A DNA stretch of 64,000 nt from Nonomuraea sp. NBC_00507 (lineage in GTDB: Bacteria; Actinomycetota; Actinomycetes; Streptosporangiales; Streptosporangiaceae), in NCBI RefSeq assembly GCF_036013525.1, contig NZ_CP107853.1:310001-374000 (forward strand), given 5' to 3'. Positions 1 through 64,000 of the stretch are shown piece after piece; the first letter of the stretch is position 1, and every line of letters starts with the position of its first letter. The notes below the pieces were generated by a model. That model was not told the origin of the DNA. It was given only the letters and a program-made list of their open reading frames with translations, and did not search any database. Made by a program: the position numbers and the translations under genes.

Positions 1-56
1 ACCGGGCCAGTGCAGGCCGGCAAGGTTGAGCTCTCGCTCCGAAGCGCCTGAACTGA

Positions 57-88
57 ACGGGTGGACGTCGACTCCGACGCCCACCCGT
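57..88 (-). terminator. Hairpin downstream of carD
   Basis: An 8-bp perfect inverted repeat (57-64 with 81-88, 16-nt loop) lies 14 bp past the carD stop codon on the minus strand. It lacks a strong U tract, so it is a likely but weak intrinsic terminator. The 56 bases before it show no gene. Confidence 0.45.
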
Positions 89-101
89 GGAAGTTTCGCG
101 C

Positions 102-584
102 TCAGGAGTTGAGAACCTCGTCAAGCAGGGCCTCAGCCTTGTCCTCATTGGTCTTCTCGGCCAGGGCAAGCTCACTGACCAGGATCTGCCGCGCCTTGGC
201 GAGCATACGCTTCTCGCCCGCGGAAAGACCGCGCTCGCGATCCCTCCGCCACAGGTCCCGAACCACCTCGGCGACCTTGTTCACATCACCCGACGCGAGC
301 TTCTCCAGATTGGCCTTGTAACGACGAGACCAGTTGGTCGGCTCTTCCGTGTGCGGCATCCTGAGGACGTCGAAAACCCGCTCAAGGCCTTCCTGGCCGA
401 CAACATCGCGCACACCGACGAGTTCTGCGTTTTCAGCTGGCACCTGGACGGTAAGGTCGCCCTTGTCGACCTTGAGCACCAAGTAGGTCTTTTCCTCACC
501 CTTGATGGATCGCTTGGTGATTGCTTCGATCCGAGCAGCCCCATGGTGGGGGTAGACGACAGTGTCGCCGACCTGGAAAGTCAT
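102..584 (-). CDS. carD: CarD family transcriptional regulator
   Basis: This 160-residue protein matches the actinobacterial CarD family, which binds the RNA polymerase beta subunit and stabilises the open complex, especially at rRNA promoters. The N-terminus reads [15 protein letters not shown], the start of the Tudor-like RNA polymerase interaction domain (about 1-60). The helical DNA-binding part follows, with the family signature around [12 protein letters not shown] and a conserved [10 protein letters not shown] stretch. Length fits mycobacterial CarD (about 162 aa). I chose the ATG at 584 because AAGGGG lies about 10 nt upstream; an in-frame extension to 626 has no family match. It is divergent from lpqE, the same arrangement I recall in Mycobacterium tuberculosis. 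Confidence 0.95.
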
Positions 585-641
585 GTGACAAGTACCCCTT
601 CCGCTGTACTCCAGAGTACCACGCATCCACAGGCTCCCGGA

Positions 642-670
642 ACAGTGAAATCCTCATAACTGCAGGTCAA
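642..670 (-). promoter_or_regulatory. Probable carD promoter
   Basis: On the minus strand TTGACC (665-670) and CACTGT (642-647) are separated by 17 nt, which would give a 5' leader of about 50 nt. A nearby inverted repeat (686-691 with 697-702, CTTGAC/GTCAAG) places -35-like hexamers on both strands. The rest of the 240-bp carD-lpqE gap shows no ORF of note. Confidence 0.4.
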
Positions 671-824
671 GGCCGCATATTAGGGCTTGACAAACGGTCA
701 AGACTATGAATCTCCATTCCGGACATAGCGAATGACCTGCGGGGGCGTGGATATGACCATGGATTCGGGCGGATATGGTGGGCGCTGCCCTACACGCACG
801 CGCAAGACCAAGGAGAACCCGCCC

Positions 825-1403
825 GTGACCAGCCGTCGCTGGATTGCCGTAGCCGCCGCGTTCTTGGCAGCCCCCGTGCTCGCCGGCTGCGGGGCCGGAT
901 TCAACGCCACCACTAACGTGCCCTACGCCCCCAACGAGGCACAGGCCTTGATCGAGAAGGGCGCTTACGGCACTCGCGGCATTCAGATCCCGCAGGCGTT
1001 CATCCTCGGCCCGGACGCGGGCGCCCAGCTTCCCTGGCGCGGCTCCGCCCCGATCTACCTCAACATCCTCAACACGGCCGGCACCCCCGACACCCTGCAG
1101 GCCGTCTCCGCGGGGAGCATGGGCACGGTGAAGGTCACGGCCCCGATCCAGCTGCCGAGCAACCAGCTCGTCAACACCGGCAAGCCGAGCCCGCAGCTCA
1201 TGCTCGAAGCGATCCCCAGGAGCCTCAGGGGCGGCGAGAGCATCAAGCTGGACCTCCAGTTCGCCAACGCCGGCACGGTGTCCATGAACGTCCCTGTGGT
1301 CACGCGTAGCCGCGAATTCGCGGCCTACCCCCCGGCCCCGGGCGCCACCCCGGCCCCCACGCCCAGCCCGACGCCGTCAGCGCACGCCGAAGAATCTCAC
1401 TAA
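825..1403 (+). CDS. lpqE: LpqE-like lipoprotein
   Basis: This is a 192-residue exported lipoprotein. The GTG at 825 gives a short basic N-terminus, a hydrophobic segment and a lipobox LAGC, and is preceded by AAGGAG with 9 nt spacing; upstream in-frame starts would bury the signal peptide. The mature part is a beta-rich domain resembling the copper chaperone PCu(A)C/DUF461 fold, and the tail is rich in Pro, Thr and Ala. Histidines appear only in the last residues, so the classical His/Met copper motif is not visible. The position beside divergent carD matches LpqE of mycobacteria. The function of LpqE is not established. Confidence 0.75.
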   Translation: MTSRRWIAVAAAFLAAPVLAGCGAGFNATTNVPYAPNEAQALIEKGAYGTRGIQIPQAFILGPDAGAQLPWRGSAPIYLNILNTAGTPDTLQAVSAGSMGTVKVTAPIQLPSNQLVNTGKPSPQLMLEAIPRSLRGGESIKLDLQFANAGTVSMNVPVVTRSREFAAYPPAPGATPAPTPSPTPSAHAEESH

Positions 1404-1411
1404 ACATGACA

Positions 1412-1456
1412 AAACCTTTGTTCCGGTACGGCAAACGCGTACCGGAACAAAGGTTT
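1412..1456. terminator. Bidirectional terminator lpqE/regX3
   Basis: A perfect 18-bp inverted repeat (1412-1429 with 1439-1456, 9-nt loop) is flanked by A-rich and T-rich sequence on both sides. It sits in the 55-bp gap between the convergent lpqE and regX3 stop codons, so it can end transcription from both directions. Confidence 0.9.
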
Positions 1457-1458
1457 GA

Positions 1459-2151
1459 TCATTCCTCGATCGCGTCGAACTTGTAGCCCAGGCCGCGCAC
1501 GGTCAGGATGCAACGCGGGTTGGACGGGTCGGACTCGATCTTGGCGCGCAGCCGCTTGACGTGAACGTCCAGCGTCTTGGTGTCCCCCACATAGTCGGCG
1601 CCCCAGACGCGGTCGATGAGCTGGCCGCGGGTGAGCACCCGTCCGGCGTTGCGCAGCAGGACCTCCAGCAGCTCGAACTCCTTCAGCGGCAGCTGCACCT
1701 GCTCCCCGCGCACGGCCACGACGTGCCGGTCGACGTCCATGCGGACGGGGCCGACGGCCAGCACCGCGGTCTCCAGCTCCTCCGGCATGTCGCCCTGGCG
1801 GCGGAGCACCGCGCGGATACGGGCGACCAGCTCGCGCGAGGAGAACGGCTTGGTGACGTAGTCGTCGGCGCCCAGCTCAAGACCCACGACCTTGTCGATC
1901 TCGCTGTCCTTGGCCGTCAGCATGATGACCGGCACCTTGGAGCGCTGCCGGAGGGAACGGCACACCTCCGTGCCGGGCAAACCCGGCAGCATCAGGTCGA
2001 GCAGCACCAGATCCGCGCCGTTGCGGTCGAACGTGTCGAGCGCCTCGGGCCCGGTCGCCGCGACCGATACCTCGAAGCCCTCCTTGCGCAGCATGTAGGA
2101 CAGGGCGTCGGAGAAGGACTCCTCATCTTCGACGACTAGTACTCGGGTCAT
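1459..2151 (-). CDS. regX3: Two-component response regulator RegX3
   Basis: This is a 230-residue OmpR/PhoB-type response regulator. The receiver domain (about 1-120) has the acidic pair E8/D9, phospho-acceptor D52 in VLLDLMLPG, a Thr/Ala switch motif (LTAKD) and Lys in YVTKPF. The winged-helix domain fills the C-terminal half and ends with RGLGYKF. The ATG at 2151 has AAGGAGG upstream; the longer frame to 2181 is not needed. It lies 63 bp downstream of senX3 on the same strand and is divergent from phoU, the order typical of the phosphate-sensing SenX3-RegX3 system (PhoR-PhoP in Streptomyces). It should activate phosphate-starvation genes. Confidence 0.93.
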   Translation of the reverse strand: MTRVLVVEDEESFSDALSYMLRKEGFEVSVAATGPEALDTFDRNGADLVLLDLMLPGLPGTEVCRSLRQRSKVPVIMLTAKDSEIDKVVGLELGADDYVTKPFSSRELVARIRAVLRRQGDMPEELETAVLAVGPVRMDVDRHVVAVRGEQVQLPLKEFELLEVLLRNAGRVLTRGQLIDRVWGADYVGDTKTLDVHVKRLRAKIESDPSNPRCILTVRGLGYKFDAIEE

Positions 2152-2214
2152 GATGCCTCCTTCGTCAGCATCAAGACCCAATGGGTGCTGTGTTCATTGG
2201 TTCCTTCGCTTCGC

Positions 2215-3399
2215 TCAGTCACGAGCTGTCTCCAGGGGAATCGAGGGTGGTACGGCCACCGCCGTGCCGCCGAAGGCAGGCAGGCGGAGCGTGAAGGTGG
2301 AGCCGGACCCTTCCTTGCTCCATACGGACACCTCGCCGGCATGCGCCGCGGCGACGTGCTTGACGATAGCGAGACCGAGCCCCGTGCCGCCGGTGGCCCG
2401 GGATCTGGCCGCGTCGACGCGGAAGAAGCGCTCGAAGATGCGTTCCAGCGCCTCCTCGGGGATGCCGATGCCCTGATCGCTGACGCTGATCTCCACGGAC
2501 TCGTTCGCCGGCCGGACGCTGACCACGACTCTCGTGTGCTCGGGGCTGTAGGCGACGGCGTTGTCGATGAGGTTGCGCAGCGCGGTGACGAGAAGCTCGT
2601 CGTCGCCCCAGATGCGCAGCCCCTCGGTGCCGCCGGAGACGAGCGTGATGTCCTTGGCGACCGCTTTGGTGTTGCAGTGGTCGATGGCGTCGTGAACGGC
2701 CTCGTCGATCGAGACCTGACCTGGGGTGGGGATGGGCTCGGCCCCCTGGATCCTGCTGAGCGTGATCAGGTCCTGGACGAGGTAGTTGAGCCGGGCCGCC
2801 TCGTGCTGCATGCGCCCGGCGAAGCGGGTGACCGCCTCGGGGTCGTCGGCGGCGTCCTGGATGGTCTCGGCCAGCAGGCTCAGCGCGCCGACCGGGGTCT
2901 TGAGCTCGTGGCTGACGTTGGCGACGAAGTCGCGGCGCACCGCCTCGACCCGGCGCCGCTCGGTCTGGTCCTCGGCGAGCACCAGGACCTGGCCGTAGGT
3001 GCCGAGTGGCGCCACGCGTACCGCGAAGTTGGTGGTTTCCTGGCCGAATTTGTGCCCTGCGACGTCGATCTCGCTCTCGCGGATCTCGCCGTCCCGGCGT
3101 ACCTGGCGGGCCAGCGCGAGTAGTTCGGCGGCCATCAACCGATCGCCCTTGACCAGGCCGAACGCCCGCGCCGCCGAGCTGGCGCGCAACACGCGGTCGT
3201 GCGCGTCGAGCACCACGGCGGACGAGGGGAGCACCGCGAGCACGGAGGCCACGCCCTGCGGCAGCGCCGCGCCGGTCTCCACGCTCTCGATTTCGGTGGT
3301 ACGGCTTGGAGCCTCGATCTGGTTTCGATAGAACAAGACCGCCAGGGCGCCCACGACAAACCCGGCCAGGGCTACGAAGCTCATGGCCAACTCACTCAT
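2215..3399 (-). CDS. senX3: Sensor histidine kinase SenX3
   Basis: This is a 394-residue membrane kinase. It has one evident N-terminal membrane helix (about 6-24), a PAS-like region (about 45-140), a dimerisation/phospho-acceptor helix with H164 in SHELKTP, and an ATPase domain with the N box (RNLIDNAVAYS), DQGIGIP and GTGLGLAIVKH. The short periplasmic part is typical of SenX3/PhoR proteins that sense phosphate through PstSCAB and PhoU rather than directly. I chose the ATG at 3399 (GGAG upstream), where the protein begins MSELAMSF. It forms an operon with regX3 and faces phoU across a regulatory region. Confidence 0.93.
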   Translation of the reverse strand: MSELAMSFVALAGFVVGALAVLFYRNQIEAPSRTTEIESVETGAALPQGVASVLAVLPSSAVVLDAHDRVLRASSAARAFGLVKGDRLMAAELLALARQVRRDGEIRESEIDVAGHKFGQETTNFAVRVAPLGTYGQVLVLAEDQTERRRVEAVRRDFVANVSHELKTPVGALSLLAETIQDAADDPEAVTRFAGRMQHEAARLNYLVQDLITLSRIQGAEPIPTPGQVSIDEAVHDAIDHCNTKAVAKDITLVSGGTEGLRIWGDDELLVTALRNLIDNAVAYSPEHTRVVVSVRPANESVEISVSDQGIGIPEEALERIFERFFRVDAARSRATGGTGLGLAIVKHVAAAHAGEVSVWSKEGSGSTFTLRLPAFGGTAVAVPPSIPLETARD

Positions 3400-3450
3400 G
3401 TCTCCGATGGTAGGTGGCCTTTCCCCAGGGACAGACCCCCTCATCAGGGG

Positions 3451-3500
3451 ATGAACGTCCCTTTCCCGGAAAGTTCATTTACCTGTAGAGGTTCGTTCAT
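3451..3500. promoter_or_regulatory. Candidate RegX3/PhoP operator, 22-bp phased repeats
   Basis: Three copies of one hexamer occur at exact 22-bp intervals: ATGAAC (3451-3456), GTTCAT (3473-3478) and GTTCAT (3495-3500). Streptomyces PHO boxes are 11-bp direct repeats of a GTTCAC-like core, so two units per 22 bp fits. The site lies between divergent senX3 and phoU and covers the expected phoU -35 region. Binding by RegX3 is inferred. Confidence 0.55.
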
Positions 3501-3511
3501 CGAGCGACACA

Positions 3512-3517
3512 TACGGT
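3512..3517 (+). promoter_or_regulatory. phoU -10 element, leaderless transcript
   Basis: TACGGT lies exactly 7 nt before the phoU ATG at 3525, and no Shine-Dalgarno is visible. The mRNA probably starts at the start codon. Confidence 0.5.
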
Positions 3518-3524
3518 GAACCCC

Positions 3525-4169
3525 ATGCGCGACGTCTATCATGAAGAGCTGGATGGGCTGACGGACAAGCTGGTCGAGATGACCAGGCTCGTCCGCTCGG
3601 CCATCTCCCGCGCCACCACGGCCCTCCTCGACCCCGACCTGCCGCTCGCCGAGAGCGTCATTTCGCGGGACGACGAGGTGAACGCGACGTTCGCGGAGAT
3701 CGAGTCGACGATCTTCGATCTGATGGCTCGCCAGCAACCGGTCGCGGTCGACCTGCGCACCATGATCACCGCGCTGCGCATGGGCACCGACCTGGAGCGC
3801 ATGGGCGACCTGGCCGTGCACGTCGCCAAGGTGGCCCGGCTGCGCCACCCGGAATCGGCGGTCCCCCTGGAGATGCGCTCCACGATCCTGGAGATGGGCC
3901 AGATCGCGGAGAACATCGTCACCAAGGCCGGCAGCTGCGTGGCCTCGCGCGACGTCGAGTCGGCGCTGGAGCTGCCGCAGGACGACGACGCGATGGACCG
4001 GCTGCACAGCAAGTTGTTCCGGCTCCTGCTGGCGAAGGACTGGCAGCACGGCGTGGAACCGGCGATCGACATCACGCTGATCGGGCGCTATTACGAGCGC
4101 TACGCCGACCACGCGGTACGGGTCGCGCAGGACGTCGTCTACCTGGTGACCGGCACCCGGCCGACCTGA
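3525..4169 (+). CDS. phoU: Phosphate signalling regulator PhoU
   Basis: This is a 214-residue all-helical protein with two PhoU repeats (about 10-100 and 115-210). The first carries the E/D-rich metal-binding pattern DDEVN and the second the matching DDDAMDRLH. PhoU links the Pst phosphate transporter to the histidine kinase and keeps the system off when phosphate is plentiful. The start at ATG 3525 (MRDVYHEELD) matches the family; a GTG at 3516 would add only three residues. It is divergent from senX3, so sensor and negative modulator share a control region. No pst genes are in the window. Confidence 0.93.
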   Translation: MRDVYHEELDGLTDKLVEMTRLVRSAISRATTALLDPDLPLAESVISRDDEVNATFAEIESTIFDLMARQQPVAVDLRTMITALRMGTDLERMGDLAVHVAKVARLRHPESAVPLEMRSTILEMGQIAENIVTKAGSCVASRDVESALELPQDDDAMDRLHSKLFRLLLAKDWQHGVEPAIDITLIGRYYERYADHAVRVAQDVVYLVTGTRPT

Positions 4170-4245
4170 TTTCGCGAGTCGCGACGATTTGGGCCGGTGC
4201 CGGGAGTCCTACCTTCGACGACCCCGAAGGGAAGGACGACCGGCC

Positions 4246-5052
4246 ATGGCCACCACGCACACCCTCGACGTACCCGGCGCGCATCTCCACTACGAGGTGC
4301 GCGGCACGGGCCCGCTGCTCTTCGTCATCGGATCGCCGATGGACGCCGCGGCGTTCACACCGTTCGCCGACGCGCTCGCGGGCGACCACACCGTGGTCAC
4401 CCTCGACCCGCGGGGCATCTCGGGCAGCACGCTCGACGACCCCGAGCAGGACTCCACACCCGAACTGCGGGCCGACGACGTCGCCGCGATCATGGACGCG
4501 CTCGGGGCCGAGACCGCCGACGTGTTCGGCAGCAGCGGCGGCGCGGTGACCGGGCTCGCGCTGGTCCAGCGGCATCCGCGGCGGGTGCGCACGCTGATCG
4601 CGCACGAGCCTCCCGTCCTGGAGCTGCTGCCGGATGCCGCCGAGCGGCGGGCCGGGGTGGAGGACATCATCGCGACCTACCAGCGGGAGGGCGTCGGGGC
4701 CGCCTGGGTCAAGTTCATGATCTCTGCGGGCTACGACCTGGAGGCAGAGGGCGCGCCCGACGGCCCGCAGGAGCCGACGCCGCAGGACCTGGCCAACAGC
4801 GCCCATTTCTTCCTCCACGAGCTGCGCGGCACCACCCGGTACGTGCCGGACGCGGCCGCCTTGACGGCAGGTCCGGCCCGCGTCGTGGTCGGCATCGGGG
4901 TGGAGTCCGGCCATCTGGTCACGTACCGGACGTCGGTCGCGCTGGCCGAGCTGCTCGGCACGCCGGCCGTGGAGTTCCCAGGCGAGCACGGCGGGTTCCT
5001 GGAGCGGCCCGTGGAGTGCGCGGACGTGCTGCGGAAGGTGCTGGCGGGCTGA
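4246..5052 (+). CDS. Alpha/beta hydrolase
   Basis: This is a 268-residue alpha/beta-hydrolase-fold protein. The nucleophile elbow is GSSGG with S97 as the likely catalytic serine, and the C-terminal histidine is in FPGEHGGF. The oxyanion-hole region IGSPMD replaces the more usual HG motif. The start at ATG 4246 is preceded by GGAAGG, and the first residues (MATTHTLDVPG) match the normal family N-terminus. Substrate is unknown. It sits alone between phoU (same strand, 76 bp away) and convergent gpmA. Confidence 0.8.
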   Translation: MATTHTLDVPGAHLHYEVRGTGPLLFVIGSPMDAAAFTPFADALAGDHTVVTLDPRGISGSTLDDPEQDSTPELRADDVAAIMDALGAETADVFGSSGGAVTGLALVQRHPRRVRTLIAHEPPVLELLPDAAERRAGVEDIIATYQREGVGAAWVKFMISAGYDLEAEGAPDGPQEPTPQDLANSAHFFLHELRGTTRYVPDAAALTAGPARVVVGIGVESGHLVTYRTSVALAELLGTPAVEFPGEHGGFLERPVECADVLRKVLAG

Positions 5053-5054
5053 GC

Positions 5055-5102
5055 CACGGCTTCGGCGGCGGCCCGGTCCGCGGGCACGCCGCCGACGCCG
5101 TG
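5055..5102. terminator. Large bidirectional hairpin, hydrolase/gpmA
   Basis: Nested inverted repeats (5055-5060 with 5097-5102, 5063-5070 with 5087-5094, 5071-5075 with 5081-5085) form a stem of about 19 bp with one symmetric internal loop and a single bulged base. It fills the gap between the convergent stop codons at 5052 and 5110. Confidence 0.6.
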
Positions 5103-5109
5103 ACTACCG

Positions 5110-5853
5110 TCAACGGCCCTGGTTGGCCACGGCCTCGATGGCGGCCTTGGCGGCCTCCGGGTCCAGGTATTCGCCACCGCGCCGCAGCGGCCGGAACTCG
5201 GCGTCCAGCTCGTAGAGCAGCGGGATCCCCGTCGGGATGTTGAGCCCGGCGATGTCCTCGTCGCTGATGTCGTCCAGGTGCTTGACCAGGGCGCGCAGCG
5301 AGTTGCCGTGCGCCGCCACCAGGACGGTCCGCCCGGCCGCCAGGTCCGGCACGATCTCGTCGTACCAGTACGGCAACATGCGGTCGACCACGTCCTTCAG
5401 GCACTCCGTCCGCGGCCTGAGCTCCGGCGGCAGGAGGGCGTAGCGGGGGTCTCCGGCCTGGGAGTATTCGTCGTCGTCGGCGATCGGGGGCGGCGGCACG
5501 TCATACGAGCGGCGCCACAGCATGAACTGCTCGTCCCCGAACTCCTCGCGGGTCTGCGCCTTGTTCTTGCCCTGCAGCGCACCGTAGTGGCGCTCGTTGA
5601 GCCGCCAGCTGCGCTTGACCGGCAGCCAGAGCAGGTCGGCCTCCGCCTGCGCCAGCTGGGCCGTCTGGATCGCCCTGGTCAGGAGGCTGGTGTGGACGAT
5701 GTCCGGGCGCAGCCCCGCTTCCAGGAGGAGCTTGCCGCCGCGGCGGGCCTCGTCCTCGCCCTTGGCCGAGAGGCTCACGTCCACCCAACCGGTGAACAGC
5801 CCCTTAGCGTTCCAGTCACTCTCGCCGTGCCGTAGCAGCACCAAAGTCGCCAT
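5110..5853 (-). CDS. gpmA: 2,3-bisphosphoglycerate-dependent phosphoglycerate mutase
   Basis: This 247-residue cofactor-dependent mutase interconverts 3- and 2-phosphoglycerate in glycolysis. The phosphohistidine is H9 in [10 protein letters not shown]. Other family marks are the RHYGALQG motif with its catalytic Arg/Glu environment and the second histidine in [13 protein letters not shown]. The start is ATG 5853; a longer frame exists but lacks family residues. TAGGAT lies 7 nt before the ATG, so the mRNA is probably leaderless. It sits close to mshA and a YbjN gene, an arrangement I recall from other actinobacteria. Confidence 0.95.
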
Positions 5854-5860
5854 GGGCCCA

Positions 5861-5866
5861 ATCCTA
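5861..5866 (-). promoter_or_regulatory. gpmA -10 element, leaderless
   Basis: On the minus strand TAGGAT is followed by 7 nt and then the ATG at 5853. No Shine-Dalgarno is present. Confidence 0.5.
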
Positions 5867-5876
5867 CGGATTCGGC

Positions 5877-6356
5877 TCAGCGGTCGGGGTCGGCGAAGCG
5901 GGCGAACGCCTGCAGGTTGGCCAGCGACTCGCCCCGCTTGGCCCGCCACGCCCACTCCCGCCTGATGGAGGAGGCGAAACCCAGCTCCAGGGCCCGGTCG
6001 AACCAGTCGTCGGAGTACGTCAGCACGCAGCCGAGCAGCCGGTCCACCTCCTCCTCGGTGACGGCCGACAGCGGCACCCGGCCCACGAGGTAGACGTCAC
6101 CCACGGGGTCGAGCGAGAAGTGCACCCCGTACATGGAGCCGTTCTTCTCCAGCAGCCAGCGGTAGAACTCGGCGTGGTTCTCGTCGGGCTGGCGGCAGAA
6201 GAACGCCTCCACGTGGAGCACCCGCTCCCCCACGATCAGCCAGGTCATGGTGGCGAGCTTGTGCTGGCCCGGGAGTTTGACGAGGAACGCCCCCGGCCGC
6301 GGCTCGTCATAGGAGACGTCCGCGGCCTTGAGCGCGGCTTCGACGACATCGCGCAT
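5877..6356 (-). CDS. YbjN domain-containing protein
   Basis: This 159-residue protein has the YbjN/type III secretion chaperone-like fold: a short N-terminal helix ([13 protein letters not shown]), a beta sheet with [22 protein letters not shown], and a helical C-terminus ending near RRGES-type basic residues. In actinobacteria this family commonly sits next to mshA. Its biochemical role is unknown. The start is ATG 6356; a TAGCGT -10-like element overlaps the mshA stop codon 8 nt upstream, so it may have its own leaderless promoter besides being downstream of mshA. Confidence 0.85.
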
Positions 6357-6367
6357 AGAAGTGCACG

Positions 6368-7642
6368 CTACAGATTGACGGCCACAGGCGTCTTGTGCAG
6401 GTTCGCGATGGCGCCCGCGTACACCTCCACCAGCCGCGACGCGGTGGCCTGCCAGCCGAAGGCGGCGGCGTGGGTGCGCGCGCCGCGCGAGAGCTGGTCG
6501 CGCCAGTGCGGGGCGGTGACGAAGCTGCGGAGCGCCTGAGCCCATTCGGCGGGGTCGTGGCCGTCCACGAGCAGGCCCGAGACGCCGTCCCTGACGGCGG
6601 TGCGCAGGCCGCCGACGGCGGCCGCGGCCACGGGTGTGCCGCAGGCCTGGGACTCCAGCGCGACGAGGCCGAACGACTCGCTGTAGGAGGGCACGACGGT
6701 GACGGAGGCCGCCCGGTACCAGTCGGCCAGCTCGTGCTGGGCGGCCGGGGGCACGAGGCGTACGACGTCGGAGATGCCCAGCTCGGTGGCCAGCTCGGTG
6801 AGGATGGACGGCCGGGCCAGGCCGTTGCCCGACGGGCCGCCCACGCAGGCGATCACCAGGCGCTCCCGCAGCGACGGGTCCTCGATGAGCATCCTGGAGG
6901 CGGCGCGCAGCAGCACGTCGGGGGCCTTGAGCGGCTGGATGCGGCCCACGAACAGCAGCACGTGCGCGCCCAGCGGCAGGCCGAGCCGGTCCCTGGCGGC
7001 GGCCTGCGAGCCGGGGCGGAAGACGGTGAGGTTGACGCCGGGGTTGACGACGGCGACGCGATCCTCGGCGGCCCCGTACAGGTCGATCAGCTCCTGGGCC
7101 TCGTCGGCGGTGTTGGCCACGAGGCGGTCGGCGATCTCCACGACCTGTTCCTCGCCGACCACGCGGGCCTGCGGCTCCGGCTTGTCGTCGGCGGCGAGCA
7201 GGAGGTTCTTGACCTTGGCCATGGTGTGCATGGTGTGCACGAGCGGCACGCCCCAGCGTTCCTTGGCCAGCCAGCCGACCTGGCCGGACAGCCAGTAGTG
7301 GGAGTGGATGACGTCGTAGCGGCCGGGGTCGTACATGGCCTCGGTGCGCAGCACCTCCGACAGGAAGGCGCACAGCTGCCCGGGCAGGTCGGCGCGGTCC
7401 ATCTCCTCGTACGGCCCGGCGGTCAGGTGCCTGACGAGGACGCCGGGGGCGAGCTCGGCCACGGGTGGCAGGTCGCGCGCGGTCGCCCGGGTGAAGATCT
7501 CCACTTCCACGCCCAGCTGCGCCAGCAGCTTGGCGGATTCGACGATGTACACGTTCATGCCCCCGGCGTCGCCCGTTCCGGGCTGGTCCAGGGGCGATGT
7601 GTGCATGCTGATGGTCGCGACCCGGCTGACCCGTCGCCTCAC
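6368..7642 (-). CDS. mshA: D-inositol-3-phosphate glycosyltransferase MshA
   Basis: This is a 424-residue GT-B, family 4 glycosyltransferase. It begins the mycothiol pathway by transferring GlcNAc from UDP-GlcNAc to inositol 3-phosphate. The sequence has the MshA signature near the N-terminus ([21 protein letters not shown]), the family 4 phosphate-binding motif [19 protein letters not shown] in the second Rossmann domain, and the usual length. The GTG at 7642 is supported by GGAGG 9 nt upstream. Mycothiol is consistent with the MDMPI-family gene at 58307-58939. Confidence 0.95.
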
Positions 7643-7779
7643 TCGACACCACCTCCAAGAGCGTTATAACCATGGAAATTTTTCCGACATTCCCGACAGA
7701 CGGTCACAGTGGGGTGGCGAGAGGTGAGAGACGCCCGGCCGCGAGGGCGAGCCGGGCGGGGGCTGGCAGGATGAGGTCC

Positions 7780-8520
7780 ATGCGGAAAACGGCTGTGGTG
7801 ACCGGGGCGAGCAGTGGAATCGGTGAGGCGACGGCCCGCCGGCTCGCCGCCGAGGGTTATGAGGTGGTGGCGGGCGCGCGGCGGCGCGAGCGGCTGGACA
7901 AGCTGGCCGGGGAAGAGCCGCTGATCAGGGCGGTGACGCTCGACGTGACCTCGCAGGAGTCGGTGGACGCGCTGGCGGCCTCGCTCGATCGCTGCGACGT
8001 GCTGGTCAACAACGCCGGCGGCGCGCTCGGGCTGGAGCCGGTCGCGGGCGGGCGGCTGGAGGACTGGCAGCAGATGTACGACGTCAACGTGCTCGGCTCG
8101 CTGCGCATGGCCAAGGCCTTCGTGCCCAAGCTCATCGAGTCGGGCGACGGCGTGCTGGTGATGCTGACCTCGACGGCGGGTCTGGTGTCGTACGAGGGCG
8201 GGGGCGGCTATTGCGCGGCCAAGCACGCCCAGACGTCGATGACCGAGACGCTGCGCCTGGAGCTGGTCGGGCAGCCGGTGCGGATCGTGGAGATCGCGCC
8301 GGGCATGGTGAAGAGCGAGGGCTTCGCGGTCACCAGGTTCCGCGGGGACGAGGCGGCCGCGGCGCGCGTCTACCAGGGCGTGCCGGACCCGCTGAGCTCG
8401 GACGACGTGGCCGACGCCATCGCGTGGTGCGTGACCAGGCCGTCCCACGTGAACATCGACCGCCTGATCATCCGTCCCCGCGCCCAGGCGGCCCAGCACC
8501 GGGTGCACCGCGTCACGTGA
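7780..8520 (+). CDS. SDR family oxidoreductase
   Basis: This is a 246-residue classical short-chain dehydrogenase. It shows the NAD(P)-binding TGASSGIG near the N-terminus, NNAG in the fourth strand, catalytic Ser in the LTSTAG segment and the YxxxK pair in YCAAK. An Arg-rich GARRRER after strand 2 suggests NADP preference. I chose ATG 7780 (GAGG just upstream); ATG 7771 is possible and adds three residues. Its stop overlaps the start of a methyltransferase (GTGA), so the two are translationally coupled. Substrate unknown. Confidence 0.85.
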   Translation: MRKTAVVTGASSGIGEATARRLAAEGYEVVAGARRRERLDKLAGEEPLIRAVTLDVTSQESVDALAASLDRCDVLVNNAGGALGLEPVAGGRLEDWQQMYDVNVLGSLRMAKAFVPKLIESGDGVLVMLTSTAGLVSYEGGGGYCAAKHAQTSMTETLRLELVGQPVRIVEIAPGMVKSEGFAVTRFRGDEAAAARVYQGVPDPLSSDDVADAIAWCVTRPSHVNIDRLIIRPRAQAAQHRVHRVT

Positions 8521-9311
8521 GCAAGCCCGTCGGCGCCGTCACCAGGGGGACGACCGCCCACAACCGGCTGCGGCGCTGCGATCGCTGGATCGCGGCGGTG
8601 CACGGGCGGCGGCTGCGGGCGGTCGATCGGCCGCTGGTGGTGGACCTGGGCTACGGGGCCTCGCATGCCACGACGCTGGAGCTGTTCACCCGGCTGCGCC
8701 GGGTCTCGCCCGGGGTCGAGGTGGTGGGGATCGAGATCGACCCGGCCAGGGTGGCGCTGGCGAAGCCGTACGAGCGGGAGGGGCTGAGCTTCCGGCTCGG
8801 CGGCTTCGAGCTGCCCGTGTCCCGGCCACCGGTTCTGGTCCGGGCGTTCAACGTGCTACGCCAGTATTCCGAGGTGGAGGCCTGGCGCTACTGGGACGTG
8901 CTGCGCGGCCGGCTGGCCCCGTACGGCGTGCTGGTCGAGGGGACGTCGTCGGAGAACGGGCGGCGGGCGGTGTGGGTGGGACTGTCGTCCCGGGGGCCCG
9001 AGACGATCACGTTCTCGGCCCGGTTCGACGCCTTCGAACGGCCCTCCGACCTGGCGGACCGGCTGCCGAAGACGCTCATTCACCGGAACGTCCCCGGTGA
9101 GCGGATCCACACGTTCCTGCGCGACTTCGACCGCGCGTGGGCCGTCAGCGCGCCGTATGGCGCGCATGGGGCGCGGCAGCGGTGGCTGGCCGCCGTGCAG
9201 GTGCTGGCCGGCTCCTGGCCGGTGCCCGCGCGGCCGCCGCTGGGCGGTGCGGCCAGGTGGCGGCTCGGCGAGCTGACGCTGCCCTGGTCGGCGGTGGACC
9301 CTCGCGGCTAG
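8517..9311 (+). CDS. Class I SAM-dependent methyltransferase-like protein
   Basis: This is a 264-residue protein with a Rossmann methyltransferase fold. Motif I is VVDLGYGASHATT and the acidic ribose-binding residue is in GIEIDPARV. The middle resembles a methyltransferase core with a NVLRQYS segment in place of the common NPPY or post II motif. The GTG at 8517 overlaps the SDR stop by 4 bp, which fixes the start. The acceptor is unknown. The stop codon shares bases with the stop of the convergent macrodomain gene. Confidence 0.75.
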   Translation: MSKPVGAVTRGTTAHNRLRRCDRWIAAVHGRRLRAVDRPLVVDLGYGASHATTLELFTRLRRVSPGVEVVGIEIDPARVALAKPYEREGLSFRLGGFELPVSRPPVLVRAFNVLRQYSEVEAWRYWDVLRGRLAPYGVLVEGTSSENGRRAVWVGLSSRGPETITFSARFDAFERPSDLADRLPKTLIHRNVPGERIHTFLRDFDRAWAVSAPYGAHGARQRWLAAVQVLAGSWPVPARPPLGGAARWRLGELTLPWSAVDPRG

Positions 9312-9320
9312 AGCCGCGAG
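9301..9320. terminator. Hairpin containing both convergent stop codons
   Basis: An 8-bp inverted repeat (9301-9308 with 9313-9320, tetraloop TAGA) holds the overlapping opposite stop codons at 9308-9311. It can act as a compact bidirectional terminator. Confidence 0.5.
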
Positions 9321-9811
9321 GCGAACACGTCGTACGCCGAGCGATCGAACAGCACGAACCTGACATCCTCGACCGACGTGTCCGCCTGCCGCACCGCGTC
9401 CAGCGCGATGCGGGCCGCGTCATCCATGGGCCAGCCATAGAGGCCGGTCGAGATCGCGGGAAAAGCCACCGACCTGGCCCCTAGCTCGTCGGCCACGCGC
9501 AGCGACTCGACGTAGCAGGAGGCCAGCAACTCCGACCGGTCCTCCGACTTGGCGTGGACCGGCCCGACCGTGTGGATCACCCACCGTGCCGGGAGCCGCC
9601 CAGCCGTGGTCGCCACGGCCCGCCCCGTCGGCAATCCCTTGCCGTAGTGGGAGGCGCGCAGCTTCCTGCACTCCTCAAGGATCTCCGGGCCGCCGCGGCG
9701 GTGGATGGCGCCGTCCACGCCCCCGCCGCCCATGAGCGAGGAGTTCGCGGCGTTGACGATGGCGTCCACCCGCTGCTCGGTGATGTCCCCCTGGACCAGC
9801 GTGATATCCAT
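9308..9811 (-). CDS. Macrodomain protein (O-acetyl-ADP-ribose deacetylase type)
   Basis: This is a 167-residue single macrodomain. It has the MacroD-type signature: GDIT near the start, NAANSSLMGGGGVDGAIH for the ADP-ribose loop, and the second loop in ISTGLYGWP. Such enzymes remove O-acetyl-ADP-ribose or mono-ADP-ribose from proteins. The start is ATG 9811 (GGTGAG upstream); the upstream in-frame extension to 9922 overlaps the blaI promoter and is not family-like. Its partner ADP-ribosyltransferase or sirtuin is not in the window. Confidence 0.9.
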   Translation of the reverse strand: MDITLVQGDITEQRVDAIVNAANSSLMGGGGVDGAIHRRGGPEILEECRKLRASHYGKGLPTGRAVATTAGRLPARWVIHTVGPVHAKSEDRSELLASCYVESLRVADELGARSVAFPAISTGLYGWPMDDAARIALDAVRQADTSVEDVRFVLFDRSAYDVFASRL

Positions 9812-9847
9812 CTCACCAGCATCCCGGATGCCAGCTCGACAGGTTGT

Positions 9848-9858
9848 AGAGCTACCCT
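9848..9858 (+). promoter_or_regulatory. blaI -10 element and candidate operator
   Basis: TACCCT (9853-9858) lies 7 nt before the GTG at 9866, so the transcript is probably leaderless. A GTAG-N2-CTAC inverted repeat overlaps the -10. BlaI-family operators are short dyads of related TACA/TGTA composition, so autoregulation here is plausible but unproven. Confidence 0.4.
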
Positions 9859-9865
9859 GAAGGGC

Positions 9866-10222
9866 GTGAAGGGTCTTGGCGAACTCGAGCGCAGCATCAT
9901 GGACATCCTCTGGGCGGAGCACACGGCGTTGACCGCCCGCGAGGTCGGCAGGCTCATTGCCGACCGCGACCTTGCCCCCACGACGGTCATGACCGTGCTC
10001 GACCGCCTCACCCGCAAGGGATTCCTGGAGCGGACGCGCGACGGCCGCGCATGGAGATATCAGCCGGCGGAAAGCCGTGACGCATACGTCGCCGAGCTTA
10101 TGCTGGAAGCCTTGGACCTGACGGGCGACCGCTCGGCCGCCCTCACCCGCTTCGCCCAGGCCGTGTCAGGACCGGAGGCGGAGATCCTGCGCAGAGCCCT
10201 CACGGAGCTGGAGGAAGAGTGA
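9866..10222 (+). CDS. BlaI/MecI/CopY family transcriptional regulator
   Basis: This is a 118-residue winged-helix repressor. The N-terminal half holds the HTH (ALTAREVGRLIADRDLAPTTVMTVLDRLTRKGFLERTR in outline), followed by the family R-x-W-x-Y motif and a helical dimerisation tail. The usual cleavage region lies between the halves. The GTG at 9866 gives the standard N-terminus (VKGLGELERSIMDILW). Its stop overlaps the start of an M56 peptidase, the classic BlaR1 partner that inactivates the repressor. The target genes are not obvious; no beta-lactamase is present nearby. Confidence 0.9.
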   Translation: MKGLGELERSIMDILWAEHTALTAREVGRLIADRDLAPTTVMTVLDRLTRKGFLERTRDGRAWRYQPAESRDAYVAELMLEALDLTGDRSAALTRFAQAVSGPEAEILRRALTELEEE

Positions 10223-11124
10223 TCACGGCAGCGGCGCTGGCAGCGCTCGCCACGGCGTGCGCGGTCGGCTCCTGGCGTTTCACGACGGCCCGGTGGACCT
10301 CACGCGCGCCCCGGCTGGCCATCATTCTCTGGCAGTCCCTGGGCGTGGCCTGGGGCCTGGCCACGACCGGCGCCATGCTGGCGTACGCGGTCCAGCCCTA
10401 TGGCCTGGGCGTGTTGCCCGGGCTCATCGCGTTCGCGCGCGGCGAAAGGCCGCTCGCTCCCTGGGACGCGCTGCACGTGCTGGCCATGATCGCGGGCATC
10501 ACCGCGCTCGCGGTGCTGGTCGCCGTGCTGCTCACGGCCGGGGTGCAGGCGCTGCGGGCGCGGCGGCGGCACCGCATGCTGCTCGCGTTGATCGCCCACG
10601 ACGACCCCGCCATGCCGGGGGTGCGGGTGCTCGACCACCCGAGCGCGGCGGCCTACTGCGTGCCGGGGCTGCGTTCGCAGGTCGTGGTCAGCGAAGGCGC
10701 GCGCAAGCTGCTGTCGCAGGACGAGCTGGCGGCCGTGCTGGCGCACGAGGTCGCGCACGTACGGGAGCGCCACGACCTGGTGCTGCTGCCGTTCGCCGCG
10801 CTGCGCAGGGCGCTGCCCTGGTCGAAGGTCGTGGCCGACGCGCAGGCACAGGTGGAGCTGCTCATCGAGATGGCCGCCGACGACCGCGCCCGGCGCTACT
10901 GCTCGCCGCGCCGGCTGGCCACGGCGCTGCTCAGGTTCGGCACGGCCGGGGCCATGCCGACCCCGCACGGCATGCTGGGCCTGCACGCCCACAACGTCAT
11001 GGCGCGAGTGGACCGCCTGGTCAAGCCGGGTCCCGAGCTGGCCGTGTCGGTGCGTTACGGGTACATCACGCTCTCTGTGATATTGGTCACCGCTGCTCCC
11101 TTCCTGTGGATTATCCAGCTCTGA
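10219..11124 (+). CDS. M56 family (BlaR1-like) membrane metallopeptidase
   Basis: This is a 301-residue integral membrane zinc peptidase. It has an N-terminal helix pair (about 1-15 and 30-55), a helix near 85-115, the HEVAHVRERHD zinc site (HExxH) around residue 175, and a C-terminal helix ending in LWIIQL. There is no extracellular penicillin-binding sensor domain, so it is the short M56 form common in actinobacteria. The GTG at 10219 overlaps the blaI stop codon, so the pair forms a two-gene signalling unit in which this peptidase presumably relieves BlaI repression. Confidence 0.88.
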   Translation: MITAAALAALATACAVGSWRFTTARWTSRAPRLAIILWQSLGVAWGLATTGAMLAYAVQPYGLGVLPGLIAFARGERPLAPWDALHVLAMIAGITALAVLVAVLLTAGVQALRARRRHRMLLALIAHDDPAMPGVRVLDHPSAAAYCVPGLRSQVVVSEGARKLLSQDELAAVLAHEVAHVRERHDLVLLPFAALRRALPWSKVVADAQAQVELLIEMAADDRARRYCSPRRLATALLRFGTAGAMPTPHGMLGLHAHNVMARVDRLVKPGPELAVSVRYGYITLSVILVTAAPFLWIIQL

Positions 11125-11147
11125 CTGCTTGCTCCCGTTAACCATTG

Positions 11148-11179
11148 TGTTTGCAATTGCAAGCACCGCGAGGCAGACT
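11148..11179 (+). promoter_or_regulatory. XRE-hbhA promoter with palindromic operator
   Basis: A 12-bp perfect palindrome TTGCAATTGCAA (11151-11162), extending with one mismatch pair to 18 bp (11148-11165), overlaps the -35 hexamer TTGCAA (11151-11156). CAGACT (11174-11179) lies 17 nt later and 6 nt before the ATG at 11186. The regulator encoded next is the obvious candidate to bind it. Confidence 0.55.
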
Positions 11180-11185
11180 AGAGCC

Positions 11186-11680
11186 ATGGCACTACCCAAA
11201 GTCGGCTCGATCGGTGAATACATCCGCGAGCAGCGGCAGCAGGCGAAGATCTCCCTGCGCCAGCTCGCCGAGGCGGCTGGGGTCTCCAATCCCTACCTCA
11301 GCCAGATCGAGCGCGGGCTGCGCAAGCCGAGCGCGGAGATCCTCAACCAGATCGCCAAGGGTCTGCGCATCTCCTCGCAGGCGCTCTACGTGCAGGCGGG
11401 CCTCATCGAGGACCGCGAACCGCCGAGCGACGTGATCTCTGCCATCAGGGCCGACACCAATCTCACCGAGCGGCAACGCCAGGTGCTGATCGACATTTAC
11501 GAGTCATTCCGCAAAGAGAAGCGCGCCGAGGATGAGCAAACCTCCCAGAACGCTCACCCTCGGCACGTCTCCGGATCGGACGACGATGAGCCGCTGCCCG
11601 AGGAGTTTCTCGCCGCACTTGAGCCCTATGCGGCGACCTCACGCAACGGCAACGCCACCCAGGAAACCAAGGAAGGTTAA
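11186..11680 (+). CDS. XRE family transcriptional regulator
   Basis: This is a 164-residue DNA-binding protein. The HTH_3 domain (about 8-65) reads IGEYIREQRQQAKIS, then SLRQLAEAAGVSNPYLSQIERG, a textbook XRE helix-turn-helix. The C-terminal half is acidic and without recognisable domain. The ATG at 11186 matches the family N-terminus (MALPKVGSIGEY). Four bases separate it from an HbhA-like gene, and DUF2516 follows, the same order I recall for Rv0474-Rv0475-Rv0476 in M. tuberculosis. It probably regulates its own operon through the palindrome at 11151. Confidence 0.88.
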   Translation: MALPKVGSIGEYIREQRQQAKISLRQLAEAAGVSNPYLSQIERGLRKPSAEILNQIAKGLRISSQALYVQAGLIEDREPPSDVISAIRADTNLTERQRQVLIDIYESFRKEKRAEDEQTSQNAHPRHVSGSDDDEPLPEEFLAALEPYAATSRNGNATQETKEG

Positions 11681-11683
11681 CCC

Positions 11684-12115
11684 ATGACGCTCGCCACCGA
11701 GGTCAAGAAGCTCACCGAGTCCAAGCCGTTCTACGCGGTCGCCGGCGCCGGCGACTACGCCGTGGAGAAGCTGCGCGAGCTGCCCGAGCAGCTGCGCAAG
11801 CTCCAGTCCCGCCGCTATGACCTGGTCTCGGAGCTGCCCGAGCGCACCCGCGCGTACGCCGACAAGGCCGAGGGCTTCGCCAGGGACCTGCCCGAGAAGG
11901 CCCGCGAATACGCCGACCAGCTGGGCCACAGGGCCACCGAGGTCTACGAGGACTTCGCCACGCGCGGCCGCAAGGTCGTCAGCAAGGCGTCCGGCGAGGC
12001 CGCGCTCGAGCTGGAAGAGCTGTCGGAGGCCGCCGAGCCGGCCGTCGCCGAGCCGGCCAAGAAGACGCGCTCGACGACCCGCACCCCTCGCACGACTCGC
12101 ACGACGAAGGCCTGA
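11684..12115 (+). CDS. HbhA-like heparin-binding haemagglutinin homologue
   Basis: This is a 143-residue highly charged, mostly helical protein. Residues about 5-110 form amphipathic/coiled-coil helices with repeated ELPER, DLPEK and REYADQ units; the tail (about 122-143) is rich in Lys, Arg, Thr and Pro, as in the heparin-binding tail of mycobacterial HbhA. The tail here is Thr/Arg-rich rather than Lys/Ala-rich. There is no signal peptide, as in HbhA. In non-pathogenic actinobacteria it likely has a cell-envelope, polarity or lipid-related role rather than adhesion. It is in an operon with the XRE gene. Confidence 0.78.
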   Translation: MTLATEVKKLTESKPFYAVAGAGDYAVEKLRELPEQLRKLQSRRYDLVSELPERTRAYADKAEGFARDLPEKAREYADQLGHRATEVYEDFATRGRKVVSKASGEAALELEELSEAAEPAVAEPAKKTRSTTRTPRTTRTTKA

Positions 12116-12124
12116 TATGACGGC

Positions 12125-12157
12125 AAGGCCCGCATCCCCGGTGGAAGCGGGCCTTTT
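12125..12157 (+). terminator. Intrinsic terminator after hbhA-like gene
   Basis: A 9-bp GC-rich stem (12125-12133 with 12147-12155) is followed by TTTT. It lies 10 bp after the hbhA-like stop codon. Confidence 0.8.
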
Positions 12158-12236
12158 CGCTTCGGGGTGCCCGGTTGACCGGGCCGCCTATTAGGCTGGG
12201 GCCGATTTCATCGCGGCGTTGGGCGGAGCCAACAAC

Positions 12237-12599
12237 ATGAATCTGATCAACGGAGTCTTCAACCTTCTCTTCCTGGTGCTCGCCGCCGTCATCTTCGGCA
12301 TGTCGGTCTATGCACTGGTACACGCGCTGCGGGTGCCGAAGAACGCGTTCATCTCGGCAGGCAAGCTGAAGAAGGAGCTCTGGCTGCTCATCACGGCGCT
12401 GGCGACGCTGTTCTCCGGCGCGGGTGCCTGGAGTTACCTCAATGCCTTCCTGATCGTCGGCACCGTCCAGTTCATCGGCATCGGCCTCGGGCTGTTCTCG
12501 ATCCTGGCCGTCATCGCCGCCACCGTCTACATCGTCGACGTCAAGCCCGCCGTCAAGGGCATGGGCCGGGGCAACAGCGGCCCCTACGGCCCGTGGTGA
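12237..12599 (+). CDS. DUF2516 membrane protein
   Basis: This is a 120-residue small membrane protein. It has three evident hydrophobic helices (about 4-27, 45-65 and 72-95) and a glycine-rich cytosolic tail ending in GPYGPW. The basic KLKKELW loop between helices 1 and 2 is characteristic of DUF2516. The ATG at 12237 is chosen because it begins the first helix; an upstream GTG/TTG would add only a few residues. Gene order with the XRE and HbhA-like genes is conserved, but a terminator separates them. Function unknown. Confidence 0.75.
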   Translation: MNLINGVFNLLFLVLAAVIFGMSVYALVHALRVPKNAFISAGKLKKELWLLITALATLFSGAGAWSYLNAFLIVGTVQFIGIGLGLFSILAVIAATVYIVDVKPAVKGMGRGNSGPYGPW

Positions 12600-12603
12600 T
12601 GGC

Positions 12604-12609
12604 TAGGCT
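12604..12609 (+). promoter_or_regulatory. alaX -10 element, leaderless
   Basis: TAGGCT lies 6 nt before the ATG at 12616 and overlaps the end of the DUF2516 gene; no Shine-Dalgarno is visible. Confidence 0.4.
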
Positions 12610-12615
12610 TTCGGC

Positions 12616-13350
12616 ATGACCTACGACCTCCACGGACGTACGCACCGGCTGGAACTGGCGGACCAGACCCTCCGGGACTTCGAGGCCGTCGTGCTGGATG
12701 CCACCCCCGAGGGCATCGTGCTCAACAAGTCGGCGTTCTATCCGGGAGGCGGCGGCCAGCCGGCCGACCACGGCGTGCTGATCTGGCAGGGCGTGGAGAC
12801 GCGCGTCGTCGGAGTGCGCAAAGGGGACGATCTCTGCCTGATCCCGGCTGAGGGCGACCCGATCCCGCCCGTGGGCACCGTGGTGACGGGGGCGGTGGCC
12901 GACGCGCGCCGCTCGGCCCTGATGCGCACGCACTCCGGACTGCACGTGTTGTGCGGGGTGGTGTTCAGGGACTACGGCTGTCTGGTCACGGGCGGCAACA
13001 TGGACGAGCTCAGCGCCCGGATGGACTTCAACCTGCCCGAGGTGCCTGCGGGCTTCAAGGAGGGCGTGGAGGACGCCTGCAACGCCGAGATCGTCGCCGA
13101 CCGGCGCATCGACGTGAAGGTGCTGCCCCGCGCGGAGGCGTTCGCCATCCCCGACATCATCCGCACGGCCACCAACCTGGTGCCGGAGACCGTCCAGGAC
13201 GTGCGCATCGTCGACATCGTCGGCCTCGACACCCAGGCGGATGGCGGCACCCACGTGGCCTCGACCAAGCAGATCGGCCACATCAAGGTGGCCAAGATCG
13301 AGAGCAAGGGGCGCGGCTTCCGGCGCTTGCGCATCCAGATCTCCGACTAG
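12616..13350 (+). CDS. Alanyl-tRNA editing protein AlaX-type
   Basis: This is a 244-residue stand-alone editing enzyme that hydrolyses mischarged Ser- or Gly-tRNA(Ala). It has the AlaX/second-additional-domain architecture: an N-terminal barrel with FYPGGGGQPAD, then the zinc-binding HSGLH (HxxxH) and the downstream DGGTHVASTKQIG motif. In AlaRS and many AlaX proteins the second motif is CxxxH; here the Cys position is replaced within QADGGTH, so metal ligation may differ. It begins just after DUF2516 and is convergent with the GntR-TetR regulator. Confidence 0.88.
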   Translation: MTYDLHGRTHRLELADQTLRDFEAVVLDATPEGIVLNKSAFYPGGGGQPADHGVLIWQGVETRVVGVRKGDDLCLIPAEGDPIPPVGTVVTGAVADARRSALMRTHSGLHVLCGVVFRDYGCLVTGGNMDELSARMDFNLPEVPAGFKEGVEDACNAEIVADRRIDVKVLPRAEAFAIPDIIRTATNLVPETVQDVRIVDIVGLDTQADGGTHVASTKQIGHIKVAKIESKGRGFRRLRIQISD

Positions 13351-13385
13351 CGCCGTCGCTTGCGTTCCTCCGCCACGAACAGCGG

Positions 13386-14294
13386 CTAACCGATCACCTT
13401 GGCGAAGCCGTCGAGGAGCCGGCCGAGGCCGAACTCGAAGAGCCGGTCGAGGTCGAGGTCGAAATCGCCCAGCTCGGCCATGAGCTCGGCGAAGGCGGGG
13501 TAGCCGCCTGACTGGCTGATCGCGCGCATCCGGTCGTCCTGCCCGCTCAGCCACTCCTCGTCGGTGAGGCCAGTGGCGGCCCGTGCCCGGCGCTCCAGCT
13601 CGAGGTTGGCGCCGATGCCCTGGACGTGGCTGTAGAGCAGGATGTGCAGGTTCATCTTCGTCGTGGCGTCCAGGTGGGTGCCCGCCAGCGCCGCCATGAC
13701 CCACTCGGTGTGCTTGATCAGACCTGCTGAGGGCAGCGGCCGGAACAGCGAGGTGATCCCGGCCATCCACGGGTGCGCCCGGTAGGCGGCCCACTGCAGG
13801 CGCGCGGTCGTCTCGAACGCGGCCCGCCAGCCGGGCGGCCGCTCGGCGGGCAGCGGGAAGTCTTCGATCGCGGCGTCGACCATCAGCAGGATCAGGTCGT
13901 CCTTGCTGCCGACATGGCGGTAGAGGGACATGGTGGCCATGCCCAGCCGGTCGGCGATCGCCCGCATGGTCACGTCTGGGAGCCCTTCGGCGTCGGCGAG
14001 CTCGATGGCCGCCCGTACGATGCGCTCCCGCATCCCGTCAGATCCAGAAATTTCCGGACGCCGGGCCGCCCGCCCCTCGCGCCGCTCCGCCACGACCGTC
14101 CCCACCCGGGGCTCGGCGACCACGACGCCCTCCTGGGCCAGCACCGCCAGCGCCTTGGCGGCGGTGGCCAGCGCGACCCCCCAGTCCCTGGCGAGCTGCC
14201 TGGTGGACGGCACCCGGTCCCCGGGCCGGAGCCTGCCATCCGCGACGCGCCGTTTGATGTCGCCCGCGATCCGCGCGTAGGGCGGAGTGTCCAT
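13386..14294 (-). CDS. GntR-TetR fusion transcriptional regulator
   Basis: This 302-residue protein carries two helix-turn-helix domains. Residues 1-70 form a GntR-type winged helix (YARIAGDIKRRV, then GDRVPSTRQLARDWGV). Residues about 85-140 form a TetR-type HTH (RERIVRAAIELADAEG, then VTMRAIADRLGMATMSLYRHVGSKDDL), followed by a TetR C-terminal ligand-binding domain of the tetracycline-repressor class. The combination is known from actinobacterial annotation but is uncommon. It is divergent from a TetX-like monooxygenase, and two distinct palindromes lie between them, so it probably represses that gene in response to a small aromatic ligand. Confidence 0.88.
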   Translation of the reverse strand: MDTPPYARIAGDIKRRVADGRLRPGDRVPSTRQLARDWGVALATAAKALAVLAQEGVVVAEPRVGTVVAERREGRAARRPEISGSDGMRERIVRAAIELADAEGLPDVTMRAIADRLGMATMSLYRHVGSKDDLILLMVDAAIEDFPLPAERPPGWRAAFETTARLQWAAYRAHPWMAGITSLFRPLPSAGLIKHTEWVMAALAGTHLDATTKMNLHILLYSHVQGIGANLELERRARAATGLTDEEWLSGQDDRMRAISQSGGYPAFAELMAELGDFDLDLDRLFEFGLGRLLDGFAKVIG

Positions 14295-14302
14295 CTGACC
14301 TC

Positions 14303-14316
14303 CTGTACTAGTACAG
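14303..14316. promoter_or_regulatory. GntR-type palindromic operator
   Basis: CTGTACTAGTACAG is a perfect 14-bp palindrome 9 bp upstream of the GntR-TetR start codon. Its TGTAC/GTACA half-sites with a 2-bp spacer resemble YtrA/GntR-class operators. Confidence 0.6.
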
Positions 14317-14347
14317 ATCTTCCCAGCATACCGTTGCTAACTGCTGT

Positions 14348-14362
14348 ATGTACGACGTACAT
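14348..14362. promoter_or_regulatory. Second palindrome, TetR-type spacing
   Basis: ATGTACGACGTACAT is a perfect 15-bp palindrome with a central A. It shares the TGTAC/GTACA half-site with the element at 14303 but uses a 3-bp spacer, and it sits 38 bp before the monooxygenase start. Confidence 0.55.
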
Positions 14363-14400
14363 TCAGTTCTGCGTACAACGTCAACAAGAGGAGTCAGATC

Positions 14401-15489
14401 GTGAAGGTGCTCATTTCCGGTGCGAGCGTCGGCGGTCCCGTCCTGGCCTACTGGCTGCGGCGGCAGGGTGCCGAGGTGACGGTCGTCGAGCGTGCCCCGG
14501 CGCCGCGCAAGGGCGGCCAGGCCATCGACATCAGGGGCGCCGCGCTCACCGTGGCCGACCGTATGGGCATCCTGGAGCAGGCCAGAGCGCTCCGTACGAC
14601 CATGCGCGGCATGTCCATGGTGGACGGCGACGGCAACGAGATCATGCGCAGCACCGAGGGGACGATCAGCGGCGGCGCCTTCGACAGCCCCGATATCGAG
14701 ATCCTGCGCGACGACCTGACCGCCCTCGTCATCTCGGCCGCCGACGCCGGCTACGTGTACGGCGACTCGATCGCCACCCTCGCCCAGGACGCCCACGGCG
14801 TGGACGTGACGTTCGAGAGCGGCAGGCAGGCTCGCTACGACTACGTGGTCGGCGCCGACGGACTGCACTCCACCGTGCGGCGGCTGGCGTTCGGCCCGGA
14901 GGAGCGGTTCCTGGAGCACCTCGGGATGTACGTCTCGATCTTCACCGCGCCGAACTTCCTCGGCCTGGACCACTGGCAGACCTGGTTCCGCGAGGGCGAC
15001 GTCGGCGGCGCGGTCTTCAGCGACCGGGACGCCGGCGTGATGCGGGTCAACCTGGGGTTCGGCGCGGGCCCGATCGACTACGACCACCGTGACGTGGAGC
15101 AGCAGAAGCGGCTGATCCAGGAGCACTGCTCCGGGATGCGCTGGGAGGTTCCGAAGCTGCTTGCGGCCATGTGGGCGGCCGACGACTTCTACTTCGACGC
15201 CATGGCCCAGGTGAAGATGGACCGCTGGTCGGCCGGCCGGGTGACGCTGGTCGGCGACGCGGGCTACTGCGCCACGCCGCTGTCCGGGCAGGGCACGAGT
15301 CTGGCCATGGTCGGGGCGTACGTGCTGGCGCAGGAGCTCGGCTCGGACCCGGCCACCGCGTTCGACCGCTACGAGCAGCGGATGCGGCCTTTCGTCGCGC
15401 GGAATCAGGCGCTCGCCGTCGAGAACCCCGGCCAGGGGGCCGCGCCGGAGAGCGTTCAACTGGCCGCGAACGGCATCGTCTTGGACTGA
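14401..15489 (+). CDS. FAD-dependent monooxygenase (TetX/PHBH class)
   Basis: This is a 362-residue group A flavoprotein monooxygenase. It has the N-terminal dinucleotide motif in a slightly variant form (ISGASVGGPVLAYWL), the acidic residue closing the second strand (VVERA), the DG motif region VVGADGLHSTVR and the flavin-ribityl motif GDAGYCATPLSGQG. The GTG at 14401 has AAGAGGAG upstream. Close relatives hydroxylate aromatic antibiotics such as tetracyclines or rifamycins, but the substrate here is not determinable. Regulation is expected from the adjacent GntR-TetR protein. Confidence 0.85.
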   Translation: MKVLISGASVGGPVLAYWLRRQGAEVTVVERAPAPRKGGQAIDIRGAALTVADRMGILEQARALRTTMRGMSMVDGDGNEIMRSTEGTISGGAFDSPDIEILRDDLTALVISAADAGYVYGDSIATLAQDAHGVDVTFESGRQARYDYVVGADGLHSTVRRLAFGPEERFLEHLGMYVSIFTAPNFLGLDHWQTWFREGDVGGAVFSDRDAGVMRVNLGFGAGPIDYDHRDVEQQKRLIQEHCSGMRWEVPKLLAAMWAADDFYFDAMAQVKMDRWSAGRVTLVGDAGYCATPLSGQGTSLAMVGAYVLAQELGSDPATAFDRYEQRMRPFVARNQALAVENPGQGAAPESVQLAANGIVLD

Positions 15490-15494
15490 ACCGA

Positions 15495-15500
15495 TACGAT
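15495..15500 (+). promoter_or_regulatory. DUF2207 gene -10 element, leaderless
   Basis: TACGAT lies 8 nt before the ATG at 15509. No Shine-Dalgarno is visible. Confidence 0.4.
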
Positions 15501-15508
15501 TTGCCGCC

Positions 15509-17116
15509 ATGACGGGTATCAGACTCACGATGGCCGCCCTCGGGGCCACCGCTCTGACGTTGACCGCCGCCCCCGCCATGGCAACGGCGGCCGGGATCAC
15601 GACCGACGTGACGATGACCCTGGGCAAGGACGGCACGCTGCACGTGGTCGAGAAGATCAGCGGCGGCTCGGGCGGGCTGAAGCGCACGTTCCTCTCCAGG
15701 ACGCGGTACGACGACAGCTACGACCGCCTCTACCAGATCTCGAACGTCAAGGGCGGCACGCTCGCCGGCGACGTGCTCACCGTGACCGGCCAGACCGTCG
15801 AGTACGACGTCAAGGGCGCGGTGACGAGCTCAGGCGGCGTCGAGGAGCTGCGCTGGTTCGCGGTGAACGGCTGGAACCAGCAGGTCGACAAGGCCACGGT
15901 CAAGGTCGGCGGCCCGGGCCTGGTCCAGAACCTGTCCTGCTTCGCCGGCGAGCTGACCTCGGCCATCGGGTGCACGGCCGCGTCCATGGACCACGCCGCC
16001 ACCCAGGCCGACTTCGAGCAGGAGAACATCGCGCCCGGCCAGGCCCTGACCGTCGTCGTGGGATACCCGAAGGGCTCCAGCGGCGGGGCCCCCATCCTGG
16101 AGAAACGTTTCTCGCTAGCCGCCGCGTTCACCCTGGACACCGTCACCGGGGGCGCCCTGGCGGGCCTGCTGGTGCTGCTGCTCGGCGGCGTCGGCCTGCT
16201 CTACTGGACGCGCGGCCGCGACGCCCGGGTCGTCGGCCACGAGCAGGGCACCGTCAATCCCGTGCAGAACGGGCACTTCTCACCGCCCGACGGAGTGCGT
16301 CCCGGCCAGATCGGCACGCTCGTGGACGAGCAGGCCGATGTGGTCGACGTGACCGCCACGATCGTGGACCTCGCCGTCCGCGGTTACCTGCGGATCGACG
16401 AGCAGCCCCGCCAGACCTACGACGCGCCCGACTGGTTGCTGGTCAGGCTGCCGACCGCACCCGTCAACGCGCTCCTGCCGTACGAGCGGGCGCTCTACGA
16501 CGCCATCTTCGACGGCCGGGACATGGTGCTGTTGTCGCAGCTGTCCGGCTCGTTCGCGGCCCATCTGGGCAAGGTCCGCGACGCCCTGTACGCCGACGTG
16601 GTCAAGCAGGGCTGGTTCGCCCGCCGCCCGGACACCGAGCGCACCAGGTGGACCACGATCGGCGTGGTGCTGATCGGCGTGGGCCTGCTGGCCACCGTGG
16701 CGCTGGCGTGGTTCACCACGTACGGGCTGCTGGGCCTGGCCGTGATCATCGCGGGCGGTGCGCTGGCGGTCGGCGGCCAATACATGCCGGCCAAGACCGC
16801 CAAGGGCTCCGCGGCGATGGCGCACACCATGAAGTTCCGTGAATACCTGTTCTCCGGCGAGCTGGGCACCGTGCCCGAGCAGCACCGGGTGGAGCTTTTC
16901 TCCCGCTACCTGCCCTATGCGGTGATCTTCGACGGGGTGGAGCACTGGTCGCGCGTGGTGGCCTCGGTCACCGGCAACGGCAGCCAGGCCGACAACCTCT
17001 ACTGGTATCACGGGCCCGCGGAGTGGGACCTGTCCAAGTTCGCCGGCTCGATGCGGACGTTCACCACGACCACGTCGGGGGCGATCTCCGCGACCCGTCA
17101 GTTCCGCACCCTCTAA
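15509..17116 (+). CDS. DUF2207 domain-containing membrane protein
   Basis: This is a 535-residue secreted/membrane protein. A signal peptide (about 1-27, ending AMATAAG) leads to a beta-rich extracellular DUF2207 domain (about 30-200). A membrane helix ([19 protein letters not shown], about 212-232) is followed by a cytosolic winged-helix-like segment with [19 protein letters not shown]. Two further helices near 385-430 precede a C-terminal part ending without the Gly-rich tail common in this family. Function is unknown; the family is widespread in Gram-positives. The stop lies inside an 18-bp tandem duplication shared with ansA. Confidence 0.78.
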
Positions 17117-17138
17117 CGGATCCGCACGCTCTAGCGGA
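17103..17138. repeat. 18-bp tandem duplication at convergent stops
   Basis: TCCGCACCCTCTAACGGA (17103-17120) is followed directly by TCCGCACGCTCTAGCGGA (17121-17138), with 16 of 18 bases identical. Each copy has a stop codon readable on both strands (CTAA or CTAG). The first copy ends the DUF2207 gene and the second ends ansA. Confidence 0.85.
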
Positions 17139-18039
17139 GCCGTACCTCGCCGACCGGGTGGCCCCCGCCGAGCACCGGCGGAGCGGCCAGCTCGGCCAGC
17201 TCAGGGGCGTCCAGCCCCAGCGAGCGCAGCGCCGCCACCGTGACGGGCACGCGGGCGCGCGCCGAACCGTCCTCGATCTTCACGGTGCCCGCCCGCCCGT
17301 CCTCGAACACGAACGCGTCGAACGCCTCCGCCCCGGCCTTCAGCATGAGCCCGGGCAGCGCACGCATGAGCTTGGCCTCGGGGCGGCCGGTGCCGGACGT
17401 CCACTCCGGGTAGGCGCGCATGGCGTCGAAGATCTTGCGCTCGTACGAGTCGGGCGACGACATGGGGAACGCCCGGAACGCCTTCGTCACGCCCAGCATC
17501 GACACGAAGAACAGCGGCGCCCCGCACCCGTCCACCCCCGAGGCCGCCACCCGCTCCCCGGTCAGATCCTCGACGGTCTCCCTGATCGCCCGCTGCAGCG
17601 GGTGCATGGGCTCCAGATAGCTCTCGAGCGGCCAGTCGTTGAGCACGCAGGTGGCGAGCATGGCGGAGTGCTTGCCGGAGCAGTTCATGAAGACGCGGCC
17701 GCGTTCGGTGACCGTACGGTCGAACGGGTAGTCCTCGGGGCACCGCAGCGCCGACTCCTCCAGCCCCGCCCCCGCCAGGATCTTCCTGGCGCCGTCCACG
17801 TGGAACGGCTCACCCGAGTGCGAGGCGCAGGCCAGCGCGAGCAGCTCGTCCTCCAGCCGCAGCCCGCTGCGGAGCATGCCGAGCGCCTGGAGCGGCTTCA
17901 TCGACGACCGTGGCGAGGCAGGCACGTGCACCGCACCTCGCGCCTCGACCGGGCGGCCTTCCGCGTCCACGGTCAGCATGCGAGCCTGATGCGTGGACTC
18001 CACGAACCCGGACCGGACAACTTCCACGATCAACGACAT
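17131..18039 (-). CDS. L-asparaginase II family (AnsA/Rhizobial type)
   Basis: This is a 302-residue protein of the asparaginase II family typified by Rhizobium etli AnsA, unrelated in fold to E. coli AnsB. Diagnostic segments are the Ser-Lys pair in [10 protein letters not shown], the CASHSGEP motif, [10 protein letters not shown] and VDGCGAP with the conserved cysteines that bind zinc. It hydrolyses L-asparagine to aspartate and ammonia. The start at 18039 ([11 protein letters not shown]) has AAGGGA upstream. It is divergent from dtd by 60 bp and convergent with the DUF2207 gene. Confidence 0.85.
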
Positions 18040-18099
18040 TTCCCCATCCCTTCCGGCATGAGTCTACGGAGGGTTTCACCTGGGCCAGAATGGGATCCC

Positions 18100-18525
18100 A
18101 TGCGAGCAGTGGTGCAGCGAGTGAGTGCAGCGTCCGTCGAGGTCGAAGGCCGGACCGTCGGGGCGATAACCGAGCCCGGCCTGCTCGTCCTGGTGGGCGT
18201 CACGCACACGGACACGCGGGCCGAGGCCGCCAAGCTCGCCGCCAAACTCTGGGGTCTGCGCATCCTGCACGGCGAGAAGTCCTGCTCGGACGTGTCCGCG
18301 CCGCTCCTGGTGATCAGTCAGTTCACCCTATACGGGGATGCACGCAAGGGCCGGCGGCCCACCTGGCAGGCGGCCGCCCCTGGGCCGGTCGCCGAGCCGC
18401 TGGTGGACGCCGTCGTGGACGAGCTGCGCGGCCTGGGCGCGCAGGTGGAGACGGGCGTCTTCGGCGCGGACATGAAGGTGTCCCTCGTCAACGACGGCCC
18501 GATCACCCTCGTCGTCGATATTTAG
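18100..18525 (+). CDS. dtd: D-aminoacyl-tRNA deacylase
   Basis: This is a 141-residue DTD enzyme that hydrolyses D-aminoacyl-tRNA and Gly-tRNA(Ala). The N-terminus [13 protein letters not shown], the SQFTLYGD active-site motif (SQxTL) and the C-terminal NDGPITL (NxGPxT, Gly-cisPro) are all present. Length is standard. The ATG at 18100 is the only family-consistent start. The stop is inside a tandem duplication that also contains the ygfZ stop on the other strand. Confidence 0.95.
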
Positions 18526-18580
18526 CGGATGCGAACGTCGCAGCGGCGGTTTTAGCGGATGCGACGTCGCAGCGACGGGT
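18521..18580. repeat. 30-bp tandem duplication at convergent stops
   Basis: Two near-identical copies (18521-18550 and 18551-18580, one indel and two substitutions) each begin TTTAGCGGATGCG. The first supplies the dtd TAG stop, the second the ygfZ TAA stop on the minus strand; each copy contains both. Confidence 0.85.
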
Positions 18581-19490
18581 CGATGGAGACGTTGCGACCC
18601 GCGTCCGGCGGCACGACGACCTCCTGGGCCGCCGCGACCCCGCCGGCCAGCAGCGGCGCGTCCACCGGCACCGTACGCTTGATCACCGCCAGCGCGATGG
18701 GCCCGAGCTCGTGGTGCCGGGCGGCCGACCCGACCACGCCGACCTCCTGGCTCTCGAAGATCACCGGTGCGCCGTGCGGGGGCAACGTGTCGACACTGCC
18801 GTCGAGGTGCAGGAACACCAGGCGGCGCGGCGGATGCCCCAGATTGTGCACCCGGGCCACCGTCTCCTGGCCCCGGTAGCAGCCCTTGCTGAGGTGCACG
18901 GCCGCGCCGATCCAGCCCACCTCGTGCGGGAGGGTCTTGTGGTCGGTCTCGAACCCCATCCGCGGGTGGTGCGCCTCGATCCGCAGCGCCTCGTACGCCC
19001 ACAGCCCCGCCAGCGGCTTGCCCAGGTGGTCGGCCAGCTCCGCGCGCGGCACCAGGAAGTCCTCCGTGGCCGTGGACAGCACGGCCAGGTCATCGGCCCG
19101 CGACACCTCGACGCGGAGCATGAACCGCATCCGGTCGAGATAGTCGATCAGACTCTGCGCGGTGCCCGGCTCGACGTGGGCCAGCACGCTCTCGCCGTCG
19201 TCCACCAGCGTCAGGTGGTGTTGCACGCGGCCCTGCAGGTCGAGGTCCAGCGTCTGCGTCCACTCGCCCGGTTTCAGGGTGTCGAGCTTCTGCGAGGTCA
19301 GGTCGTTGAGCCATTTCAGCCGGTCGGCGCCCGAGATCCGGACCACCTCGCGGTTGCTGCGGTCGACGACCGCCTCGCCCTTGGCCAGCACGCGCTGCTC
19401 GGCGTACAGATCGCCGTAGTGCGCGGCTACGTCGGAATCCGGCGCGTCTGCCGCTACGGCGCCGGGGAGATCGAGCAGAGGGCTACGCAT
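18552..19490 (-). CDS. YgfZ/GcvT family folate-binding protein
   Basis: This is a 312-residue tetrahydrofolate-binding protein of the YgfZ/IBA57 type, needed for maintenance of some iron-sulfur enzymes. The signature KGCYRGQE with its conserved cysteine is present, and the N-terminal part reads like a GcvT-fold domain (VVRISGADRLKWLNDLTSQ). The ATG at 19490 is chosen because TAGCCT lies 7 nt upstream (leaderless); a longer frame to 19529 is not family-like. It is divergent in function from its Fur-family neighbour but on the same strand, 42 bp downstream of it. Confidence 0.88.
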   Translation of the reverse strand: MRSPLLDLPGAVAADAPDSDVAAHYGDLYAEQRVLAKGEAVVDRSNREVVRISGADRLKWLNDLTSQKLDTLKPGEWTQTLDLDLQGRVQHHLTLVDDGESVLAHVEPGTAQSLIDYLDRMRFMLRVEVSRADDLAVLSTATEDFLVPRAELADHLGKPLAGLWAYEALRIEAHHPRMGFETDHKTLPHEVGWIGAAVHLSKGCYRGQETVARVHNLGHPPRRLVFLHLDGSVDTLPPHGAPVIFESQEVGVVGSAARHHELGPIALAVIKRTVPVDAPLLAGGVAAAQEVVVPPDAGRNVSIDPSLRRRIR

Positions 19491-19497
19491 GCACTCC

Positions 19498-19503
19498 AGG
19501 CTA
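19498..19503 (-). promoter_or_regulatory. ygfZ -10 element, leaderless
   Basis: On the minus strand TAGCCT is followed by 7 nt and the ATG at 19490. Confidence 0.45.
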
Positions 19504-19532
19504 TCCGCAGCGGCGGCGGCGCCCGACAACGG

Positions 19533-19946
19533 CTACCGGCAGTTTCGGCAGCGCCCGAAAACGGTCAGATGATGAACGTCGGCCGCGAACCCCAACTCAT
19601 CGTCGAGGCCCTGGACCAGCCCTTCGGCCAGTTCCGGCCGCACCTCGAACACCTCGTCGCACCCCCGGCACACCAGGTGCACGTGATCGGCCTCGGCCGC
19701 CAGATGGTAGGTCGGCGCCCCGTGGCCGAGATGCGTGTGGGTCACCAGACCCAGCTCTTCCAGCAGCTCCAGCGTGCGGTAGACGGTCGAGATGTTGACC
19801 CCGCGCGCCGTCTCCCGGACCTTGACGCAGATCTCCTCGGGCGTGGCGTGCTCCAGCTCCTTGACCGCCTCGAGGACGAGCTGGCGCTGTGGTGTGACCC
19901 GGTAGCCCTTCGCGCGAAGTTCCTCGTGCCACTGCGTCTCGGTCAT
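19533..19946 (-). CDS. Fur family metalloregulator
   Basis: This is a 137-residue Fur superfamily repressor. The winged helix contains GYRVTPQRQLVLEAV and GVNISTVYRTLELLEELGLV. The metal/hinge region has HVHLVCRGC, giving His ligands and the first CxxC, and the C-terminus ends CRNC for the structural zinc site. The ATG at 19946 has TAGACT 7 nt upstream (leaderless). The neighbourhood (ygfZ, DsrE, DUF2470, nitrobindin) reminds me of the nickel regulator Nur locus of Streptomyces, but the metal cannot be assigned from sequence alone; Zur or Fur remain possible. Confidence 0.85.
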   Translation of the reverse strand: MTETQWHEELRAKGYRVTPQRQLVLEAVKELEHATPEEICVKVRETARGVNISTVYRTLELLEELGLVTHTHLGHGAPTYHLAAEADHVHLVCRGCDEVFEVRPELAEGLVQGLDDELGFAADVHHLTVFGRCRNCR

Positions 19947-19953
19947 GCCCCCG

Positions 19954-19959
19954 AGTCTA
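19954..19959 (-). promoter_or_regulatory. Fur-family gene -10 element, leaderless
   Basis: On the minus strand TAGACT is followed by 7 nt and the ATG at 19946. Confidence 0.45.
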
Positions 19960-19980
19960 GGCGCAACGGTCCGCTGCCTG

Positions 19981-20007
19981 CGGTGGACCGCTGAACGCGG
20001 TCCACCG
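19981..20007. repeat. 11-bp perfect inverted repeat
   Basis: CGGTGGACCGC (19981-19991) and GCGGTCCACCG (19997-20007) flank a 5-nt spacer. It lies about 40 bp upstream of the Fur-family gene and just before the promoter of the 13-codon ORF. It could be an operator for either or a hairpin; no T run follows. Confidence 0.5.
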
Positions 20008-20027
20008 TACGACGCGGGGATATTCAC

Positions 20028-20057
20028 TTGCCCCGTCCGCGGACGACCGCATAGCTT
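20028..20057 (+). promoter_or_regulatory. Promoter of 13-codon ORF transcript
   Basis: TTGCCC (20028-20033) and TAGCTT (20052-20057) are 18 nt apart. Transcription would start near 20064, about 5 nt before an exceptionally strong Shine-Dalgarno. Confidence 0.5.
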
Positions 20058-20089
20058 CGTGAGTACGCAGAAAGGAGGTGGTCCGAATA

Positions 20090-20131
20090 ATGGTTTCTCA
20101 TAGTCGGGCTAGCGAGGTGGTTGTCCGCTAA
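20090..20131 (+). CDS. Putative 13-residue peptide with ultra-strong ribosome-binding site
   Basis: The ORF encodes MVSHSRASEVVVR. Positions 20069-20084 (AGAAAGGAGGTGGTCC) can pair with all 16 nt of the expected actinobacterial 16S rRNA 3' end, with a single G-U pair, and the ATG follows the GGAGG core by 11 nt. The last three sense codons form the 5' arm of a terminator-like hairpin. The downstream gene on the same strand is far away (21169) and minus-strand genes intervene, so this looks like a short independent transcript or a leader. Translation is inferred, not demonstrated. From 20146 to 20282 I see no further gene, only a 7-bp hairpin at 20244-20260. Confidence 0.45.
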   Translation: MVSHSRASEVVVR

Positions 20132-20150
20132 CGTCGCGGACAACTTTGTC
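20120..20150 (+). terminator. Terminator overlapping 13-codon ORF
   Basis: A 9-bp perfect stem (20120-20128 with 20136-20144, 7-nt loop containing the TAA stop) is followed by TTTGTCTC. A translating ribosome would cover the 5' arm, so translation could control termination. Confidence 0.6.
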
Positions 20151-20282
20151 TCGTCTCGTTGACGTTGGCGAATTCGAGGCAACCACCGGGGCCCCTGGCA
20201 GCCGGAGGGCGGGACTCTGATCCCGACCATGGTCCATCCGGCCCGCCTGCACCGCAGGCGGAGTGATGCCTGGGGCCCTTCT

Positions 20283-20579
20283 TCAATGTTCACCTCTGAC
20301 CGGCAGGCCGAGCCTGCCGCATGCCTCGCGATAGAGCATCACCACGGCCTTGCGCACCTGGGCGCGCTCGGTGAGCGTCTCGCCCCAGGGCACCCGGACC
20401 CGCTCCCCGCCGTCGATCGTGAACTCGATCGCCTCGGCGTCGACGTCGCTCGTCAGCGCCGTGGTCGCGCCGGGCCGCCCGCCGAGGCCCCGCACGATGA
20501 TCAGGGAGTCGGCGGCGTGGTCGTCGTTCATGTGGCGCTTGATCGCCTCGACGGCGTCAGCGGTGAAGGGAGTGCTCAT
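20283..20579 (-). CDS. DUF2470 domain-containing protein
   Basis: This 98-residue protein consists of one DUF2470 domain, the C-terminal module of HugZ-type haem oxygenases and some pyridoxamine-phosphate-oxidase-like proteins. The signature HMNDDHAAD near residue 16 is clear and supplies conserved His and Asp residues. Its ATG overlaps the stop of the nitrobindin gene by 4 bp (ATGA), so the two are translationally coupled. A haem or iron-related role is inferred from domain and partner. Confidence 0.82.
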   Translation of the reverse strand: MSTPFTADAVEAIKRHMNDDHAADSLIIVRGLGGRPGATTALTSDVDAEAIEFTIDGGERVRVPWGETLTERAQVRKAVVMLYREACGRLGLPVRGEH

Positions 20580-21064
20580 GCCACCTTCTTCAACTCGGCC
20601 GACATGTGGTCCGTCAGGGGGTGCCCGACGGCGGCCATCTCATAGGCCCACATGAGATTGCCGTTGACCAGCCCGTACAGCCGGTGTCCCGCCGTGTACT
20701 CCTTGGCCGTGGCGGTGCGCGCGACGACGTCCGTACGCAGCTCGATCTTGTGGAAGATCACCTCGCCGATGTAGATCTCGACGATCCCGGTCGGGTGCGC
20801 CAGCACCACCTCGATCTGCCGGTCCGGCTGCGGCCGCCAGTATCCCGATTCCGTGGCCAGCGGCCTGACTCGGTTGCCGTCCTGGTCGAGCAGCCAGGTG
20901 CGGCTCACGTAGGTCAGGAACGGCTTGCCGTTGTGGCCGAACTCGATCTCCTGCCCGAAGTTGAAGCTCTCGATCGTCGGGTAGCCGCCCACACCCGCGC
21001 CTTCCCAACGGCCGAGCAGGAAGGCGATCGGCTCCAGATCAGGGTGCACCTCAGGTTCTTCCAT
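20576..21064 (-). CDS. Nitrobindin-like haem-binding beta-barrel protein
   Basis: This is a 162-residue protein of the THAP4/nitrobindin family (DUF1794), a ten-stranded barrel that binds ferric haem. It has the N-terminal GRWEGAG motif (GxWxGxG), the SGYWRPQ segment and the C-terminal GHPLTDHMSAELKK region with the proximal histidine. Nitrobindins isomerise peroxynitrite to nitrate. I chose the ATG at 21064; a TACGCT -10-like element lies 8 nt upstream. It is followed by and overlaps DUF2470. Confidence 0.88.
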   Translation of the reverse strand: MEEPEVHPDLEPIAFLLGRWEGAGVGGYPTIESFNFGQEIEFGHNGKPFLTYVSRTWLLDQDGNRVRPLATESGYWRPQPDRQIEVVLAHPTGIVEIYIGEVIFHKIELRTDVVARTATAKEYTAGHRLYGLVNGNLMWAYEMAAVGHPLTDHMSAELKKVA

Positions 21065-21155
21065 GTTCCCCAAGCGTAGTGGCGCTTCGTGCCCGTACGG
21101 CAAAGCATCACGGCCTTGAGCTCTGCTTCGATCCGCATGCTCGCTCAGTGCGCGT

Positions 21156-21161
21156 TAGGGT
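21156..21161 (+). promoter_or_regulatory. DsrE gene -10 element, leaderless
   Basis: TAGGGT lies 7 nt before the ATG at 21169; no Shine-Dalgarno is visible. Confidence 0.45.
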
Positions 21162-21168
21162 GACGGAT

Positions 21169-21531
21169 ATGGCACGATCACTGGTGATCAAGGTGACCGC
21201 CGGGGCGGATGCCCCGGAGCGCTGCAACCAGGCGTTCACGGTCGCCGCCGCCGCACTCGCGAGCGGTGTCCCCGTTTCCCTGTGGCTGACCGGCGAGTCG
21301 TCGTGGTTCGCGCTGCCGGGGCGGGCCAAGGAGTTCAGCCTGCCGCACGCAGCTCCGCTCACGGACCTGCTCGACGCCATCCTGGCCGGCGGCCGGGTGA
21401 CGCTCTGCACGCAGTGCGCGGCCCGCAGGAACATCACGGTGGACGACCTCATCGACGGGGTCCGCATCGCCGGCGCACCGGCGTTCGTGGAGGAAGTGAC
21501 CGCCGAGGGGGCCCAGGCCCTGGTCTACTGA
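21169..21531 (+). CDS. DsrE/DsrF-like family protein
   Basis: This is a 120-residue alpha/beta protein of the DsrE superfamily (sulfur relay or peroxiredoxin-like). It starts MARSLVIKVTAG, has the GVPVSLWLTGES strand-turn and a CTQC pair in TLCTQCAARRNI. The Cys pair could carry sulfur or act in redox chemistry. It is divergent from the nitrobindin operon with a gap of about 100 bp. The target pathway is unknown. Confidence 0.78.
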   Translation: MARSLVIKVTAGADAPERCNQAFTVAAAALASGVPVSLWLTGESSWFALPGRAKEFSLPHAAPLTDLLDAILAGGRVTLCTQCAARRNITVDDLIDGVRIAGAPAFVEEVTAEGAQALVY

Positions 21532-21540
21532 CGGCCCGGG

Positions 21541-23031
21541 TCAGATCCCCTTCCGCCAGGTCCAGCGGCCGCCGAGCATGGTGCCGGCGACGGGCATCTG
21601 GCGGAGGATGGCGGCCGAGGCAGTGTAGGGGTCGGCGTCGACCACGACGAGGTCAGCGGGATCTCCCTCCGCGAGCCTCGCCCTGCCCGTGCGGGTGGAG
21701 GCCGCCAGGGCCTGCGCCACCGGGATCTCCTGCTCCGCGTGCCACCGCTCCCGATCGTCCCGGCTCCGGTGTACGGCCGCCGCGAGCGAGATCCACGGGT
21801 CCAGCGGAGCGACCGGGGCATCGGAGCCCAGGGCCAGAGCAGCGCCCGCCGCCTGCAAGGCGCCGAACGCGAACGCCCGATCCGTCCGCCCTGCCCACAC
21901 CTGGTCGGCCACGTCGCGGTCGTCCATCGCGTGCTCCGGCTGGACGCTCGCGACCACACCGAGCGCGGCGAACCGATCCAGGTCCGATCGGTCGAGCAGC
22001 TGCGCGTGCTCGATGCTGCCACGCGCGCCGACCTGCTCGAACGCGTCGAGCGCGAGCGTGTTGGCATGGTCACCGATCGCATGCACGGCCGGCCGCAGTC
22101 CGTGCGACCAGGCCTTGCTCATCAGCTTCACGAGGTCGTCCGGTGGGACGAGGAGCATGCCGTACGGGTGCTCGCCCTTCTCCAGCCCCGGATAAGGGTG
22201 GTGGCAGTAGGCCGTTCGCGTGTTGAGCGACCCGTCCGTGATCACCTTGAACGGCCCCATCTCGACCAGCCCGTCGGTGCCGGGGATCACGTCACCGGTG
22301 CGCAGCCCTCGGCTGATCGCCTCATCCAGGCGCCCCGGCCAGACGCCACAGGCCACCCGCAACATCCGGTTACCGTCGCGCACCCGGCGTACCCACGCGT
22401 CCAGAGACCAGGGCGCCTCCAGCTCGACGACGCCGACGACGCCACGCGCGGCCGCCGCGGCGGCGGCTTCCCTCGCCCACCCGTCGAGCAGCGGCGCGGG
22501 CAGGTCGGCGAGTTCCTCGCCGATCGGTTGCCACTCCGTTTCCCGCAGGATGCCGGTCGGATGATCGGCATGGCTGTACCGCCGGGCTGCGGCGGAGTTC
22601 ACCCAGCAGCAGTGCAGGTCTCCGCTGACCAGAACCACGGCGATGTCCGCCGGGGTCACGGCGTCCAACAGGTCACGATGGGGCGTGTCCGGCCACAACG
22701 CGTCCCGGAACCCGTAGCCCACCAGCGGAAGACCTTCCTCTGGCGGTTTGGCGCGCAGTCGTTCCGCCACCAGCCGGACGGCCTGCGCTGCCGACGACGC
22801 TCCGGACAGGTCCAGGCGTTGCCTGGCCAGGGTCCACTGGTCGAAGTGGACGTGGTGATCCCAAAGGCCGGGCAGTATCATCCGGCCGTCGACGTTCACC
22901 ACCTCCCAGCCCGGCTCGGCGGGGATGCTCTGGCCGATGCGCGCCACCCGCCCGCCCGAGAGCAACACGTCGCCGAACGTGTCGTCCCGGCCGAGCCGGG
23001 CCGCGCGGACCAGCGTTGAGCCGTCGTTCAT
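21541..23031 (-). CDS. Amidohydrolase family protein (YtcJ-like)
   Basis: This is a 496-residue metal-dependent hydrolase of the amidohydrolase_3 class. The first metal motif is in DHHVHFDQW (HxH), a conserved K/T stretch is at MGPFKVITDGSLNTR, then HAIGDHAN, GSIEHAQ and the catalytic Asp in LGSDAPV. The N- and C-terminal segments build the small beta-sandwich. The ATG at 23031 has GGAGGAGGG upstream. Members include exoenzyme-regulatory and formamide-type hydrolases; substrate here is unknown. It is convergent with the DsrE gene (9-bp gap). Confidence 0.85.
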   Translation of the reverse strand: MNDGSTLVRAARLGRDDTFGDVLLSGGRVARIGQSIPAEPGWEVVNVDGRMILPGLWDHHVHFDQWTLARQRLDLSGASSAAQAVRLVAERLRAKPPEEGLPLVGYGFRDALWPDTPHRDLLDAVTPADIAVVLVSGDLHCCWVNSAAARRYSHADHPTGILRETEWQPIGEELADLPAPLLDGWAREAAAAAAARGVVGVVELEAPWSLDAWVRRVRDGNRMLRVACGVWPGRLDEAISRGLRTGDVIPGTDGLVEMGPFKVITDGSLNTRTAYCHHPYPGLEKGEHPYGMLLVPPDDLVKLMSKAWSHGLRPAVHAIGDHANTLALDAFEQVGARGSIEHAQLLDRSDLDRFAALGVVASVQPEHAMDDRDVADQVWAGRTDRAFAFGALQAAGAALALGSDAPVAPLDPWISLAAAVHRSRDDRERWHAEQEIPVAQALAASTRTGRARLAEGDPADLVVVDADPYTASAAILRQMPVAGTMLGGRWTWRKGI

Positions 23032-23191
23032 GCACCCTCCTCCGGTGTCCAGACCATGCGCATCGCGCGAGCGAGCGCCGCGTTGCGGCCGTCCAGCGTG
23101 TCAACGGCGGAATTGTCCTGGCTGAGCTTTGCCTTGGCCACCCTACGGGTCGCCCGAAGGCGGGACGCCGCCGCCCTCAGGAGCATGCTTC

Positions 23192-23980
23192 TTACTCTTG
23201 CGGCAAGGTCTCTCCTGTCTCCAGCAGCGTCTTGAGGCTGGACAGGATCGCCGGCCAGCCCTCGCTGATCGACTCTCTGACGGCGCTTCCGGGTTCGAAG
23301 CCGCCGTGCACGATTGTCAGCTTGACAATCCGGCCCTGCGGTTGGATGTCAAACGTCACCGTGGACCGCGGCTCCGCGGCCCACTTGGCGACATCGTCGG
23401 CGTCGAAGCCGAAGACCTTGGCGAAGTCCGGCGTGAAGGAGTGCCAGGTGTAGGCCAGGCGGCGGCCGGGCTCGGCCTCCAGCACGACCTGCTCGGGGTC
23501 CTCGATCGTGACGCCGCCCTGCCTATAGGTCACCGTCGAGCCGACCTTCCAGTCGGACTCCAGGACGGCTCCCCAGTAGCGCTCGGTGAAGGCCGGGTCG
23601 GTCAGCGCCTGCCAGAGGCGTTCGGGCGTGGTGTTGATGTACGTCGTGTAGACGAAGTCGGTGCCATCCACGTGCGTGCCCTCCAATGCGGTCTTGAGAT
23701 CGGCCAGCGCGCCGGCCCGCTGGCGGTCGTACTGGTTGATCCAGCGTTCGGCGATGGCGTTGATCGGCACGGCGTTCAGGTAGTGCAGCTTCTCCCGCCC
23801 GCGCCACACCGTGGTCACCAGGTTGGCCGCCTCGAGCACGGCCAGATGCTTGCTGACCGACTGCCTGGCCATGTCCAGGCCGGAGCACAGCTCGCGCAGG
23901 GTCTGCCCGTTGCGGGCGTTCAGGCTGTCCAGCAACCTGCGGCGACTAGGGTCGGCCAGCGCCTTGAAAACCTCGTCCAT
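23192..23980 (-). CDS. ArsR-SRPBCC fusion regulator
   Basis: This is a 262-residue fusion. Residues 1-95 form an ArsR-type winged helix (MDEVFKALADPSRRRLLDSL, then RQSVSKHLAVLEAANLV). Residues about 105-250 form an AHSA1/SRPBCC ligand-binding barrel (YINTTPERLWQALTDPAFTERYWGA, then the C-terminal helix EGWPAILSSLKTLLE). The architecture is known in actinobacteria. Such proteins probably sense a hydrophobic ligand and repress themselves and a neighbour. The short cysteine-poor HTH lacks metal-binding motifs. The gene has a well-formed promoter with two operator-like elements. Confidence 0.88.
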   Translation of the reverse strand: MDEVFKALADPSRRRLLDSLNARNGQTLRELCSGLDMARQSVSKHLAVLEAANLVTTVWRGREKLHYLNAVPINAIAERWINQYDRQRAGALADLKTALEGTHVDGTDFVYTTYINTTPERLWQALTDPAFTERYWGAVLESDWKVGSTVTYRQGGVTIEDPEQVVLEAEPGRRLAYTWHSFTPDFAKVFGFDADDVAKWAAEPRSTVTFDIQPQGRIVKLTIVHGGFEPGSAVRESISEGWPAILSSLKTLLETGETLPQE

Positions 23981-23996
23981 CTACCGCCATCCCAAC

Positions 23997-24050
23997 ATGC
24001 AGCCGTTTGACTGCATAATCACAATAGGCAGCCAAACAGCTGCATGTCAA
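23997..24050 (-). promoter_or_regulatory. ArsR-SRPBCC promoter with operator in the spacer
   Basis: On the minus strand TTGACA (24045-24050) and TATTGT (24021-24026) are 18 nt apart. A dyad GCAG-N8-CTGC (24028-24043) occupies the spacer, and a second copy in reverse orientation (23999-24014, TGCAG-N8-CTGCA) covers the start-site region. Both fit GCAGCYGTTTGRCTGC. This is a textbook autorepressed promoter layout. Confidence 0.65.
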
Positions 24051-24215
24051 TCATGCACAGCGGAACGTAGGTCGAGGGGTTGGCTTGCTGGACGTGGCGG
24101 TGTATCTCGCGGCGATCTTGAGCATGTCCCGCTGAGGAACCTCGGACCGACGGACGATCATGCGCGGTTGGCGGGCTCGGGCCATGGCACATAGGTCATG
24201 ACCCGAGCGCGAAGG

Positions 24216-24929
24216 TCAGTCCTGCAGGACGGTTGCCAGGCGTTCCTGGCGGAGGGCCTCGTAGCGGGAGTCGTCGAGCGGGGCCAGCTGCCCGGCCCGC
24301 CACGACAGCAGCAGGTCAGCCAGCGCGGGGTTGCGGGCCAGCGCCGGCCCGTGCAGGTATGTGCCGACCACGTGGCCCGCGTAGCAACCCTCGAAGCCGT
24401 CACCGTTCCCGACGCCCTTGATCGTCCTGGACAGCGGCCTGACGCCGGGACCCAGGTGGGTGACACCCATGTGGTTTTCGAATCCGGTCAGCGTCGGCAG
24501 GTTGAGCGTGGCGTCCACCTCGGCGACCAGCTCGCCCACCGCCCGGGCGGGGCCGCGGGAGCTGGCGATGTCGAGAAGGCTGATCCCGTCCACGGGCTGG
24601 CCTTCTTCGCCGCCGAACGTGCTTCCCATGATCTGGTAACCGGCGCACACCGCCAGCAGGGCGGCCCCGGAGGCGACGGCGCGGTGGAGGCCGCCGTCCT
24701 TGCGCAGGCGCTGGGCGGCCAGGATCTGGGGCCGGTCCTCGCCGCCGCCGATCAGGTAGATGTCGCCGCTCTCCGGGACCGGGTCCGCCGACCGTACGTG
24801 AATCGTCTCCGTCTGGATTCCCCGGCGCTGCGCCCGCTGCTCCAGGACGAGGACGTTGCCCTGGTCCCCGTACGTGCTCAGCAGGTCGGGATAGATCCAG
24901 ACGATGCGCAGGACGCTGTCAGACGGCAC
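24216..24929 (-). CDS. gatD: Lipid II isoglutaminyl synthase, glutaminase subunit GatD
   Basis: This is a 237-residue class I (CobB/CobQ-like) glutamine amidotransferase subunit that supplies ammonia to MurT. It has the catalytic cysteine in LLAVCAGYQIMG and histidine in GTYLHGPALARNP, plus an N-terminal strand VWIYPDLLSTYGDQGN typical of GatD. The GTG at 24929 overlaps murT by 11 bp. The MurT/GatD complex amidates the D-glutamate of lipid II to isoglutamine. Confidence 0.93.
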   Translation of the reverse strand: MPSDSVLRIVWIYPDLLSTYGDQGNVLVLEQRAQRRGIQTETIHVRSADPVPESGDIYLIGGGEDRPQILAAQRLRKDGGLHRAVASGAALLAVCAGYQIMGSTFGGEEGQPVDGISLLDIASSRGPARAVGELVAEVDATLNLPTLTGFENHMGVTHLGPGVRPLSRTIKGVGNGDGFEGCYAGHVVGTYLHGPALARNPALADLLLSWRAGQLAPLDDSRYEALRQERLATVLQD

Positions 24930-26148
24930 GACCGAACTCCGATCGGATCTGCTGGAAGGCGGTGTAGTTGGCGATCACGTCGACCCGGCCGGGCGGCTGC
25001 ATGGCCAGCGCCTCCGAGAACGTGTTGCACAGGGTGAACGGCACGTCCGCCACGTCGAGCCGGAGGGCCAGGTCGAGGCGGCGTTGGCCGGTGACGAAGA
25101 CGGGACGGCCGCGCAGGATGCGGTAGTCGACGTCCCACAACCAGGACGTGTCGCGGCCGTCAGGGCCTTGCGCGTTGACCGAGAGGATGATCGGCAGCTG
25201 CGGGTCGGCGACGTCGAACGCCTCCAGCCAGCCTGCCGGGTTTTTCGCCAGCAGCAGCCGGGCGTGGCGCCCTTCGCGCTCGACCGTCGTGTAGCGGCCG
25301 GCCACCGAGGTGACCTCGCGCAGCCGGGGCAGCGCTCGCTCCACCGGCACCCCGAACGCCTCCGCGACCGCCAGCGCCATCACCGCGTTGGAGCGGTTGG
25401 CCAGGCCGGGAAGCTGGATGTCCAGCTGCCACCGCTGCCCGCGCGGGTCGACGGCCACCTCGTCGTCCAGCGCCCACTGCGGCTCCGGCCGGTGGAACGT
25501 GCACTCGCGGCAGGCCCAGAAGGCGTCCTTGCGGTCGAGCGGGCCGCCGCACTCGGGGCAGCACCAGGAGTCTTCCTTCCACCGCTGCCCGCCGGCGACC
25601 CAGGTGACCTTGGCGGCCGTGGAGGCGCCCCAGGTGACGAGCGGGTCGTCGCAGTTGGCGATGACGTGGGTGGGCTTGCCCGACAGCGCCCTGCGCCACT
25701 TCTGGGCCAGCAGCCAGATCTCGGCTGCGCGGTCCATCTGGTCGCGGCTGAGGTTCATGAGACAGACGACGCCTGCGCCAGTCGTGTCGAGGACCTCGGG
25801 CAGGTATTTCTCGTCCACCTCCAGCACGCCGTAGGGGGCGGCCTTGTGCTGGGACAGCGCTGAGACGTGGCCGGCCGGCATGTTGGCGCCGAACGCGTTG
25901 GTCGCCACCTCGCCGAGCTCGAGCAGCGCCGAGGTGATCAGCCTGGTGGTGGTGGTCTTGCCGTTGGTGGCGCTGACCAGGGCCAGCTTGCGATCGTGGG
26001 CCAGCTTGCGCAGGAGGTCGGGCTCGAGCAACAGGCCGACCCGCCCGCCGATCACCGAGCCGTCGCCGCGCCCGGTCATCCTGGACAGCGTGGCGGCACT
26101 GCGTCCCAGGGCGCTGGCGAGCTGAGCCCGCAGAGGAAGCTGGGTCAT
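24919..26148 (-). CDS. murT: Lipid II isoglutaminyl synthase, Mur ligase subunit MurT
   Basis: This is a 409-residue Mur-ligase-like protein. It shows the ATP-binding ATNGKTTTTRL, the central ligase domain with VLEVDEKYLPEV, a four-cysteine zinc ribbon (CPECGG ... CREC) specific to MurT, and a C-terminal DUF1727 domain ending in FQQIRSEFGRA. It activates D-Glu of lipid II with ATP. Two in-frame ATGs (26148 and 26154) are possible; TAGGAT at 26157-26162 on the minus strand would place a leaderless transcript near 26148-26150, so I use 26148. It is in an operon with gatD. Confidence 0.93.
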   Translation of the reverse strand: MTQLPLRAQLASALGRSAATLSRMTGRGDGSVIGGRVGLLLEPDLLRKLAHDRKLALVSATNGKTTTTRLITSALLELGEVATNAFGANMPAGHVSALSQHKAAPYGVLEVDEKYLPEVLDTTGAGVVCLMNLSRDQMDRAAEIWLLAQKWRRALSGKPTHVIANCDDPLVTWGASTAAKVTWVAGGQRWKEDSWCCPECGGPLDRKDAFWACRECTFHRPEPQWALDDEVAVDPRGQRWQLDIQLPGLANRSNAVMALAVAEAFGVPVERALPRLREVTSVAGRYTTVEREGRHARLLLAKNPAGWLEAFDVADPQLPIILSVNAQGPDGRDTSWLWDVDYRILRGRPVFVTGQRRLDLALRLDVADVPFTLCNTFSEALAMQPPGRVDVIANYTAFQQIRSEFGRAV

Positions 26149-26263
26149 GCCCATGGATCCTAGTCGGCGTTGGCCACAACTCTGGAGACGCGCGCGTAAA
26201 CACGGTCTCGTTTGGCAGCCCCGGGTCGAACGCTCGCACCGGTGCGGGCGGGGCACCAACCCG

Positions 26264-29233
26264 TTACGGCAGCGTCGGGGAGGGCTCAGCGAAGGTGATC
26301 TCGGGGACGCCGCCGTGGTCGAACGGCAGGACGAAGCGCCGCGGCCAGGACAGCACGCCTTCCAGCCACCCGGCCCCCATGGTCTGCCCCACGTGCCGGA
26401 TCCGGGTCGACGACTCGATGCCGATCGCGACGGTCGTGATGTCCCGCTGCACGCTCTCGTTCTCGTCGTCCCCCAAGATGACCCGCCAGGCCAGCGCCCG
26501 GTTGCGATCCACCTCCATCGACAGCGGGTGGTGCCGCAGCGCCTTGGCCCGATGGCCGAGCAGCTCCGTGTGCACCCGATCCACAGGGGCGGAGCCGTTG
26601 CCGTTGGGCGAGCGGAAGAGCGTGTACTCCATGGGCGGGGCGGGGTCACGCAGGTTCGGGGCGGGCCGGTCGTACGGGAAGAGCCTGTCCACCTCGTGCA
26701 GCCACCGCACCTGGGGGATGACCCACGACGCCCCAGGACGTTCGCCCCCGCCGTCGAGGCCCGCGAGCAGGCGTGTGGCCGTCTCCGCGGCCTTCTCGGT
26801 GAGCAGTGCGGGGTTGAACCAGGTGCGCAACGACCAGGCGCGGCGCTGCACCGCACGCTCGATCAGGGTGGCCAGGAGGCATTCGCGCCGCCGCGCCGGC
26901 AGGTCGGACCAGGCGGCGGACAGGGCGCGGGGCACTCCGGGGAGCGGCCGGTTGCTGACGTAGGCGAGGACGACGGTGTCGCACCAGATGCGCAGCCACG
27001 CCCAGTCCGGGGCGTCGGCGAGCACGTCCGCCTCGCGCAGCTCGACGAGCGTGCACGCCTGCCCGGTGTGGCACTGCGCGCCGCACGCCGCCGACCTGCG
27101 GCCCCGGATGGGCGGCGGAGGGCCGGGCAGGACCTTCTCCCTGGACTCGCCGAGCGGTACGCGGACCCGCAGGGGCCGGTCCATCCCGTCGGCGAAGACC
27201 GCGGCCGAGCCCGGCTGGAGCGAGACCACGTGCCGGGACTGCTCCTCGCTCAGGTTCATGGCGGCGCCGACGAGCTTCCTGTCGTCCTCGGCGGGCAGCC
27301 GGTGCACGACCTTGAGCGCGGTGTTCTTGACGACGTCGGAGACGAGCTTGGTGGGGATCTGCTCGGCCACGACGATGCCCTCGCCGTACGCCCTGATCTC
27401 GGCGAGCAGCCCGGCCAGCAGCTCCACGGCATGCGTGGAGGCCCGCCCGTGGCCGCGGTCGCGCAGCAGCCGGTGGGCCTCCTCGATCACGATGACGTGG
27501 CGCAGCTCGTGGGTCTTCTCCTTACGCGCCCGCATCCGCAGGTGCTCGACGATCCGGATGATCAGCGTGCCCATGAGGAACGCCTTGTCCTCGTCGTTGG
27601 CCACGTCCTCGATGGCCAGGACGACGTCGCGTTCGAGCAGGCCGCCGATGTCGGCGGGGTGGCCGCCCTCGAAGAAGCGCCCGGCCGAGCCGACTCTCAA
27701 GGACCGCAGCCGGAGCGAGATGAAGCCCTCGACGTCGGCCTGGACCTCGCGGCCGTACCCGATCTCCTTGATCACGTCCATGGCGTGCTGCTGGAGCTGT
27801 TCGAGGGTGGGGACGCTGGGCGGGACGTTGGAGCCGGGGATCGCGCCGCCGGTGACGACGTCCCAGCCGGTGGCCTCGTAGACGCGCTGCAGAGCCAGCG
27901 ACATGATCTGCGGGAACGGCTCCTCGGCGTCGAAGGCGGCCATGAACAATGCCCTCACCATGTCGATGTGGGCCTGGACCGGGTAGCCCGGCTCGGGTTC
28001 GAGCGGGTTGATGCTGAACGGCACGCCGTCCGGCGCCGACGGGTTGATCACGGTGACCGGCTCTTCGACGCGGCCGGCCATGGCGGCGTACTCGGACTTG
28101 GCCGGCTCGATGGCCAGCCACGGGATGCGTGCCCTGCTGAGCTGCTCCAGCAGGTGCCTGACCGTCTGCGACTTGCCCGAGCCGGTCGCCCCGGTGACGA
28201 ACGCGTGCCTGTTGAGGGTGGCCAGCGGCACCCGGAACGTCCCGACGCCCCGGTCCTGCCCGTCGAGGATCTCCCCCAGCTCCAGCTCGCCGCCCTCGGC
28301 CTCGGAGGTCACGTCGAAGAAGCCCGAGTCGAGGACGCGTACGCCGGGCACCTCCCGCCTGGGCAGCCCGGCCAGCGCCGCGAGCGCTCCCGCGGTGGCG
28401 GCGAACGGGGCGGCGGCGCCGTCGGCGGGATCCTGCATGGTGATCGCGAGAGCCTCCGACAGCGAGTAGACCGCGCCGTGCGAGCTCCGCAGCCGGTAGG
28501 GGTGGTGGCTCATCTCCACCGAGCCGACCAGCACGGGCGCGATCTGCCGCAGCTCGTCGGCGGTGGCCCCGCCGGCCAGCACCCGTACGTTCCAGAGCCC
28601 CGCCTCCCTGAACGCGTCCAGCTCCTGCATGCGCCGCTCGGCCCGCTCGGCGTCGAAACGGGAGCGCTCGGAGGCGTCTCCGTACTGCCTGAGCACGTTG
28701 AGCTGGGTACGCAGGTGCGCCACCTCGGCGTCCAGCAGGTCCGTCGGCTCGGCCACCACCAGCCACGCGAACGGCCGGGACATGAGCGTGACCAGCGTCG
28801 CCTCGAAGAGCGTCGGTCGCGTCAGCTCGTCGGGGTCGCCCTTCTCCCGGCTGCCCAGCGGCGGCGCCTGGCGCCCCGGGCACGGCGTCCACACCAGGTC
28901 GGCGAGGTCGGCCAGGTATTCGTCCGACAGCTGCACGCCCCGGGCCCCACCGGGGAACAGCAGCGGCTGCGGCCCGCTCGGGTTGCCTGGCGTGTCGGTG
29001 GCCCGGCGCGGCTGGCGCGGCGGCGACAGCGGGCCCGCGTTGGTGATGAGCTCGAGCGGCGCCCCGGAACCCCGTGACAGCCAGCCGATGACGAACGGCC
29101 GGTCGCGCTGTGCCGCCGACAACACGGCGGGCAGCACGGTGACGAAATCCCACTCCGCCGACGAGCTTCGCGAGGGCGCGGCGATGGACTGGATCCGGTA
29201 CCAGGGCCCGCTCAGCGAGACGCTCGGCTGCAT
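26264..29233 (-). CDS. HerA/FtsK-like ATPase, large
   Basis: This 989-residue protein has an N-terminal region (about 1-330) without a recognised domain, then a HerA-type P-loop ATPase core. Walker A is GATGSGKS at 348-355, Walker B VIVIEEAHR near 581-589, and an AEQIP sensor-like stretch follows. The AIEPAKSEY segment after Walker A is typical of HerA/DUF87 proteins. A cysteine cluster (CGAQCHTGQAC) and a long C-terminal domain follow and are unfamiliar. HerA-type ATPases pump or translocate DNA or drive secretion. It lies 77 bp downstream of a membrane partner on the same strand. The substrate is unknown. Confidence 0.82.
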   Translation of the reverse strand: MQPSVSLSGPWYRIQSIAAPSRSSSAEWDFVTVLPAVLSAAQRDRPFVIGWLSRGSGAPLELITNAGPLSPPRQPRRATDTPGNPSGPQPLLFPGGARGVQLSDEYLADLADLVWTPCPGRQAPPLGSREKGDPDELTRPTLFEATLVTLMSRPFAWLVVAEPTDLLDAEVAHLRTQLNVLRQYGDASERSRFDAERAERRMQELDAFREAGLWNVRVLAGGATADELRQIAPVLVGSVEMSHHPYRLRSSHGAVYSLSEALAITMQDPADGAAAPFAATAGALAALAGLPRREVPGVRVLDSGFFDVTSEAEGGELELGEILDGQDRGVGTFRVPLATLNRHAFVTGATGSGKSQTVRHLLEQLSRARIPWLAIEPAKSEYAAMAGRVEEPVTVINPSAPDGVPFSINPLEPEPGYPVQAHIDMVRALFMAAFDAEEPFPQIMSLALQRVYEATGWDVVTGGAIPGSNVPPSVPTLEQLQQHAMDVIKEIGYGREVQADVEGFISLRLRSLRVGSAGRFFEGGHPADIGGLLERDVVLAIEDVANDEDKAFLMGTLIIRIVEHLRMRARKEKTHELRHVIVIEEAHRLLRDRGHGRASTHAVELLAGLLAEIRAYGEGIVVAEQIPTKLVSDVVKNTALKVVHRLPAEDDRKLVGAAMNLSEEQSRHVVSLQPGSAAVFADGMDRPLRVRVPLGESREKVLPGPPPPIRGRRSAACGAQCHTGQACTLVELREADVLADAPDWAWLRIWCDTVVLAYVSNRPLPGVPRALSAAWSDLPARRRECLLATLIERAVQRRAWSLRTWFNPALLTEKAAETATRLLAGLDGGGERPGASWVIPQVRWLHEVDRLFPYDRPAPNLRDPAPPMEYTLFRSPNGNGSAPVDRVHTELLGHRAKALRHHPLSMEVDRNRALAWRVILGDDENESVQRDITTVAIGIESSTRIRHVGQTMGAGWLEGVLSWPRRFVLPFDHGGVPEITFAEPSPTLP

Positions 29234-29310
29234 ATTTCAATCCCCCACAGACGGTTTCTTTGTCAAACTCCGCCAACCGTCAGCTCGCCACGTCGTCATT
29301 GACCATGTCA

Positions 29311-31251
29311 TTACCTGTCCTTTCGCCAGTCCAGGCGTGGCGGTGGTGGCCCGAGGTTCGGCGGTGGCTCCCCGTCGCCGTCCCGCGCGTCGGGGTCGAG
29401 CGCCAGCACCGCCTCGCGTACGTCCTCGAGCTCGCCCAGCGTGGTCTTGGGGAAGGTGAGGATGGCGGGGTTGGCGTCGGCGAGGCGTACGCGCCTGCCC
29501 TGGGCCGTGGCGTCCGTGACGATCACCGAAGTGGTGGGCAGCTGCTGAAGCTGGTGCGGCTCGACGAGGAACTCGCGCGAGCGCTGCAGCACCCGTTCCT
29601 TCTCCGCGATCTTGTCGGCGCTCCTGCCCCACTCGGTGGACGCCGTGATGTCCTCGGCGAGGTCGGCGCTGCCCTCCTCGCGCTCCTCCCTGGCATCGTC
29701 CACCTGCGAGATCGTCGAGGTGTAGCCGCCGTCGAGGCCCGGCAGCGAGTCGCTGATCGTCTCGGTGAGCTGGGCCAGCTCCAGCCGGTGCTCGGTCCCG
29801 ACGTGCTCGCTGGCGACCCGCGCGTCCTCGGCGTTGCCCAGCCGCATGAACGCCACCGCCGCGTGCCCCCGGCCCAGACGCTCCCGGACAGTAGGGGTGA
29901 GCGACCGATAGGTCAGGACAAGTCCGGTACGGGAGGTCTCACAGGCATCCATCAGCCGATCGAGCACGTCGCCCCTGAGCTTGTCCGCGCCCGCCACGAT
30001 GATCGTGTGATACCAGGGCCGGTCGGAGGCCGGCGACTGGCGCAGGATGTGGGTGAGCGCGGTGGCCACGTACGTGCCGAGCACACGGTTGCCGAACACG
30101 CCCGCCTGCCGGTCCATGCTTACCACCCGCAGCCGCGCGGGCGGCAGGCGTACGGCCTGCGTACCGAGCGTTTCCAGCTTGCGCAGCTGGGACTCCAGCG
30201 CCCAGGCCCGCTCGATCACCACCCGGTCGCTCACCCCGCGCCCGAACAACGTCCCGATGCGCTCGAGCTGCGTCGCGGTGATCAGCCCGAACCGCAGGTC
30301 GTCCCGCGGGTCGCCCACCTGCGCCAGCGCCCGCAGCGCGGCCGTGACCTGGCTGATCGTGGCGTTGTCCCCGAGGACCTCCAGGACCCGCTCGAGGATG
30401 GCGTTGTCGAAGCTGAGGTCGCGGGTCGTGCGGTGCTCCTCGCTCACGCTCACCACATGCGCCAGCACGTCCGCGAACGCCTCAGGCTTCAGCGTGGCGC
30501 CCAGATCGAGCCGGGGTAAGTCGACCGGCAGCACCCAGACCAGCGGATCGTCACCGCCCTTGCGGGCCAGCTCGATCAGGTCCTTGGCGATCGCCCCCTC
30601 GGACAGGTCCAGCACGGTCAGGTGCCCGCCGCTGTAGAGCCGCGTGGCGCCGAGCAGGGTGACCAGCGCCGACCAGCCGGGCAACGTGCCGCCGGCCACG
30701 TCGATGCGGTCGATCTCGTGCGGTACGGCCACCGCGTACCACGTGAGCTGCTTGTCGTAACGCTCCTTGGACTCCTGCCACTCGCGGTAACGCTTGGCGT
30801 GCTCCTCCTGGGCGCGGAACAGCTCTTTGTCACGTTCCTGGCGCTGGCGCTGGTCCCTGGCCTGCTGCTCCAGCACCCGGTATTTGACCGCCCGATCGCC
30901 CTGCAGCAGCGCATAACTGCAGATCCCCGCCACCCCACCGGCCGCGGCCAGCGCGACGAGCGCGAACGGCCAGGCGAGGTAGCCGGCGACGGCCACGGCC
31001 AGGATGAGCACGCTCAGCGCCAGCATGAACAGCCGGAAGATCCGTACCGGCCGGTTGAGCAGATCCTCCTGGAGCCGCTCGCGGCGCATCAGCTCGATCT
31101 CGGCGGGGTCGGGCTCGGCGGTGGCCGGCTCGTCGGCCGGTGAGGGGCGTTTGGGCGGGGGTCCCGGGTCGGCGTGCAGCAAGATGTACTGCCAGCCCAG
31201 GTAGATGCGGTCCGCCTGCAGCTGGGCATGATCGGGATGCACGTCTGTCAC
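29311..31251 (-). CDS. Membrane-anchored degenerate VirD4/FtsK-like partner protein
   Basis: This 646-residue protein has two membrane helices (about 72-92 and 93-116), a charged coiled coil (about 120-168) and a large cytosolic domain. Parts of that domain read like a TraD/VirD4-type motor: TIIVAGADKL where Walker B is expected, GLVLTYRSLTPTVRERLG, and AVAFMRLGNAEDARVASEHVG. No Walker A is visible and the Walker B acidic pair is missing, so it is probably catalytically inactive. GTG 31251 has GGAGGGTCAC upstream. It likely anchors or regulates the HerA-like ATPase encoded next. The relationship is my reading by eye and needs structure comparison. Confidence 0.6.
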   Translation of the reverse strand: MTDVHPDHAQLQADRIYLGWQYILLHADPGPPPKRPSPADEPATAEPDPAEIELMRRERLQEDLLNRPVRIFRLFMLALSVLILAVAVAGYLAWPFALVALAAAGGVAGICSYALLQGDRAVKYRVLEQQARDQRQRQERDKELFRAQEEHAKRYREWQESKERYDKQLTWYAVAVPHEIDRIDVAGGTLPGWSALVTLLGATRLYSGGHLTVLDLSEGAIAKDLIELARKGGDDPLVWVLPVDLPRLDLGATLKPEAFADVLAHVVSVSEEHRTTRDLSFDNAILERVLEVLGDNATISQVTAALRALAQVGDPRDDLRFGLITATQLERIGTLFGRGVSDRVVIERAWALESQLRKLETLGTQAVRLPPARLRVVSMDRQAGVFGNRVLGTYVATALTHILRQSPASDRPWYHTIIVAGADKLRGDVLDRLMDACETSRTGLVLTYRSLTPTVRERLGRGHAAVAFMRLGNAEDARVASEHVGTEHRLELAQLTETISDSLPGLDGGYTSTISQVDDAREEREEGSADLAEDITASTEWGRSADKIAEKERVLQRSREFLVEPHQLQQLPTTSVIVTDATAQGRRVRLADANPAILTFPKTTLGELEDVREAVLALDPDARDGDGEPPPNLGPPPPRLDWRKDR

Positions 31252-31421
31252 GTGACCCTCCGGCCGCGATATGTCGTTAGGTGTAGGGGCCAGCCCTTAT
31301 CCGCTCCGTGACAGCGTATGAGCTTCAAGCCCTGAAGCGGCAGGGTTATCGGCAATTTCGACCAGCCCGATGGGAGCATTGCGGCAGATGGGACAAGCGA
31401 TACCTACTACCATCCTTTGCC

Positions 31422-32081
31422 ATGACGGAACCCTCCGGCGGCAGCACTGACAAGCCAAGACGCCCGGTAGTGGTGCCCGCACTGGCTCTGGTGGCGTTCA
31501 CGGCCGTCGGCATCACCGCTCTGCTGGGCGGACTCAACGAACGACCCGATCCCCCACCAAAGGCGCTCAATCCAGGGCAGACGCTCGACCAGGGGCAGTT
31601 CGACACCCAGGTCGTAGAGTCGAAGGTCATCGTGGAAAAGGCGGAGAACCAGTTCGCCGAGGACAAGCGCTACCTCGACGTGGTGTTCAAAGTGACGAAC
31701 AAGACCGACCAGACCGTCAGCGTGGGCGCCGTGCCCCACGACAAGAGCCGCGGCTTCTTTTTCGGCAGCACGTTGCTGAAGATGACCCCGCAGATCAAGA
31801 CCGAGTTCGGCCCCGACTTGTTCGTCCTGTCCAAGGGCGTCACCTCCCGCCAGCTGCATCCGGGCATTCAGTCCACGGTGGTCGCCCGCTACGAGCTCGA
31901 CGCGGCCACGCAACCGCCGAAGCAGGTGAGCTATGACATGGGCGCCATGGAGCACCACGAGAACCCGCTCACCGGCGTCAGCAATTGGTTCCTGGTCAGC
32001 GAGCCGGAGCTGCTCACCAACAAGCTAGAGAACAAGGTGGTCGCCAAGATCACCCTGTCCGTCGAGCCTCAGGGGGCGTGA
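31422..32081 (+). CDS. Single-pass membrane protein with exported beta domain (1 of 3)
   Basis: This 219-residue protein has a short basic cytosolic N-terminus, one helix (about 14-36, VVPALALVAFTAVGITALLGG) and an exported domain of about 180 residues with alternating strands, resembling the immunoglobulin-like DUF4352 group without a firm match. The ATG at 31422 is preferred; the in-frame GTG at 31308 adds codons with low GC3, unlike the gene. TACCAT ends 8 nt before the ATG. It is divergent from the ATPase partner gene and its stop overlaps the next start by 1 bp (TGATG). Function unknown. Confidence 0.65.
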   Translation: MTEPSGGSTDKPRRPVVVPALALVAFTAVGITALLGGLNERPDPPPKALNPGQTLDQGQFDTQVVESKVIVEKAENQFAEDKRYLDVVFKVTNKTDQTVSVGAVPHDKSRGFFFGSTLLKMTPQIKTEFGPDLFVLSKGVTSRQLHPGIQSTVVARYELDAATQPPKQVSYDMGAMEHHENPLTGVSNWFLVSEPELLTNKLENKVVAKITLSVEPQGA

Positions 32082-32737
32082 TGACGGCCACCCAGCAGCG
32101 CGCCGCGGCCCCGCGCCGCAACCACAACCGCAGACAGGGCGCTCGTCGCGGCGGCTCGGGCTCCCGCGTCGTGCACATCGTCGCGGGCCTGATCCTGGTC
32201 GCCGGGGCGGTGGCCATCCAGTCGCTGGCGCTGTCGGCGGAGGACATGGGCATGCCGCTCACTTACACCGGCGTCAAGGGCCAGGACGTGGACGCGGGGC
32301 GGTTCTCCGTGCGCGTGCAGAAGGTCACCTCGGCCAAGGCGCTCAAGGTCGAGAACAAGAACGTCCCGACCGAGCAGATGTTCCTGGTGGTGGAGGCCGC
32401 GGCCACGGTGCCCGCCGAACCCGTGCACCTGGGCATGCCGAGCCTGCTCGCGGCCGACGGCAAGGTGTACGCCGCGAGCGACAAGATCGACAAATCCAAG
32501 ACTCTCGCCAACCCGTGGATCCAGCCGGGCTGGTGGACCACGGGCCGATTCGTGTTCGAGGTGCCGGCCTCGGCTCTGCCGGGCGCGCAGGCCGTGTTCC
32601 AGCTCCCGGTCTCCGGCCTCTACAGCGAGCCGCTGCCTCCGGAGGCGCAGATCGACCTCGGCATCGACGACGCCACCGCCAAACAGCTCACGACCGCGCC
32701 CGCAGCCGTCTTCGACCTGGACGAGAAGAAGAAGTAA
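32081..32737 (+). CDS. Single-pass membrane protein with exported beta domain (2 of 3)
   Basis: This 218-residue protein has a basic N-terminus (about 1-30, many Arg), one helix (VVHIVAGLILVAGAVAIQSLAL, about 31-52) and an exported beta-rich domain with a Trp-rich WIQPGWWTTGRFVFEVP segment. The pattern of an early FSVRVQKV strand and a late FVFEVPASAL strand resembles the neighbouring proteins and DUF4352 domains. ATG 32081 overlaps the previous stop. Function unknown; it is presumably made together with its two neighbours. Confidence 0.65.
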   Translation: MTATQQRAAAPRRNHNRRQGARRGGSGSRVVHIVAGLILVAGAVAIQSLALSAEDMGMPLTYTGVKGQDVDAGRFSVRVQKVTSAKALKVENKNVPTEQMFLVVEAAATVPAEPVHLGMPSLLAADGKVYAASDKIDKSKTLANPWIQPGWWTTGRFVFEVPASALPGAQAVFQLPVSGLYSEPLPPEAQIDLGIDDATAKQLTTAPAAVFDLDEKKK

Positions 32738-32741
32738 GGCC

Positions 32742-34397
32742 ATGACCAGGAACGACCCGAGCCGCGACTGGTTCGCCCCACCTCCCGGCCAGCCCGACCA
32801 ACCGCCCGAGCCCGACCAACCGCCGCAGCCCGACCGACCGGCCGACTCCGGCCGGCACCACCAGCAGGCACCGCCGCCGTACGGCCGGTCGGCGCACTCT
32901 GGGCAGCAACCGAGCCACGGGCAGCCTCCCCCAGCGGGGCCGCCATCCCAGCACGACGACCATGGGCATTCGCCGCAATACGGCCAGCCCTCGCAGCATG
33001 GGCAACACCCGGAGTACGGGCAACCTTCACAGCAGGGGCGGCCACCCCAATACGGCCAGCCACCGCAATACGGGCAACCCGCCCAGCACGGCCAGCCACC
33101 GCAGCATGCACGGCCACCGCAGTACGGCCAGCCACCAGAGCATGCACGGGAGCCCCAGTACGGCCAGCCACCGCAGCACGGACAGCCGTCACAGTACGGC
33201 CAGCCACCGCAGCACGGGCAGCCGTCACAGTACGGCCAGCCGCCACAGCAAGGGGAGCCTCCGCAGCACGGGCAGCCCCAGTACGGCCAGCCACCGCAGC
33301 ACGGACAGCCGGCCCAGTACGGCCAGCCACCGCAGCACGGGCAGCCGTCACAGTACGGCCAGCCGCCACAGCAAGGGGAGCCTCCGCAGCACGGGCAGGC
33401 CCAGTACGGCCAGCCACCGCAGCACGGACAGCCGGCCCAGTACGGCCAGCCTCCGCAGCACGGACAGCGGCCGCAGGGTGGCAGCCCTTCACACCCTCAG
33501 CCGCGCCACGGCCAACACCGGCAGCAGCCGGCTCCCGGCCCCAGGATGCCGCCGCGCCGCGGCCCGGATGCCTTCCCGGACCAGCAGGTGTGGCCCCCGG
33601 CGTCGCAGTCCGAGCCCGTCGGCGGCGCCACGCAGCCCTTGCCCGTCGTCCCCGGTGGACCCGGGAATCCGTTCGCCGCCCCCGGCGGGCCCGCGAATCC
33701 ACCCTCCGCCCCCGGCGGGACGGCGCACCCCTCAGCCGCGCCTGGCGGAGGCGCGCCCCCAACTGTGCCGTCCCCCGCGTTCACGCCGCCGCAGCCGCCG
33801 GAAGCCCCCTCTCCGGCCGCGGAGGAGCCCACGCCGCGCAAGCCGCGCACCCTGCTCCTCGGCGTGAGCGCGCTCGTGGCCTTCGTGCTGGCCTTGGGCA
33901 TACCGACCGGCGACCATTATCTCTTCTTCAAGAGCGGCCAGCCCGACGACATCGTGCACGAGGTCCCCAAGGGTCAGGAGAAGGCCTTCGAGCACGTGTC
34001 ATGGAAGACCTCGATCGAGCCCATGGTGCCCGCGCCGAGCAACACCACGCCCGACAAGCAGTGGCTCAAGATCACCATCACCAGGAAGGCCCTCGACGAC
34101 ACCGGCAAGGTGCTCACCGCCAAGCCGGAGCTGTTCCTGCGGGACAAGCAGGAGCGCACCTGGCAGGTGGAGGTCATGGAGGACAACACCCCGGTGGGTG
34201 AGGACGGTGTGGTCGGCAAGCCGTACTCGTTCACAGCAGGGGCCGTCGTACCCAAAACGGTGGCCGGCGAGGTGGAGCTGCACCTGAGACCGAACACCAC
34301 CTACCGCTCCGACACCCCCACGGACAAGCTCCTGGAGATCAAGCCGGAGGAAGAGGAGAAGGCCAAGCACAAGGACGTGCTGGTGTTCAAGCGGTGA
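32742..34397 (+). CDS. Pro/Gln-repeat cytosolic tail, one helix and exported domain (3 of 3)
   Basis: This 551-residue protein has a very long disordered N-terminal tail (about 1-365) made of QPPQHGQ/SQYGQ-like repeats and then Pro/Ala-rich sequence. One membrane helix (about 367-388, LLLGVSALVAFVLALGI) follows, then an exported domain of about 160 residues with HVSWKTSIEP, AKPELFLRDKQ and ELHLRPNTTY strands. The tail includes a 41-residue internal duplication. It resembles the other two proteins of the set from the helix onward. Its end overlaps the convergent polytopic gene by 11 bp. The Tyr/Gln/Pro repeats could drive condensate formation or serve as an assembly platform. Confidence 0.7.
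   Translation: MTRNDPSRDWFAPPPGQPDQPPEPDQPPQPDRPADSGRHHQQAPPPYGRSAHSGQQPSHGQPPPAGPPSQHDDHGHSPQYGQPSQHGQHPEYGQPSQQGRPPQYGQPPQYGQPAQHGQPPQHARPPQYGQPPEHAREPQYGQPPQHGQPSQYGQPPQHGQPSQYGQPPQQGEPPQHGQPQYGQPPQHGQPAQYGQPPQHGQPSQYGQPPQQGEPPQHGQAQYGQPPQHGQPAQYGQPPQHGQRPQGGSPSHPQPRHGQHRQQPAPGPRMPPRRGPDAFPDQQVWPPASQSEPVGGATQPLPVVPGGPGNPFAAPGGPANPPSAPGGTAHPSAAPGGGAPPTVPSPAFTPPQPPEAPSPAAEEPTPRKPRTLLLGVSALVAFVLALGIPTGDHYLFFKSGQPDDIVHEVPKGQEKAFEHVSWKTSIEPMVPAPSNTTPDKQWLKITITRKALDDTGKVLTAKPELFLRDKQERTWQVEVMEDNTPVGEDGVVGKPYSFTAGAVVPKTVAGEVELHLRPNTTYRSDTPTDKLLEIKPEEEEKAKHKDVLVFKR
33171..33412 (+). repeat. 123-bp internal tandem duplication
   Basis: A unit of 123 bp (41 codons) is repeated, seen for example as AAGGGGAGCCTCCGCAGCA recurring 123 bp apart. 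It encodes two near-identical 41-residue blocks of the QPPQHGQ/QYGQ type inside the tail of the preceding gene. Confidence 0.75.
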
Positions 34398-35706
34398 TGT
34401 CCTCGCCCTGCAGCCGCGCCCTGGTGGCCGCGATGTCGAACGTCGCGGCCAGCACGGAGTAGGCCAGGACGGTCACCACCAGATCCTTGACGAACTCGAC
34501 GGGCCGGCTGACCACGAGCCACATGTACGGCACGTCGGAGCCGATGAGCGTGTTGACCACCCGCTCCAGGTAGTCCGCGCCCACGTGCAGCCCGACATAC
34601 AGCAGGCACATGAGCCCGAACAGCGTGATGCCGCCCTTGACGGTGATCCTGAAGGCGTTGACCACGGGCACCCAGCGCTCCTGGAAACCGCCGATCAGCC
34701 GGTCCGTGGCCCGCTGGGTGAGGTCGTGGCTGCCCTCCAGCCGGTCCATGCCCCGCTCCAGCCGGGTGCCGCGCAGCGCCCTGCGGGTGTCGTCAACCGT
34801 GCCCCCGAAGACCAGCACCGCGATCGCCAGCCAGGTGAGCGGCACGGCCAACGCCTCGATGACGTGCGGCCAGACCTCGCCCACCCATTTCCAGAAGGCT
34901 TCCCAGCCGGGCACGTTCTCCTTGGCGTGCTCCCACGCCTCGCTCGCGCCTCCCACGACCGCCCGATGGGAGGCCCAGTCCTCGCGTGCCTTGGTGACGG
35001 TGAAGATGGCGTTCAGGCCGCAGAACACGAACGCGAACTCCGAGAACGCGGCGGCGATGCCGGAGAACCTGCCCTTGCTCTTCTCGACGAGGTGGCCGAA
35101 GAGCATGCGCATGCAGAAGGTCACGATCATGGCGCCGAGCGAGACCCGCCAGTCGAGGCCGACCAGACCCATCCCGTACGTGACCTCTTCGTTGGTCCCG
35201 TTGGCCAGGTTGTTGAGGATGGGTGTGTAGAAGTTGTCGTCCAGGTTGTGGAACTGGTCCATCGACAGGAAGTCGGAAGCGTCCTTGAGGTAGAGCTCCC
35301 AGGCCAGGTAGACGAGCGCGAAGGAAGGGGCGATCCGGTTGAGCGACACCCAGAACGGCTCGTCCTCCTGCCCATCCTGCTGACGCGCCCGCGTCTCCCA
35401 GAGCACCCGGCGCAGCGACAGGAACATGCCCGTGATGACGGTCATGGAGATCAGGATCACCACGGTCATCAGCGCCAGGGTCACGATCAGGCGGACTTGC
35501 CTGGCGCTCCCGTGCGAGATCTCCGTGGCCGCGTAGAGGAGCGCCCAGCGGGTCAGCTCGCCCGCGGAGAACCACAGGATCAGTGGCAGCGCGCACTTCC
35601 CCGCGAGGCGTAGTGCGTGCAGGGGCAGCGAGTACGGCGAGGGCATCCGCTGAGCCGGCGTGGGCCCTGGTTGGGGCGGCGCCATCACACCTGTCGAACC
35701 GGACAT
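34387..35706 (-). CDS. Polytopic membrane protein of unknown function
   Basis: This 439-residue protein has about six or seven membrane helices (roughly 35-60, 71-97, 120-142, 185-210, 300-322, 370-395 and 405-430) and a cytosolic stretch with charged residues near 330-355. The start is the ATG at 35706 because TACGAT lies exactly 7 nt upstream (leaderless); the longer frame to 36156 runs through the neighbouring XRE-cupin gene. It is convergent with, and overlaps by 11 bp, the Pro/Gln-repeat gene. I do not recognise a family. Context suggests it is part of the 26-36 kb membrane/ATPase block. Confidence 0.65.
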   Translation of the reverse strand: MSGSTGVMAPPQPGPTPAQRMPSPYSLPLHALRLAGKCALPLILWFSAGELTRWALLYAATEISHGSARQVRLIVTLALMTVVILISMTVITGMFLSLRRVLWETRARQQDGQEDEPFWVSLNRIAPSFALVYLAWELYLKDASDFLSMDQFHNLDDNFYTPILNNLANGTNEEVTYGMGLVGLDWRVSLGAMIVTFCMRMLFGHLVEKSKGRFSGIAAAFSEFAFVFCGLNAIFTVTKAREDWASHRAVVGGASEAWEHAKENVPGWEAFWKWVGEVWPHVIEALAVPLTWLAIAVLVFGGTVDDTRRALRGTRLERGMDRLEGSHDLTQRATDRLIGGFQERWVPVVNAFRITVKGGITLFGLMCLLYVGLHVGADYLERVVNTLIGSDVPYMWLVVSRPVEFVKDLVVTVLAYSVLAATFDIAATRARLQGEDITA

Positions 35707-35713
35707 CTGTGGA

Positions 35714-35719
35714 ATCGTA
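35714..35719 (-). promoter_or_regulatory. Polytopic protein gene -10 element, leaderless
   Basis: On the minus strand TACGAT is followed by 7 nt and the ATG at 35706. Confidence 0.45.
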
Positions 35720-35845
35720 TCGGTCTGTCCCTCGCGTCGCAGCCGCAACCCGAGAAAGCCGTATCGACCATCCACGTCCCTGAGCAGTGACAAAAGAATT
35801 ATCGGGAGGAGAATGCCCGCGACGCGGCGCGCCGTCTGTTGCACC

Positions 35846-36403
35846 ATGACGGGTATGGAGCCGCTGCCCGCCTTAGACGCCGACCCTCGCGTGGTGGGAG
35901 ACCGGCTGCGGCGGCTGCGGCAGGAGCGCGGGGTCTCGCTGTCCGAGCTCGCCAAGCGGGCCGGCATCGGCAAGGCCACCCTGTCCGGGGTCGAGACGGG
36001 CACGCTCAGCCCGACCCTGGAGACGCTCTGGGCGATCACGGCGCAGCTCGGCGTGCCGATCGGAGCCATTCTCGAACCGCCGCCCGAGCCGCAGATCATG
36101 CGGGGCACGGCGATGGAGGCCGAGCTGCTCGAGGTGTTCGAGGACGACCGGGTCACGTACGAGCTCTACCGCGTACGCGTCCCGCCCGGCCTCACGCAGA
36201 CCTCACCCGCGCACCACGAGGGCGTGACCGAGCACGTGACGGTCTTCAGCGGCACGCTGAGCGCCGGCCCGATCAAGGAGCCGCTGACGGCCGGGCCCGG
36301 GGATCACATCTCGTGGCGCTCGGACGTGCCGCACGGCTACCGCGCGCACGGCCCCGACATCGTCCGCGCCACGCTCCTGATGCGTTACCCCGCCAAACCC
36401 TGA
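35846..36403 (+). CDS. XRE family regulator with cupin domain
   Basis: This 185-residue protein has an N-terminal XRE HTH (about 13-70: VGDRLRRLRQERGVSLSEL, then GIGKATLSGVETG) and a C-terminal cupin barrel (about 95-180) with HHEGVTEHVTVFSGTL and PGDHISWRSDVPHGY. Such proteins sense a small metabolite through the barrel. ATG 35846 is used; ATG 35855 is also possible. It is convergent with and overlaps the ogt-ada gene by 19 bp. Target genes are not apparent. Confidence 0.85.
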   Translation: MTGMEPLPALDADPRVVGDRLRRLRQERGVSLSELAKRAGIGKATLSGVETGTLSPTLETLWAITAQLGVPIGAILEPPPEPQIMRGTAMEAELLEVFEDDRVTYELYRVRVPPGLTQTSPAHHEGVTEHVTVFSGTLSAGPIKEPLTAGPGDHISWRSDVPHGYRAHGPDIVRATLLMRYPAKP

Positions 36404-37227
36404 GACTCCGCCAACCCCTGGGCGGGACGGCAGGTGCGGCAGGGGCGGTAGCCGGCGGCCCTGGCCTGGGCGAGGGTGCGGAAGCCGTGCCGGTGTGCGG
36501 GCGTGATGCGCCTGGCGTTGTGGCAGGTCGGGAAGCAGACGACGCCCGTGGTGTCGCTGGCCAGGTAGAACACCCGCTCCCCGGCCAGGCGCCGCAGCCG
36601 CTCCAGATCGACGCCCTCGGCCAGCAGCAGCCGCTCCTTGGCCGCCGCACCGAAGACGTAGTCGCCTGCCGCGCCGTCCGACCTGGTGACCCTGTGGCAC
36701 GGGACCAGCAGCGGCACCGGGTTGGTCGCCAGGGCCGTGCCCACCGCGCGCACGGCCCTGGGCCGGCCGATTCGTGCGGCGATCCACGCATAGGGGCGTA
36801 CCTCGCCCCGGGGGATCGTGCGCGCCGCCTCCAGCACGTCGCGCTGGAAGTCGCTCACCCCGCGCAGATCCAGCCGCACCCCGGAGGCACGGCCGGTACG
36901 CAACGCGGGCAGCAGGCCGGCGGGCGGCCTGGCGCGAGCTCCGGCAGGCAGCAGCGGCCGGGCGGAGCTCGCGAACCGGGCTCTGTATGCCTCCGCGAAG
37001 CCAGGGCCCGCGTGCACGTAGGCGACACCCTGATCGGTGAACGCGACGCTCAGCTCGCCCAGGGGACCGGGCACGCGCATCCAGCGGGCGGCGATCCTGC
37101 CGAGCAGCCCGTCCGGCGCATCGACGGCCAGCGCCGCCAGCCCGGCCAGCAAGCGGTCCTCGGTCGACGGGCCTGCGGGCAAGGGGTCCTCGGTCGACGG
37201 GCCTGCGGGCATGTGGTCCTCGGTCAT
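36385..37227 (-). CDS. Ogt-Ada fusion: O6-alkylguanine transferase with C-terminal Ada zinc domain
   Basis: This 280-residue protein combines two alkyl acceptors. The methylguanine methyltransferase domain (about 45-200) carries the acceptor PCHR in LLVPCHRV, preceded by FQRDVLEAARTIPRGEV. The C-terminal Ada-type zinc domain (about 215-265) has CFPTC and CRTC spaced as in E. coli Ada, where one cysteine takes methyl groups from phosphotriesters. In E. coli Ada the zinc domain comes first, so the order here is inverted. There is no AraC domain. The N-terminus has a 10-residue repeat. Its ATG overlaps the sigma factor stop (ATGA). Confidence 0.88.
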   Translation of the reverse strand: MTEDHMPAGPSTEDPLPAGPSTEDRLLAGLAALAVDAPDGLLGRIAARWMRVPGPLGELSVAFTDQGVAYVHAGPGFAEAYRARFASSARPLLPAGARARPPAGLLPALRTGRASGVRLDLRGVSDFQRDVLEAARTIPRGEVRPYAWIAARIGRPRAVRAVGTALATNPVPLLVPCHRVTRSDGAAGDYVFGAAAKERLLLAEGVDLERLRRLAGERVFYLASDTTGVVCFPTCHNARRITPAHRHGFRTLAQARAAGYRPCRTCRPAQGLAESQGLAG

Positions 37228-37229
37228 TG
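37151..37229 (-). repeat. 30-bp tandem repeat in ogt-ada 5' end
   Basis: Two full copies (37151-37180 and 37181-37210) and one partial copy encode the AGPSTEDPLP-type decapeptide at the N-terminus of the fusion protein. Confidence 0.75.
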
Positions 37230-37775
37230 GGCACCTCCCATGGCGCGCAGCCGCCGCAGCCCTCGCGACACGTGCGACTTGACCGTGCCCTGCGGGATCT
37301 TGAGCACGGTGGCGATCTCGCTGACGGGCAGGTCGACGACGTGCCTGAGCACTACCGCGGCCCGCTGCTCCTCGGGCAACTGACGCAGCAACTCGGCCAG
37401 CTCGTCGCCGGTCTCGCGCCGCACCGCGGCCGCCTCGACGTCCTGGCCGGGATCGACGGCCTCCACCGGCTCGTCGCGCAGGTCGGGCGGCGGCGTACGG
37501 GCCTTGGTCCGAGCCCAGTTACGCCAGAGGTTCATCAGCACCGTCATCAGCCACGGCCGCGGCTGCAGCGCGGCGAGGCGGTCGCGGTCGTAACCGGCCA
37601 GCGCCCGGTACGCCCGCAGGAACGCCTCCGCCGTCAGGTCCTCGGCGCAGGCCCACCGCCCGCTCAACCGCAATGCGGTCGAGAAGACGAGGGTGCGGTA
37701 AGCGGCGTACATCTCGGCGAACCCCTCGTCGAGGTCGTCGAGGAGCGCCTTGCACACCGGATCTATCGAGCTCAC
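37224..37775 (-). CDS. ECF family RNA polymerase sigma factor
   Basis: This 183-residue sigma-70 family protein has region 2 (about 20-90, with the FAEMYAAYRTLVFSTALRLSG core) and region 4 (about 120-180, VVLRHVVDLPVSEIATVLKIPQGTVKSHVSRGLRRL). The GTG at 37775 is the best start; no ATG is nearby. No anti-sigma gene is adjacent. Its stop overlaps the start of the Ogt-Ada gene by 4 bp, so it is expected to be co-expressed with, and perhaps to control, alkylation repair. Confidence 0.88.
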   Translation of the reverse strand: MSSIDPVCKALLDDLDEGFAEMYAAYRTLVFSTALRLSGRWACAEDLTAEAFLRAYRALAGYDRDRLAALQPRPWLMTVLMNLWRNWARTKARTPPPDLRDEPVEAVDPGQDVEAAAVRRETGDELAELLRQLPEEQRAAVVLRHVVDLPVSEIATVLKIPQGTVKSHVSRGLRRLRAMGGAQ

Positions 37776-37817
37776 GTAACGTACAACACCGCCCGGCCCC
37801 GATCGGTTGCACGCGAA

Positions 37818-37846
37818 AGGGCCCGCGTCCGAAAAACGCGGGCCCT
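37818..37846 (-). terminator. Terminator of DUF1416 operon
   Basis: A perfect 11-bp GC-rich stem (37818-37828 with 37836-37846, loop CCGAAAA) is followed on the minus strand by TTT. It lies 18 bp beyond the DUF1416 stop and isolates the sulfur operon from the ECF gene. Confidence 0.8.
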
Positions 37847-37863
37847 CACGACGCCTGTGGCGG

Positions 37864-38163
37864 TCAGACGGCGACGGCGAGCTGGGCGACCTCACCCAGC
37901 TTGGCCTCCACCTGGATGTCCCTGGTGACGCCGCCGCCCGCGATGATGCGGACGGTCCAGTCGCCGGGAGCGGCGAAGAAGCGGAAGACGCCGTCCTCGG
38001 ACACGACGACCTCGCCGGTGAACTCGCCCGAGTGGTCGAGCAGCCGCGCGTAGGCGGTGCCCGCGCCGGTCACCACGCCCTGGATCACGGCCTGGTTGGA
38101 CAGATCGATCCCGGCCGGCAGCGCAATGGTCTGCTCCGGCGCTCCGCAACCCTGTGCAGTCAT
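37864..38163 (-). CDS. DUF1416 domain-containing protein (SseC-like)
   Basis: This 99-residue protein is a single DUF1416 domain, a beta sandwich distantly like carboxypeptidase regulatory domains (AVIQGVVTGAGTAYARLLD and FRFFAAPGDWTVRII). It is nearly always encoded next to a thiosulfate sulfurtransferase in actinobacteria (SseC of mycobacteria). Its ATG overlaps the sseA stop by 1 bp. The N-terminal CGAPEQT has one Cys. Its function in sulfur metabolism is unknown. Confidence 0.88.
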   Translation of the reverse strand: MTAQGCGAPEQTIALPAGIDLSNQAVIQGVVTGAGTAYARLLDHSGEFTGEVVVSEDGVFRFFAAPGDWTVRIIAGGGVTRDIQVEAKLGEVAQLAVAV

Positions 38164-39002
38164 TAGCGGGCCTCCCCCAGCTCGATCGGCACGCCCACGA
38201 GCGAGCCGTATTCGGTCCACGAACCGTCGTAGTTCTTGACGTTGTCCTGCTCGAGCAGCTCGTGCAGCACGAACCACGTGTGCGCCGAGCGCTCGCCGAT
38301 GCGGCAGTAGGCGATGGTGTCCTTGCCGAAGTCGACCCCGGCCTCCTGGTAGAGGGTGCGCAGGTCGTCGTCGGACTTGAACGTCCCGTCGTCGTTGGCC
38401 GCCTTGGACCACGGGATGTTGCGGGCGGTCGGCACGTGGCCCGCGCGCTGCGCCTGCTCCTGCGGCAGGTGAGCGGGGGCGAGCAGCTTGCCGGTGAACT
38501 CGTCGGGCGAGCGCACGTCGACCAGGTTGAGCTTGCCGATGGCGCCGACCACGTCGTCGCGGAAGGCGCGGATCGCCGGGTCCTGCTCCTGGGCGGCATA
38601 CTGCGTCTTGGGCCGCTGCGGCACGTCCTTGACCAGCTCGCGGGAGTCGAGCTCCCACTTCTTGCGGCCGCCGTCGAGCAGCTTCACGTTCTCGTGGCCG
38701 TAGAGCTTGAAGTACCAGTACGCATAAGAGGCGAACCAGTTGTTGTTGCCGCCGTAAAGCACGACGGTGTCATCGTTGGAGATGCCGCGGTCCGACAGCA
38801 GGGCCTCGAAACCGGTCTTGTCCACGAAATCGCGGCGGACCGGGTCCTGCAGGTCCTGCCGCCAGTCAACCTTCACGGCGCCACGGATGTGGCCCTTGTC
38901 GTAGGCGCTGACGTCCTCATCGACCTCGACGAGAACGACGCCGGGCGTGTCGAGGTTGGCCTCGACCCAGTCAGCGTCCACCAGGGCGGCGGAGCGGCTC
39001 AT
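38163..39002 (-). CDS. sseA: Thiosulfate sulfurtransferase (two-domain rhodanese)
   Basis: This 279-residue enzyme has tandem rhodanese domains, inactive (about 1-130) and active (about 145-279). The catalytic loop is CRIGERS in the second domain, of the thiosulfate sulfurtransferase type (CxxGxR). It moves sulfane sulfur from thiosulfate to cyanide or thiols. The ATG at 39002 overlaps the DUF4395 stop by 4 bp. It belongs to the operon DUF4395-sseA-DUF1416, controlled by the leader peptide upstream. Equivalents are CysA2/CysA3 in mycobacteria. Confidence 0.92.
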   Translation of the reverse strand: MSRSAALVDADWVEANLDTPGVVLVEVDEDVSAYDKGHIRGAVKVDWRQDLQDPVRRDFVDKTGFEALLSDRGISNDDTVVLYGGNNNWFASYAYWYFKLYGHENVKLLDGGRKKWELDSRELVKDVPQRPKTQYAAQEQDPAIRAFRDDVVGAIGKLNLVDVRSPDEFTGKLLAPAHLPQEQAQRAGHVPTARNIPWSKAANDDGTFKSDDDLRTLYQEAGVDFGKDTIAYCRIGERSAHTWFVLHELLEQDNVKNYDGSWTEYGSLVGVPIELGEAR

Positions 39003-39412
39003 TTGGGTACCTCCATGTTGGCAGCGGGCAGTAGTCGGCGAATGAGCAGGTACATCTCGCAGCCAAGGCAGAATCCGAAGGCTGCGTTGAGGAAGGCGGC
39101 GAGGAGAGCCGCGGCCGTGGCCACGAGGGCCAGCGGCATGATCCCGGCGACATATCCGGCCAGGCCCGCGACCGCGAAGACCAGCCCCACCCCCTGCGCG
39201 AACCGCGGCGGGCGGGCGTCCTCGGTCTCCTTCGGAGCACTCTTGACGAGCGCCTTGAAGAGCATCGTGTACGGCGAGCGCCCCGCGGCTCCGAGCGCGA
39301 AGACCGCCACCTGAGCGGCGAGCAGCCAGGCACTCTGGGTCACCAGGACGAAGACGAGGACCACGGTTGTGATGGCCGCGCCGAAGCGCAGCGCTCTAGG
39401 ATCGGCACGCAT
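38999..39412 (-). CDS. DUF4395 membrane protein
   Basis: This 137-residue protein has four hydrophobic helices (about 8-28, 29-45, 75-95 and 95-115) and a CxxC in FCLGCEMYLLIRRL near the C-terminus. DUF4395 proteins often precede or are fused to rhodanese/thioredoxin genes, and may be membrane sulfur or redox carriers. GTG/ATG start at 39412 (MRADPRALRFG) has AGGAGC upstream. It is translationally coupled to sseA. Confidence 0.82.
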   Translation of the reverse strand: MRADPRALRFGAAITTVVLVFVLVTQSAWLLAAQVAVFALGAAGRSPYTMLFKALVKSAPKETEDARPPRFAQGVGLVFAVAGLAGYVAGIMPLALVATAAALLAAFLNAAFGFCLGCEMYLLIRRLLPAANMEVPK

Positions 39413-39470
39413 CGTGGGATGCTCCTGAAGGGGTCGATTTGGGGCGGATCCAGTCCGCGCGAGATCGTCC

Positions 39471-39554
39471 TCAGGCAGCGCGACAGAGCGAGGTGGTCAC
39501 GCGGCAGAAATCAACCGCGCGCCGCTTCGTGAGCAGCTCTGTCGTTGGGTTCAT
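39471..39554 (-). CDS. Cysteine-containing leader peptide of sulfur operon
   Basis: This 27-residue ORF begins MNPTTELLTKRRAVDF and continues CRVTTSLCRAA. It matches the actinobacterial putative leader peptide type seen upstream of cysteine and sulfate assimilation genes (basic core, Cys-Arg near the end). It lies 58 bp before the DUF4395 gene and is itself leaderless, with its ATG 7 nt after TAGTGT. Its two Cys codons could sense Cys-tRNA supply through ribosome pausing. Regulation is inferred from family knowledge; no clear terminator was recognised between it and DUF4395. Confidence 0.72.
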   Translation of the reverse strand: MNPTTELLTKRRAVDFCRVTTSLCRAA

Positions 39555-39561
39555 GCGGATG

Positions 39562-39590
39562 ACACTACTCGGCGTCTCGTCATCTGTCAC
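39562..39590 (-). promoter_or_regulatory. Promoter of sulfur operon leader
   Basis: On the minus strand GTGACA (39585-39590) and TAGTGT (39562-39567) are 17 nt apart, and the leader-peptide ATG follows by 7 nt. Confidence 0.6.
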
Positions 39591-39634
39591 ATCTGGTCCG
39601 ATTGATGAGACAACTCGTGAGACAACCGTTGCCG

Positions 39635-40054
39635 TCACGAGGCTGGTACGGCCGCCGCGAGCGCCGCCAGCACGTCGGCCTTGCGCGGCTGGCCGGAGGC
39701 CCTTTTCACGATATTCCCTGCGGCGTCGAGCACCAGGACGGTCGGCGTGCGCATGACGTCCAGCCGGCGCACCAGGTCCAGCCGCGACTCGGCGTCGATC
39801 TCGATGTGACTCACCCCGGGCACGAGCTCACTGACGTCGGCGAGGATCCGCCTGGTCGCCCGGCACGGCTGGCAGAACGCGGTCGAGAACTGCACCAGCG
39901 TCGCCCGCTCCCCCAACCCGGCTCCGAGATCGCCCGCGGACAACCGATCCTGCGCGGAGCCCGTGTCACGCACGCGTCCGTTGCGGCGCAGGAACACCAC
40001 CCCGATCACCGTTCCGAGCGCCAGCGTCACCAGCGCAACCCACAAACCCGTCAC
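39635..40054 (-). CDS. Membrane-anchored thioredoxin-like protein
   Basis: This 139-residue protein has an N-terminal signal anchor (about 3-22) and a thioredoxin fold with the active-site motif CQPC in FSTAFCQPCRATRRIL and cis-Pro in MRTPTVLVLD. The equivalent in M. tuberculosis (Rv0816c, ThiX) sits next to CysA2 as here. It probably reduces disulfides or handles sulfane sulfur at the membrane. It is followed by the leader-peptide promoter on the same strand. Confidence 0.85.
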   Translation of the reverse strand: MTGLWVALVTLALGTVIGVVFLRRNGRVRDTGSAQDRLSAGDLGAGLGERATLVQFSTAFCQPCRATRRILADVSELVPGVSHIEIDAESRLDLVRRLDVMRTPTVLVLDAAGNIVKRASGQPRKADVLAALAAAVPAS

Positions 40055-40081
40055 GCATGGTGCAACCGCCCGCGGCCGCGG

Positions 40082-40897
40082 TTACTTCCCGGCGACCTTG
40101 ACTCTGACGAGCAACGTGCCCGCCTGGTCGACGACGTCGAACCTGGCGATGTTCTTCATGGCCAGCGTGGTCGTGCTCTTGAACGGGGCATTGTCCGCGT
40201 AGGCCTCGCGGCTGATGGTCCAGCTGTCCGTGAAGTCCTCGCGCCCGTCCTTGCCCACGACGCGCACGCGGCAGGTGGTGTCGACCGGCACACCGACGAC
40301 CTGGATGCCGAGCTCCGTGCCGCCGCCGCTGAGCGGCCAGGCCATCACGATGGCGGAGTACGCCTTGGCCTCGTTCTCGCCGGTGAACTCACGGCCGGCG
40401 ACCGCCCTGCTGGGTGTCGCGGGAGCCTTGCTGGCCGTGGGTCCGGGGCTGGCCTCCCGCCGGGCGTCGGGCGCCTGGTCGCCTTCCGAGGCCATGAAGG
40501 AGTCAGCCTTCTCCATCGGCGATGGAGTGACCGAGGGGGCCTCGGCCGCCGACGTCTGCTGCTGGGGGGCAGTCTCCTGAATGACCGTCCAGACCGTGCC
40601 GCCGAGCCCGAGCAGCGCAACGGAGGCCGCGGCCACCAGCAGCAGGCGGCCGCGCCTACTCCGCTTGGCACGGTCGTTGAGCAGCCGGTCGAGCACCTGG
40701 CGCGGGGGGCTGGCCACCAGCTCGACGTCGCGTTCTGACACTTTTCCCAGGAACGAGGCCACGCCGTCCAGCTCCAGCAGCTCGGCGCCGCACGCCTCAC
40801 AGGTCGCCAGGTGGGTGTCGATCTCCAGCGCCTCGTCAGGCTCGAGCGCGCCCAGAGCGTGCGCGCCCAGGGCCAGGCGTACCTCCTCACACGTCAT
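40082..40897 (-). CDS. Zinc-finger anti-sigma factor (RskA-like)
   Basis: This 271-residue membrane protein pairs with the ECF sigma factor encoded just upstream. The cytosolic zf-HC2-like domain starts MTCEEVRLALGAHALGAL and contains HLATCEACG (HxxxCxxC). One membrane helix (about 88-108) leads to an acidic/Pro-rich linker and an exported beta domain ending VRVKVAGK. ATG 40897 overlaps the sigma stop (TGATG). The signal that releases sigma is unknown. Confidence 0.87.
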   Translation of the reverse strand: MTCEEVRLALGAHALGALEPDEALEIDTHLATCEACGAELLELDGVASFLGKVSERDVELVASPPRQVLDRLLNDRAKRSRRGRLLLVAAASVALLGLGGTVWTVIQETAPQQQTSAAEAPSVTPSPMEKADSFMASEGDQAPDARREASPGPTASKAPATPSRAVAGREFTGENEAKAYSAIVMAWPLSGGGTELGIQVVGVPVDTTCRVRVVGKDGREDFTDSWTISREAYADNAPFKSTTTLAMKNIARFDVVDQAGTLLVRVKVAGK

Positions 40898-41454
40898 CAC
40901 GGCGCCAGCCCCCGCTCCTCGAGCGCGAGCTTGAGCGCGCGTAGCGCGTAGTAGGTGCGCGACTTGACCGTCCCCGGCGGAATGCCCAGCGTCGCCGACG
41001 CCTCCTTCACCGATCTCCCCCGGTAGTAGACCTCCAACAGCACGTCGCGGTGCTCCGGCCGCAGCGCGGCCAGCGCCTCGGCCACCGCCCACGACTCGAC
41101 CGCGCGCTCCAGATCGTCCTCGGCGGGCAGAACCGCCAGCGCCTCGTCACTGGTCTCCGGCGGCCTGGCCTTCTTGGCGCGAGCCTGGTCGACGACGAGG
41201 TTGCGGGCCACCGTGAACAGCCACGCGCGGATCGGCCGGTCGGAGAGCGCGTCGGGGTGTCGCCAGGCCCGGAGCAGCGTCTCCTGGACGACATCCTCCG
41301 CCCGTCCCGAGTCGCCGGTCAGTCGCAGCACGTATCCGTAGAGTGGCCCCGCGTGCTCGTCGAAGAGGGTCCTCACGAGTTCCTCGTCGGCGGTGCCCGC
41401 TGAGTTCACACCCCCATCACGTACGCCCGGGCGCCCCGGTTCAACCTCATCCAC
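40897..41454 (-). CDS. ECF family RNA polymerase sigma factor
   Basis: This sigma factor of about 185 residues has region 2 (LFDEHAGPLYGYVLRLTGD, then DVVQETLLRAWRHPDAL) and region 4 (LRPEHRDVLLEVYYRGRSVKEASATLGIPPGTVKSRTYYALRAL). GTG 41454 overlaps the DUF2993 stop by 8 bp; a second GTG at 41409 would give 170 residues and fits the family N-terminus equally well. It is co-transcribed with its anti-sigma factor and probably with DUF2993. Its targets are unknown. Confidence 0.87.
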   Translation of the reverse strand: MDEVEPGRPGVRDGGVNSAGTADEELVRTLFDEHAGPLYGYVLRLTGDSGRAEDVVQETLLRAWRHPDALSDRPIRAWLFTVARNLVVDQARAKKARPPETSDEALAVLPAEDDLERAVESWAVAEALAALRPEHRDVLLEVYYRGRSVKEASATLGIPPGTVKSRTYYALRALKLALEERGLAP

Positions 41455-42112
41455 GAATCGGCACGTCAGACGCTTCGGCCGAGAACTCCAATCCTTCGGC
41501 CACGCTCTTCACCCCGGTCACCTTCACGTCGAAGGGCAGCTCCCCCTTGAACGGGATCGTGTAGGAAACGAACTGCGCGAGCTGGCTGGGCACGCCCTCG
41601 ATCTTCTCGGCCTGGAGCCTGATGCCCCCGTTGGCCACCTCGACCCGCATCTCCGCGTTGAACTGCACTTTCCTCACCCCTACCGTCACCTCGCCCGACG
41701 CCGTGAGTCTCTGTCCGTTGCCGCCGATCTTGACGCCGCGGGGGGCGTATTTGTCGATCGTGGCCCTGGTGAGGGTCCCGCTGATGGTCACGCGACCGGC
41801 CCGGGCGGTGGCTCTGTTCTGGAGGACGTCGGCCAGGGGTGCTGTGACGTCGTAGGCCGCGCCCCGCAGGTTTTTGACCGGCACGCCGCCGTAGGAGAAC
41901 GTGCCGAGATTGAACCGTACCTCCGGATAGCGCCCCGCGACGGCCTGAGTGAGAAAGGGGATGCCCTCAATGGTCACGGTAGGCGTTCCGGACAGGTCGG
42001 CGGCGGCGGCGATCCGGTTGGCCAGGTCGCGTTCCACTCCGGCCGCGGCGACCCTGTCCACGGCGACAAGGAGAATGACCAGCACGATCAGGAAAACGAT
42101 CAGCTTGCGCAT
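41447..42112 (-). CDS. DUF2993 exported protein
   Basis: This 221-residue protein has an uncleaved or cleaved N-terminal signal (about 3-22, LIVFLIVLVILLVAVDRVA) and a long beta-rich LmeA-like (DUF2993) fold. Family members in mycobacteria include LmeA, needed for maturation of lipomannan. The start ATG 42112 has GGGAGC upstream. It precedes the ECF sigma gene with an 8-bp overlap, the same order as Rv0817c near thiX in M. tuberculosis. Role here is inferred: envelope lipid binding. Confidence 0.82.
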   Translation of the reverse strand: MRKLIVFLIVLVILLVAVDRVAAAGVERDLANRIAAAADLSGTPTVTIEGIPFLTQAVAGRYPEVRFNLGTFSYGGVPVKNLRGAAYDVTAPLADVLQNRATARAGRVTISGTLTRATIDKYAPRGVKIGGNGQRLTASGEVTVGVRKVQFNAEMRVEVANGGIRLQAEKIEGVPSQLAQFVSYTIPFKGELPFDVKVTGVKSVAEGLEFSAEASDVPIRG

Positions 42113-42174
42113 GGAGCTCCCTGTCTAGGAGGGGGTCAAGAGCCTATCGACTCCTTCCCCGGGAAGACGTCCGA

Positions 42175-42426
42175 TCACCCGCCGGCGAACGGCGGGAGCA
42201 CTTCCACGGTCGCGCCGTCACCGAGGATGATCTCGTCGTGGGGGCGTTTGCCGACCGGGGAACCGTCCACGAGGAACGAGCAGCGCCGCATCACGCGTGC
42301 CAGATCTGCACGATTTTGTGTGATTTTGGTCATTAGTTCGCCAAGCGTGACCGCTTCGTACGCTTCCTCCGCGACACCCGCCGCTTCCTTGGCTGCGGCC
42401 CAATACCGTATTTTTCCTGTGGCCAT
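42175..42426 (-). CDS. MoaD/ThiS family sulfur-carrier-like protein
   Basis: This 83-residue protein has the ubiquitin-like beta-grasp fold and the C-terminal di-glycine (PPFAGG) that is adenylated and thiocarboxylated in MoaD and ThiS. It could serve molybdopterin synthase or another sulfur pathway; no moaE or thiG is in the window. ATG 42426 has GAGGATCGC upstream. It is divergent from glnR and lies 62 bp upstream of DUF2993. Confidence 0.85.
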   Translation of the reverse strand: MATGKIRYWAAAKEAAGVAEEAYEAVTLGELMTKITQNRADLARVMRRCSFLVDGSPVGKRPHDEIILGDGATVEVLPPFAGG

Positions 42427-42537
42427 GCGATCCTCACCATCTTCCCTGGTCCATTGTGCGTCGCCCTTAACGATGTTGTTTCAGGAGACGCGCTGTTCAC
42501 CTGCTGGACGCGCAATGGACGCGACGTACTCGTGGGA

Positions 42538-42580
42538 TATCCTCACCTACAGGACCTGGGCGACGTAGCCCCCGGGTCCT
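42538..42580 (+). promoter_or_regulatory. glnR promoter and 5'-terminal hairpin
   Basis: TATCCT (42538-42543) predicts a start near 42550. A 10-bp stem with one G-T pair (42551-42560 with 42571-42580) would then be at the very 5' end of the mRNA, 21 nt before the ATG. It may stabilise the mRNA. Confidence 0.4.
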
Positions 42581-42601
42581 TGCGCGTTTGAGGAGGCCGT
42601 A

Positions 42602-43294
42602 ATGAGCAACCTGCTCCTGCTGACCAACGCCCTCGAGCCATCAGCCGAGGTGCTGCCGGCGCTCGGGTTGCTGCTCCACTCGGTCCGCGTCGCTCCAGCG
42701 GAAGCATCCGCACTGATCGACGCACCCCCCGCCGACGCCGTCCTCGTTGACGCGCGCAAGGAGCTCGTGCAGGCCAAGAGCCTGTGCCGGTTGATCCGCA
42801 CGACCGGTATCGACTGCCCGCTGCTGGTGATCGTGACCGAGGGCGGGCTGGCCGGGTTGACCGCCGAGTGGGGCGCCGACGACGTGCTGCTCGACAGCGC
42901 GGGGCCGGCCGAGGTCGAGGCGCGGCTGCGGATGGCGACCGGCCGCATCTCGCAGGCCGCCGCGGAGGACGTGCCCGACGAGATCCGCAGCGGCGACCTG
43001 GCGATCGACGAGGCCACCTACACGGCCAGGCTGCGCGGACGGGTGCTCGACCTGACGTTCAAGGAGTTCGAGCTGCTGAAATACCTCGCCCAGCACCCGG
43101 GCAGGGTCTTCACTCGCGCCCAGCTGCTGCAGGAGGTCTGGGGCTACGACTACTTCGGCGGCACCAGGACGGTCGACGTGCACGTGCGGCGCCTGCGCGC
43201 CAAGCTCGGCACCGAATACGAGTCCCTGATCGGAACGGTCCGCAACGTCGGCTACCGCTTCGTCCCCGACCGCTCCGACACCGCCAACGTCTGA
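42602..43294 (+). CDS. glnR: GlnR family winged-helix nitrogen regulator
   Basis: This 230-residue OmpR-type protein has an atypical receiver domain (VLVDARKEL with one conserved Asp but without the full acidic pocket) and a winged helix ([51 protein letters not shown]). GlnR proteins are phosphorylation-independent dimers that control glnA, amt and nas genes. Position next to DUF2993 and thiX matches Rv0818 (GlnR). ATG 42602 has GAGGAG upstream. Confidence 0.88.
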
Positions 43295-43399
43295 TCTCTG
43301 ATCTGGCAGGGTCCGAGCCGATGTGACACATTGGGTGTTCGGTTCGTTTGGCATCTGTCAGGTCGAGGACACCGCCGTCCGCAGGGGGATGGTGTCGGG

Positions 43400-46300
43400 G
43401 TGGATTCGTTCAGGTCACTGGTGGATGAGGGCGCCCGCCCGCGCGTTTTCCGGCGTAACGAGACCATTTGCTCCCCATTGCGGCCGGCCAGCCGTGTTTA
43501 CGTCATCGACTACGGCTACGCCCGCGAGTACACCCCGGCCGGCGAGCGCGAGGCCATCCACGACCTGCGCGGCGACGGCGACCTCATCGGCGAGCTGGCC
43601 TTCTGGAGCCCGAGCGATCGGGTCAGGGTGGACGCGCTGACCGAGCTGCGGGCCTGGCCCATCGACCTGCGGCGGCTGCGCGAGCACGCTTCGGCCAGCC
43701 CAGCTGTGGCCATGGCCCTGGTGCAGGAGCTGTTCGCCAGAAACATGGCCGCCCGCAGGCACGAGGCGCTCGCCCGCGCTCCCGTCGCCGCCCGCCTGGC
43801 CGTGTGGCTGCTGCACCTCGACGAGCGGTACGGACTGGCTGCGGAGTCCGCGCCGCCGCTGTCCATGGAGACCCTGGCCGACCTGGTAGGCAGCTCTCCT
43901 GACGTGGTGCAGCGCCAGCTCCAGCAGTGGGTCCAGCGCGGCCTGCTGGTACGCCCCGGCTACCGGCGCCTGCGCATCGAGGACCCGCCCGCGCTGCGTG
44001 CCGCCGCGGGCGACTGGGAGCAACTGTCTGCGCCCTGGACGGGCCGGATGACGCCGTTCCTCACCCGCCCCGGCGCGCCGGCGGACCCGCTGCCGATCGG
44101 CGAGCTGCCCAAACCCCGCCAGTTGCCTGCGGACGTGCCGGACTTCACCGGGCGGCAGCAGAGCCTCGACCTGCTCACCGCCTGGCTGGACCGCCCCCGC
44201 AGGACCAACACCATGGTCGTGCAGGGCTTACCGGGTGTGGGCAAGACCGCGCTGGTGACGCACTGGGGCCATGTGCACGCCGACCGGTTCCCCGACGGCC
44301 AGATCGTGATCGACCTGCGGGGCCAATCGCCGAGCCAGCCCCCGATGAACACCGTCGAGGCGCTCGGCCAGATCCTGCGCTCGCTGGGCGTCGGCGAGCC
44401 CGCCTCCGACGAGGCCGAGCTGATGCTCCTTTACCGCAGCAGGATCGCCGGGCGCAGGCTGCTGCTCATCCTCGACAACGCCGCCGACCCCGGCCAGGTG
44501 CGGCCGCTGCTGCCCGGCAGCAAGGACTGCGTGGTGCTGGTGACCAGCCGGACGCGGATGGCCCCGCTGCGGGCCACCGGCCACGCCGACCTCATGGACG
44601 TGCCGGTGCTCGATCCGGGCAACGCGGTGGCGCTGCTGGTGGCGGTGCTCGGGGAGGGCTCGCGGCGAGCCGCCGACCGGGACGCGCTGGCCGAGCTGGC
44701 CAGGGTGTGCTCGTACCATCCGTTCGCGTTGCGGATCTCGGCGGCCAAGCTGGCCGAGAACCCCGGGCTCAGCGTGCGGTCGCGGGTTCAGGAGCTGCGC
44801 AGGCCCGATCGGCTGCTGGTGGGCGATCCCGAGGAGGCGTTCAGGTCGGCGCTGGACCTGGCGTACGAGTCGCTGAGCCCGGCGCAGCGGCGGGCGTTCC
44901 GGCACGTGGGGCTGCTGCCCGGGCGGGACTTCACGCCTGAGGTGCTGGCCGCGGCCCTGGGCGTGCCGGTGAGCGAGGCCGTGGTCGCGGTGGAGGGGCT
45001 GCACCGCGCCTACCTGGTCGAGCCGCTGCCTGGGCCGCGTTACCGGGTGCACGACCTGGTCAAGCGGCTGGCCAGGGAGCTGGGCAGGCACGCGGAGGCC
45101 GGCGTGCGCGAGGCCAGGGCACGGCTGCTCGACCACTATCTGGCGGTCGCGACCGACGCCGGGACACCGCGGGAGTGGTTCGAGGCCGAGCGGCGCTCGC
45201 TGGTGTCGGCGGTGCGGCTGGCCGAGGAGAGCGGCGCGCACGGGATGGCCTGGCGCCTGGCGGAGGCGGTGTTCGAGCCGTTCAGGCGGCTGCGCTTCTA
45301 CGAGAACAACCTGGAGATCCAGCAGGCCGGGCTGACCTCGGCCATGCAGGTCGGCAACCGGCGGGCGATCGCGCTCATGCGCGGCAACCTGGGCTCCATC
45401 CACCGGGACATCGGGCCGTCGACGCTGGCGGCCAGGTTCATCGGCGAGGCGCTGGCGGACTATACCGAACTCGGCGACAGCGTGGGGCGCGCCCGCGCGC
45501 TCAACGATCTGGCCGAGGTCCACGGCATCGCCGGCAACAGCGAGGAGGCGCTCAACTGCGCGGGCGAGGCGCTGGAGCTCTACCGGGAGATCGGCGACCT
45601 GACCGGAGTGGCCGGCTGCCTGCACACGCTCTCCCGGCTGCACCTGTCCCAGGAACGGTACGAGCTGGCGCTGCACTACGCCGGCCAGGCCCTGGACGTA
45701 CGCGAGGAGCTCGGCGACCGCAGGGGCACCGCGCAGAGCCTGATCATCCTGGCCCGGGTCCAGCAGAACCTGGGCCAGCCCAACGCGGCCCTGGAGGAGG
45801 GCCTGGAGGCGCTGTCGATCTGCCACGAGCTGGGCGACGAGCACGCCGAGGCCGAGACCCTGCTCTGCCTGGCCGAGATCTACGACCTGCTGCGGCTGCA
45901 GCACGACGCGCAGCGCGACGCCGAGCGGGCGCTGGCCGGCTACACCGCCACCGGTGACCAGCACGGCTGCGGCCGGGCCCTGTGTGCGCTCGGGCGCATC
46001 GCACGCAACGGCTCCCGGTACGACGAGGCCCTCGCCTACTACGAGCAGGCCCTGGCCGTGCAGGTCGAGCTCCACCACGAGCAGGGCAAGGCCGAGACAC
46101 TCGGCGACATCGGCCTGGTGCACTGGCGGCTGTCGGACTACCTGCGTGCCGACGACTACCTGAACCAGGCGCTGACGATCAGCCGGGTGATCCACGACGA
46201 GCCCGTCGAGGCCCGCATGCTCAACAGGCTCGCCAGGGTGCGGCGCCGGCAGGGGATGCTGCAGGTGGCGTTCGTGTACGCGCTGGAGGCCCTCGACATC

Positions 46301-46840
46301 GTGCAGGGCATGGGCAACCGGCGGGCCGAGGCGGACGTGCAGGAGACGCTGGCGTACACGTACCTGTCGCTCGGGATGCACAAGCCCGCCCTGCGGGCGG
46401 CGAAGGCGTCGCTGGCGATCAGAGAGGAGCTGCGCGACAACCGGGCCAGCGCGTTGTTGTCGATCGCGCAGGCGCTGCACACGGCTGGCCGGCCGGCCGC
46501 GGCGCTCGCGCCGGCCAGGGAGACGGTCGAGCTGCAGAACGAGACCGGCACCAGGGACCGGTGGGCGGCGGCGCTCACGACGCTGGCCATGGTGCTGCTG
46601 GACCTGGACCGTGGCGACGAGGCGCTGGTCTACGCGCGGCAGGCCAGAGACGTGCACCTGGAGTGCGGGACCAGGCGGGACCTCGGGTGCGCGCTGCGGG
46701 CGCTCGGGCTGATCTCGGCCAGGATGGGCAACCGGGGCGCGGCCGTCACCTATTTGGCCGAGGCGGTGCGCACGCTCGAAGAGGTGGGCGACATCGTCGA
46801 GGTGCAGCGGGCGACGGAAGAGCTGCGGGAATTGGCATGA
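43400..46840 (+). CDS. CRP-like/NB-ARC/TPR fusion regulator (STAND class)
   Basis: This 1146-residue protein joins three modules. Residues 1-110 read as a CRP/FNR cyclic-nucleotide-like barrel (GELAFW motif at 64-69); 125-195 as a crp-type HTH (LSMETLADLVGSSPDVVQRQLQQWVQRGLL). An NB-ARC ATPase follows (FTGRQQ at 249-254, Walker A GLPGVGKT at 276-283, Walker B LLLILDNAAD). The rest is tetratricopeptide repeats. AfsR and SARP proteins have the same rear half but an OmpR-like front. GTG 43400 is preferred because it starts the barrel and has GGGGGAT upstream; TTG 43331 would add 23 unlikely residues. It probably senses a ligand through the TPR/STAND part and binds DNA. Targets unknown. Confidence 0.85.
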   Translation: MDSFRSLVDEGARPRVFRRNETICSPLRPASRVYVIDYGYAREYTPAGEREAIHDLRGDGDLIGELAFWSPSDRVRVDALTELRAWPIDLRRLREHASASPAVAMALVQELFARNMAARRHEALARAPVAARLAVWLLHLDERYGLAAESAPPLSMETLADLVGSSPDVVQRQLQQWVQRGLLVRPGYRRLRIEDPPALRAAAGDWEQLSAPWTGRMTPFLTRPGAPADPLPIGELPKPRQLPADVPDFTGRQQSLDLLTAWLDRPRRTNTMVVQGLPGVGKTALVTHWGHVHADRFPDGQIVIDLRGQSPSQPPMNTVEALGQILRSLGVGEPASDEAELMLLYRSRIAGRRLLLILDNAADPGQVRPLLPGSKDCVVLVTSRTRMAPLRATGHADLMDVPVLDPGNAVALLVAVLGEGSRRAADRDALAELARVCSYHPFALRISAAKLAENPGLSVRSRVQELRRPDRLLVGDPEEAFRSALDLAYESLSPAQRRAFRHVGLLPGRDFTPEVLAAALGVPVSEAVVAVEGLHRAYLVEPLPGPRYRVHDLVKRLARELGRHAEAGVREARARLLDHYLAVATDAGTPREWFEAERRSLVSAVRLAEESGAHGMAWRLAEAVFEPFRRLRFYENNLEIQQAGLTSAMQVGNRRAIALMRGNLGSIHRDIGPSTLAARFIGEALADYTELGDSVGRARALNDLAEVHGIAGNSEEALNCAGEALELYREIGDLTGVAGCLHTLSRLHLSQERYELALHYAGQALDVREELGDRRGTAQSLIILARVQQNLGQPNAALEEGLEALSICHELGDEHAEAETLLCLAEIYDLLRLQHDAQRDAERALAGYTATGDQHGCGRALCALGRIARNGSRYDEALAYYEQALAVQVELHHEQGKAETLGDIGLVHWRLSDYLRADDYLNQALTISRVIHDEPVEARMLNRLARVRRRQGMLQVAFVYALEALDIVQGMGNRRAEADVQETLAYTYLSLGMHKPALRAAKASLAIREELRDNRASALLSIAQALHTAGRPAAALAPARETVELQNETGTRDRWAAALTTLAMVLLDLDRGDEALVYARQARDVHLECGTRRDLGCALRALGLISARMGNRGAAVTYLAEAVRTLEEVGDIVEVQRATEELRELA

Positions 46841-46889
46841 AACGCCGCTAAAAGTCGTGAATTTTCGGGTGTAAGGTCGCAGATCTTCT

Positions 46890-46943
46890 CCGGATCCTCC
46901 CGTTAGCTGGTGCTACCAGCTCATCCACTCGGAGGTGATCCGG
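46890..46943 (+). promoter_or_regulatory. Possible structure occluding a ribosome-binding site
   Basis: CCGGATCCTCC (46890-46900) can pair with GGAGG-TG-ATCCGG (46931-46943) in two helices of 6 and 5 bp with a 2-nt bulge, covering the strong Shine-Dalgarno of the gene at 46944. A 7-bp hairpin (46905-46921) lies inside the loop. This could be an RNA switch; it is a reading of pairing only. Confidence 0.35.
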
Positions 46944-47306
46944 ATGCTCAGGAGTCAAGTACGGCGAGATCTGAAGTGGCTCAAGCGACAGGCTCGCAAG
47001 GACAGACGGATCACCGTCGCGCTGCTCGTCGGCGTGGTGGCCTTCTGGACCCGGCAACTGCCCCTCGACGAGGCGCCCGGCGACATTCTGCGCGGGCTGT
47101 CGTACGGGTTGGTCGCCGCCTCGGCGCTCACCTGGCTGGCGTCCGCGCTCCTCGCGGCCAGGACCGTCCGGACCCCGGAGGAGCCTGTGGCGGGGCTTCG
47201 CTGGGTGTCCAGGATCCAGCGGAGCAAGGAGTGGGCGTTCTGGTCGGCCGGCGCCTACGTGGCCTGGCACGTGCTGCAGTTCGTCACGGCTCTGGTGCTC
47301 GGCTGA
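46944..47306 (+). CDS. Small membrane protein, unknown
   Basis: This 120-residue protein has a strongly basic N-terminus (RSQVRRDLKWLKRQARKDRR), a hydrophobic helix near 25-40, another near 55-72 and a last near 98-118. I do not recognise a family. The ATG at 46944 has GGAGG 8 nt upstream and an 11-nt complement to the 16S tail. It lies 103 bp downstream of the CRP-STAND gene and overlaps the convergent SET gene by 23 bp. Confidence 0.6.
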   Translation: MLRSQVRRDLKWLKRQARKDRRITVALLVGVVAFWTRQLPLDEAPGDILRGLSYGLVAASALTWLASALLAARTVRTPEEPVAGLRWVSRIQRSKEWAFWSAGAYVAWHVLQFVTALVLG

Positions 47307-47814
47307 CCTCGATGAGTGCGAGCAGGGCCGGCGTCCAGTGCTCGCCATATCGCCGCTGGAGATCGGCGCGCCGCCAGTCGGCACCGGTGATCAGGCCCCG
47401 GCAGAGCGCCGTGCCACACCGGCACGCCATGGCGAACTCGGGTGCGGCGGTGCTGGTGGCGTAGTCGTTCGTGACCTCCTCGCCCGGGCGGAGGTCGCGG
47501 CGCGCGGCCAGGGTGTACGGGCCGGTCCACCACAGGTTCGGGTCGCAGCTGTGGTTGCTCTTGCCGATCGGCCGGCCCGGCGGCAGGACCAGATGGAGGT
47601 CGCCGTGCGCCGCGATGGTGTCGACATACGGGACCGCGGGGTCGGCGAACAGGTCTTGCAGCTCGCGCCACGTGACCAACCGCCCGCCGAGTCGCGACAC
47701 GACGGTCCCGGCCGGGATCGCGGCGGTGGCGAACAGGCCGTCGCCGGCGATGGGTGAGGACCTGACCTCGAGATGCGGGTGCGCCCAGCAGTCGGGCTCC
47801 GGTTCCACGCGCAT
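47284..47814 (-). CDS. SET domain protein lysine methyltransferase-like
   Basis: This 176-residue protein is a compact SET domain. Strands near the start read SSPIAGDGLFATAAIPAGTVV, the core SET-N motif SNHSCDPNLWW matches NHSCxPN, and DYATST precedes the post-SET cysteine cluster CRCGTALCRG. SET proteins methylate lysines; bacterial members are uncommon. ATG 47814 has TACCCT 6 nt upstream (leaderless). Target is unknown; it overlaps the convergent small membrane gene by 23 bp. Confidence 0.88.
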   Translation of the reverse strand: MRVEPEPDCWAHPHLEVRSSPIAGDGLFATAAIPAGTVVSRLGGRLVTWRELQDLFADPAVPYVDTIAAHGDLHLVLPPGRPIGKSNHSCDPNLWWTGPYTLAARRDLRPGEEVTNDYATSTAAPEFAMACRCGTALCRGLITGADWRRADLQRRYGEHWTPALLALIEVSRAPEP

Positions 47815-47874
47815 GAGGCCAGGGTAGATCTGGGCTTACGGGGGTAGCCGCACGGCAGTGGGGAGGTGTGTCAC

Positions 47875-48483
47875 GTGGCCGGCGATCTGATCATTCCTGA
47901 TGCCGCTCAGGGGGTCGTGGTGTTCGTGCACGGCAGCGGGAGCAGCCGGTTCAGCCCGCGCAACCGTTACGTGGCCGGCGCGCTCAATCAGGCGGGACTG
48001 GGCACGCTGCTGTTCGACCTGCTCACGCCGGAGGAGGAGTCCGATCGGGCGAACGTGTTCGACATCGGGCTGCTGGCCGAGCGGTTGCTGGAGCGGACGA
48101 GCTGGGTGCGGGAGCAGCCGGAGGCGGCGGGGCTGCCGGTCGGGTATTTCGGCGCGAGCACCGGGGCCGCCGCGGCGCTGTGGGCGGCCGCCGAGCCGGA
48201 CAATTCGATCGCCGCGATCGTCTCGCGGGGCGGGCGTCCCGACCTGGCCGGGCCGCGGCTGGCCGCCGTACGGGCGCCGACGCTGCTCATCGTGGGCGGC
48301 AGGGACCCGGTGGTGGTGGAGCTGAACGAGGAGGCGCAGCGGCGCCTGCGGGCCGAGAGCCGGCTGACCATCGTGCCCGGCGCCACCCACCTGTTCGAGG
48401 AGCCGGGGGCACTGGAGGCGGTGGCCGGGCACGCCCGCGACTGGTTCAGCACCCATTTCGCCGCGCCTCAGAAGCCGGAGTGA
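47875..48483 (+). CDS. Alpha/beta hydrolase, dienelactone-hydrolase-like
   Basis: This 202-residue hydrolase has GVVVFVHGSGSSR (oxyanion hole), the nucleophile elbow GASTG and the acid/histidine pair in GGRDPVV and GATHLFEE. Members of this subfamily are often linked to phosphoribosyltransferase genes, not seen here. GTG 47875 has GGGGAGG upstream; GTG 47866 adds three residues. Its last codons are inside a repeat array. Confidence 0.78.
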   Translation: MAGDLIIPDAAQGVVVFVHGSGSSRFSPRNRYVAGALNQAGLGTLLFDLLTPEEESDRANVFDIGLLAERLLERTSWVREQPEAAGLPVGYFGASTGAAAALWAAAEPDNSIAAIVSRGGRPDLAGPRLAAVRAPTLLIVGGRDPVVVELNEEAQRRLRAESRLTIVPGATHLFEEPGALEAVAGHARDWFSTHFAAPQKPE

Positions 48484-48577
48484 ACCTCAAGCCGGTCTAA
48501 CCCTCAGAAGCCCAGCTGAGCCTCAGAAGCCCGGCTGAGCCTCAGAAGCCCGGCTGAGCCTCAGAAGCCCGAGTGAG
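48466..48577. repeat. 19-bp tandem repeat array across convergent stops
   Basis: Four units of CCTCAGAAGCCCGGCTGAG (48502-48520, 48521-48539, 48540-48558, 48559-48577) and two degenerate units (48466 and 48485) fill the gap between the hydrolase and PHP genes and include both stop codons. Each unit has a stop in both directions and a small dyad (CTCAG/CTGAG). Confidence 0.85.
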
Positions 48578-49421
48578 GTGACGTGACGGGCGTCGCGCCC
48601 GTCGCCTCGGCCACCAGGCGTTCGTAGACCTCCGGCGCCGTCGTCTCGCAGCCCAGCCGGTGGCCGGTCAGCTCGCCGTGGTCGTCGCTCGACCCGGTCA
48701 CCGCCAGCCCCAGCTCCCCCGCCAGTCTCCGTACGTGGGCCCGGGCGGGCGCTTCGTGGTCCTGATGATCAGCCTCGATCCCGAACAGCCCGGCCCTCGC
48801 CAACTCGGCGATCCACGCGTCGGGCACGACCGTGCCGCGCTTGGCCGCCTTCGGATGGGCCAGCACCGGGACCCCGCCTGCGGCGCGTACCAGGCGAACC
48901 GCCCTCTCGGGGTCCAGCGCGTAACGGGAGACGTACGCGCGGCCGCCCGTCCCGATCCATTCCGGCGTGAACGCCAGCTCCGGCGCGGCGATCACGCCGG
49001 CGGCGACCATGGCCTGGGCGATGTGCGGCCGCCCCACCGGGCTGCCCGCGGCCAGCGCGGACACCTGCTCCCAGGTGACCGGCGCCCCCAGCTCCACCAG
49101 GCGCTCCACTGTCTCCTGCCCGCGCAGCTCGCGGGCCTCCCTGATGCGTACGCACTCGGCCGCCAAGTCCGGATCCAGCGGGTCGAACAGGTATGCGAGC
49201 AGGTGGATGCTCTGCCCGGCGCGCCGGCACGACAGCTCCATGCCCGGCACGAACGTCAGCCCGGCAGGCAGCGCCTCGATCGCCGCGCGGTGCCCGGCCA
49301 CGGTGTCGTGGTCGGTCAGCGCGAGCACGTCGAGGCCCCGCTCGCGGGCCCGGCGCACCACGTCGGCCGGGGGCTGCGTGCCGTCCGAGTCGCTGCTGTG
49401 GCTGTGGAGGTCGATGCGCAT
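48561..49421 (-). CDS. PHP domain metal-dependent phosphoesterase
   Basis: This 286-residue protein is of the YciV/TrpH type, which acts on 3',5'-nucleotide bisphosphates and short RNA. Metal ligands are visible in DLHSHSSDSDGT, ALTDHDTVAG, GMELSCR and the late GSSDDHG, and HPKAAKRG supplies another His. ATG 49421 (MRIDLHSHS) is clear. The C-terminus lies in the repeat array. It is followed by an anti-sigma gene on the same strand (7-bp gap), though unrelated in role. Confidence 0.85.
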   Translation of the reverse strand: MRIDLHSHSSDSDGTQPPADVVRRARERGLDVLALTDHDTVAGHRAAIEALPAGLTFVPGMELSCRRAGQSIHLLAYLFDPLDPDLAAECVRIREARELRGQETVERLVELGAPVTWEQVSALAAGSPVGRPHIAQAMVAAGVIAAPELAFTPEWIGTGGRAYVSRYALDPERAVRLVRAAGGVPVLAHPKAAKRGTVVPDAWIAELARAGLFGIEADHQDHEAPARAHVRRLAGELGLAVTGSSDDHGELTGHRLGCETTAPEVYERLVAEATGATPVTSPHSGF

Positions 49422-49428
49422 AGGGGCA

Positions 49429-50124
49429 TTACACCGCGATCGTGGCCAGCGTCCGGCCGTCGAAGGTCTCGATCGTGAAGTGGTTGAGGTCGTCCTGCGG
49501 GAGGCTGGTGCCGCCGTGCAACACCAGGGGGTCGGGGGAGCCGGGCACGCCGTACCCCTTGCCGGGGACGCCCCAGCTGGCCACGACCTCGGAGCGGCCG
49601 TCGTCGCCGACCGCGAGCAGGCGGCACTGCAGCGGGCCCTTGACGCCCTTGAGCTCCAGCGCGACGTGGGTGCCCCAGCCCTTGTCCTCCAGGCCGACGA
49701 CGGCGGTGGTGCCGGTGGCTCGGTCAGTGGCGGAGTAGGTGCTGCCGGTCATGAGCAGCTCACGGGCCGGGCCATGGATGCTGTCGGGGTTGGGGCCGCC
49801 GACGACCGAGTTGACGGCCAGGAAGACGCCGGCCGCGATCAGGACACACGCGGCGGCGGCCATGATCGTGCGATGGAAGCGGCGGCGCCGGCGTTCCGCG
49901 GCGGCGCGGCGTACCAGAAGGGACTCGACTTGCGGATCCGGCGGACTCGGCAGCAGGTCGTCCGGGTGCACGGCCCTGATCAGCTGCCCCATCTCGGCGA
50001 ACGCCCCCACCTCGCCGGCGCAGGTGGCGCAGCCGGCCAGATGGCGTTCGAACGCGGCCCGCTCGTGCTCGTCGAGCAGGCCGAGCGCGTACGCGGCCAC
50101 GTCTTCGTGATGCACCTCGCTCAC
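49429..50124 (-). CDS. Zinc-finger anti-sigma factor (RskA-like), second pair
   Basis: This 231-residue membrane protein has a cytosolic zf-HC2 domain (HHEDVAAYALGLLDEHER, then HLAGCATCAGE, HxxxCxxC), a membrane helix (about 86-106) and an exported beta domain ending FDGRTLATIAV. It is a paralogue in architecture of the anti-sigma at 40082-40897. GTG 50124 is preceded by GGGGGGTGG. Its ECF partner is 40 bp upstream. Confidence 0.85.
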   Translation of the reverse strand: MSEVHHEDVAAYALGLLDEHERAAFERHLAGCATCAGEVGAFAEMGQLIRAVHPDDLLPSPPDPQVESLLVRRAAAERRRRRFHRTIMAAAACVLIAAGVFLAVNSVVGGPNPDSIHGPARELLMTGSTYSATDRATGTTAVVGLEDKGWGTHVALELKGVKGPLQCRLLAVGDDGRSEVVASWGVPGKGYGVPGSPDPLVLHGGTSLPQDDLNHFTIETFDGRTLATIAV

Positions 50125-50164
50125 GGTCGCACCACCCCCCTTTCCTCATGGTGACGCGCCTCCG

Positions 50165-50689
50165 TCACGGCAACATCACCCCCCTTTCCTCCAATGCGAC
50201 GCGCAAGGCACGCATGGCGTAGTACACGCGGGACTTCACCGTGCCCACGGGCACGCCGATCGCCTCCGCCGCCTCCTGCATCGAGCGGTCGAGCAGGAAA
50301 GTCTCCGTGAGGACCTGCCGATGGGCCGGGGACAACGAGAGCATCGCGTCGGTCACGACGATCTCGCGTAACAAGCGCTCGTCCTCGGCGGCCACGGGCT
50401 GGACCCGTTCGGGGATCTCTTCGACGGTGTCCAGGGGGCGCGTCCCGGTTCGGCGGCGGTCGTCGATGACGACGCGGCGCGCGACGGTCGCCAGCCAGGG
50501 CATGAGCGAGCCCGAGTCGGTACGGAGGTCGTGGAGGTTGCGCCAGGCGCGGACCAGGGTCTCCTGCACGACGTCCTCGGCCCAGCGCCGATCGCCCCCC
50601 GTCAGCCGGATGGCGAAGGCCATCAGGGAGGCGCCGTATTCGCGGTAGAGGGCTCGGACCATGGCTTCATCGGTTACGCGGCGATTCAC
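50165..50689 (-). CDS. ECF family RNA polymerase sigma factor
   Basis: This 174-residue sigma factor has region 2 (LYREYGASLMAFAIRLTGGDRRWAEDVVQETLVRAWRN) and region 4 (LSPAHRQVLTETFLLDRSMQEAAEAIGVPVGTVKSRVYYAMRAL). It closely resembles the sigma at 40897-41454, including the alanine-rich YYALRAL/YYAMRAL end. GTG 50689 is used; the sequence farther upstream in frame lacks sigma similarity. It is encoded with an anti-sigma gene 40 bp downstream. Regulon unknown. Confidence 0.87.
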   Translation of the reverse strand: MNRRVTDEAMVRALYREYGASLMAFAIRLTGGDRRWAEDVVQETLVRAWRNLHDLRTDSGSLMPWLATVARRVVIDDRRRTGTRPLDTVEEIPERVQPVAAEDERLLREIVVTDAMLSLSPAHRQVLTETFLLDRSMQEAAEAIGVPVGTVKSRVYYAMRALRVALEERGVMLP

Positions 50690-50887
50690 GGCGGGACGGG
50701 CTCCTCGCACTGCCGATATCGTGAAATATCGCGCCGATATGGGGATTCTTACTGTAGCCAGCGGCGAGGGCGGCGACCATGTACTTTGCCCCTCTGGTCG
50801 CAGAGTTAGATTCAAACGATAAATCGGGCCACGGCGCCTACGGTCGCGGCCACACTGGGCCGCGACCGTACCCGTATGTCGATCGCG

Positions 50888-52444
50888 CTATTTCCCGCTG
50901 GACGTTCCGGCGACCAGCGGCGGCCTGCCGAACCAACCGGAGAGCGCTTCTCGCAGCGCGGGCGCGGCGGTGTCGGCGGGTTCGTCGATGGTCGCGGCCC
51001 AGGCGATGTGGGCGTCCGGGCGGATCAGCAGGGCGTCGGCCGGCCGATGATCGGTTTTGGCGGTGTGGATGTCGACGCGGTGCTGCCAGTCTCGGGCGGC
51101 CTCGCGGAGGTCGGGGCGGTCGGCGAGGTCGAGGAGGATGGGCCGTGCGCTGTGCAGGAGTTCCGCGACGCTGGTCATGCCCTGGTCGGTGTGCAGGGTG
51201 AGGTCGGGGGCGAAGGTACCGGCCAGCGGGTGGTGGGAGCCGGGCATCGGGTAGCGGATGTCGGTGCCGGCGACCAGGGCTCCCATGCGGCGCAGCGGTT
51301 GTTCGTCGGCGAGCAGTTCCTGGAAGACCTCCCGCAGCGCTTCGGCGGCCGCATCGTGCCCGCGCCGCAGTGCCACCTGGGCTCGGGTGTGCAGCATGGT
51401 GCGGGCGCCGGCGAGGTGGCGTTCGTCGTGGTAGGTGTCCAGCAAGCCGGGCGGCGCCCAGCCGTGGAGGTCGGCGGCCAGCTTCCAGGCCAGGTTGACC
51501 GCATCCAGCATGCCGGCGTTGATGGCCACACCGGTGGCGGGAAACAGGTGCGCCGCATCCCCGGCCAGCAGGATCCGCCCGTGGCGGTAGCGTTCGGCCT
51601 GCCGGGCCTTGAAGGTGAACCGCGACAGCCGGATCGCCTCTCCCACCGGCAGGTTCACGCCGAGCACGCGGCGCAGGCTGTCCTGGAGTTCGGTCACGGT
51701 CATCGGGGTGTCGTCATCGTATTCGGTGCTCTCGTCTTCGATGGTGTAAAGCGAGACCACCTGGGAGTCGGGCGAGGCGCCGACGCCGAAGAGACCCTGA
51801 TCCGTCCGGGTGAAACCCGCGCGGATCGTGCCGAAGCCGGGGACGTCGAGATCGCCGTTGCCGCTTATGGTCACCGTCTCGGGCAGGCTGACCTGGGCCA
51901 GCCGGTTGACCTCCGGATAGGTGGTGCCGGGAAACGCAATGCCGGCCCAGTCACGGACCCGGCTGCGCGCGCCGTCGCAGCCCACGAGGTAGCGGGCGCT
52001 GATCCGGTACGGCCCGTCCGGGCCGCGCACGTCCACGCTCACCGCGGCATCGTCCTGGCTCACCCCGACCACCTGGTGGCCGCGGCGGAGGTCAACGCCG
52101 AGTTCGCCGGCGCGTTCGTCGAGCAGCTGCTCAAGCCGTGGTTGCGGGAGCGGCAGGGCGTGCAGCGGGGGATCCGCCAGCTGGGTGAAGTCCAGATGCA
52201 CACCGCCGAACGGGAACCGGGGAGCCGGGGCAGGGCCGGTGCAGGCTGCTTCGAAGCGCTCCAGCAAGCCTCGATAGCGCAGCAGCTCCAGGATCTGCCC
52301 GCCGAGACCACCCGCCTTCGGGGTGGCGCGGCGCTGCGGCTGCCGCTCCAGCACCAGCGGCCGCACTCCGGCCAGGCGCAGTTCAGCGGCCAGCATCAGG
52401 CCGGCCGGACCGGCACCCACAATGATCACATCGGCGTCCGTCAT
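50888..52444 (-). CDS. FAD-dependent aromatic monooxygenase
   Basis: This 518-residue group A flavin monooxygenase of the PHBH/RdmE type has GAGPAG near the start, VVGCDGARS-like LVGCDGARSRV, the GDAAHLFPATGV motif, and a thioredoxin-like C-terminal domain. Such enzymes hydroxylate polyketides or aromatic compounds. ATG 52444 has GAGGAG upstream. It lies 124 bp downstream of the SDR on the same strand and is probably co-regulated with it. Substrate is unknown. Confidence 0.88.
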   Translation of the reverse strand: MTDADVIIVGAGPAGLMLAAELRLAGVRPLVLERQPQRRATPKAGGLGGQILELLRYRGLLERFEAACTGPAPAPRFPFGGVHLDFTQLADPPLHALPLPQPRLEQLLDERAGELGVDLRRGHQVVGVSQDDAAVSVDVRGPDGPYRISARYLVGCDGARSRVRDWAGIAFPGTTYPEVNRLAQVSLPETVTISGNGDLDVPGFGTIRAGFTRTDQGLFGVGASPDSQVVSLYTIEDESTEYDDDTPMTVTELQDSLRRVLGVNLPVGEAIRLSRFTFKARQAERYRHGRILLAGDAAHLFPATGVAINAGMLDAVNLAWKLAADLHGWAPPGLLDTYHDERHLAGARTMLHTRAQVALRRGHDAAAEALREVFQELLADEQPLRRMGALVAGTDIRYPMPGSHHPLAGTFAPDLTLHTDQGMTSVAELLHSARPILLDLADRPDLREAARDWQHRVDIHTAKTDHRPADALLIRPDAHIAWAATIDEPADTAAPALREALSGWFGRPPLVAGTSSGK

Positions 52445-52568
52445 AATCCGCTCCTCTCGCGGGTTTTCGTCGTGTCCGCGCACGGCCCGGTCGCCGGCAA
52501 CGTTTGCATGGGTTTGAGCAAGGCCGACTTGGGTGTCGGATGAGGAATGACCGATGCGCATATAAGCG

Positions 52569-53429
52569 TCAACCGGCGGTGCCGGGGGCGGGGACGGCGT
52601 GTTCGGCGGCGCGGCTGACCTGCTCCCAGGCGGCCCAGGTCTCCATCCGCCGACGGGAGATGTCGAAGGCCAGGTCGTAGACCATGCTGCCGAGCAGCAG
52701 CCGCAGCGGCGGGTCTTCGCTGTCGACCAGCTTCAGCAGTGCCTCGGCGGCCAGACGCGGCTCACTGTCGATCGAGCCCTCGGCCCACTGCTTCTCCAGT
52801 TCGGCGCGCAACGGACCGTACTCCTCCAACGGCGACGTCATCGTCATGCTGGTGTAGAGATCGGTCCAGTAGCCGCCGGGCTGGACGATGCTGAGCTTAA
52901 CGCCGAACGACGCGGCCTCCATCGCCAGGGCCTCGCTCATGCCCTCCAGTGCGAACTTGCTCGCGCTGTACATGCCGGTGCTCGGGAAGCCGCCCAGGGC
53001 GGCGATGCTGGAGACCTGCACGATGTGACCGGATGCCTGGGCACGCAGGTGCGGCAGGACGGCCTGGCAGACCCACATCGCCCCGAAGAGATTGACCTCC
53101 AGCTGGGCGCGTGCCTGGGCCTCGGTGAACTCCTCGACCATGCCCGAGGACATGGTCCCGGCATTGTTCACCACGATGTCGAGCCGGCCGAAGTGCTCGA
53201 CGGCGGTGTTCACGGCGGCGAACACCGCGTCGCGGTCGGTCACGTCCAAGGGAAGGGCAAGGAGCCGATCCCCGTACCGCTCGTCGAAGTCCTGTCGCGT
53301 GACGGTGCGGGCGGCGGCGACCACTTGATCGCCGCGCTCCAGCGCGGCGAGAGCGAACGCACGGCCCAGGCCACGGCTGGCTCCCGTGATGAACCAGGTG
53401 CGGGAAGGGGCGGTATTCGGGGTGCGCAT
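52569..53429 (-). CDS. SDR family oxidoreductase
   Basis: This 286-residue short-chain dehydrogenase has TGASRGLGRA, NNAG, catalytic Ser in VSSIAALGG and YSASK (YxxxK). ARTVTR after strand 2 suggests NADP. ATG 53429 is chosen as the start of similarity. Its promoter has two TetR-like operators. It probably works with the monooxygenase on the same compound. No TetR gene lies within several kb. Confidence 0.88.
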   Translation of the reverse strand: MRTPNTAPSRTWFITGASRGLGRAFALAALERGDQVVAAARTVTRQDFDERYGDRLLALPLDVTDRDAVFAAVNTAVEHFGRLDIVVNNAGTMSSGMVEEFTEAQARAQLEVNLFGAMWVCQAVLPHLRAQASGHIVQVSSIAALGGFPSTGMYSASKFALEGMSEALAMEAASFGVKLSIVQPGGYWTDLYTSMTMTSPLEEYGPLRAELEKQWAEGSIDSEPRLAAEALLKLVDSEDPPLRLLLGSMVYDLAFDISRRRMETWAAWEQVSRAAEHAVPAPGTAG

Positions 53430-53463
53430 CTGTAGAACTCCGATCGGTTGCGAACTTAACTTG

Positions 53464-53531
53464 AGACGATCCGTCTCGTCTCGAGTGGTGACGTTATCGG
53501 TTCCTCTTCGCCGCGTCAAGACGGACCGTCT
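53464..53531 (-). promoter_or_regulatory. SDR promoter flanked by two TetR-like operators
   Basis: On the minus strand TTGACG (53514-53519) and TAACGT (53491-53496) are 17 nt apart. AGACGATCCGTCT (53464-53476) and AGACGGACCGTCT (53519-53531) flank this promoter, each followed by CGTCT. The sites match a TetR-family dyad, yet no TetR gene is adjacent. Confidence 0.6.
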
Positions 53532-53572
53532 CGTCTAGTTTTTTCGTCCGGCCACCACATCCCGGCTTGACC

Positions 53573-53587
53573 TTGACGCGACGTCAA
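53573..53587. promoter_or_regulatory. 15-bp palindrome upstream of membrane gene
   Basis: TTGACGCGACGTCAA is a perfect dyad (6-bp arms, 3-bp centre) 44 bp before the ATG at 53631 and could be an operator. Confidence 0.35.
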
Positions 53588-53630
53588 CGTGTGCAATGGG
53601 GAGCGATCGGCGCCATGAGAGAGGAACGGG

Positions 53631-54239
53631 ATGGTCAGAGCCGCGATACGGATCCTGGGATTCGAGCTCAAAGGACTGGTCAGCATAGGCCTGTGGATCG
53701 TTCGCCGCCGGCACGGCGTGCCCGCGGGCGCGACCGTCGTGTCGTACGCGAAGGAACAGACGTTCACGTTGTGGCTGATGTTGTTCGCCATGGCGGTCGA
53801 GACCGTGGTCATCGACCTGCTGCTGGTCGCGACCGAAGTGCCGGAATGGATCAGGTTCACGGTGCTGATCGCCGACGTGTACGGGCTGCTGTTCGGGGTC
53901 ATGCTGGCCGCGGGATGCGTCACCCGGCCGCACGTCGTCACGGCCGGCGAGCTGCGCATCCGCTACGCCGCGTACTTCGACGTGCGCGTGCCCCGCGACC
54001 TCATCGCCTCGGTGCGCTCGAGCCGCAACGACAACGAGGGCAGCATGGTCTCGGTCAAGAACGGGCACCTGAGGGTGGCGGTCGGGTCCCGGACCAACGT
54101 GACGATCGAGCTGACGGAGCCGGTCGCGTTCGTCCGCCCGCTCGGCCGCCGTGCGGAGGCCACCACGATCAGCTTCTTCGCCGACCAGCCGGAGCCGGTG
54201 GTGGCCGCCCTGCGATCCGATCGCCCCGTGCGTTCGTAG
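53631..54239 (+). CDS. Small membrane protein with C-terminal beta domain
   Basis: This 202-residue protein has two membrane helices (about 50-70 and 78-98) after a short cytosolic N-terminus, then a beta-rich C-terminal half that reads like a PH-type domain (AYFDVRVPRDLIASVRS, then HLRVAVGSRTNVTIELTEPV). I do not recognise a specific family. ATG 53631 has GAGAGGAACGGG upstream. It is divergent from the SDR gene and convergent with the M28 peptidase. Confidence 0.7.
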   Translation: MVRAAIRILGFELKGLVSIGLWIVRRRHGVPAGATVVSYAKEQTFTLWLMLFAMAVETVVIDLLLVATEVPEWIRFTVLIADVYGLLFGVMLAAGCVTRPHVVTAGELRIRYAAYFDVRVPRDLIASVRSSRNDNEGSMVSVKNGHLRVAVGSRTNVTIELTEPVAFVRPLGRRAEATTISFFADQPEPVVAALRSDRPVRS

Positions 54240-54310
54240 CCGGCGGGGCCGGGCAGGCGGTGGATGGCCTGCCCGGCGAGGTGTGACGTGCCCTCAGCGG
54301 GCGGGTGTGG

Positions 54311-55810
54311 TCAGCTGGCTGATTCCGCCGACAAAGCGGCGGCCGCGGCGGCCGTCCTCGGTGGGATGGAGCGGAGGTTGAAGGCGTAACGGGCGACGGA
54401 GTCGGCGATGGCGTCGGAGTCCACGTCCAGGGCGGTCGCGTTCACGTTGGTGATCGTGTCGCACGCCTGGTGGTAGCACGCGTCGTACGCGACGCCGGCC
54501 GTGCCGCCGAACAACGCCGCCTCCTCGGCCGTCTTGAGGCCTTCGGCGCCGGTGAAGATGCCGCCGGCCGGGATGCCGATCTGGATGAACGGCCCGTAGT
54601 CGGAGCGGCCGTCGAAGTCGGTGCCGACGGTGGGCAGGTTGCGGGAGCCGTAGAACGCCGCGAGCTGCTTCTCGATCTCGGCCGATCCGGGCGGACCCGC
54701 CGGGGAACCCACGTTGTCGGAGTTGTCCCCGTCATACAACTTGTAGGCGTAGTTCGGGGAGGCCACCATGTCGAAGTTGAGGTAGAGCTTGATGCGGTCC
54801 CGCTCCGCCTGGGACAGCGACCCGACGTACTGGTCGGAGCCCAGCAGCCCGATCTCCTCGGCTGCCCAGAAGGCGAAACGGACCTTGTTCTTGATCGGGT
54901 AGCGCCCCATCTCCTCGGCGACCTCCAGGATCGCCGCGGTGCCCGAGCCGTTGTCGTTGATGCCGGGTCCCTCGGGCACGCTGTCGAGGTGGGCGCCGAC
55001 CATGACGACGTTGCGCGGGTCGCCGAAGCGGCTCTCGGCGATCACGTTCTCGTCGGTGCCGAGCACGAGGTTGGCGTCGACCTTGAGCCGTACGGTCGCG
55101 CCGGCCGTGCTTGCGAGCTCGTTGCCCACGGCGAAGTCGGCGAACACCATAGGAATCCCGGCCCGCCACTCGCCGATGTCCAGCGCGAACGCGTCGGTAC
55201 GCCCCGGCTGGCCCTCGTTGAACACGATGATGCCGGTCGCGCCGGCCGCGGCCGCGTTCTGGACCTTGTTGACGAACGCGCACGTGCCACGCTGGATGAG
55301 CGCGATGCGACCCGCCACGAACCCGGCGAAGTCGGCCGCCTCACAGCCGCTGGTCGAGCTCGGTGTGGGGGTGGGCGGCAGCGTCAGGTCCACACCCTGG
55401 ACCTGCGCGGTCACGTCACCGGATGGGGAGGGCTGGAAGGAGAAGAAGTCCTCGTTGGGGACGTAGGTCTTGGCGCTGGGCGCGGTCAGGTTCAGCGTGG
55501 GCGGCGTGTTCTCGCTCCAGCTCTCGACGAAGTTGATCGGGTTCAGCGTGACCTTGTATCCGGCCTTGCGTAGCTTGTCCGCCACGTAGTCGCGGGAGGC
55601 GTCGTAGCCGCTGGTGCCGGCCGCGCGGTTGCCGCCGTTGGCGGTGGCGATGTTCTGCAGGGCCTGGAGATGCTTGTGCACGTTCGTGCCCTTGACCTGC
55701 TTGACGAGCAGGCTGGCGAACGCGTCGTCCAGCCCGCCGGCGTTGGCGGGAGCCGCCAGGGCGAGCGGCAAGGCGAGGGCGGTGATGAGTGCGATGACGA
55801 TTCTGCGCAT
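54311..55810 (-). CDS. Secreted M28 family zinc aminopeptidase with PA domain
   Basis: This 499-residue protein has a signal peptide (about 1-26, ending in ANA), a PA insert domain (about 125-240) and a two-zinc M28 peptidase domain. Visible zinc and catalytic residues: H in GAHLDSV, D in INDNGSG, EE in WAAEEIGLLGS, D in NFDMV and H in YHQACDT. It resembles Streptomyces aminopeptidase S and leucyl aminopeptidases. ATG 55810 has GGGAGC upstream. The tail after about 475 is Ala-rich. It likely degrades external peptides. Confidence 0.9.
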   Translation of the reverse strand: MRRIVIALITALALPLALAAPANAGGLDDAFASLLVKQVKGTNVHKHLQALQNIATANGGNRAAGTSGYDASRDYVADKLRKAGYKVTLNPINFVESWSENTPPTLNLTAPSAKTYVPNEDFFSFQPSPSGDVTAQVQGVDLTLPPTPTPSSTSGCEAADFAGFVAGRIALIQRGTCAFVNKVQNAAAAGATGIIVFNEGQPGRTDAFALDIGEWRAGIPMVFADFAVGNELASTAGATVRLKVDANLVLGTDENVIAESRFGDPRNVVMVGAHLDSVPEGPGINDNGSGTAAILEVAEEMGRYPIKNKVRFAFWAAEEIGLLGSDQYVGSLSQAERDRIKLYLNFDMVASPNYAYKLYDGDNSDNVGSPAGPPGSAEIEKQLAAFYGSRNLPTVGTDFDGRSDYGPFIQIGIPAGGIFTGAEGLKTAEEAALFGGTAGVAYDACYHQACDTITNVNATALDVDSDAIADSVARYAFNLRSIPPRTAAAAAALSAESAS

Positions 55811-55930
55811 GCGGGGTGCTCCCTGTGGACAGAAAGGCGAGTAATGTCCCCCCGAGCTTCGCCCGAACGCGAGATTATCCCGGCTTCGCACCGCCGGGAA
55901 TGCCTACCAATAAACCAAAATCAGGGACTA

Positions 55931-56884
55931 TTACTCCGCATCCCGGCGACGGAGCTCGGCGCGGCGCTTGCCCTCGTGCATCGCCTGCACCCGGGCGATC
56001 GGGATCGTGTGCCCCTCCTCGATCAGATCGGCGGGCAGCCGCTGCGGCGCAGGCATGGCCTCCGCCCACGGGTCGGCGTCCTTGAGCAGCCCGGCCGCGG
56101 TGTGCACGGTGAAGTCGCCCGGCGCCACCCGGTCGAGGTCCGACCAGGGCACCGGGAAGGACACCGGCACGCCGGGACGCACCCGCGGGCTGTAGGCGGC
56201 CACGACGGTGGCGCCGCCCGCCCTGGTGGAGTCGATGAACACCTTGCCCGCGCGATCCTCGCGGATGAACGCCGTCGTGGCCAGCGCCGGATCCACCCGC
56301 TCGGCACGGGCCCCCAGTGCGCGGGTGGCCGCGGCCAGGTCGTCCACGGCGGTCCCCGGCACTACGGGCACGAACACGTGCACGCCCTTGGCCCCGCTGG
56401 TCTTCACCGCGCCCGCCAGCCCGCAGTCCTCCAGCGCCTGGCGGACCAGGAACGCGGCCCGCACGGCCAGCTGGAAGGACTCGCTGCCCTCGGGCGGGTC
56501 GAGGTCGAGCACCATGTGCGTGGGCTGGTCGCCGGCGAACAGCGACGGGTGATACTCGACCGCCCGCTGGTTGGCGAACCACACCAGCGTCCGGCGGTCG
56601 TCGCACACGGCATACGTCACCTGCCGGCGCGACGCCTCTGCCCAGACGGAGAACCGCTTCACCCATGCGGGGGCGTATTTGGGCAGGTTCTTCTGCATGA
56701 AGGGCTCCTGCCCCGGGCGCACCCGGATGACGGAGAGCGCGCGGTCGCGCAGGACCGGGATGATCCGGTCGGCAACTGCGTCGAGGTAGTCGACCAGGTC
56801 ACGCTTGGTCGCGCCCGCCCCGTCGAACAGCGGCTGGTCGAGGTTGCTCAGGGCCACCCCGTCACGCGTCTCATCGCTGCTCAC
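55931..56884 (-). CDS. LigD-type DNA polymerase/primase domain protein
   Basis: This 317-residue protein is a stand-alone NHEJ polymerase domain (AEP superfamily) that adds nucleotides at DNA ends. The catalytic Asp pair is in MVLDLDPPEG and the third acidic residue is in FIDSTRAGG; KTSGAKGVHVFVP is the family His/Ser stretch. No ligase or nuclease domain is fused. GTG 56884 is used, since TATGGT lies 7 nt upstream on the minus strand; ATG 56896 is an alternative. Partners Ku and a ligase are not in the window. Confidence 0.9.
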   Translation of the reverse strand: MSSDETRDGVALSNLDQPLFDGAGATKRDLVDYLDAVADRIIPVLRDRALSVIRVRPGQEPFMQKNLPKYAPAWVKRFSVWAEASRRQVTYAVCDDRRTLVWFANQRAVEYHPSLFAGDQPTHMVLDLDPPEGSESFQLAVRAAFLVRQALEDCGLAGAVKTSGAKGVHVFVPVVPGTAVDDLAAATRALGARAERVDPALATTAFIREDRAGKVFIDSTRAGGATVVAAYSPRVRPGVPVSFPVPWSDLDRVAPGDFTVHTAAGLLKDADPWAEAMPAPQRLPADLIEEGHTIPIARVQAMHEGKRRAELRRRDAE

Positions 56885-56891
56885 CCGCCTC

Positions 56892-56897
56892 ACCATA
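56892..56897 (-). promoter_or_regulatory. Polymerase gene -10 element, leaderless
   Basis: On the minus strand TATGGT is followed by 7 nt and the GTG at 56884. It overlaps the start region of the divergent phosphatase gene. Confidence 0.4.
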
Positions 56898-56907
56898 TCG
56901 GGGAAGA

Positions 56908-57528
56908 ATGGGCCAGACCATGACCCGTTACCTGTATCTCGCGCGCCATGGCGAAGCCACACCGAACGGCCACGCCCTGACCGACGATGGCCGCCGCCAG
57001 GCCGCGCTGCTCGGCTCGCGCCTGCGGGAGGTCCCCTTCGCCGCCATCCACCACGGCCCGCTCCCCCGGACGACACAGACCGCCCGGCTGATCGGCGAGC
57101 ACCTTCCCGGCGTCCCCCTGCGCGCCTGCGAGGCTGCCGGCGACTACATCCCGTACGTGCCGCGCGAGGAGGAGCTCGCCCCGGAGTACGCCGACCGCCT
57201 CCTCGGCTTCCTGGCCCAGTTCCCCGCGGACGAACGCGAGCGCGGCCCGGCCCTCGCCGCCGAGGCCGTGCGTGCGTTCACGGGTCCGGTGACGGAGGGA
57301 ACCCGGCACGAGCTGGTGGTCACGCACAACTTCCTCATCGGCTGGCTCGTCCGCGCCGCGCTCGACGCACCGGAATGGCGCTGGCTCGGCATCAACCAGT
57401 GCAATGCCGCCCTGACCGTCATCAGGTACGCACCCGATCGCCCGTCCTCGGTGCTCGTCTTCAACGACATGCGCCACCTGCCCGCCGAGCTCCGCTGGAC
57501 CGGCTTCCCGCCCGAGCTGCGCGAGTGA
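56908..57528 (+). CDS. Histidine phosphatase superfamily protein
   Basis: This 206-residue protein has the RHG motif in YLARHGEATPNG with its phosphohistidine, and the second His in VVTHNFLIGWLV. The basic residues for phosphate are present. It is a general phosphatase or phosphoglycerate mutase-like enzyme. ATG 56908 is used; ATG 56920 (MTRYLYLARHGE) is an equally possible start. It is divergent from the polymerase gene with only 23 bp between starts. Confidence 0.83.
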   Translation: MGQTMTRYLYLARHGEATPNGHALTDDGRRQAALLGSRLREVPFAAIHHGPLPRTTQTARLIGEHLPGVPLRACEAAGDYIPYVPREEELAPEYADRLLGFLAQFPADERERGPALAAEAVRAFTGPVTEGTRHELVVTHNFLIGWLVRAALDAPEWRWLGINQCNAALTVIRYAPDRPSSVLVFNDMRHLPAELRWTGFPPELRE

Positions 57529-57536
57529 CCCCTTGT

Positions 57537-57542
57537 TACAGT
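57537..57542 (+). promoter_or_regulatory. -10 element upstream of TPP riboswitch
   Basis: TACAGT would start a transcript near 57549, just before the riboswitch. Confidence 0.35.
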
Positions 57543-57550
57543 GGGCCCGT

Positions 57551-57624
57551 TGACGCGGGGTGCCCGGACGTCCGGGCTGAGATCACACCCGTCGAACCTG
57601 ATCTAGTTCGCACTAGCGGAGGGA
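57551..57624 (+). ncRNA. TPP (thiamin pyrophosphate) riboswitch
   Basis: The conserved parts are present: CGCGGGGTGCCC, then GGGCTGAGATCACACCC and CGAACCTGATCTAGTTCGCACTAGCGGAGGGA in outline. The ATG of tenA is at 57629 and the GGAGGG ribosome-binding site (57618-57623) overlaps the 3' end, so ligand binding should hide it (translational off switch). Confidence 0.93.
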
Positions 57625-57628
57625 CGTC

Positions 57629-58303
57629 ATGTTCTGCGATGACATGTGGCTGCGCACGGCCGAGTTGATGAAGGCCATCCACGACCACCCCTTCAACGTC
57701 GCACTCGGCGACGGCACGCTCGACCGCGACCGGTTCGCGTTCTACATCGTGCAGGACGGCCGCTATCTGGAGGCGTTCTCCAAGGCGCTGGCCACGGCGT
57801 CGGCGCGGGCCACCGACCCGGCGGACGCGGCGTTCTTCGCCCAGAGCGCGCACACCGCGCTGGCGGCCGAGCGCCTGCTGCACGCCGGCTACGTCCAGGA
57901 GCTGGACGCCGACGCGGCCGGCATCGCCACGTCGCCGACCTGCCTGGCGTACGCGTCGTTCCTGCAGGCCACGGCGCTCGCCGCGCCGTACCCTGTGCTG
58001 GCCGCGGCGGTGCTGCCGTGCTTCTGGATCTACCAGGACGTCGGCACGGCGCTGCTGGGGCGCACCGGTGAGGTGCCGGACCATCCCTACCGGAAGTGGA
58101 TCGACACCTATTCGGACCCGGGGTTCGCGGCCTCCGTCGAGCAGGCCAAGACCATCGCCGACCGGCTGGCCGCCACCACGGACCAGGCGACCAGACAGGC
58201 CATGACCGAGGCCTATTGCACGGCGGCGGCGTACGAGTGGATGTTCTGGGACAGCGCCTGGCGGCGCGAGACCTGGCCGACGGCGGAGTGGCTCGCCCGC
58301 TGA
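57629..58303 (+). CDS. tenA: TenA family aminopyrimidine aminohydrolase (thiaminase II)
   Basis: This 224-residue all-helical protein salvages the HMP moiety of thiamin by hydrolysing amino-HMP. It has the catalytic Cys in LPCFWIYQDVG and the C-terminal Glu in AAYEWMFWDSAW. The start at 57629 follows the TPP riboswitch, which confirms a thiamin role. It stands alone with no other thiamin gene beside it, and is convergent with an MDMPI-like gene (3-bp gap). Confidence 0.93.
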   Translation: MFCDDMWLRTAELMKAIHDHPFNVALGDGTLDRDRFAFYIVQDGRYLEAFSKALATASARATDPADAAFFAQSAHTALAAERLLHAGYVQELDADAAGIATSPTCLAYASFLQATALAAPYPVLAAAVLPCFWIYQDVGTALLGRTGEVPDHPYRKWIDTYSDPGFAASVEQAKTIADRLAATTDQATRQAMTEAYCTAAAYEWMFWDSAWRRETWPTAEWLAR

Positions 58304-58306
58304 CCG

Positions 58307-58939
58307 CTACGGCAAGCGCGCTGTCAGCGCCGCCGTGCCCGCCCCGGTGAGGCCCGGCAGCGCGGCCGTACGCCCGCTCAGCAGCAGGAGCAGCGCCTGG
58401 ATGGGTCCCTCCACCACCTCGCCGGCCCCGACCGCCCAGTCCACGTCGGTGGCCACGAGCCGGAGCCCGCGCAGCCGCCGCTGCGGGTAGAAGGGGAAGC
58501 CGCGCTCCCAGACGTGGGTGGCGCAGGTTCGCGCCGGACCGAGCGGCATGGCGCGCTCGATGCCGAGCGGCACCGTGATGTCCTGGCCGTGGACGAGCGC
58601 GTCGAACAGCGGGTCGAGCGGCTTGGTCGAGGGCGCCCGGCGGCGCGAGCCGGCCGACTCGCGCACCTGCGCGACGATCTCGCCGATCGGCAGCCTGGCG
58701 TGCCGCACCGCCGAGTCGTGGACCATGCGGTCGAAGTTGCCGCGCGCCCTGACGAACTCGACCAGCGCCGACGCGAGCTTTATCCGAGTGGCGAGCGCCA
58801 GGTGGGCGGCCACGTCGCGCACCTGCCACCCAGCACACAGCGACGGCCGCTCCCAGTCCTGCTCCGGCAGCGAGTCGAGCAGGTCGGCCAGGCCGCGCCG
58901 CTCGATCTCGAGGGCAGCCCAGATCTCTTCCTGGTTCAT
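58307..58939 (-). CDS. Maleylpyruvate isomerase/MDMPI-like (mycothiol-dependent) protein
   Basis: This 210-residue protein has the DinB-like metal-binding helical bundle. The N-terminal motif CAGWQVRDVAAHLA with its His is typical of mycothiol-dependent maleylpyruvate isomerase family proteins, and the LVHGQDITVPLG segment supplies another conserved His. Such proteins use mycothiol in detoxification. ATG 58939 has GGGGTG upstream. It is divergent from a MarR regulator with shared operators. Confidence 0.85.
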   Translation of the reverse strand: MNQEEIWAALEIERRGLADLLDSLPEQDWERPSLCAGWQVRDVAAHLALATRIKLASALVEFVRARGNFDRMVHDSAVRHARLPIGEIVAQVRESAGSRRRAPSTKPLDPLFDALVHGQDITVPLGIERAMPLGPARTCATHVWERGFPFYPQRRLRGLRLVATDVDWAVGAGEVVEGPIQALLLLLSGRTAALPGLTGAGTAALTARLP

Positions 58940-58955
58940 CGCACACCCCAATTGC

Positions 58956-58984
58956 TAAGGTGGCCTTAATATAAGGCACCCTTA
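58956..58984. promoter_or_regulatory. Twin MarR-type operators
   Basis: Two copies of TAAGG-N3-CCTTA lie at 58956-58968 and 58972-58984, in the 63-bp gap between the divergent MDMPI-like and MarR genes. An outer TGCTAAGG/CCTTAGCA dyad encloses both. Confidence 0.65.
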
Positions 58985-59002
58985 GCAGTTTGGAGAAGAC
59001 CC

Positions 59003-59428
59003 GTGGCCGCCACTCATCCGCCGCACGTCGTGGCCCTGCTGTACGAGGCGTACCTGCGCCTGCAGAACATCGTGCAGGAGGCCGGCCACGCGTACGACGC
59101 GAACATCCGGCCCGCGCACTCGGCGGTGTTCTTCCACATGGAGCACCAGGGCATCCGCTTGAGCAGGCTCGCCGAGAAGGCCCAGATGACCCCTCAGGCC
59201 ATGGGGGCGCTGGTGGACGACCTGGAGCGGCTGGGCTACCTGCGCCGGATGCCCGACCCGGCCGACCGCCGCGCCAAGCTGATCGTCTTCACCGAGCGGG
59301 GCGACCACGCGCTGAAGATCGGCTACGCCGCCATCGACGAGGTGGAGCGCCGGGTGGCGGTGTTGCTCGGCGAGGACGGCCTCGCCGAGCTGCACGCCAC
59401 GCTGAGCCGCATCATCCAGGAGTTTTAG
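59003..59428 (+). CDS. MarR family transcriptional regulator
   Basis: This 141-residue winged-helix protein has RLSRLAEKAQMTPQAMGALVDDLERLGYLRR and the wing with PADRRAKLIVFTE. MarR proteins respond to phenolic or oxidative ligands. The GTG at 59003 has GGAGAAG upstream. It almost certainly binds the twin operators and controls the divergent mycothiol-linked gene. Its end overlaps cstA on the other strand by 17 bp. Confidence 0.9.
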   Translation: MAATHPPHVVALLYEAYLRLQNIVQEAGHAYDANIRPAHSAVFFHMEHQGIRLSRLAEKAQMTPQAMGALVDDLERLGYLRRMPDPADRRAKLIVFTERGDHALKIGYAAIDEVERRVAVLLGEDGLAELHATLSRIIQEF

Positions 59429-61529
59429 CCATCAGCTCGCGTTCCTCGCGGGTGGGGATGAGCCCGGACGGCGCCAGGAGCTTCGACTCCTCGAACGGCG
59501 CCTCCGTCGTCGGCAGCGGCTCCCGCGTCCTGATCGCCTTCACCCACACGCGGGCCGCGTCCAGGATCACGATGATGATCATGACGGCGAACAACGCGGC
59601 CAGGATGCCGTCCACGGTGGAGTTGATCACGATCTGCTGCATCGCGCCCATGGACTTGGCGGGCGCGAGCACCTGTCCCTGGTCGAGCGCCGCCTGATAG
59701 CGGTCCCGCTGGGCGAAGAAGCCGAGCCCGGGGTCGGGCGAGAACACCTTCTGGTAGCTGGCCGTCAGCGTCACGGCGACGTCCCAGGCCAGCGGCACCG
59801 CCGTCACCCAGGCCCATTTGAGCCGCCCGCTCTTGATCAGCAGGGTCGTGGCCACGGTGAGCGCGACCGCCGCGAGCAACTGGTTGGCGATGCCGAAGAG
59901 CGGGAACAGCTGGTTGATACCGCCGAGCGGGTCGTTGACGCCCTGGTAGAGGAAGTAACCCCAGGCCGCCACGACCACCGCGCTGGAGGCCACCAGCCCC
60001 GGCCACCAGCTCACCCGCGCCATCGGCTTCCACAGGTTGCCGATCGTGTCCTGCAGCATGAACCGCCCCACCCGGGTGCCGGCGTCCACGGTGGTGAGGA
60101 TGAACAGCGCCTCGAACATGATCGCGAAGTGGTACCAGAACGCCTGCAGCGCCGCTCCCCCGAGGAACCCGGAGAAGATCTGCGAGATGCCCACGGCCAG
60201 CGTGGGCGCGCCGCCCGTCCGGGCGATCAGCGTCTCCTCCTGTACGGCCGCCGCCGCGGCCTGCAGTTCCTCGGGCGTGATCACGAAGCCCATGTTCGTG
60301 ACCGCCTGGGCGGCGGTCTCCACGGTGGCCCCGACGACGCCGGCCGGGGAGTTCATGGCGAAGTAGAGCCCGGGGGTCAGCACACAGGCCGCGGTGATCG
60401 CCATGATGGCGACGAACGACTCCATGAGCATGGAGCCGTACCCGATCATCCGGACCTGGGTCTCCTTCTGGATCATCTTGGGCGTCGTGCCGGAGGAGAT
60501 CAGCGAGTGGAACCCCGACAACGCCCCACAGGCGATGATGATGAACACGAACGGGAACAACGAACCCGCGAAGACCGGCCCCTTGCCGTTGAAGGCGAAG
60601 TCGGTGAACGCGGTGGTCTGCATCGGCGGCATCGTGATGGCGATGCCGATCGCGATCAGCACGATCGTGCCGATCTTCATGAACGTGGACAGGTAGTCAC
60701 GTGGCGCCAGCAACATCCACACCGGCAGCACGGCGGCGACGAAGCCGTACGCGATCAGCCACAAGGCCAGCGCCGACGGGCTCAGCGTGAAGAACGGCGC
60801 CCAGCTGGACTCCTGCACCCAGCCGCCCGCCACGATCGACAGCAGCAGCAGCCCGACCCCGATCACCGTGGTCTCGACGACCCGGCCGGGCCGGATCACC
60901 CGCAGGTAGAAGCCCATGAACAGGGCGATGGGGATGGTCATCGCGATGGAGAAGACGCCCCACGGCGACTGCGCGAGCGCGTTGACCACGACCAGCGCCA
61001 GCACGGCCAGAAGGATGATCATGATGGCGAAGACCGCGACGAGCGCCGCCGCCCCGCCGACGGGACCGATCTCCTCGCGGGCCATCTGGCCGAGGCTGCG
61101 GCCGTTGCGGCGCATGGAGAAGAACAGGATCACCATGTCCTGCACGGCCCCGGCGAAGATCACACCCGCGATGATCCAGATGGTCCCGGGCAGATAACCC
61201 ATCTGAGCGGCCAGCACGGGCCCGACCAGCGGCCCCGCCCCGGCGATGGCGGCGAAGTGGTGCCCGAACAGGATCCGCCGGTCCGTCGGCTGGTAGTCGA
61301 TGCCGTTGTCGAGCCGCTCGGCCGGAGTGGCCCTGCGGTCGTCGGCCCGCAGCACCTTGCGGACGATGAAGCGGGCGTAGAACCGGTAGGCGATGGCGTA
61401 CGAGCCGAGCGCGGCGCAGAGCAGCCACACCGCGTTGACGTTCTCGCCTCTGGACAGGGCGAGCACCGCCCACCCAGTGGCGCCCACGACGGCGACCACC
61501 GTCCAGATGATGATCGAGCGCAACTTCAC
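59412..61529 (-). CDS. cstA: Carbon starvation protein A / pyruvate transporter family
   Basis: This 705-residue membrane protein has about 16-18 helices and CstA signature stretches (FGHHFAAIAGAGPLVGP near 85-105 and GFHSLISSGTTPKMI). CstA proteins are peptide or pyruvate transporters induced in starvation. Length fits E. coli CstA (701). It begins 3 bp after the stop of a 112-residue gene upstream on the same strand, likely the same operon. The usual small partner YbdD (DUF466) is not seen. Confidence 0.92.
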   Translation of the reverse strand: MKLRSIIIWTVVAVVGATGWAVLALSRGENVNAVWLLCAALGSYAIAYRFYARFIVRKVLRADDRRATPAERLDNGIDYQPTDRRILFGHHFAAIAGAGPLVGPVLAAQMGYLPGTIWIIAGVIFAGAVQDMVILFFSMRRNGRSLGQMAREEIGPVGGAAALVAVFAIMIILLAVLALVVVNALAQSPWGVFSIAMTIPIALFMGFYLRVIRPGRVVETTVIGVGLLLLSIVAGGWVQESSWAPFFTLSPSALALWLIAYGFVAAVLPVWMLLAPRDYLSTFMKIGTIVLIAIGIAITMPPMQTTAFTDFAFNGKGPVFAGSLFPFVFIIIACGALSGFHSLISSGTTPKMIQKETQVRMIGYGSMLMESFVAIMAITAACVLTPGLYFAMNSPAGVVGATVETAAQAVTNMGFVITPEELQAAAAAVQEETLIARTGGAPTLAVGISQIFSGFLGGAALQAFWYHFAIMFEALFILTTVDAGTRVGRFMLQDTIGNLWKPMARVSWWPGLVASSAVVVAAWGYFLYQGVNDPLGGINQLFPLFGIANQLLAAVALTVATTLLIKSGRLKWAWVTAVPLAWDVAVTLTASYQKVFSPDPGLGFFAQRDRYQAALDQGQVLAPAKSMGAMQQIVINSTVDGILAALFAVMIIIVILDAARVWVKAIRTREPLPTTEAPFEESKLLAPSGLIPTREERELMAKTPG

Positions 61530-61532
61530 CGG

Positions 61533-61871
61533 TTACCTCCCGTGCTGAGAGCCATATAGAGGGCGCCCGAGGCAGCTACGCAGCCCGGCGTCCGGCGGCA
61601 GATCGGTGGTGAAGCGCCGCCAGTGCCAGAGCGGACGGCAGTCGATCGTGACCGGAAGCTCGGCCAGATGCACCCAGGCGGTCGGATGGGCGTACACCAG
61701 ATCGGTTTCGAGGCTGCGCGCCCGCTTGGGCAGCCGGGAGCGGCGCAACGGCCTGACGGAGAATTCGCCGGCGTCCGCGCAGCACAGGCCGGTCACGTGC
61801 CAGTCGAAGAACACCACTTCGTCGTCGTGCAGCGCTTCACGAGCGGCCAGCGTGAGCGTGATACGGGACAT
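61533..61871 (-). CDS. Small Cys/His protein upstream of cstA
   Basis: This 112-residue protein has a beta-rich N-terminal half (ITLTLAAREALHDDEVVFFDWHVTG) with GLCCADAGE and a C-terminal CLGRP; I recognise no family. Start ATG 61871 has AGGAGCC upstream. It is 3 bp upstream of cstA, so the two are co-transcribed. It may be an alternative partner to YbdD, but this is only from position. Confidence 0.55.
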   Translation of the reverse strand: MSRITLTLAAREALHDDEVVFFDWHVTGLCCADAGEFSVRPLRRSRLPKRARSLETDLVYAHPTAWVHLAELPVTIDCRPLWHWRRFTTDLPPDAGLRSCLGRPLYGSQHGR

Positions 61872-61974
61872 CTGTGGCTCCTGAGTATCAGGCAGCTCAG
61901 AATTTTAACGTCGGCCTTACCCGCTGTAGTCGCCTTTGAAACGGGTATTGGGCTGGCTTTGACAGCACGCAGAC

Positions 61975-62004
61975 GCCCCCGGCCCGGACGAGCGGGCCGG
62001 GGGC
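61975..62004. terminator. Strong hairpin downstream of subtilase gene
   Basis: A perfect 12-bp GC stem (61975-61986 with 61993-62004, 6-nt loop) lies 14 bp past the stop of the subtilase-propeller gene on the minus strand. It lacks a U run on that strand but has GGTTTT on the other. Confidence 0.65.
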
Positions 62005-62017
62005 GCCGGTTTTCACG

Positions 62018-64000
62018 TCAGGGCGTCTTCCAGGGTTCGAAGTACGCCACCGTGCCGAAGTCCATGTCCAGCATGTCCGGCGGGAACCCGCCGGTCGCGG
62101 TCGACCCGGTCACAAAGATCCGCACCCCGGCCTCGGCATCCGCGTCCACAGCGAGGGCGGACGGGCTGTCCGCCGCCCCTATCGCGCCGTCGTAGTTTCC
62201 CGTCCAGACCGGCGTGCCGGTCGCCGCGTCGTAGGCCATGGTCACGTAGTCGGTGCCCACGGCCATCTCGTTGCCGACGTGGCCGGTGATGACGACCTTG
62301 CCACCGTCCGGGGTCACGGCCACGTCCCAGGCGGTGTCCTCGTTGCCGGCCTTGCCGTTGTGGCGCTGCGTCCAGGATCTCTGGCCGGTCGCGGCGTCGT
62401 AGGCGATGGTGGTGAAGTCCGATCCCGTGCCCACGCCCTCGGTGTTGCCGGTGACGTACACCTTGCCGGACACCACGGTGATGTCCTGCGCGTTGTCACT
62501 GCCGTGTGCCGGGCCGTCGTAGCGGTCGGCCCACACCTCCTTTCCTGTGGCGATGTCGTAGGCGATGGTCGTCATGTCGGTCTGTGTGCCGGGGTCGACG
62601 CTGCTCCCCGTGATGAAGACGCTCGTACCGGACACGGCCATGGCGGAGGGGACGTCGCCCCCATGCGCGGGGCCGTCGTGCCGGGCCGTCCAGAGCTGCC
62701 GGCCGGTGCTCGCGTCGTAGGCGACGGTGCCCCAGTCGGACAGACCGGTGCTTTCCTCGCCGCTGCTCTGGCCGCTGACGAAGACCTTGGACCCGTCCGG
62801 GGTCACCGCGATCACCCCCGCGGTGTCGACGTGCGGACCCGCGGCGTCGTAGTGCGCCAGCCACTGGCGCTGACCGGTGTTCACGTCGTACGCGACCGTG
62901 AAGTAGTCCGAATCGGCGGACTCGCCCAGAGTGGTCATGCCGGCCACGTAAATGCTCTTGCCGTCCGGGCTGACCGCGGCCGCGTTGCCGCTGTCGCCGG
63001 CGGAGGAGGCGTCGGCGGTGCCGGTGTGCCGGGCGACCCAGACCTCATCGCCCGTCGCAGTGTCGTAGGCGATCGTGACGGCGTCGTTGCCGGTCTCCGT
63101 GCCGGTGCTGTCACCGATGACGAAGAGCTTGCCGCCGTCGGGGCTCACCTCCAGCGCGTGCGCCTCCTCCCAGATCCCCGCCGCCGTGTACGTCTTGCTC
63201 CACAGCTCTTCGCCGGTGCCCGCGTCGTAGGCGACGGTGGCGATCACCGGCTTGAGCTGACCGGGTGACTGCCCGTAGCTCATCCCGGTCACGTAGACCC
63301 GCTTGCCCTTCGGGTCGAGGGCGATGAGCTCGGCGGAGTCCCGGCCCATGGCGACGCCGTACGTGGCCGCCCACGTCTCCGGCACCGGGCGCACCAGGAC
63401 TGGGACGCGTACGGTGTGGCGATCGTCCTTCCAGGTGAGCTGCCCGCTCTGGTAGGCGCCCATGGGCGCGGCGGCCCGCGTGAACTCGACCGTGAACGAC
63501 TTGGTCTCGCCCGGCCGCAGGGTGAGCTTGCCCGGCGTGACCTTGGCCGTGATCCCGTCCAGCCCGCTGACGGAGGCGGTGTAGGTGGTGGTTGAGCGGC
63601 CGACGTTGGTGACCTCGCGGGTCACCTTTGCCGGGCCGTTCATCCTGCTGACGGTGATCGAGGGGGTGTTCAGGTCGCCCGGGGCGAGCGAGTGCCCCGT
63701 GCCGGCGAGCGTGTCGCAGTTCTCCTTCTTGACGCCCTTGGTGGTCCCGCACAGGAAGGCGATCCAGTCGTTGATGTCGCTGTCGTAGACCAGCCCGGGA
63801 TCGGCGGCGCTGTTCGGAGCGACGTGGCCGGCGCCCTGTGCGAACGGGTGGGCGCCGGCGAGCACGTCCCGCGCGCTCGTCATCAGGGCCGACTTGATGG
63901 CCATCGGCGACCAGTCCCGATGCCGGTCCTTCAGCAGCGCGGCCAGCCCGGCGACGTGCGGGGACGCCATCGACGTGCCGCTGGAGAGGCCGAACTCGTG
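62018..64000 (-). CDS. Subtilase (S8) C-terminus fused to beta-propeller, partial
   Basis: The window holds the last 660 residues; the 5' end is beyond 64000. At the edge the catalytic serine motif SGTSMASPHVAG is visible, so the upstream part must hold Asp and His. Then a cucumisin-like C-terminal Fn3-type region (VTREVTNVGRSTTTYTASV) follows (about residues 100-215), then about seven to eight PQQ-like propeller repeats with YDAATGEELW-style units. The protein is likely secreted. Neither the signal peptide nor the prodomain is in the window. Substrate is unknown. Confidence 0.88.
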   Translation of the reverse strand, partial: HEFGLSSGTSMASPHVAGLAALLKDRHRDWSPMAIKSALMTSARDVLAGAHPFAQGAGHVAPNSAADPGLVYDSDINDWIAFLCGTTKGVKKENCDTLAGTGHSLAPGDLNTPSITVSRMNGPAKVTREVTNVGRSTTTYTASVSGLDGITAKVTPGKLTLRPGETKSFTVEFTRAAAPMGAYQSGQLTWKDDRHTVRVPVLVRPVPETWAATYGVAMGRDSAELIALDPKGKRVYVTGMSYGQSPGQLKPVIATVAYDAGTGEELWSKTYTAAGIWEEAHALEVSPDGGKLFVIGDSTGTETGNDAVTIAYDTATGDEVWVARHTGTADASSAGDSGNAAAVSPDGKSIYVAGMTTLGESADSDYFTVAYDVNTGQRQWLAHYDAAGPHVDTAGVIAVTPDGSKVFVSGQSSGEESTGLSDWGTVAYDASTGRQLWTARHDGPAHGGDVPSAMAVSGTSVFITGSSVDPGTQTDMTTIAYDIATGKEVWADRYDGPAHGSDNAQDITVVSGKVYVTGNTEGVGTGSDFTTIAYDAATGQRSWTQRHNGKAGNEDTAWDVAVTPDGGKVVITGHVGNEMAVGTDYVTMAYDAATGTPVWTGNYDGAIGAADSPSALAVDADAEAGVRIFVTGSTATGGFPPDMLDMDFGTVAYFEPWKTP

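Follow-up and report, generated by a model that had tools for sequence, protein, structure and literature searches.

A HerA-family ATPase and a two-helix membrane partner form a conserved actinomycete gene pair with toxin-like neighbors in a sister branch

What does a HerA-family ATPase do beside a membrane protein with two predicted helices and four further membrane proteins? The question is raised by six genes at 26264–35706 of the window, the whole 64-kb stretch of a Nonomuraea-type chromosome that was analyzed, and all six open frames were confirmed. The earlier note read them as an active ATPase paired with an inactive motor-like subunit, with exported proteins as an envelope channel or stalk, and did not recognize the set as any described secretion, conjugation, or defense system. 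On this last point the searches agree, with no such family found over cut-off for the six-gene set beyond the general HerA, DUF87, and neighboring Pfam ATPase models, and no description of the set found in the literature searched.

Gene Organization

The 989-aa ATPase is encoded on the minus strand (26264–29233, ATG start) behind the 646-aa membrane partner on the same strand (29311–31251, GTG start), with 77 bases between the end of the partner gene and the start of the ATPase. By its coordinates the region 31252–31421 lies upstream of both the partner gene (minus strand) and the first small gene (plus strand), a divergent layout also present in loci L053–L055, L073, L074, and L076. Three single-pass proteins are encoded on the plus strand, protein 1 (219 aa, 31422–32081), protein 2 (218 aa, 32081–32737) with its start overlapping the stop of protein 1, and protein 3 (551 aa, 32742–34397), whose gene overlaps tail to tail by 11 bases with that of a polytopic membrane protein (439 aa, 34387–35706, minus strand). 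The ATPase in the window is followed by a murT-type gene, and the branch to which the window belongs adjoins murT-gatD.

The Conserved Core

The core of the locus is the ATPase and the partner, two of the six genes. The ATPase is present at E ≤ 1e-30 in 34 of 296 genomes of the class, 32 of which also carry the partner (Fisher p = 3e-27), and both genes occur in 75 of 83 further loci. All 35 other Nonomuraea genomes searched have the ATPase, and the partner lies beside it in each of the 20 Nonomuraea loci fetched, the window's own included. Among distant loci, gathered with an ATPase alignment, the ATPase is found in 100, the partner in 92, and the next gene family in 13, and no third general component was found near the pair. 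The two proteins diverge in parallel, their paired distances giving r = 0.91 over 95 pairs, whereas none of 1000 label permutations exceeded 0.07, and the pair stays linked across many families of actinomycetes. Recurrence of an M48-type membrane protease (HELGHH) is confined to the Streptomyces and Actinomadura loci. Viewed from the partner, 19 of the 51 genomes that carry it have no ATPase at E ≤ 1e-30, so it does something without the ATPase there.

The three single-pass proteins and the polytopic protein are a later add-on of one sub-clade. The 219-aa protein occurs in 11 of the 296 class genomes, with strong polytopic matches (E ≤ 1e-98) in the same 11, all of which carry the ATPase and partner. 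The six-gene block is by this co-occurrence more than chance, but it is limited to that sub-clade, and a six-gene machine was rejected because four of the six genes are confined there. Most loci that carry the pair lack the exported proteins, which are thus not a necessary machine part; this weakens the idea of a channel or stalk. Each small protein does have one TM-like stretch, as described earlier, and the polytopic protein six, whereas the similarity claimed among the three was not upheld, with their families sharing a layout and remaining unaligned (hhalign probability <1%). Protein 1 has a DUF5067-like match of 18.7 bits (cut-off 27) and protein 2 a DUF4352-like match of 15.2 bits (cut-off 25.9), both weak, and protein 3 consists of a long Pro/Gln/His/Tyr-rich N-terminal repeat tail, a TM-like stretch at residue 367, and a C-terminal domain.

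The ATPase

The 989-aa protein is predicted to belong to the HerA/FtsK superfamily, in agreement with its original description, from profile matches to HerA_C (34.3 bits, cut-off 22) and DUF87 (31.3 bits, cut-off 23.2) together with intact Walker A and B motifs, and its relatives extend over the class. The Walker A pattern (GATGSGKS, residues 348–355, 28169–28192 on the minus strand) and the Walker B segment (EEAHRLL, residues 584–590, 27464–27484 on the minus strand) are each present in 108 of 109 homologues, with Gly-348 to Gly-351 and Gly-353 to Ser-355 invariant over 48 sequences. The N-terminal part comprises ∼330 amino acids, a single Ala-rich TM-like stretch lies at residue 272, and the C-terminal part contains three nearly invariant cysteines, Cys-717, Cys-721, and Cys-727. 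The best sequence matches among solved structures are HerA-type chains. A phage origin was rejected, with 2 of 50,697 phage records matching at 30–31% over ∼36% of the ATPase.

The Membrane Partner

Two TM-like stretches occur in the partner, at residues 67 and 86, and a Pfam search at E ≤ 1 gave no match. The protein lacks a Walker A motif, as the earlier note had seen; G-x4-GK[ST] occurs in 1 of 112 homologues, elsewhere in the protein, with the P-loop place there reading GGTLWSW. In the window this place is occupied in the alignment by GGTLPGW (residues 187–193, 30673–30693 on the minus strand), where tryptophan replaces the lysine. Of the 112 homologues, 53 carry a strict form of the GGTxxGW motif, and over 23 aligned sequences Gly-188 is invariant with Gly-192 and Trp-193 nearly so. 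The spacing from GGTLPGW to the next strand equals that in the ATPase. For the partner the P-loop diagonal ranks 4–9 of ∼570,000 windows, with weak raw scores and shuffled maxima often as high, and when profiles were block-shuffled the score was reached 6, 9, and 17 times in 30 trials at three window sizes. A coupling-protein profile run against 193 partner proteins gave no separation from reversed decoys, which score about as high, and hhalign of the partner against HerA and coupling proteins gave no match while also missing the true positive pair HerA-T4CP. The likeness to HerA and coupling proteins thus only suggests a dead-motor ancestry and is not significant in free searches. An active-looking ATPase paired with a P-loop-less membrane protein therefore stands from the earlier note, and the motor-like domain of the latter is the part that falls short of significance.

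The partner is annotated in some UniRef entries as "type VII secretion protein EccE" and in one as "TraD/TraG TraM recognition site," which would make the pair a type VII or IV secretion variant that has lost its usual partners. The partner profile matches TrwB at E = 0.095 over a C-terminal stretch that includes VEP-x2-LQ-x-LP, ranking below an MBP-huntingtin fusion (0.004) and MuB (0.012), and type VII ATPases too mix live and dead motor domains (PMC3482391). However, no EccE, FtsK_SpoIIIE, or TraG match is found in the partner (none at E ≤ 1 with 23 members and none at E ≤ 0.1 with 10 proteins), and the EccE/type VII identity was rejected by these profile tests. The motor and the membrane part are two separate genes, and among 188 small genes around the pair none appears WXG100-like by eye, with W-x-G placed mid-protein in 6. 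We regard such a variant as highly improbable.

Toxin-like Genes in the Sister Branch

A polymorphic-toxin-like gene often follows that of the ATPase in the sister branch of the HerA tree. This link, absent from the earlier note, may be the first real clue to the role of the pair. The cargo genes have an acidic proline-rich start without a signal peptide, a swapped C-terminal toxin domain, and an immunity-type gene behind, so that both a common start with exchanged C-terminal domains and an immunity gene following the toxin are present, as in polymorphic toxins. No toxin gene occupies this slot in the window and its branch. The tree label "toxin" (44 rows) is given by position rather than domain and includes L169, which does not look like cargo, and 49 of the 92 sister-branch rows lack the label.

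Cargo statistics cover same-strand genes at most 120 bases after the ATPase in loci L070 onward, with murT-type genes, a gene type that we take to be DUF1361-like, and the near-copies L072 and L089 removed by hand, and with L074, L075, L076, L141, L166, L170, and L173 removed from some or all of the counts. Of 41 genes in this slot, 21 overlap the ATPase gene, 16 of them by 4 bases. A toxin-type domain is recognized by Pfam scan in about 15 to 17 of 45 cargo candidates, those near the C-terminal end being ADPrib_exo_Tox, YwqJ-deaminase, Endonuclea_NS_2, papain-fold glutamine deamidase, and Zeta_toxin, with further C-terminal calpain-like protease, RHS repeat, and Scabin-like domains and, below cut-off, RelA_SpoT (twice) and a barnase-type Ribonuclease. 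The 32 genes scanned behind the cargo include three with Imm49 (L098, L100, and L108), two with HD, two with MORN, and one with barstar (66.7 bits), which lies directly behind the barnase-type cargo of L086. Locus L160 has tandem paralogues that are 36% identical. The non-pathogen Streptomyces clavuligerus (L091) carries the pair and an ADP-ribosyltransferase cargo on a large plasmid. In the L114 genome many further contigs encode RHS proteins too, so RHS is not special to the pair.

In statistics that still took in L141, L166, and L173, which are not cargo-looking, the median Pro + Glu + Asp fraction is 0.39 in cargo starts (40 genes) versus 0.17 in the 1018 remaining genes from these loci, and close relatives, as in L086 versus L126, retain the ATPase (90%) and the cargo start (67%) while exchanging the cargo end (19%). 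For the start-tail and hydrophobicity statistics four second-position genes were added and only genes of at least 140 aa kept, giving a set of 45 that differs from the 45 scanned with Pfam. No hydrophobic stretch falls in the first 45 residues of any of these 45, and there is thus no Sec-type start.

Proposed Function

We assign a probability of about 0.5 to a reading in which the ATPase and partner form a two-component machine of the cell membrane that exports toxins in the sister branch and acts on an envelope substrate in Nonomuraea. The HerA-family ATPase would be the motor, and the 646-aa partner would anchor it to the membrane, its dead, ATP-free motor-like domain, if of that fold, providing the docking platform. 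A ring of partner subunits, each contributing two helices, may act as the transmembrane pore or as its gate. In the sister branch the substrate would be protein and not DNA, with polymorphic toxins exported from the cell by means of the acidic proline-rich start acting as an address label. The Nonomuraea copy would be a resident, toxin-less branch whose motor, together with the three outside-exposed proteins and the polytopic protein, most likely acts on an envelope substrate. We know of no wall-crossing component for the pair.

HerA motors move DNA, and the pair might instead carry DNA through the membrane in conjugation, uptake, or spore chromosome transport, the toxins being passengers or addiction modules of mobile copies. 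The best NCBIfam match of the ATPase is to CedD, a DNA-translocating ATPase, at E = 1.1e-18 yet with 67 bits against a cut-off of 600. Copies of the pair lie on large Streptomyces and Nocardia plasmids, but of 19 plasmid records bearing the partner, 16 have been typed as non-mobilizable and 3 as mobilizable. In loci L068 and L069, which lack the ATPase, a VirB4/TraC-like gene adjoins the partner or lies close to it, and in N. soli and one Nonomuraea-type genome the ATPase is followed by an SNase-like gene; both genes were named by eye. Recurrent relaxase or type IV families were not found around the pair, in one scan among the best 25 of 126 Pfam families. With the address-like tail common to cargo starts also speaking against it, DNA transport seems quite unlikely.

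The main rival to export is defense against invaders, whereby the ATPase would sense or grip foreign DNA at the membrane and release a toxin that halts the cell producing it, with the antitoxin encoded by the following gene. The PADLOC mad8 and HerA models, which carry no cut-off, are among the best ATPase matches, as is the NCBIfam model HerA_antiphage at 45.9 bits versus a cut-off of 800, and antiphage HerA membership was rejected on score, far below the curated cut-offs where given. Wider HerA relatives on plasmids sit in defense-like operons, in Lactococcus with dynamin-family proteins and an HNH nuclease and in Acinetobacter after a WYL regulator, and an ABC three-component system lies near one plasmid locus. 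The flanks were sampled by drawing 150 of 335 genes, of which 137 were scanned; a few match AbiEi, methyltransferase, or other defense models (among the best 25 of 49), whereas the flanks as a whole are mixed, the commonest Pfam family accounting for 4 of the 137 proteins (among the best 25 of 126 families). An alarmone synthetase with HD is also a known toxin-antitoxin layout. RHS cages and barnase-barstar pairs are, on the other hand, features of exported toxins, and their presence with toxin cassettes swapped behind a common start argues for export. Unlike most defense genes, the pair belongs to the core of Nonomuraea genomes. Defense is accordingly an unlikely reading, though one with a real chance of being right.

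Should export prove to be its role, the pair would provide a further route next to types IV and VII, bearing on the standing question of how toxins with neither a Sec signal nor a WXG/LXG domain leave Gram-positive cells. It would also place toxin-immunity pairs in Streptomyces, Frankia, Amycolatopsis, Nocardia, and others and be a clear example of a motor with a dead motor copy as its membrane ring. That this is a new actinomycete export system of two dedicated parts, shipping polymorphic toxins via the acidic proline-rich start, with the Nonomuraea kin keeping a tamed and fixed form with its own surface proteins, is a tentative proposal that we hold at somewhat under even odds.

Comparison with Known Systems

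The window ATPase has in common with HerA/FtsK ATPases the P-loop core, Walker A and B, and HerA_C/DUF87 and differs from HerA ATPases in the ∼330-aa N-terminal part and the cysteine-bearing C-terminal part. NurA is the partner of HerA, whereas the partner here, a membrane protein, is neither NurA nor a nuclease. Type IV coupling proteins (TrwB/VirD4/TraG) have two N-terminal TM helices, a feature and perhaps a fold in common with the partner, which differs in having no P-loop or Pfam match and a negative decoy test. No VirB4-type ATPase, relaxase, or channel genes recur near the pair, in one scan among the best 25 of 126 families, and no PF12696 coupling protein is found in the window's own genome at E ≤ 1e-8.

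Type VII secretion (EccC/EssC) likewise has an FtsK/HerA-type motor that is anchored in the membrane and combines dead and live domains (PMC3482391), and it exports polymorphic toxins in Gram-positive bacteria (PMC3482391; PMC11217815). The pair differs in having its membrane part and live motor as separate proteins, with no WXG100-like gene (motif scan and by eye) or Ecc match. The trafficking table of Zhang et al. 2012 (PMC3482391), in the portion covered, contains no route of HerA plus a membrane partner. The sister branch agrees with polymorphic toxin systems in the common start, swapped C-terminal toxin, and immunity gene behind, and differs in that the cargo start is an acidic Pro-rich tail in place of WXG, LXG, PAAR, or a signal peptide.

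Results

The Gene Block in the Window

The window covers 310001-374000 of contig 1 in a 12.9-Mb genome of Nonomuraea type, and named proteins most similar to its own come from Nonomuraea. Six open reading frames are confirmed at 26264-35706, in the order and place that the earlier note had claimed. The ATPase (26264-29233, minus strand), a HerA-family protein of 989 amino acids, and its partner (29311-31251, minus strand), a membrane protein of 646 amino acids, are followed by single-pass proteins 1 (31422-32081), 2 (32081-32737), and 3 (32742-34397) on the plus strand and by a polytopic protein (34387-35706, minus strand). The ATPase is the sole member assigned by Pfam (HerA_C and DUF87) and has HerA-type matches in NCBIfam and PADLOC, where the other five proteins have no match close to a cut-off. 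In Pfam the partner, single-pass protein 3, and the polytopic protein have no match, and single-pass proteins 1 and 2 give weak matches, below the cut-off, to DUF5067 and DUF4352, respectively. murT-gatD-like genes lie directly after the ATPase (24216-26154), a link kept in Streptosporangiaceae and some Thermomonosporaceae; the names murT, GatD, and DUF1361 are assigned by reading the sequence and not via profile search.

Co-occurrence of the ATPase and Partner

Of the 296 class genomes searched, 51 carry the partner (E ≤ 1e-3), 34 the ATPase (E ≤ 1e-30), and 32 both, including one (G218) where the two matches lie on separate contigs. The two genomes with an ATPase and no partner carry distant ATPase matches (E 1.9e-37 and 3.9e-47). 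The six-gene co-occurrence that the earlier note proposed to check holds for the pair, together in 32 of 34 ATPase genomes; single-pass protein 1 is found in 11 of 296. The polytopic protein matches 37 genomes, of which the 11 strong cases (E ≤ 1e-98) are the same 11; all of these also have ATPase and partner, and the gene sets are therefore nested. The ATPase is present in 35/35 other genomes of the genus (set of 59 genomes). At the phylum level the partner is rare (6/296 genomes, two of them at E 1.5e-4 and 5.7e-4).

In 38 regions plus the window both genes occur in 24, the partner alone in 13, and the ATPase alone in 2, and the surroundings mostly differ from family to family. The partner is present in 75 of 83 loci (80 named and 3 plasmid) found via the ATPase or via the partner, and in four of the eight without it (L132, L136, L140, and L165) the contig ends no more than about 2 kb from the ATPase. 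Fifteen genomes of the window's own family have a partner without an ATPase (E ≤ 1e-30). In the 11 ATPase-less loci examined (L057-L067) the partner again adjoins murT-gatD-type genes; one of them, L058 of G218, has its ATPase match on another contig. Six partners from ATPase-less loci, within an alignment of 23 sequences, are still without a P-loop. L068 and L069 are also ATPase-less; here a gene that resembles VirB4/TraC by eye adjoins the partner or lies close to it, along with further genes common to both loci, and a link to conjugation is possible. A database entry labelled Mycobacterium tuberculosis (P0339) is close to Actinomadura partner proteins and is probably a mislabelled sample.

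Motor Features of the ATPase and Possible Motor Ancestry of the Partner

Walker A and the EEAHRLL motif are each kept in 108 of 109 ATPase homologues. Cys-717, Cys-721, and Cys-727, which follow the motor part, are nearly invariant in 48 ATPase sequences; a looser regular expression recovers the three-cysteine pattern in 40/107, since the spacing varies. Of 107 ATPases, 81 are without transmembrane-like stretches, 19 have one, and 7 have two; that of the window has one, which is Ala-rich. Among 109 partner members, 70 have two such stretches, 22 have three, 14 have one, 2 have none, and 1 has four.

The partner segment GGTLPGWS aligns with ATPase GATGSGKS, and both stand equally far from the following strand (28 residues before Glu or Asp, counted by hand on the profile alignment), and GADKL is aligned where the ATPase shows EEAHRL. 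Under centred scoring of about 570,000 windows, ranks 4 to 9 fall to the P-loop diagonal and ranks 35 to 390 to that of Walker B. The P-loop score is matched by block-shuffled profiles in 6, 9, and 17 of 30 trials at three window sizes, and without centring the scores are weak (z 1.1-1.8). Against solved structures the partner profile finds TrwB through a C-terminal stretch (E 0.095), ranked below an MBP-huntingtin fusion (0.004), MuB (0.012), and a designed protein (0.071). The aligned motifs read as a dead motor, but the statistics are mixed, and a motor ancestry of the partner is put forward as likely.

Toxin-like Candidate Cargo in a Sister Branch

A quick-method tree of 108 ATPases, with one long outlier (L088), places the window in a clade of 15 rows (SH-aLRT 100), 12 of them beside murT. 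A second clade of 92 rows (SH-aLRT 97) contains 43 of the 44 rows labelled as toxin by position and not by domain, from a same-strand gene within 120 bases after the ATPase; the 44th (L169), outside this clade, is a mislabel. The remainder of the 92 comprises 44 unlabelled rows and 5 with a DUF1361-like gene. The toxin label changes 3 times on the tree versus 15.1 in shuffles. The Nonomuraea pair is so a fixed, toxin-less branch.

Plasmids of Streptomyces clavuligerus, Streptomyces antimycoticus, and Nocardia sp. NBC_01377 show the order partner, ATPase, then cargo. The cargo is an ADP-ribosyltransferase in the first, accompanied by a small gene; a RelA/SpoT-type protein in the second, accompanied by an HD-domain gene; and a 725-amino acid protein in the third, accompanied by an ankyrin gene. 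Toxin-type C-terminal domains are present in 9 of 20 slot proteins scanned from other loci: calpain-type protease in L131, L144, and L147, and elsewhere Endonuclea_NS_2 (7e-23), papain-fold glutamine deamidase (6e-15), zeta toxin (1e-38), YwqJ-type deaminase (5e-7), RelA/SpoT (26.0 bits, cut-off 27), and a barnase type (21 bits, cut-off 24). A second scan of 22 slot proteins gives calpain in two and RHS repeat (1.6e-71), Scabin-like, ADP-ribosyltransferase, and YwqJ in one each. The domain ends 2-32 residues from the cargo C terminus in 9 of 10 cases, the exception being zeta (111). A candidate RHS frame in the L114 genome, where RHS genes are numerous elsewhere too, fits the place, strand, and length of the cargo, the contig match being presumed. 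In L074 and N. soli L170 the gene after the ATPase is SNase-like, as recognized by eye.

Sister loci exchange cargo ends. Identities for ATPase, cargo start, and cargo end are 90, 67, and 19% for L086 versus L126; 91, 25, and 2% for L147 versus L148; and 95, 95, and 11% for L099 versus L102, where the L099 frame may be broken or mis-called. Cargo starts paired with unrelated ends reach a score of 45 in 125/956 pairs (versus a mean of 49 and a maximum of 68 such pairs over 40 shuffles), and are in part alike beyond composition. A hydrophobic start is found in 0/45 cargo proteins, and 2/45 have one transmembrane-like stretch further inside.

Pfam matches on 32 genes next to the cargo are Imm49 (3), DUF6406 (3), nucleoside hydrolase (2), HD_4 (2), MORN (2), ankyrin (1), and barstar (1). 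The barstar match lies on the gene behind the barnase-type cargo of L086 (G095 contig 17, 52408-52656), with no other barstar match in this genome at E ≤ 1e-3; the Imm49 matches, checked by place, fall on the gene that follows the cargo in each of L098, L100, and L108. The link to toxins is therefore firmer.

An M48-type membrane protease gene (HELGHH), whose product could process cargo, is beside or near the partner in Streptomyces loci L072, L083, L131, L147, L148, L150, and L152. The gene between cargo and partner in Frankiaceae (L086, L089, L126, and L133) belongs to a family found in six loci, probably endonuclease V; Endonuclease_5 is matched in 2 flank proteins.

Discussion

We propose that an ATPase hexamer would dock on a ring of partner subunits, that the substrate would enter this machine by a disordered start, and that the 12 helices of the partner ring may form the path through the membrane. 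In Nonomuraea the surface proteins may stand in for, or receive, the substrate. The main rival explanation is that the ATPase and partner form an internal defence device, a reading kept alive by wider HerA relatives on plasmids. An Acinetobacter plasmid (L205, 4388-15137) carries on one strand a WYL regulator, a HerA-type ATPase, and six unknown genes, two of them large, possibly a defence system. A Lactococcus plasmid (L206, 1-8560) has, also on one strand, two dynamin-family genes, two unknowns, an ATPase relative, and an HNH endonuclease, and this run looks like a defence operon.

For the ATPase-partner pair, no description was found in the literature searched, preprints and most subscription journals lying outside the search, and its novelty is provisional. 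One article (PMC12691689) describes signal-less Streptomyces alarmone synthetases that adjoin "type VII" or TrwB-like components as well as immunity genes. Among its loci, some could be of the same kind as L092 and L102, two of the loci compared here, under a different name.
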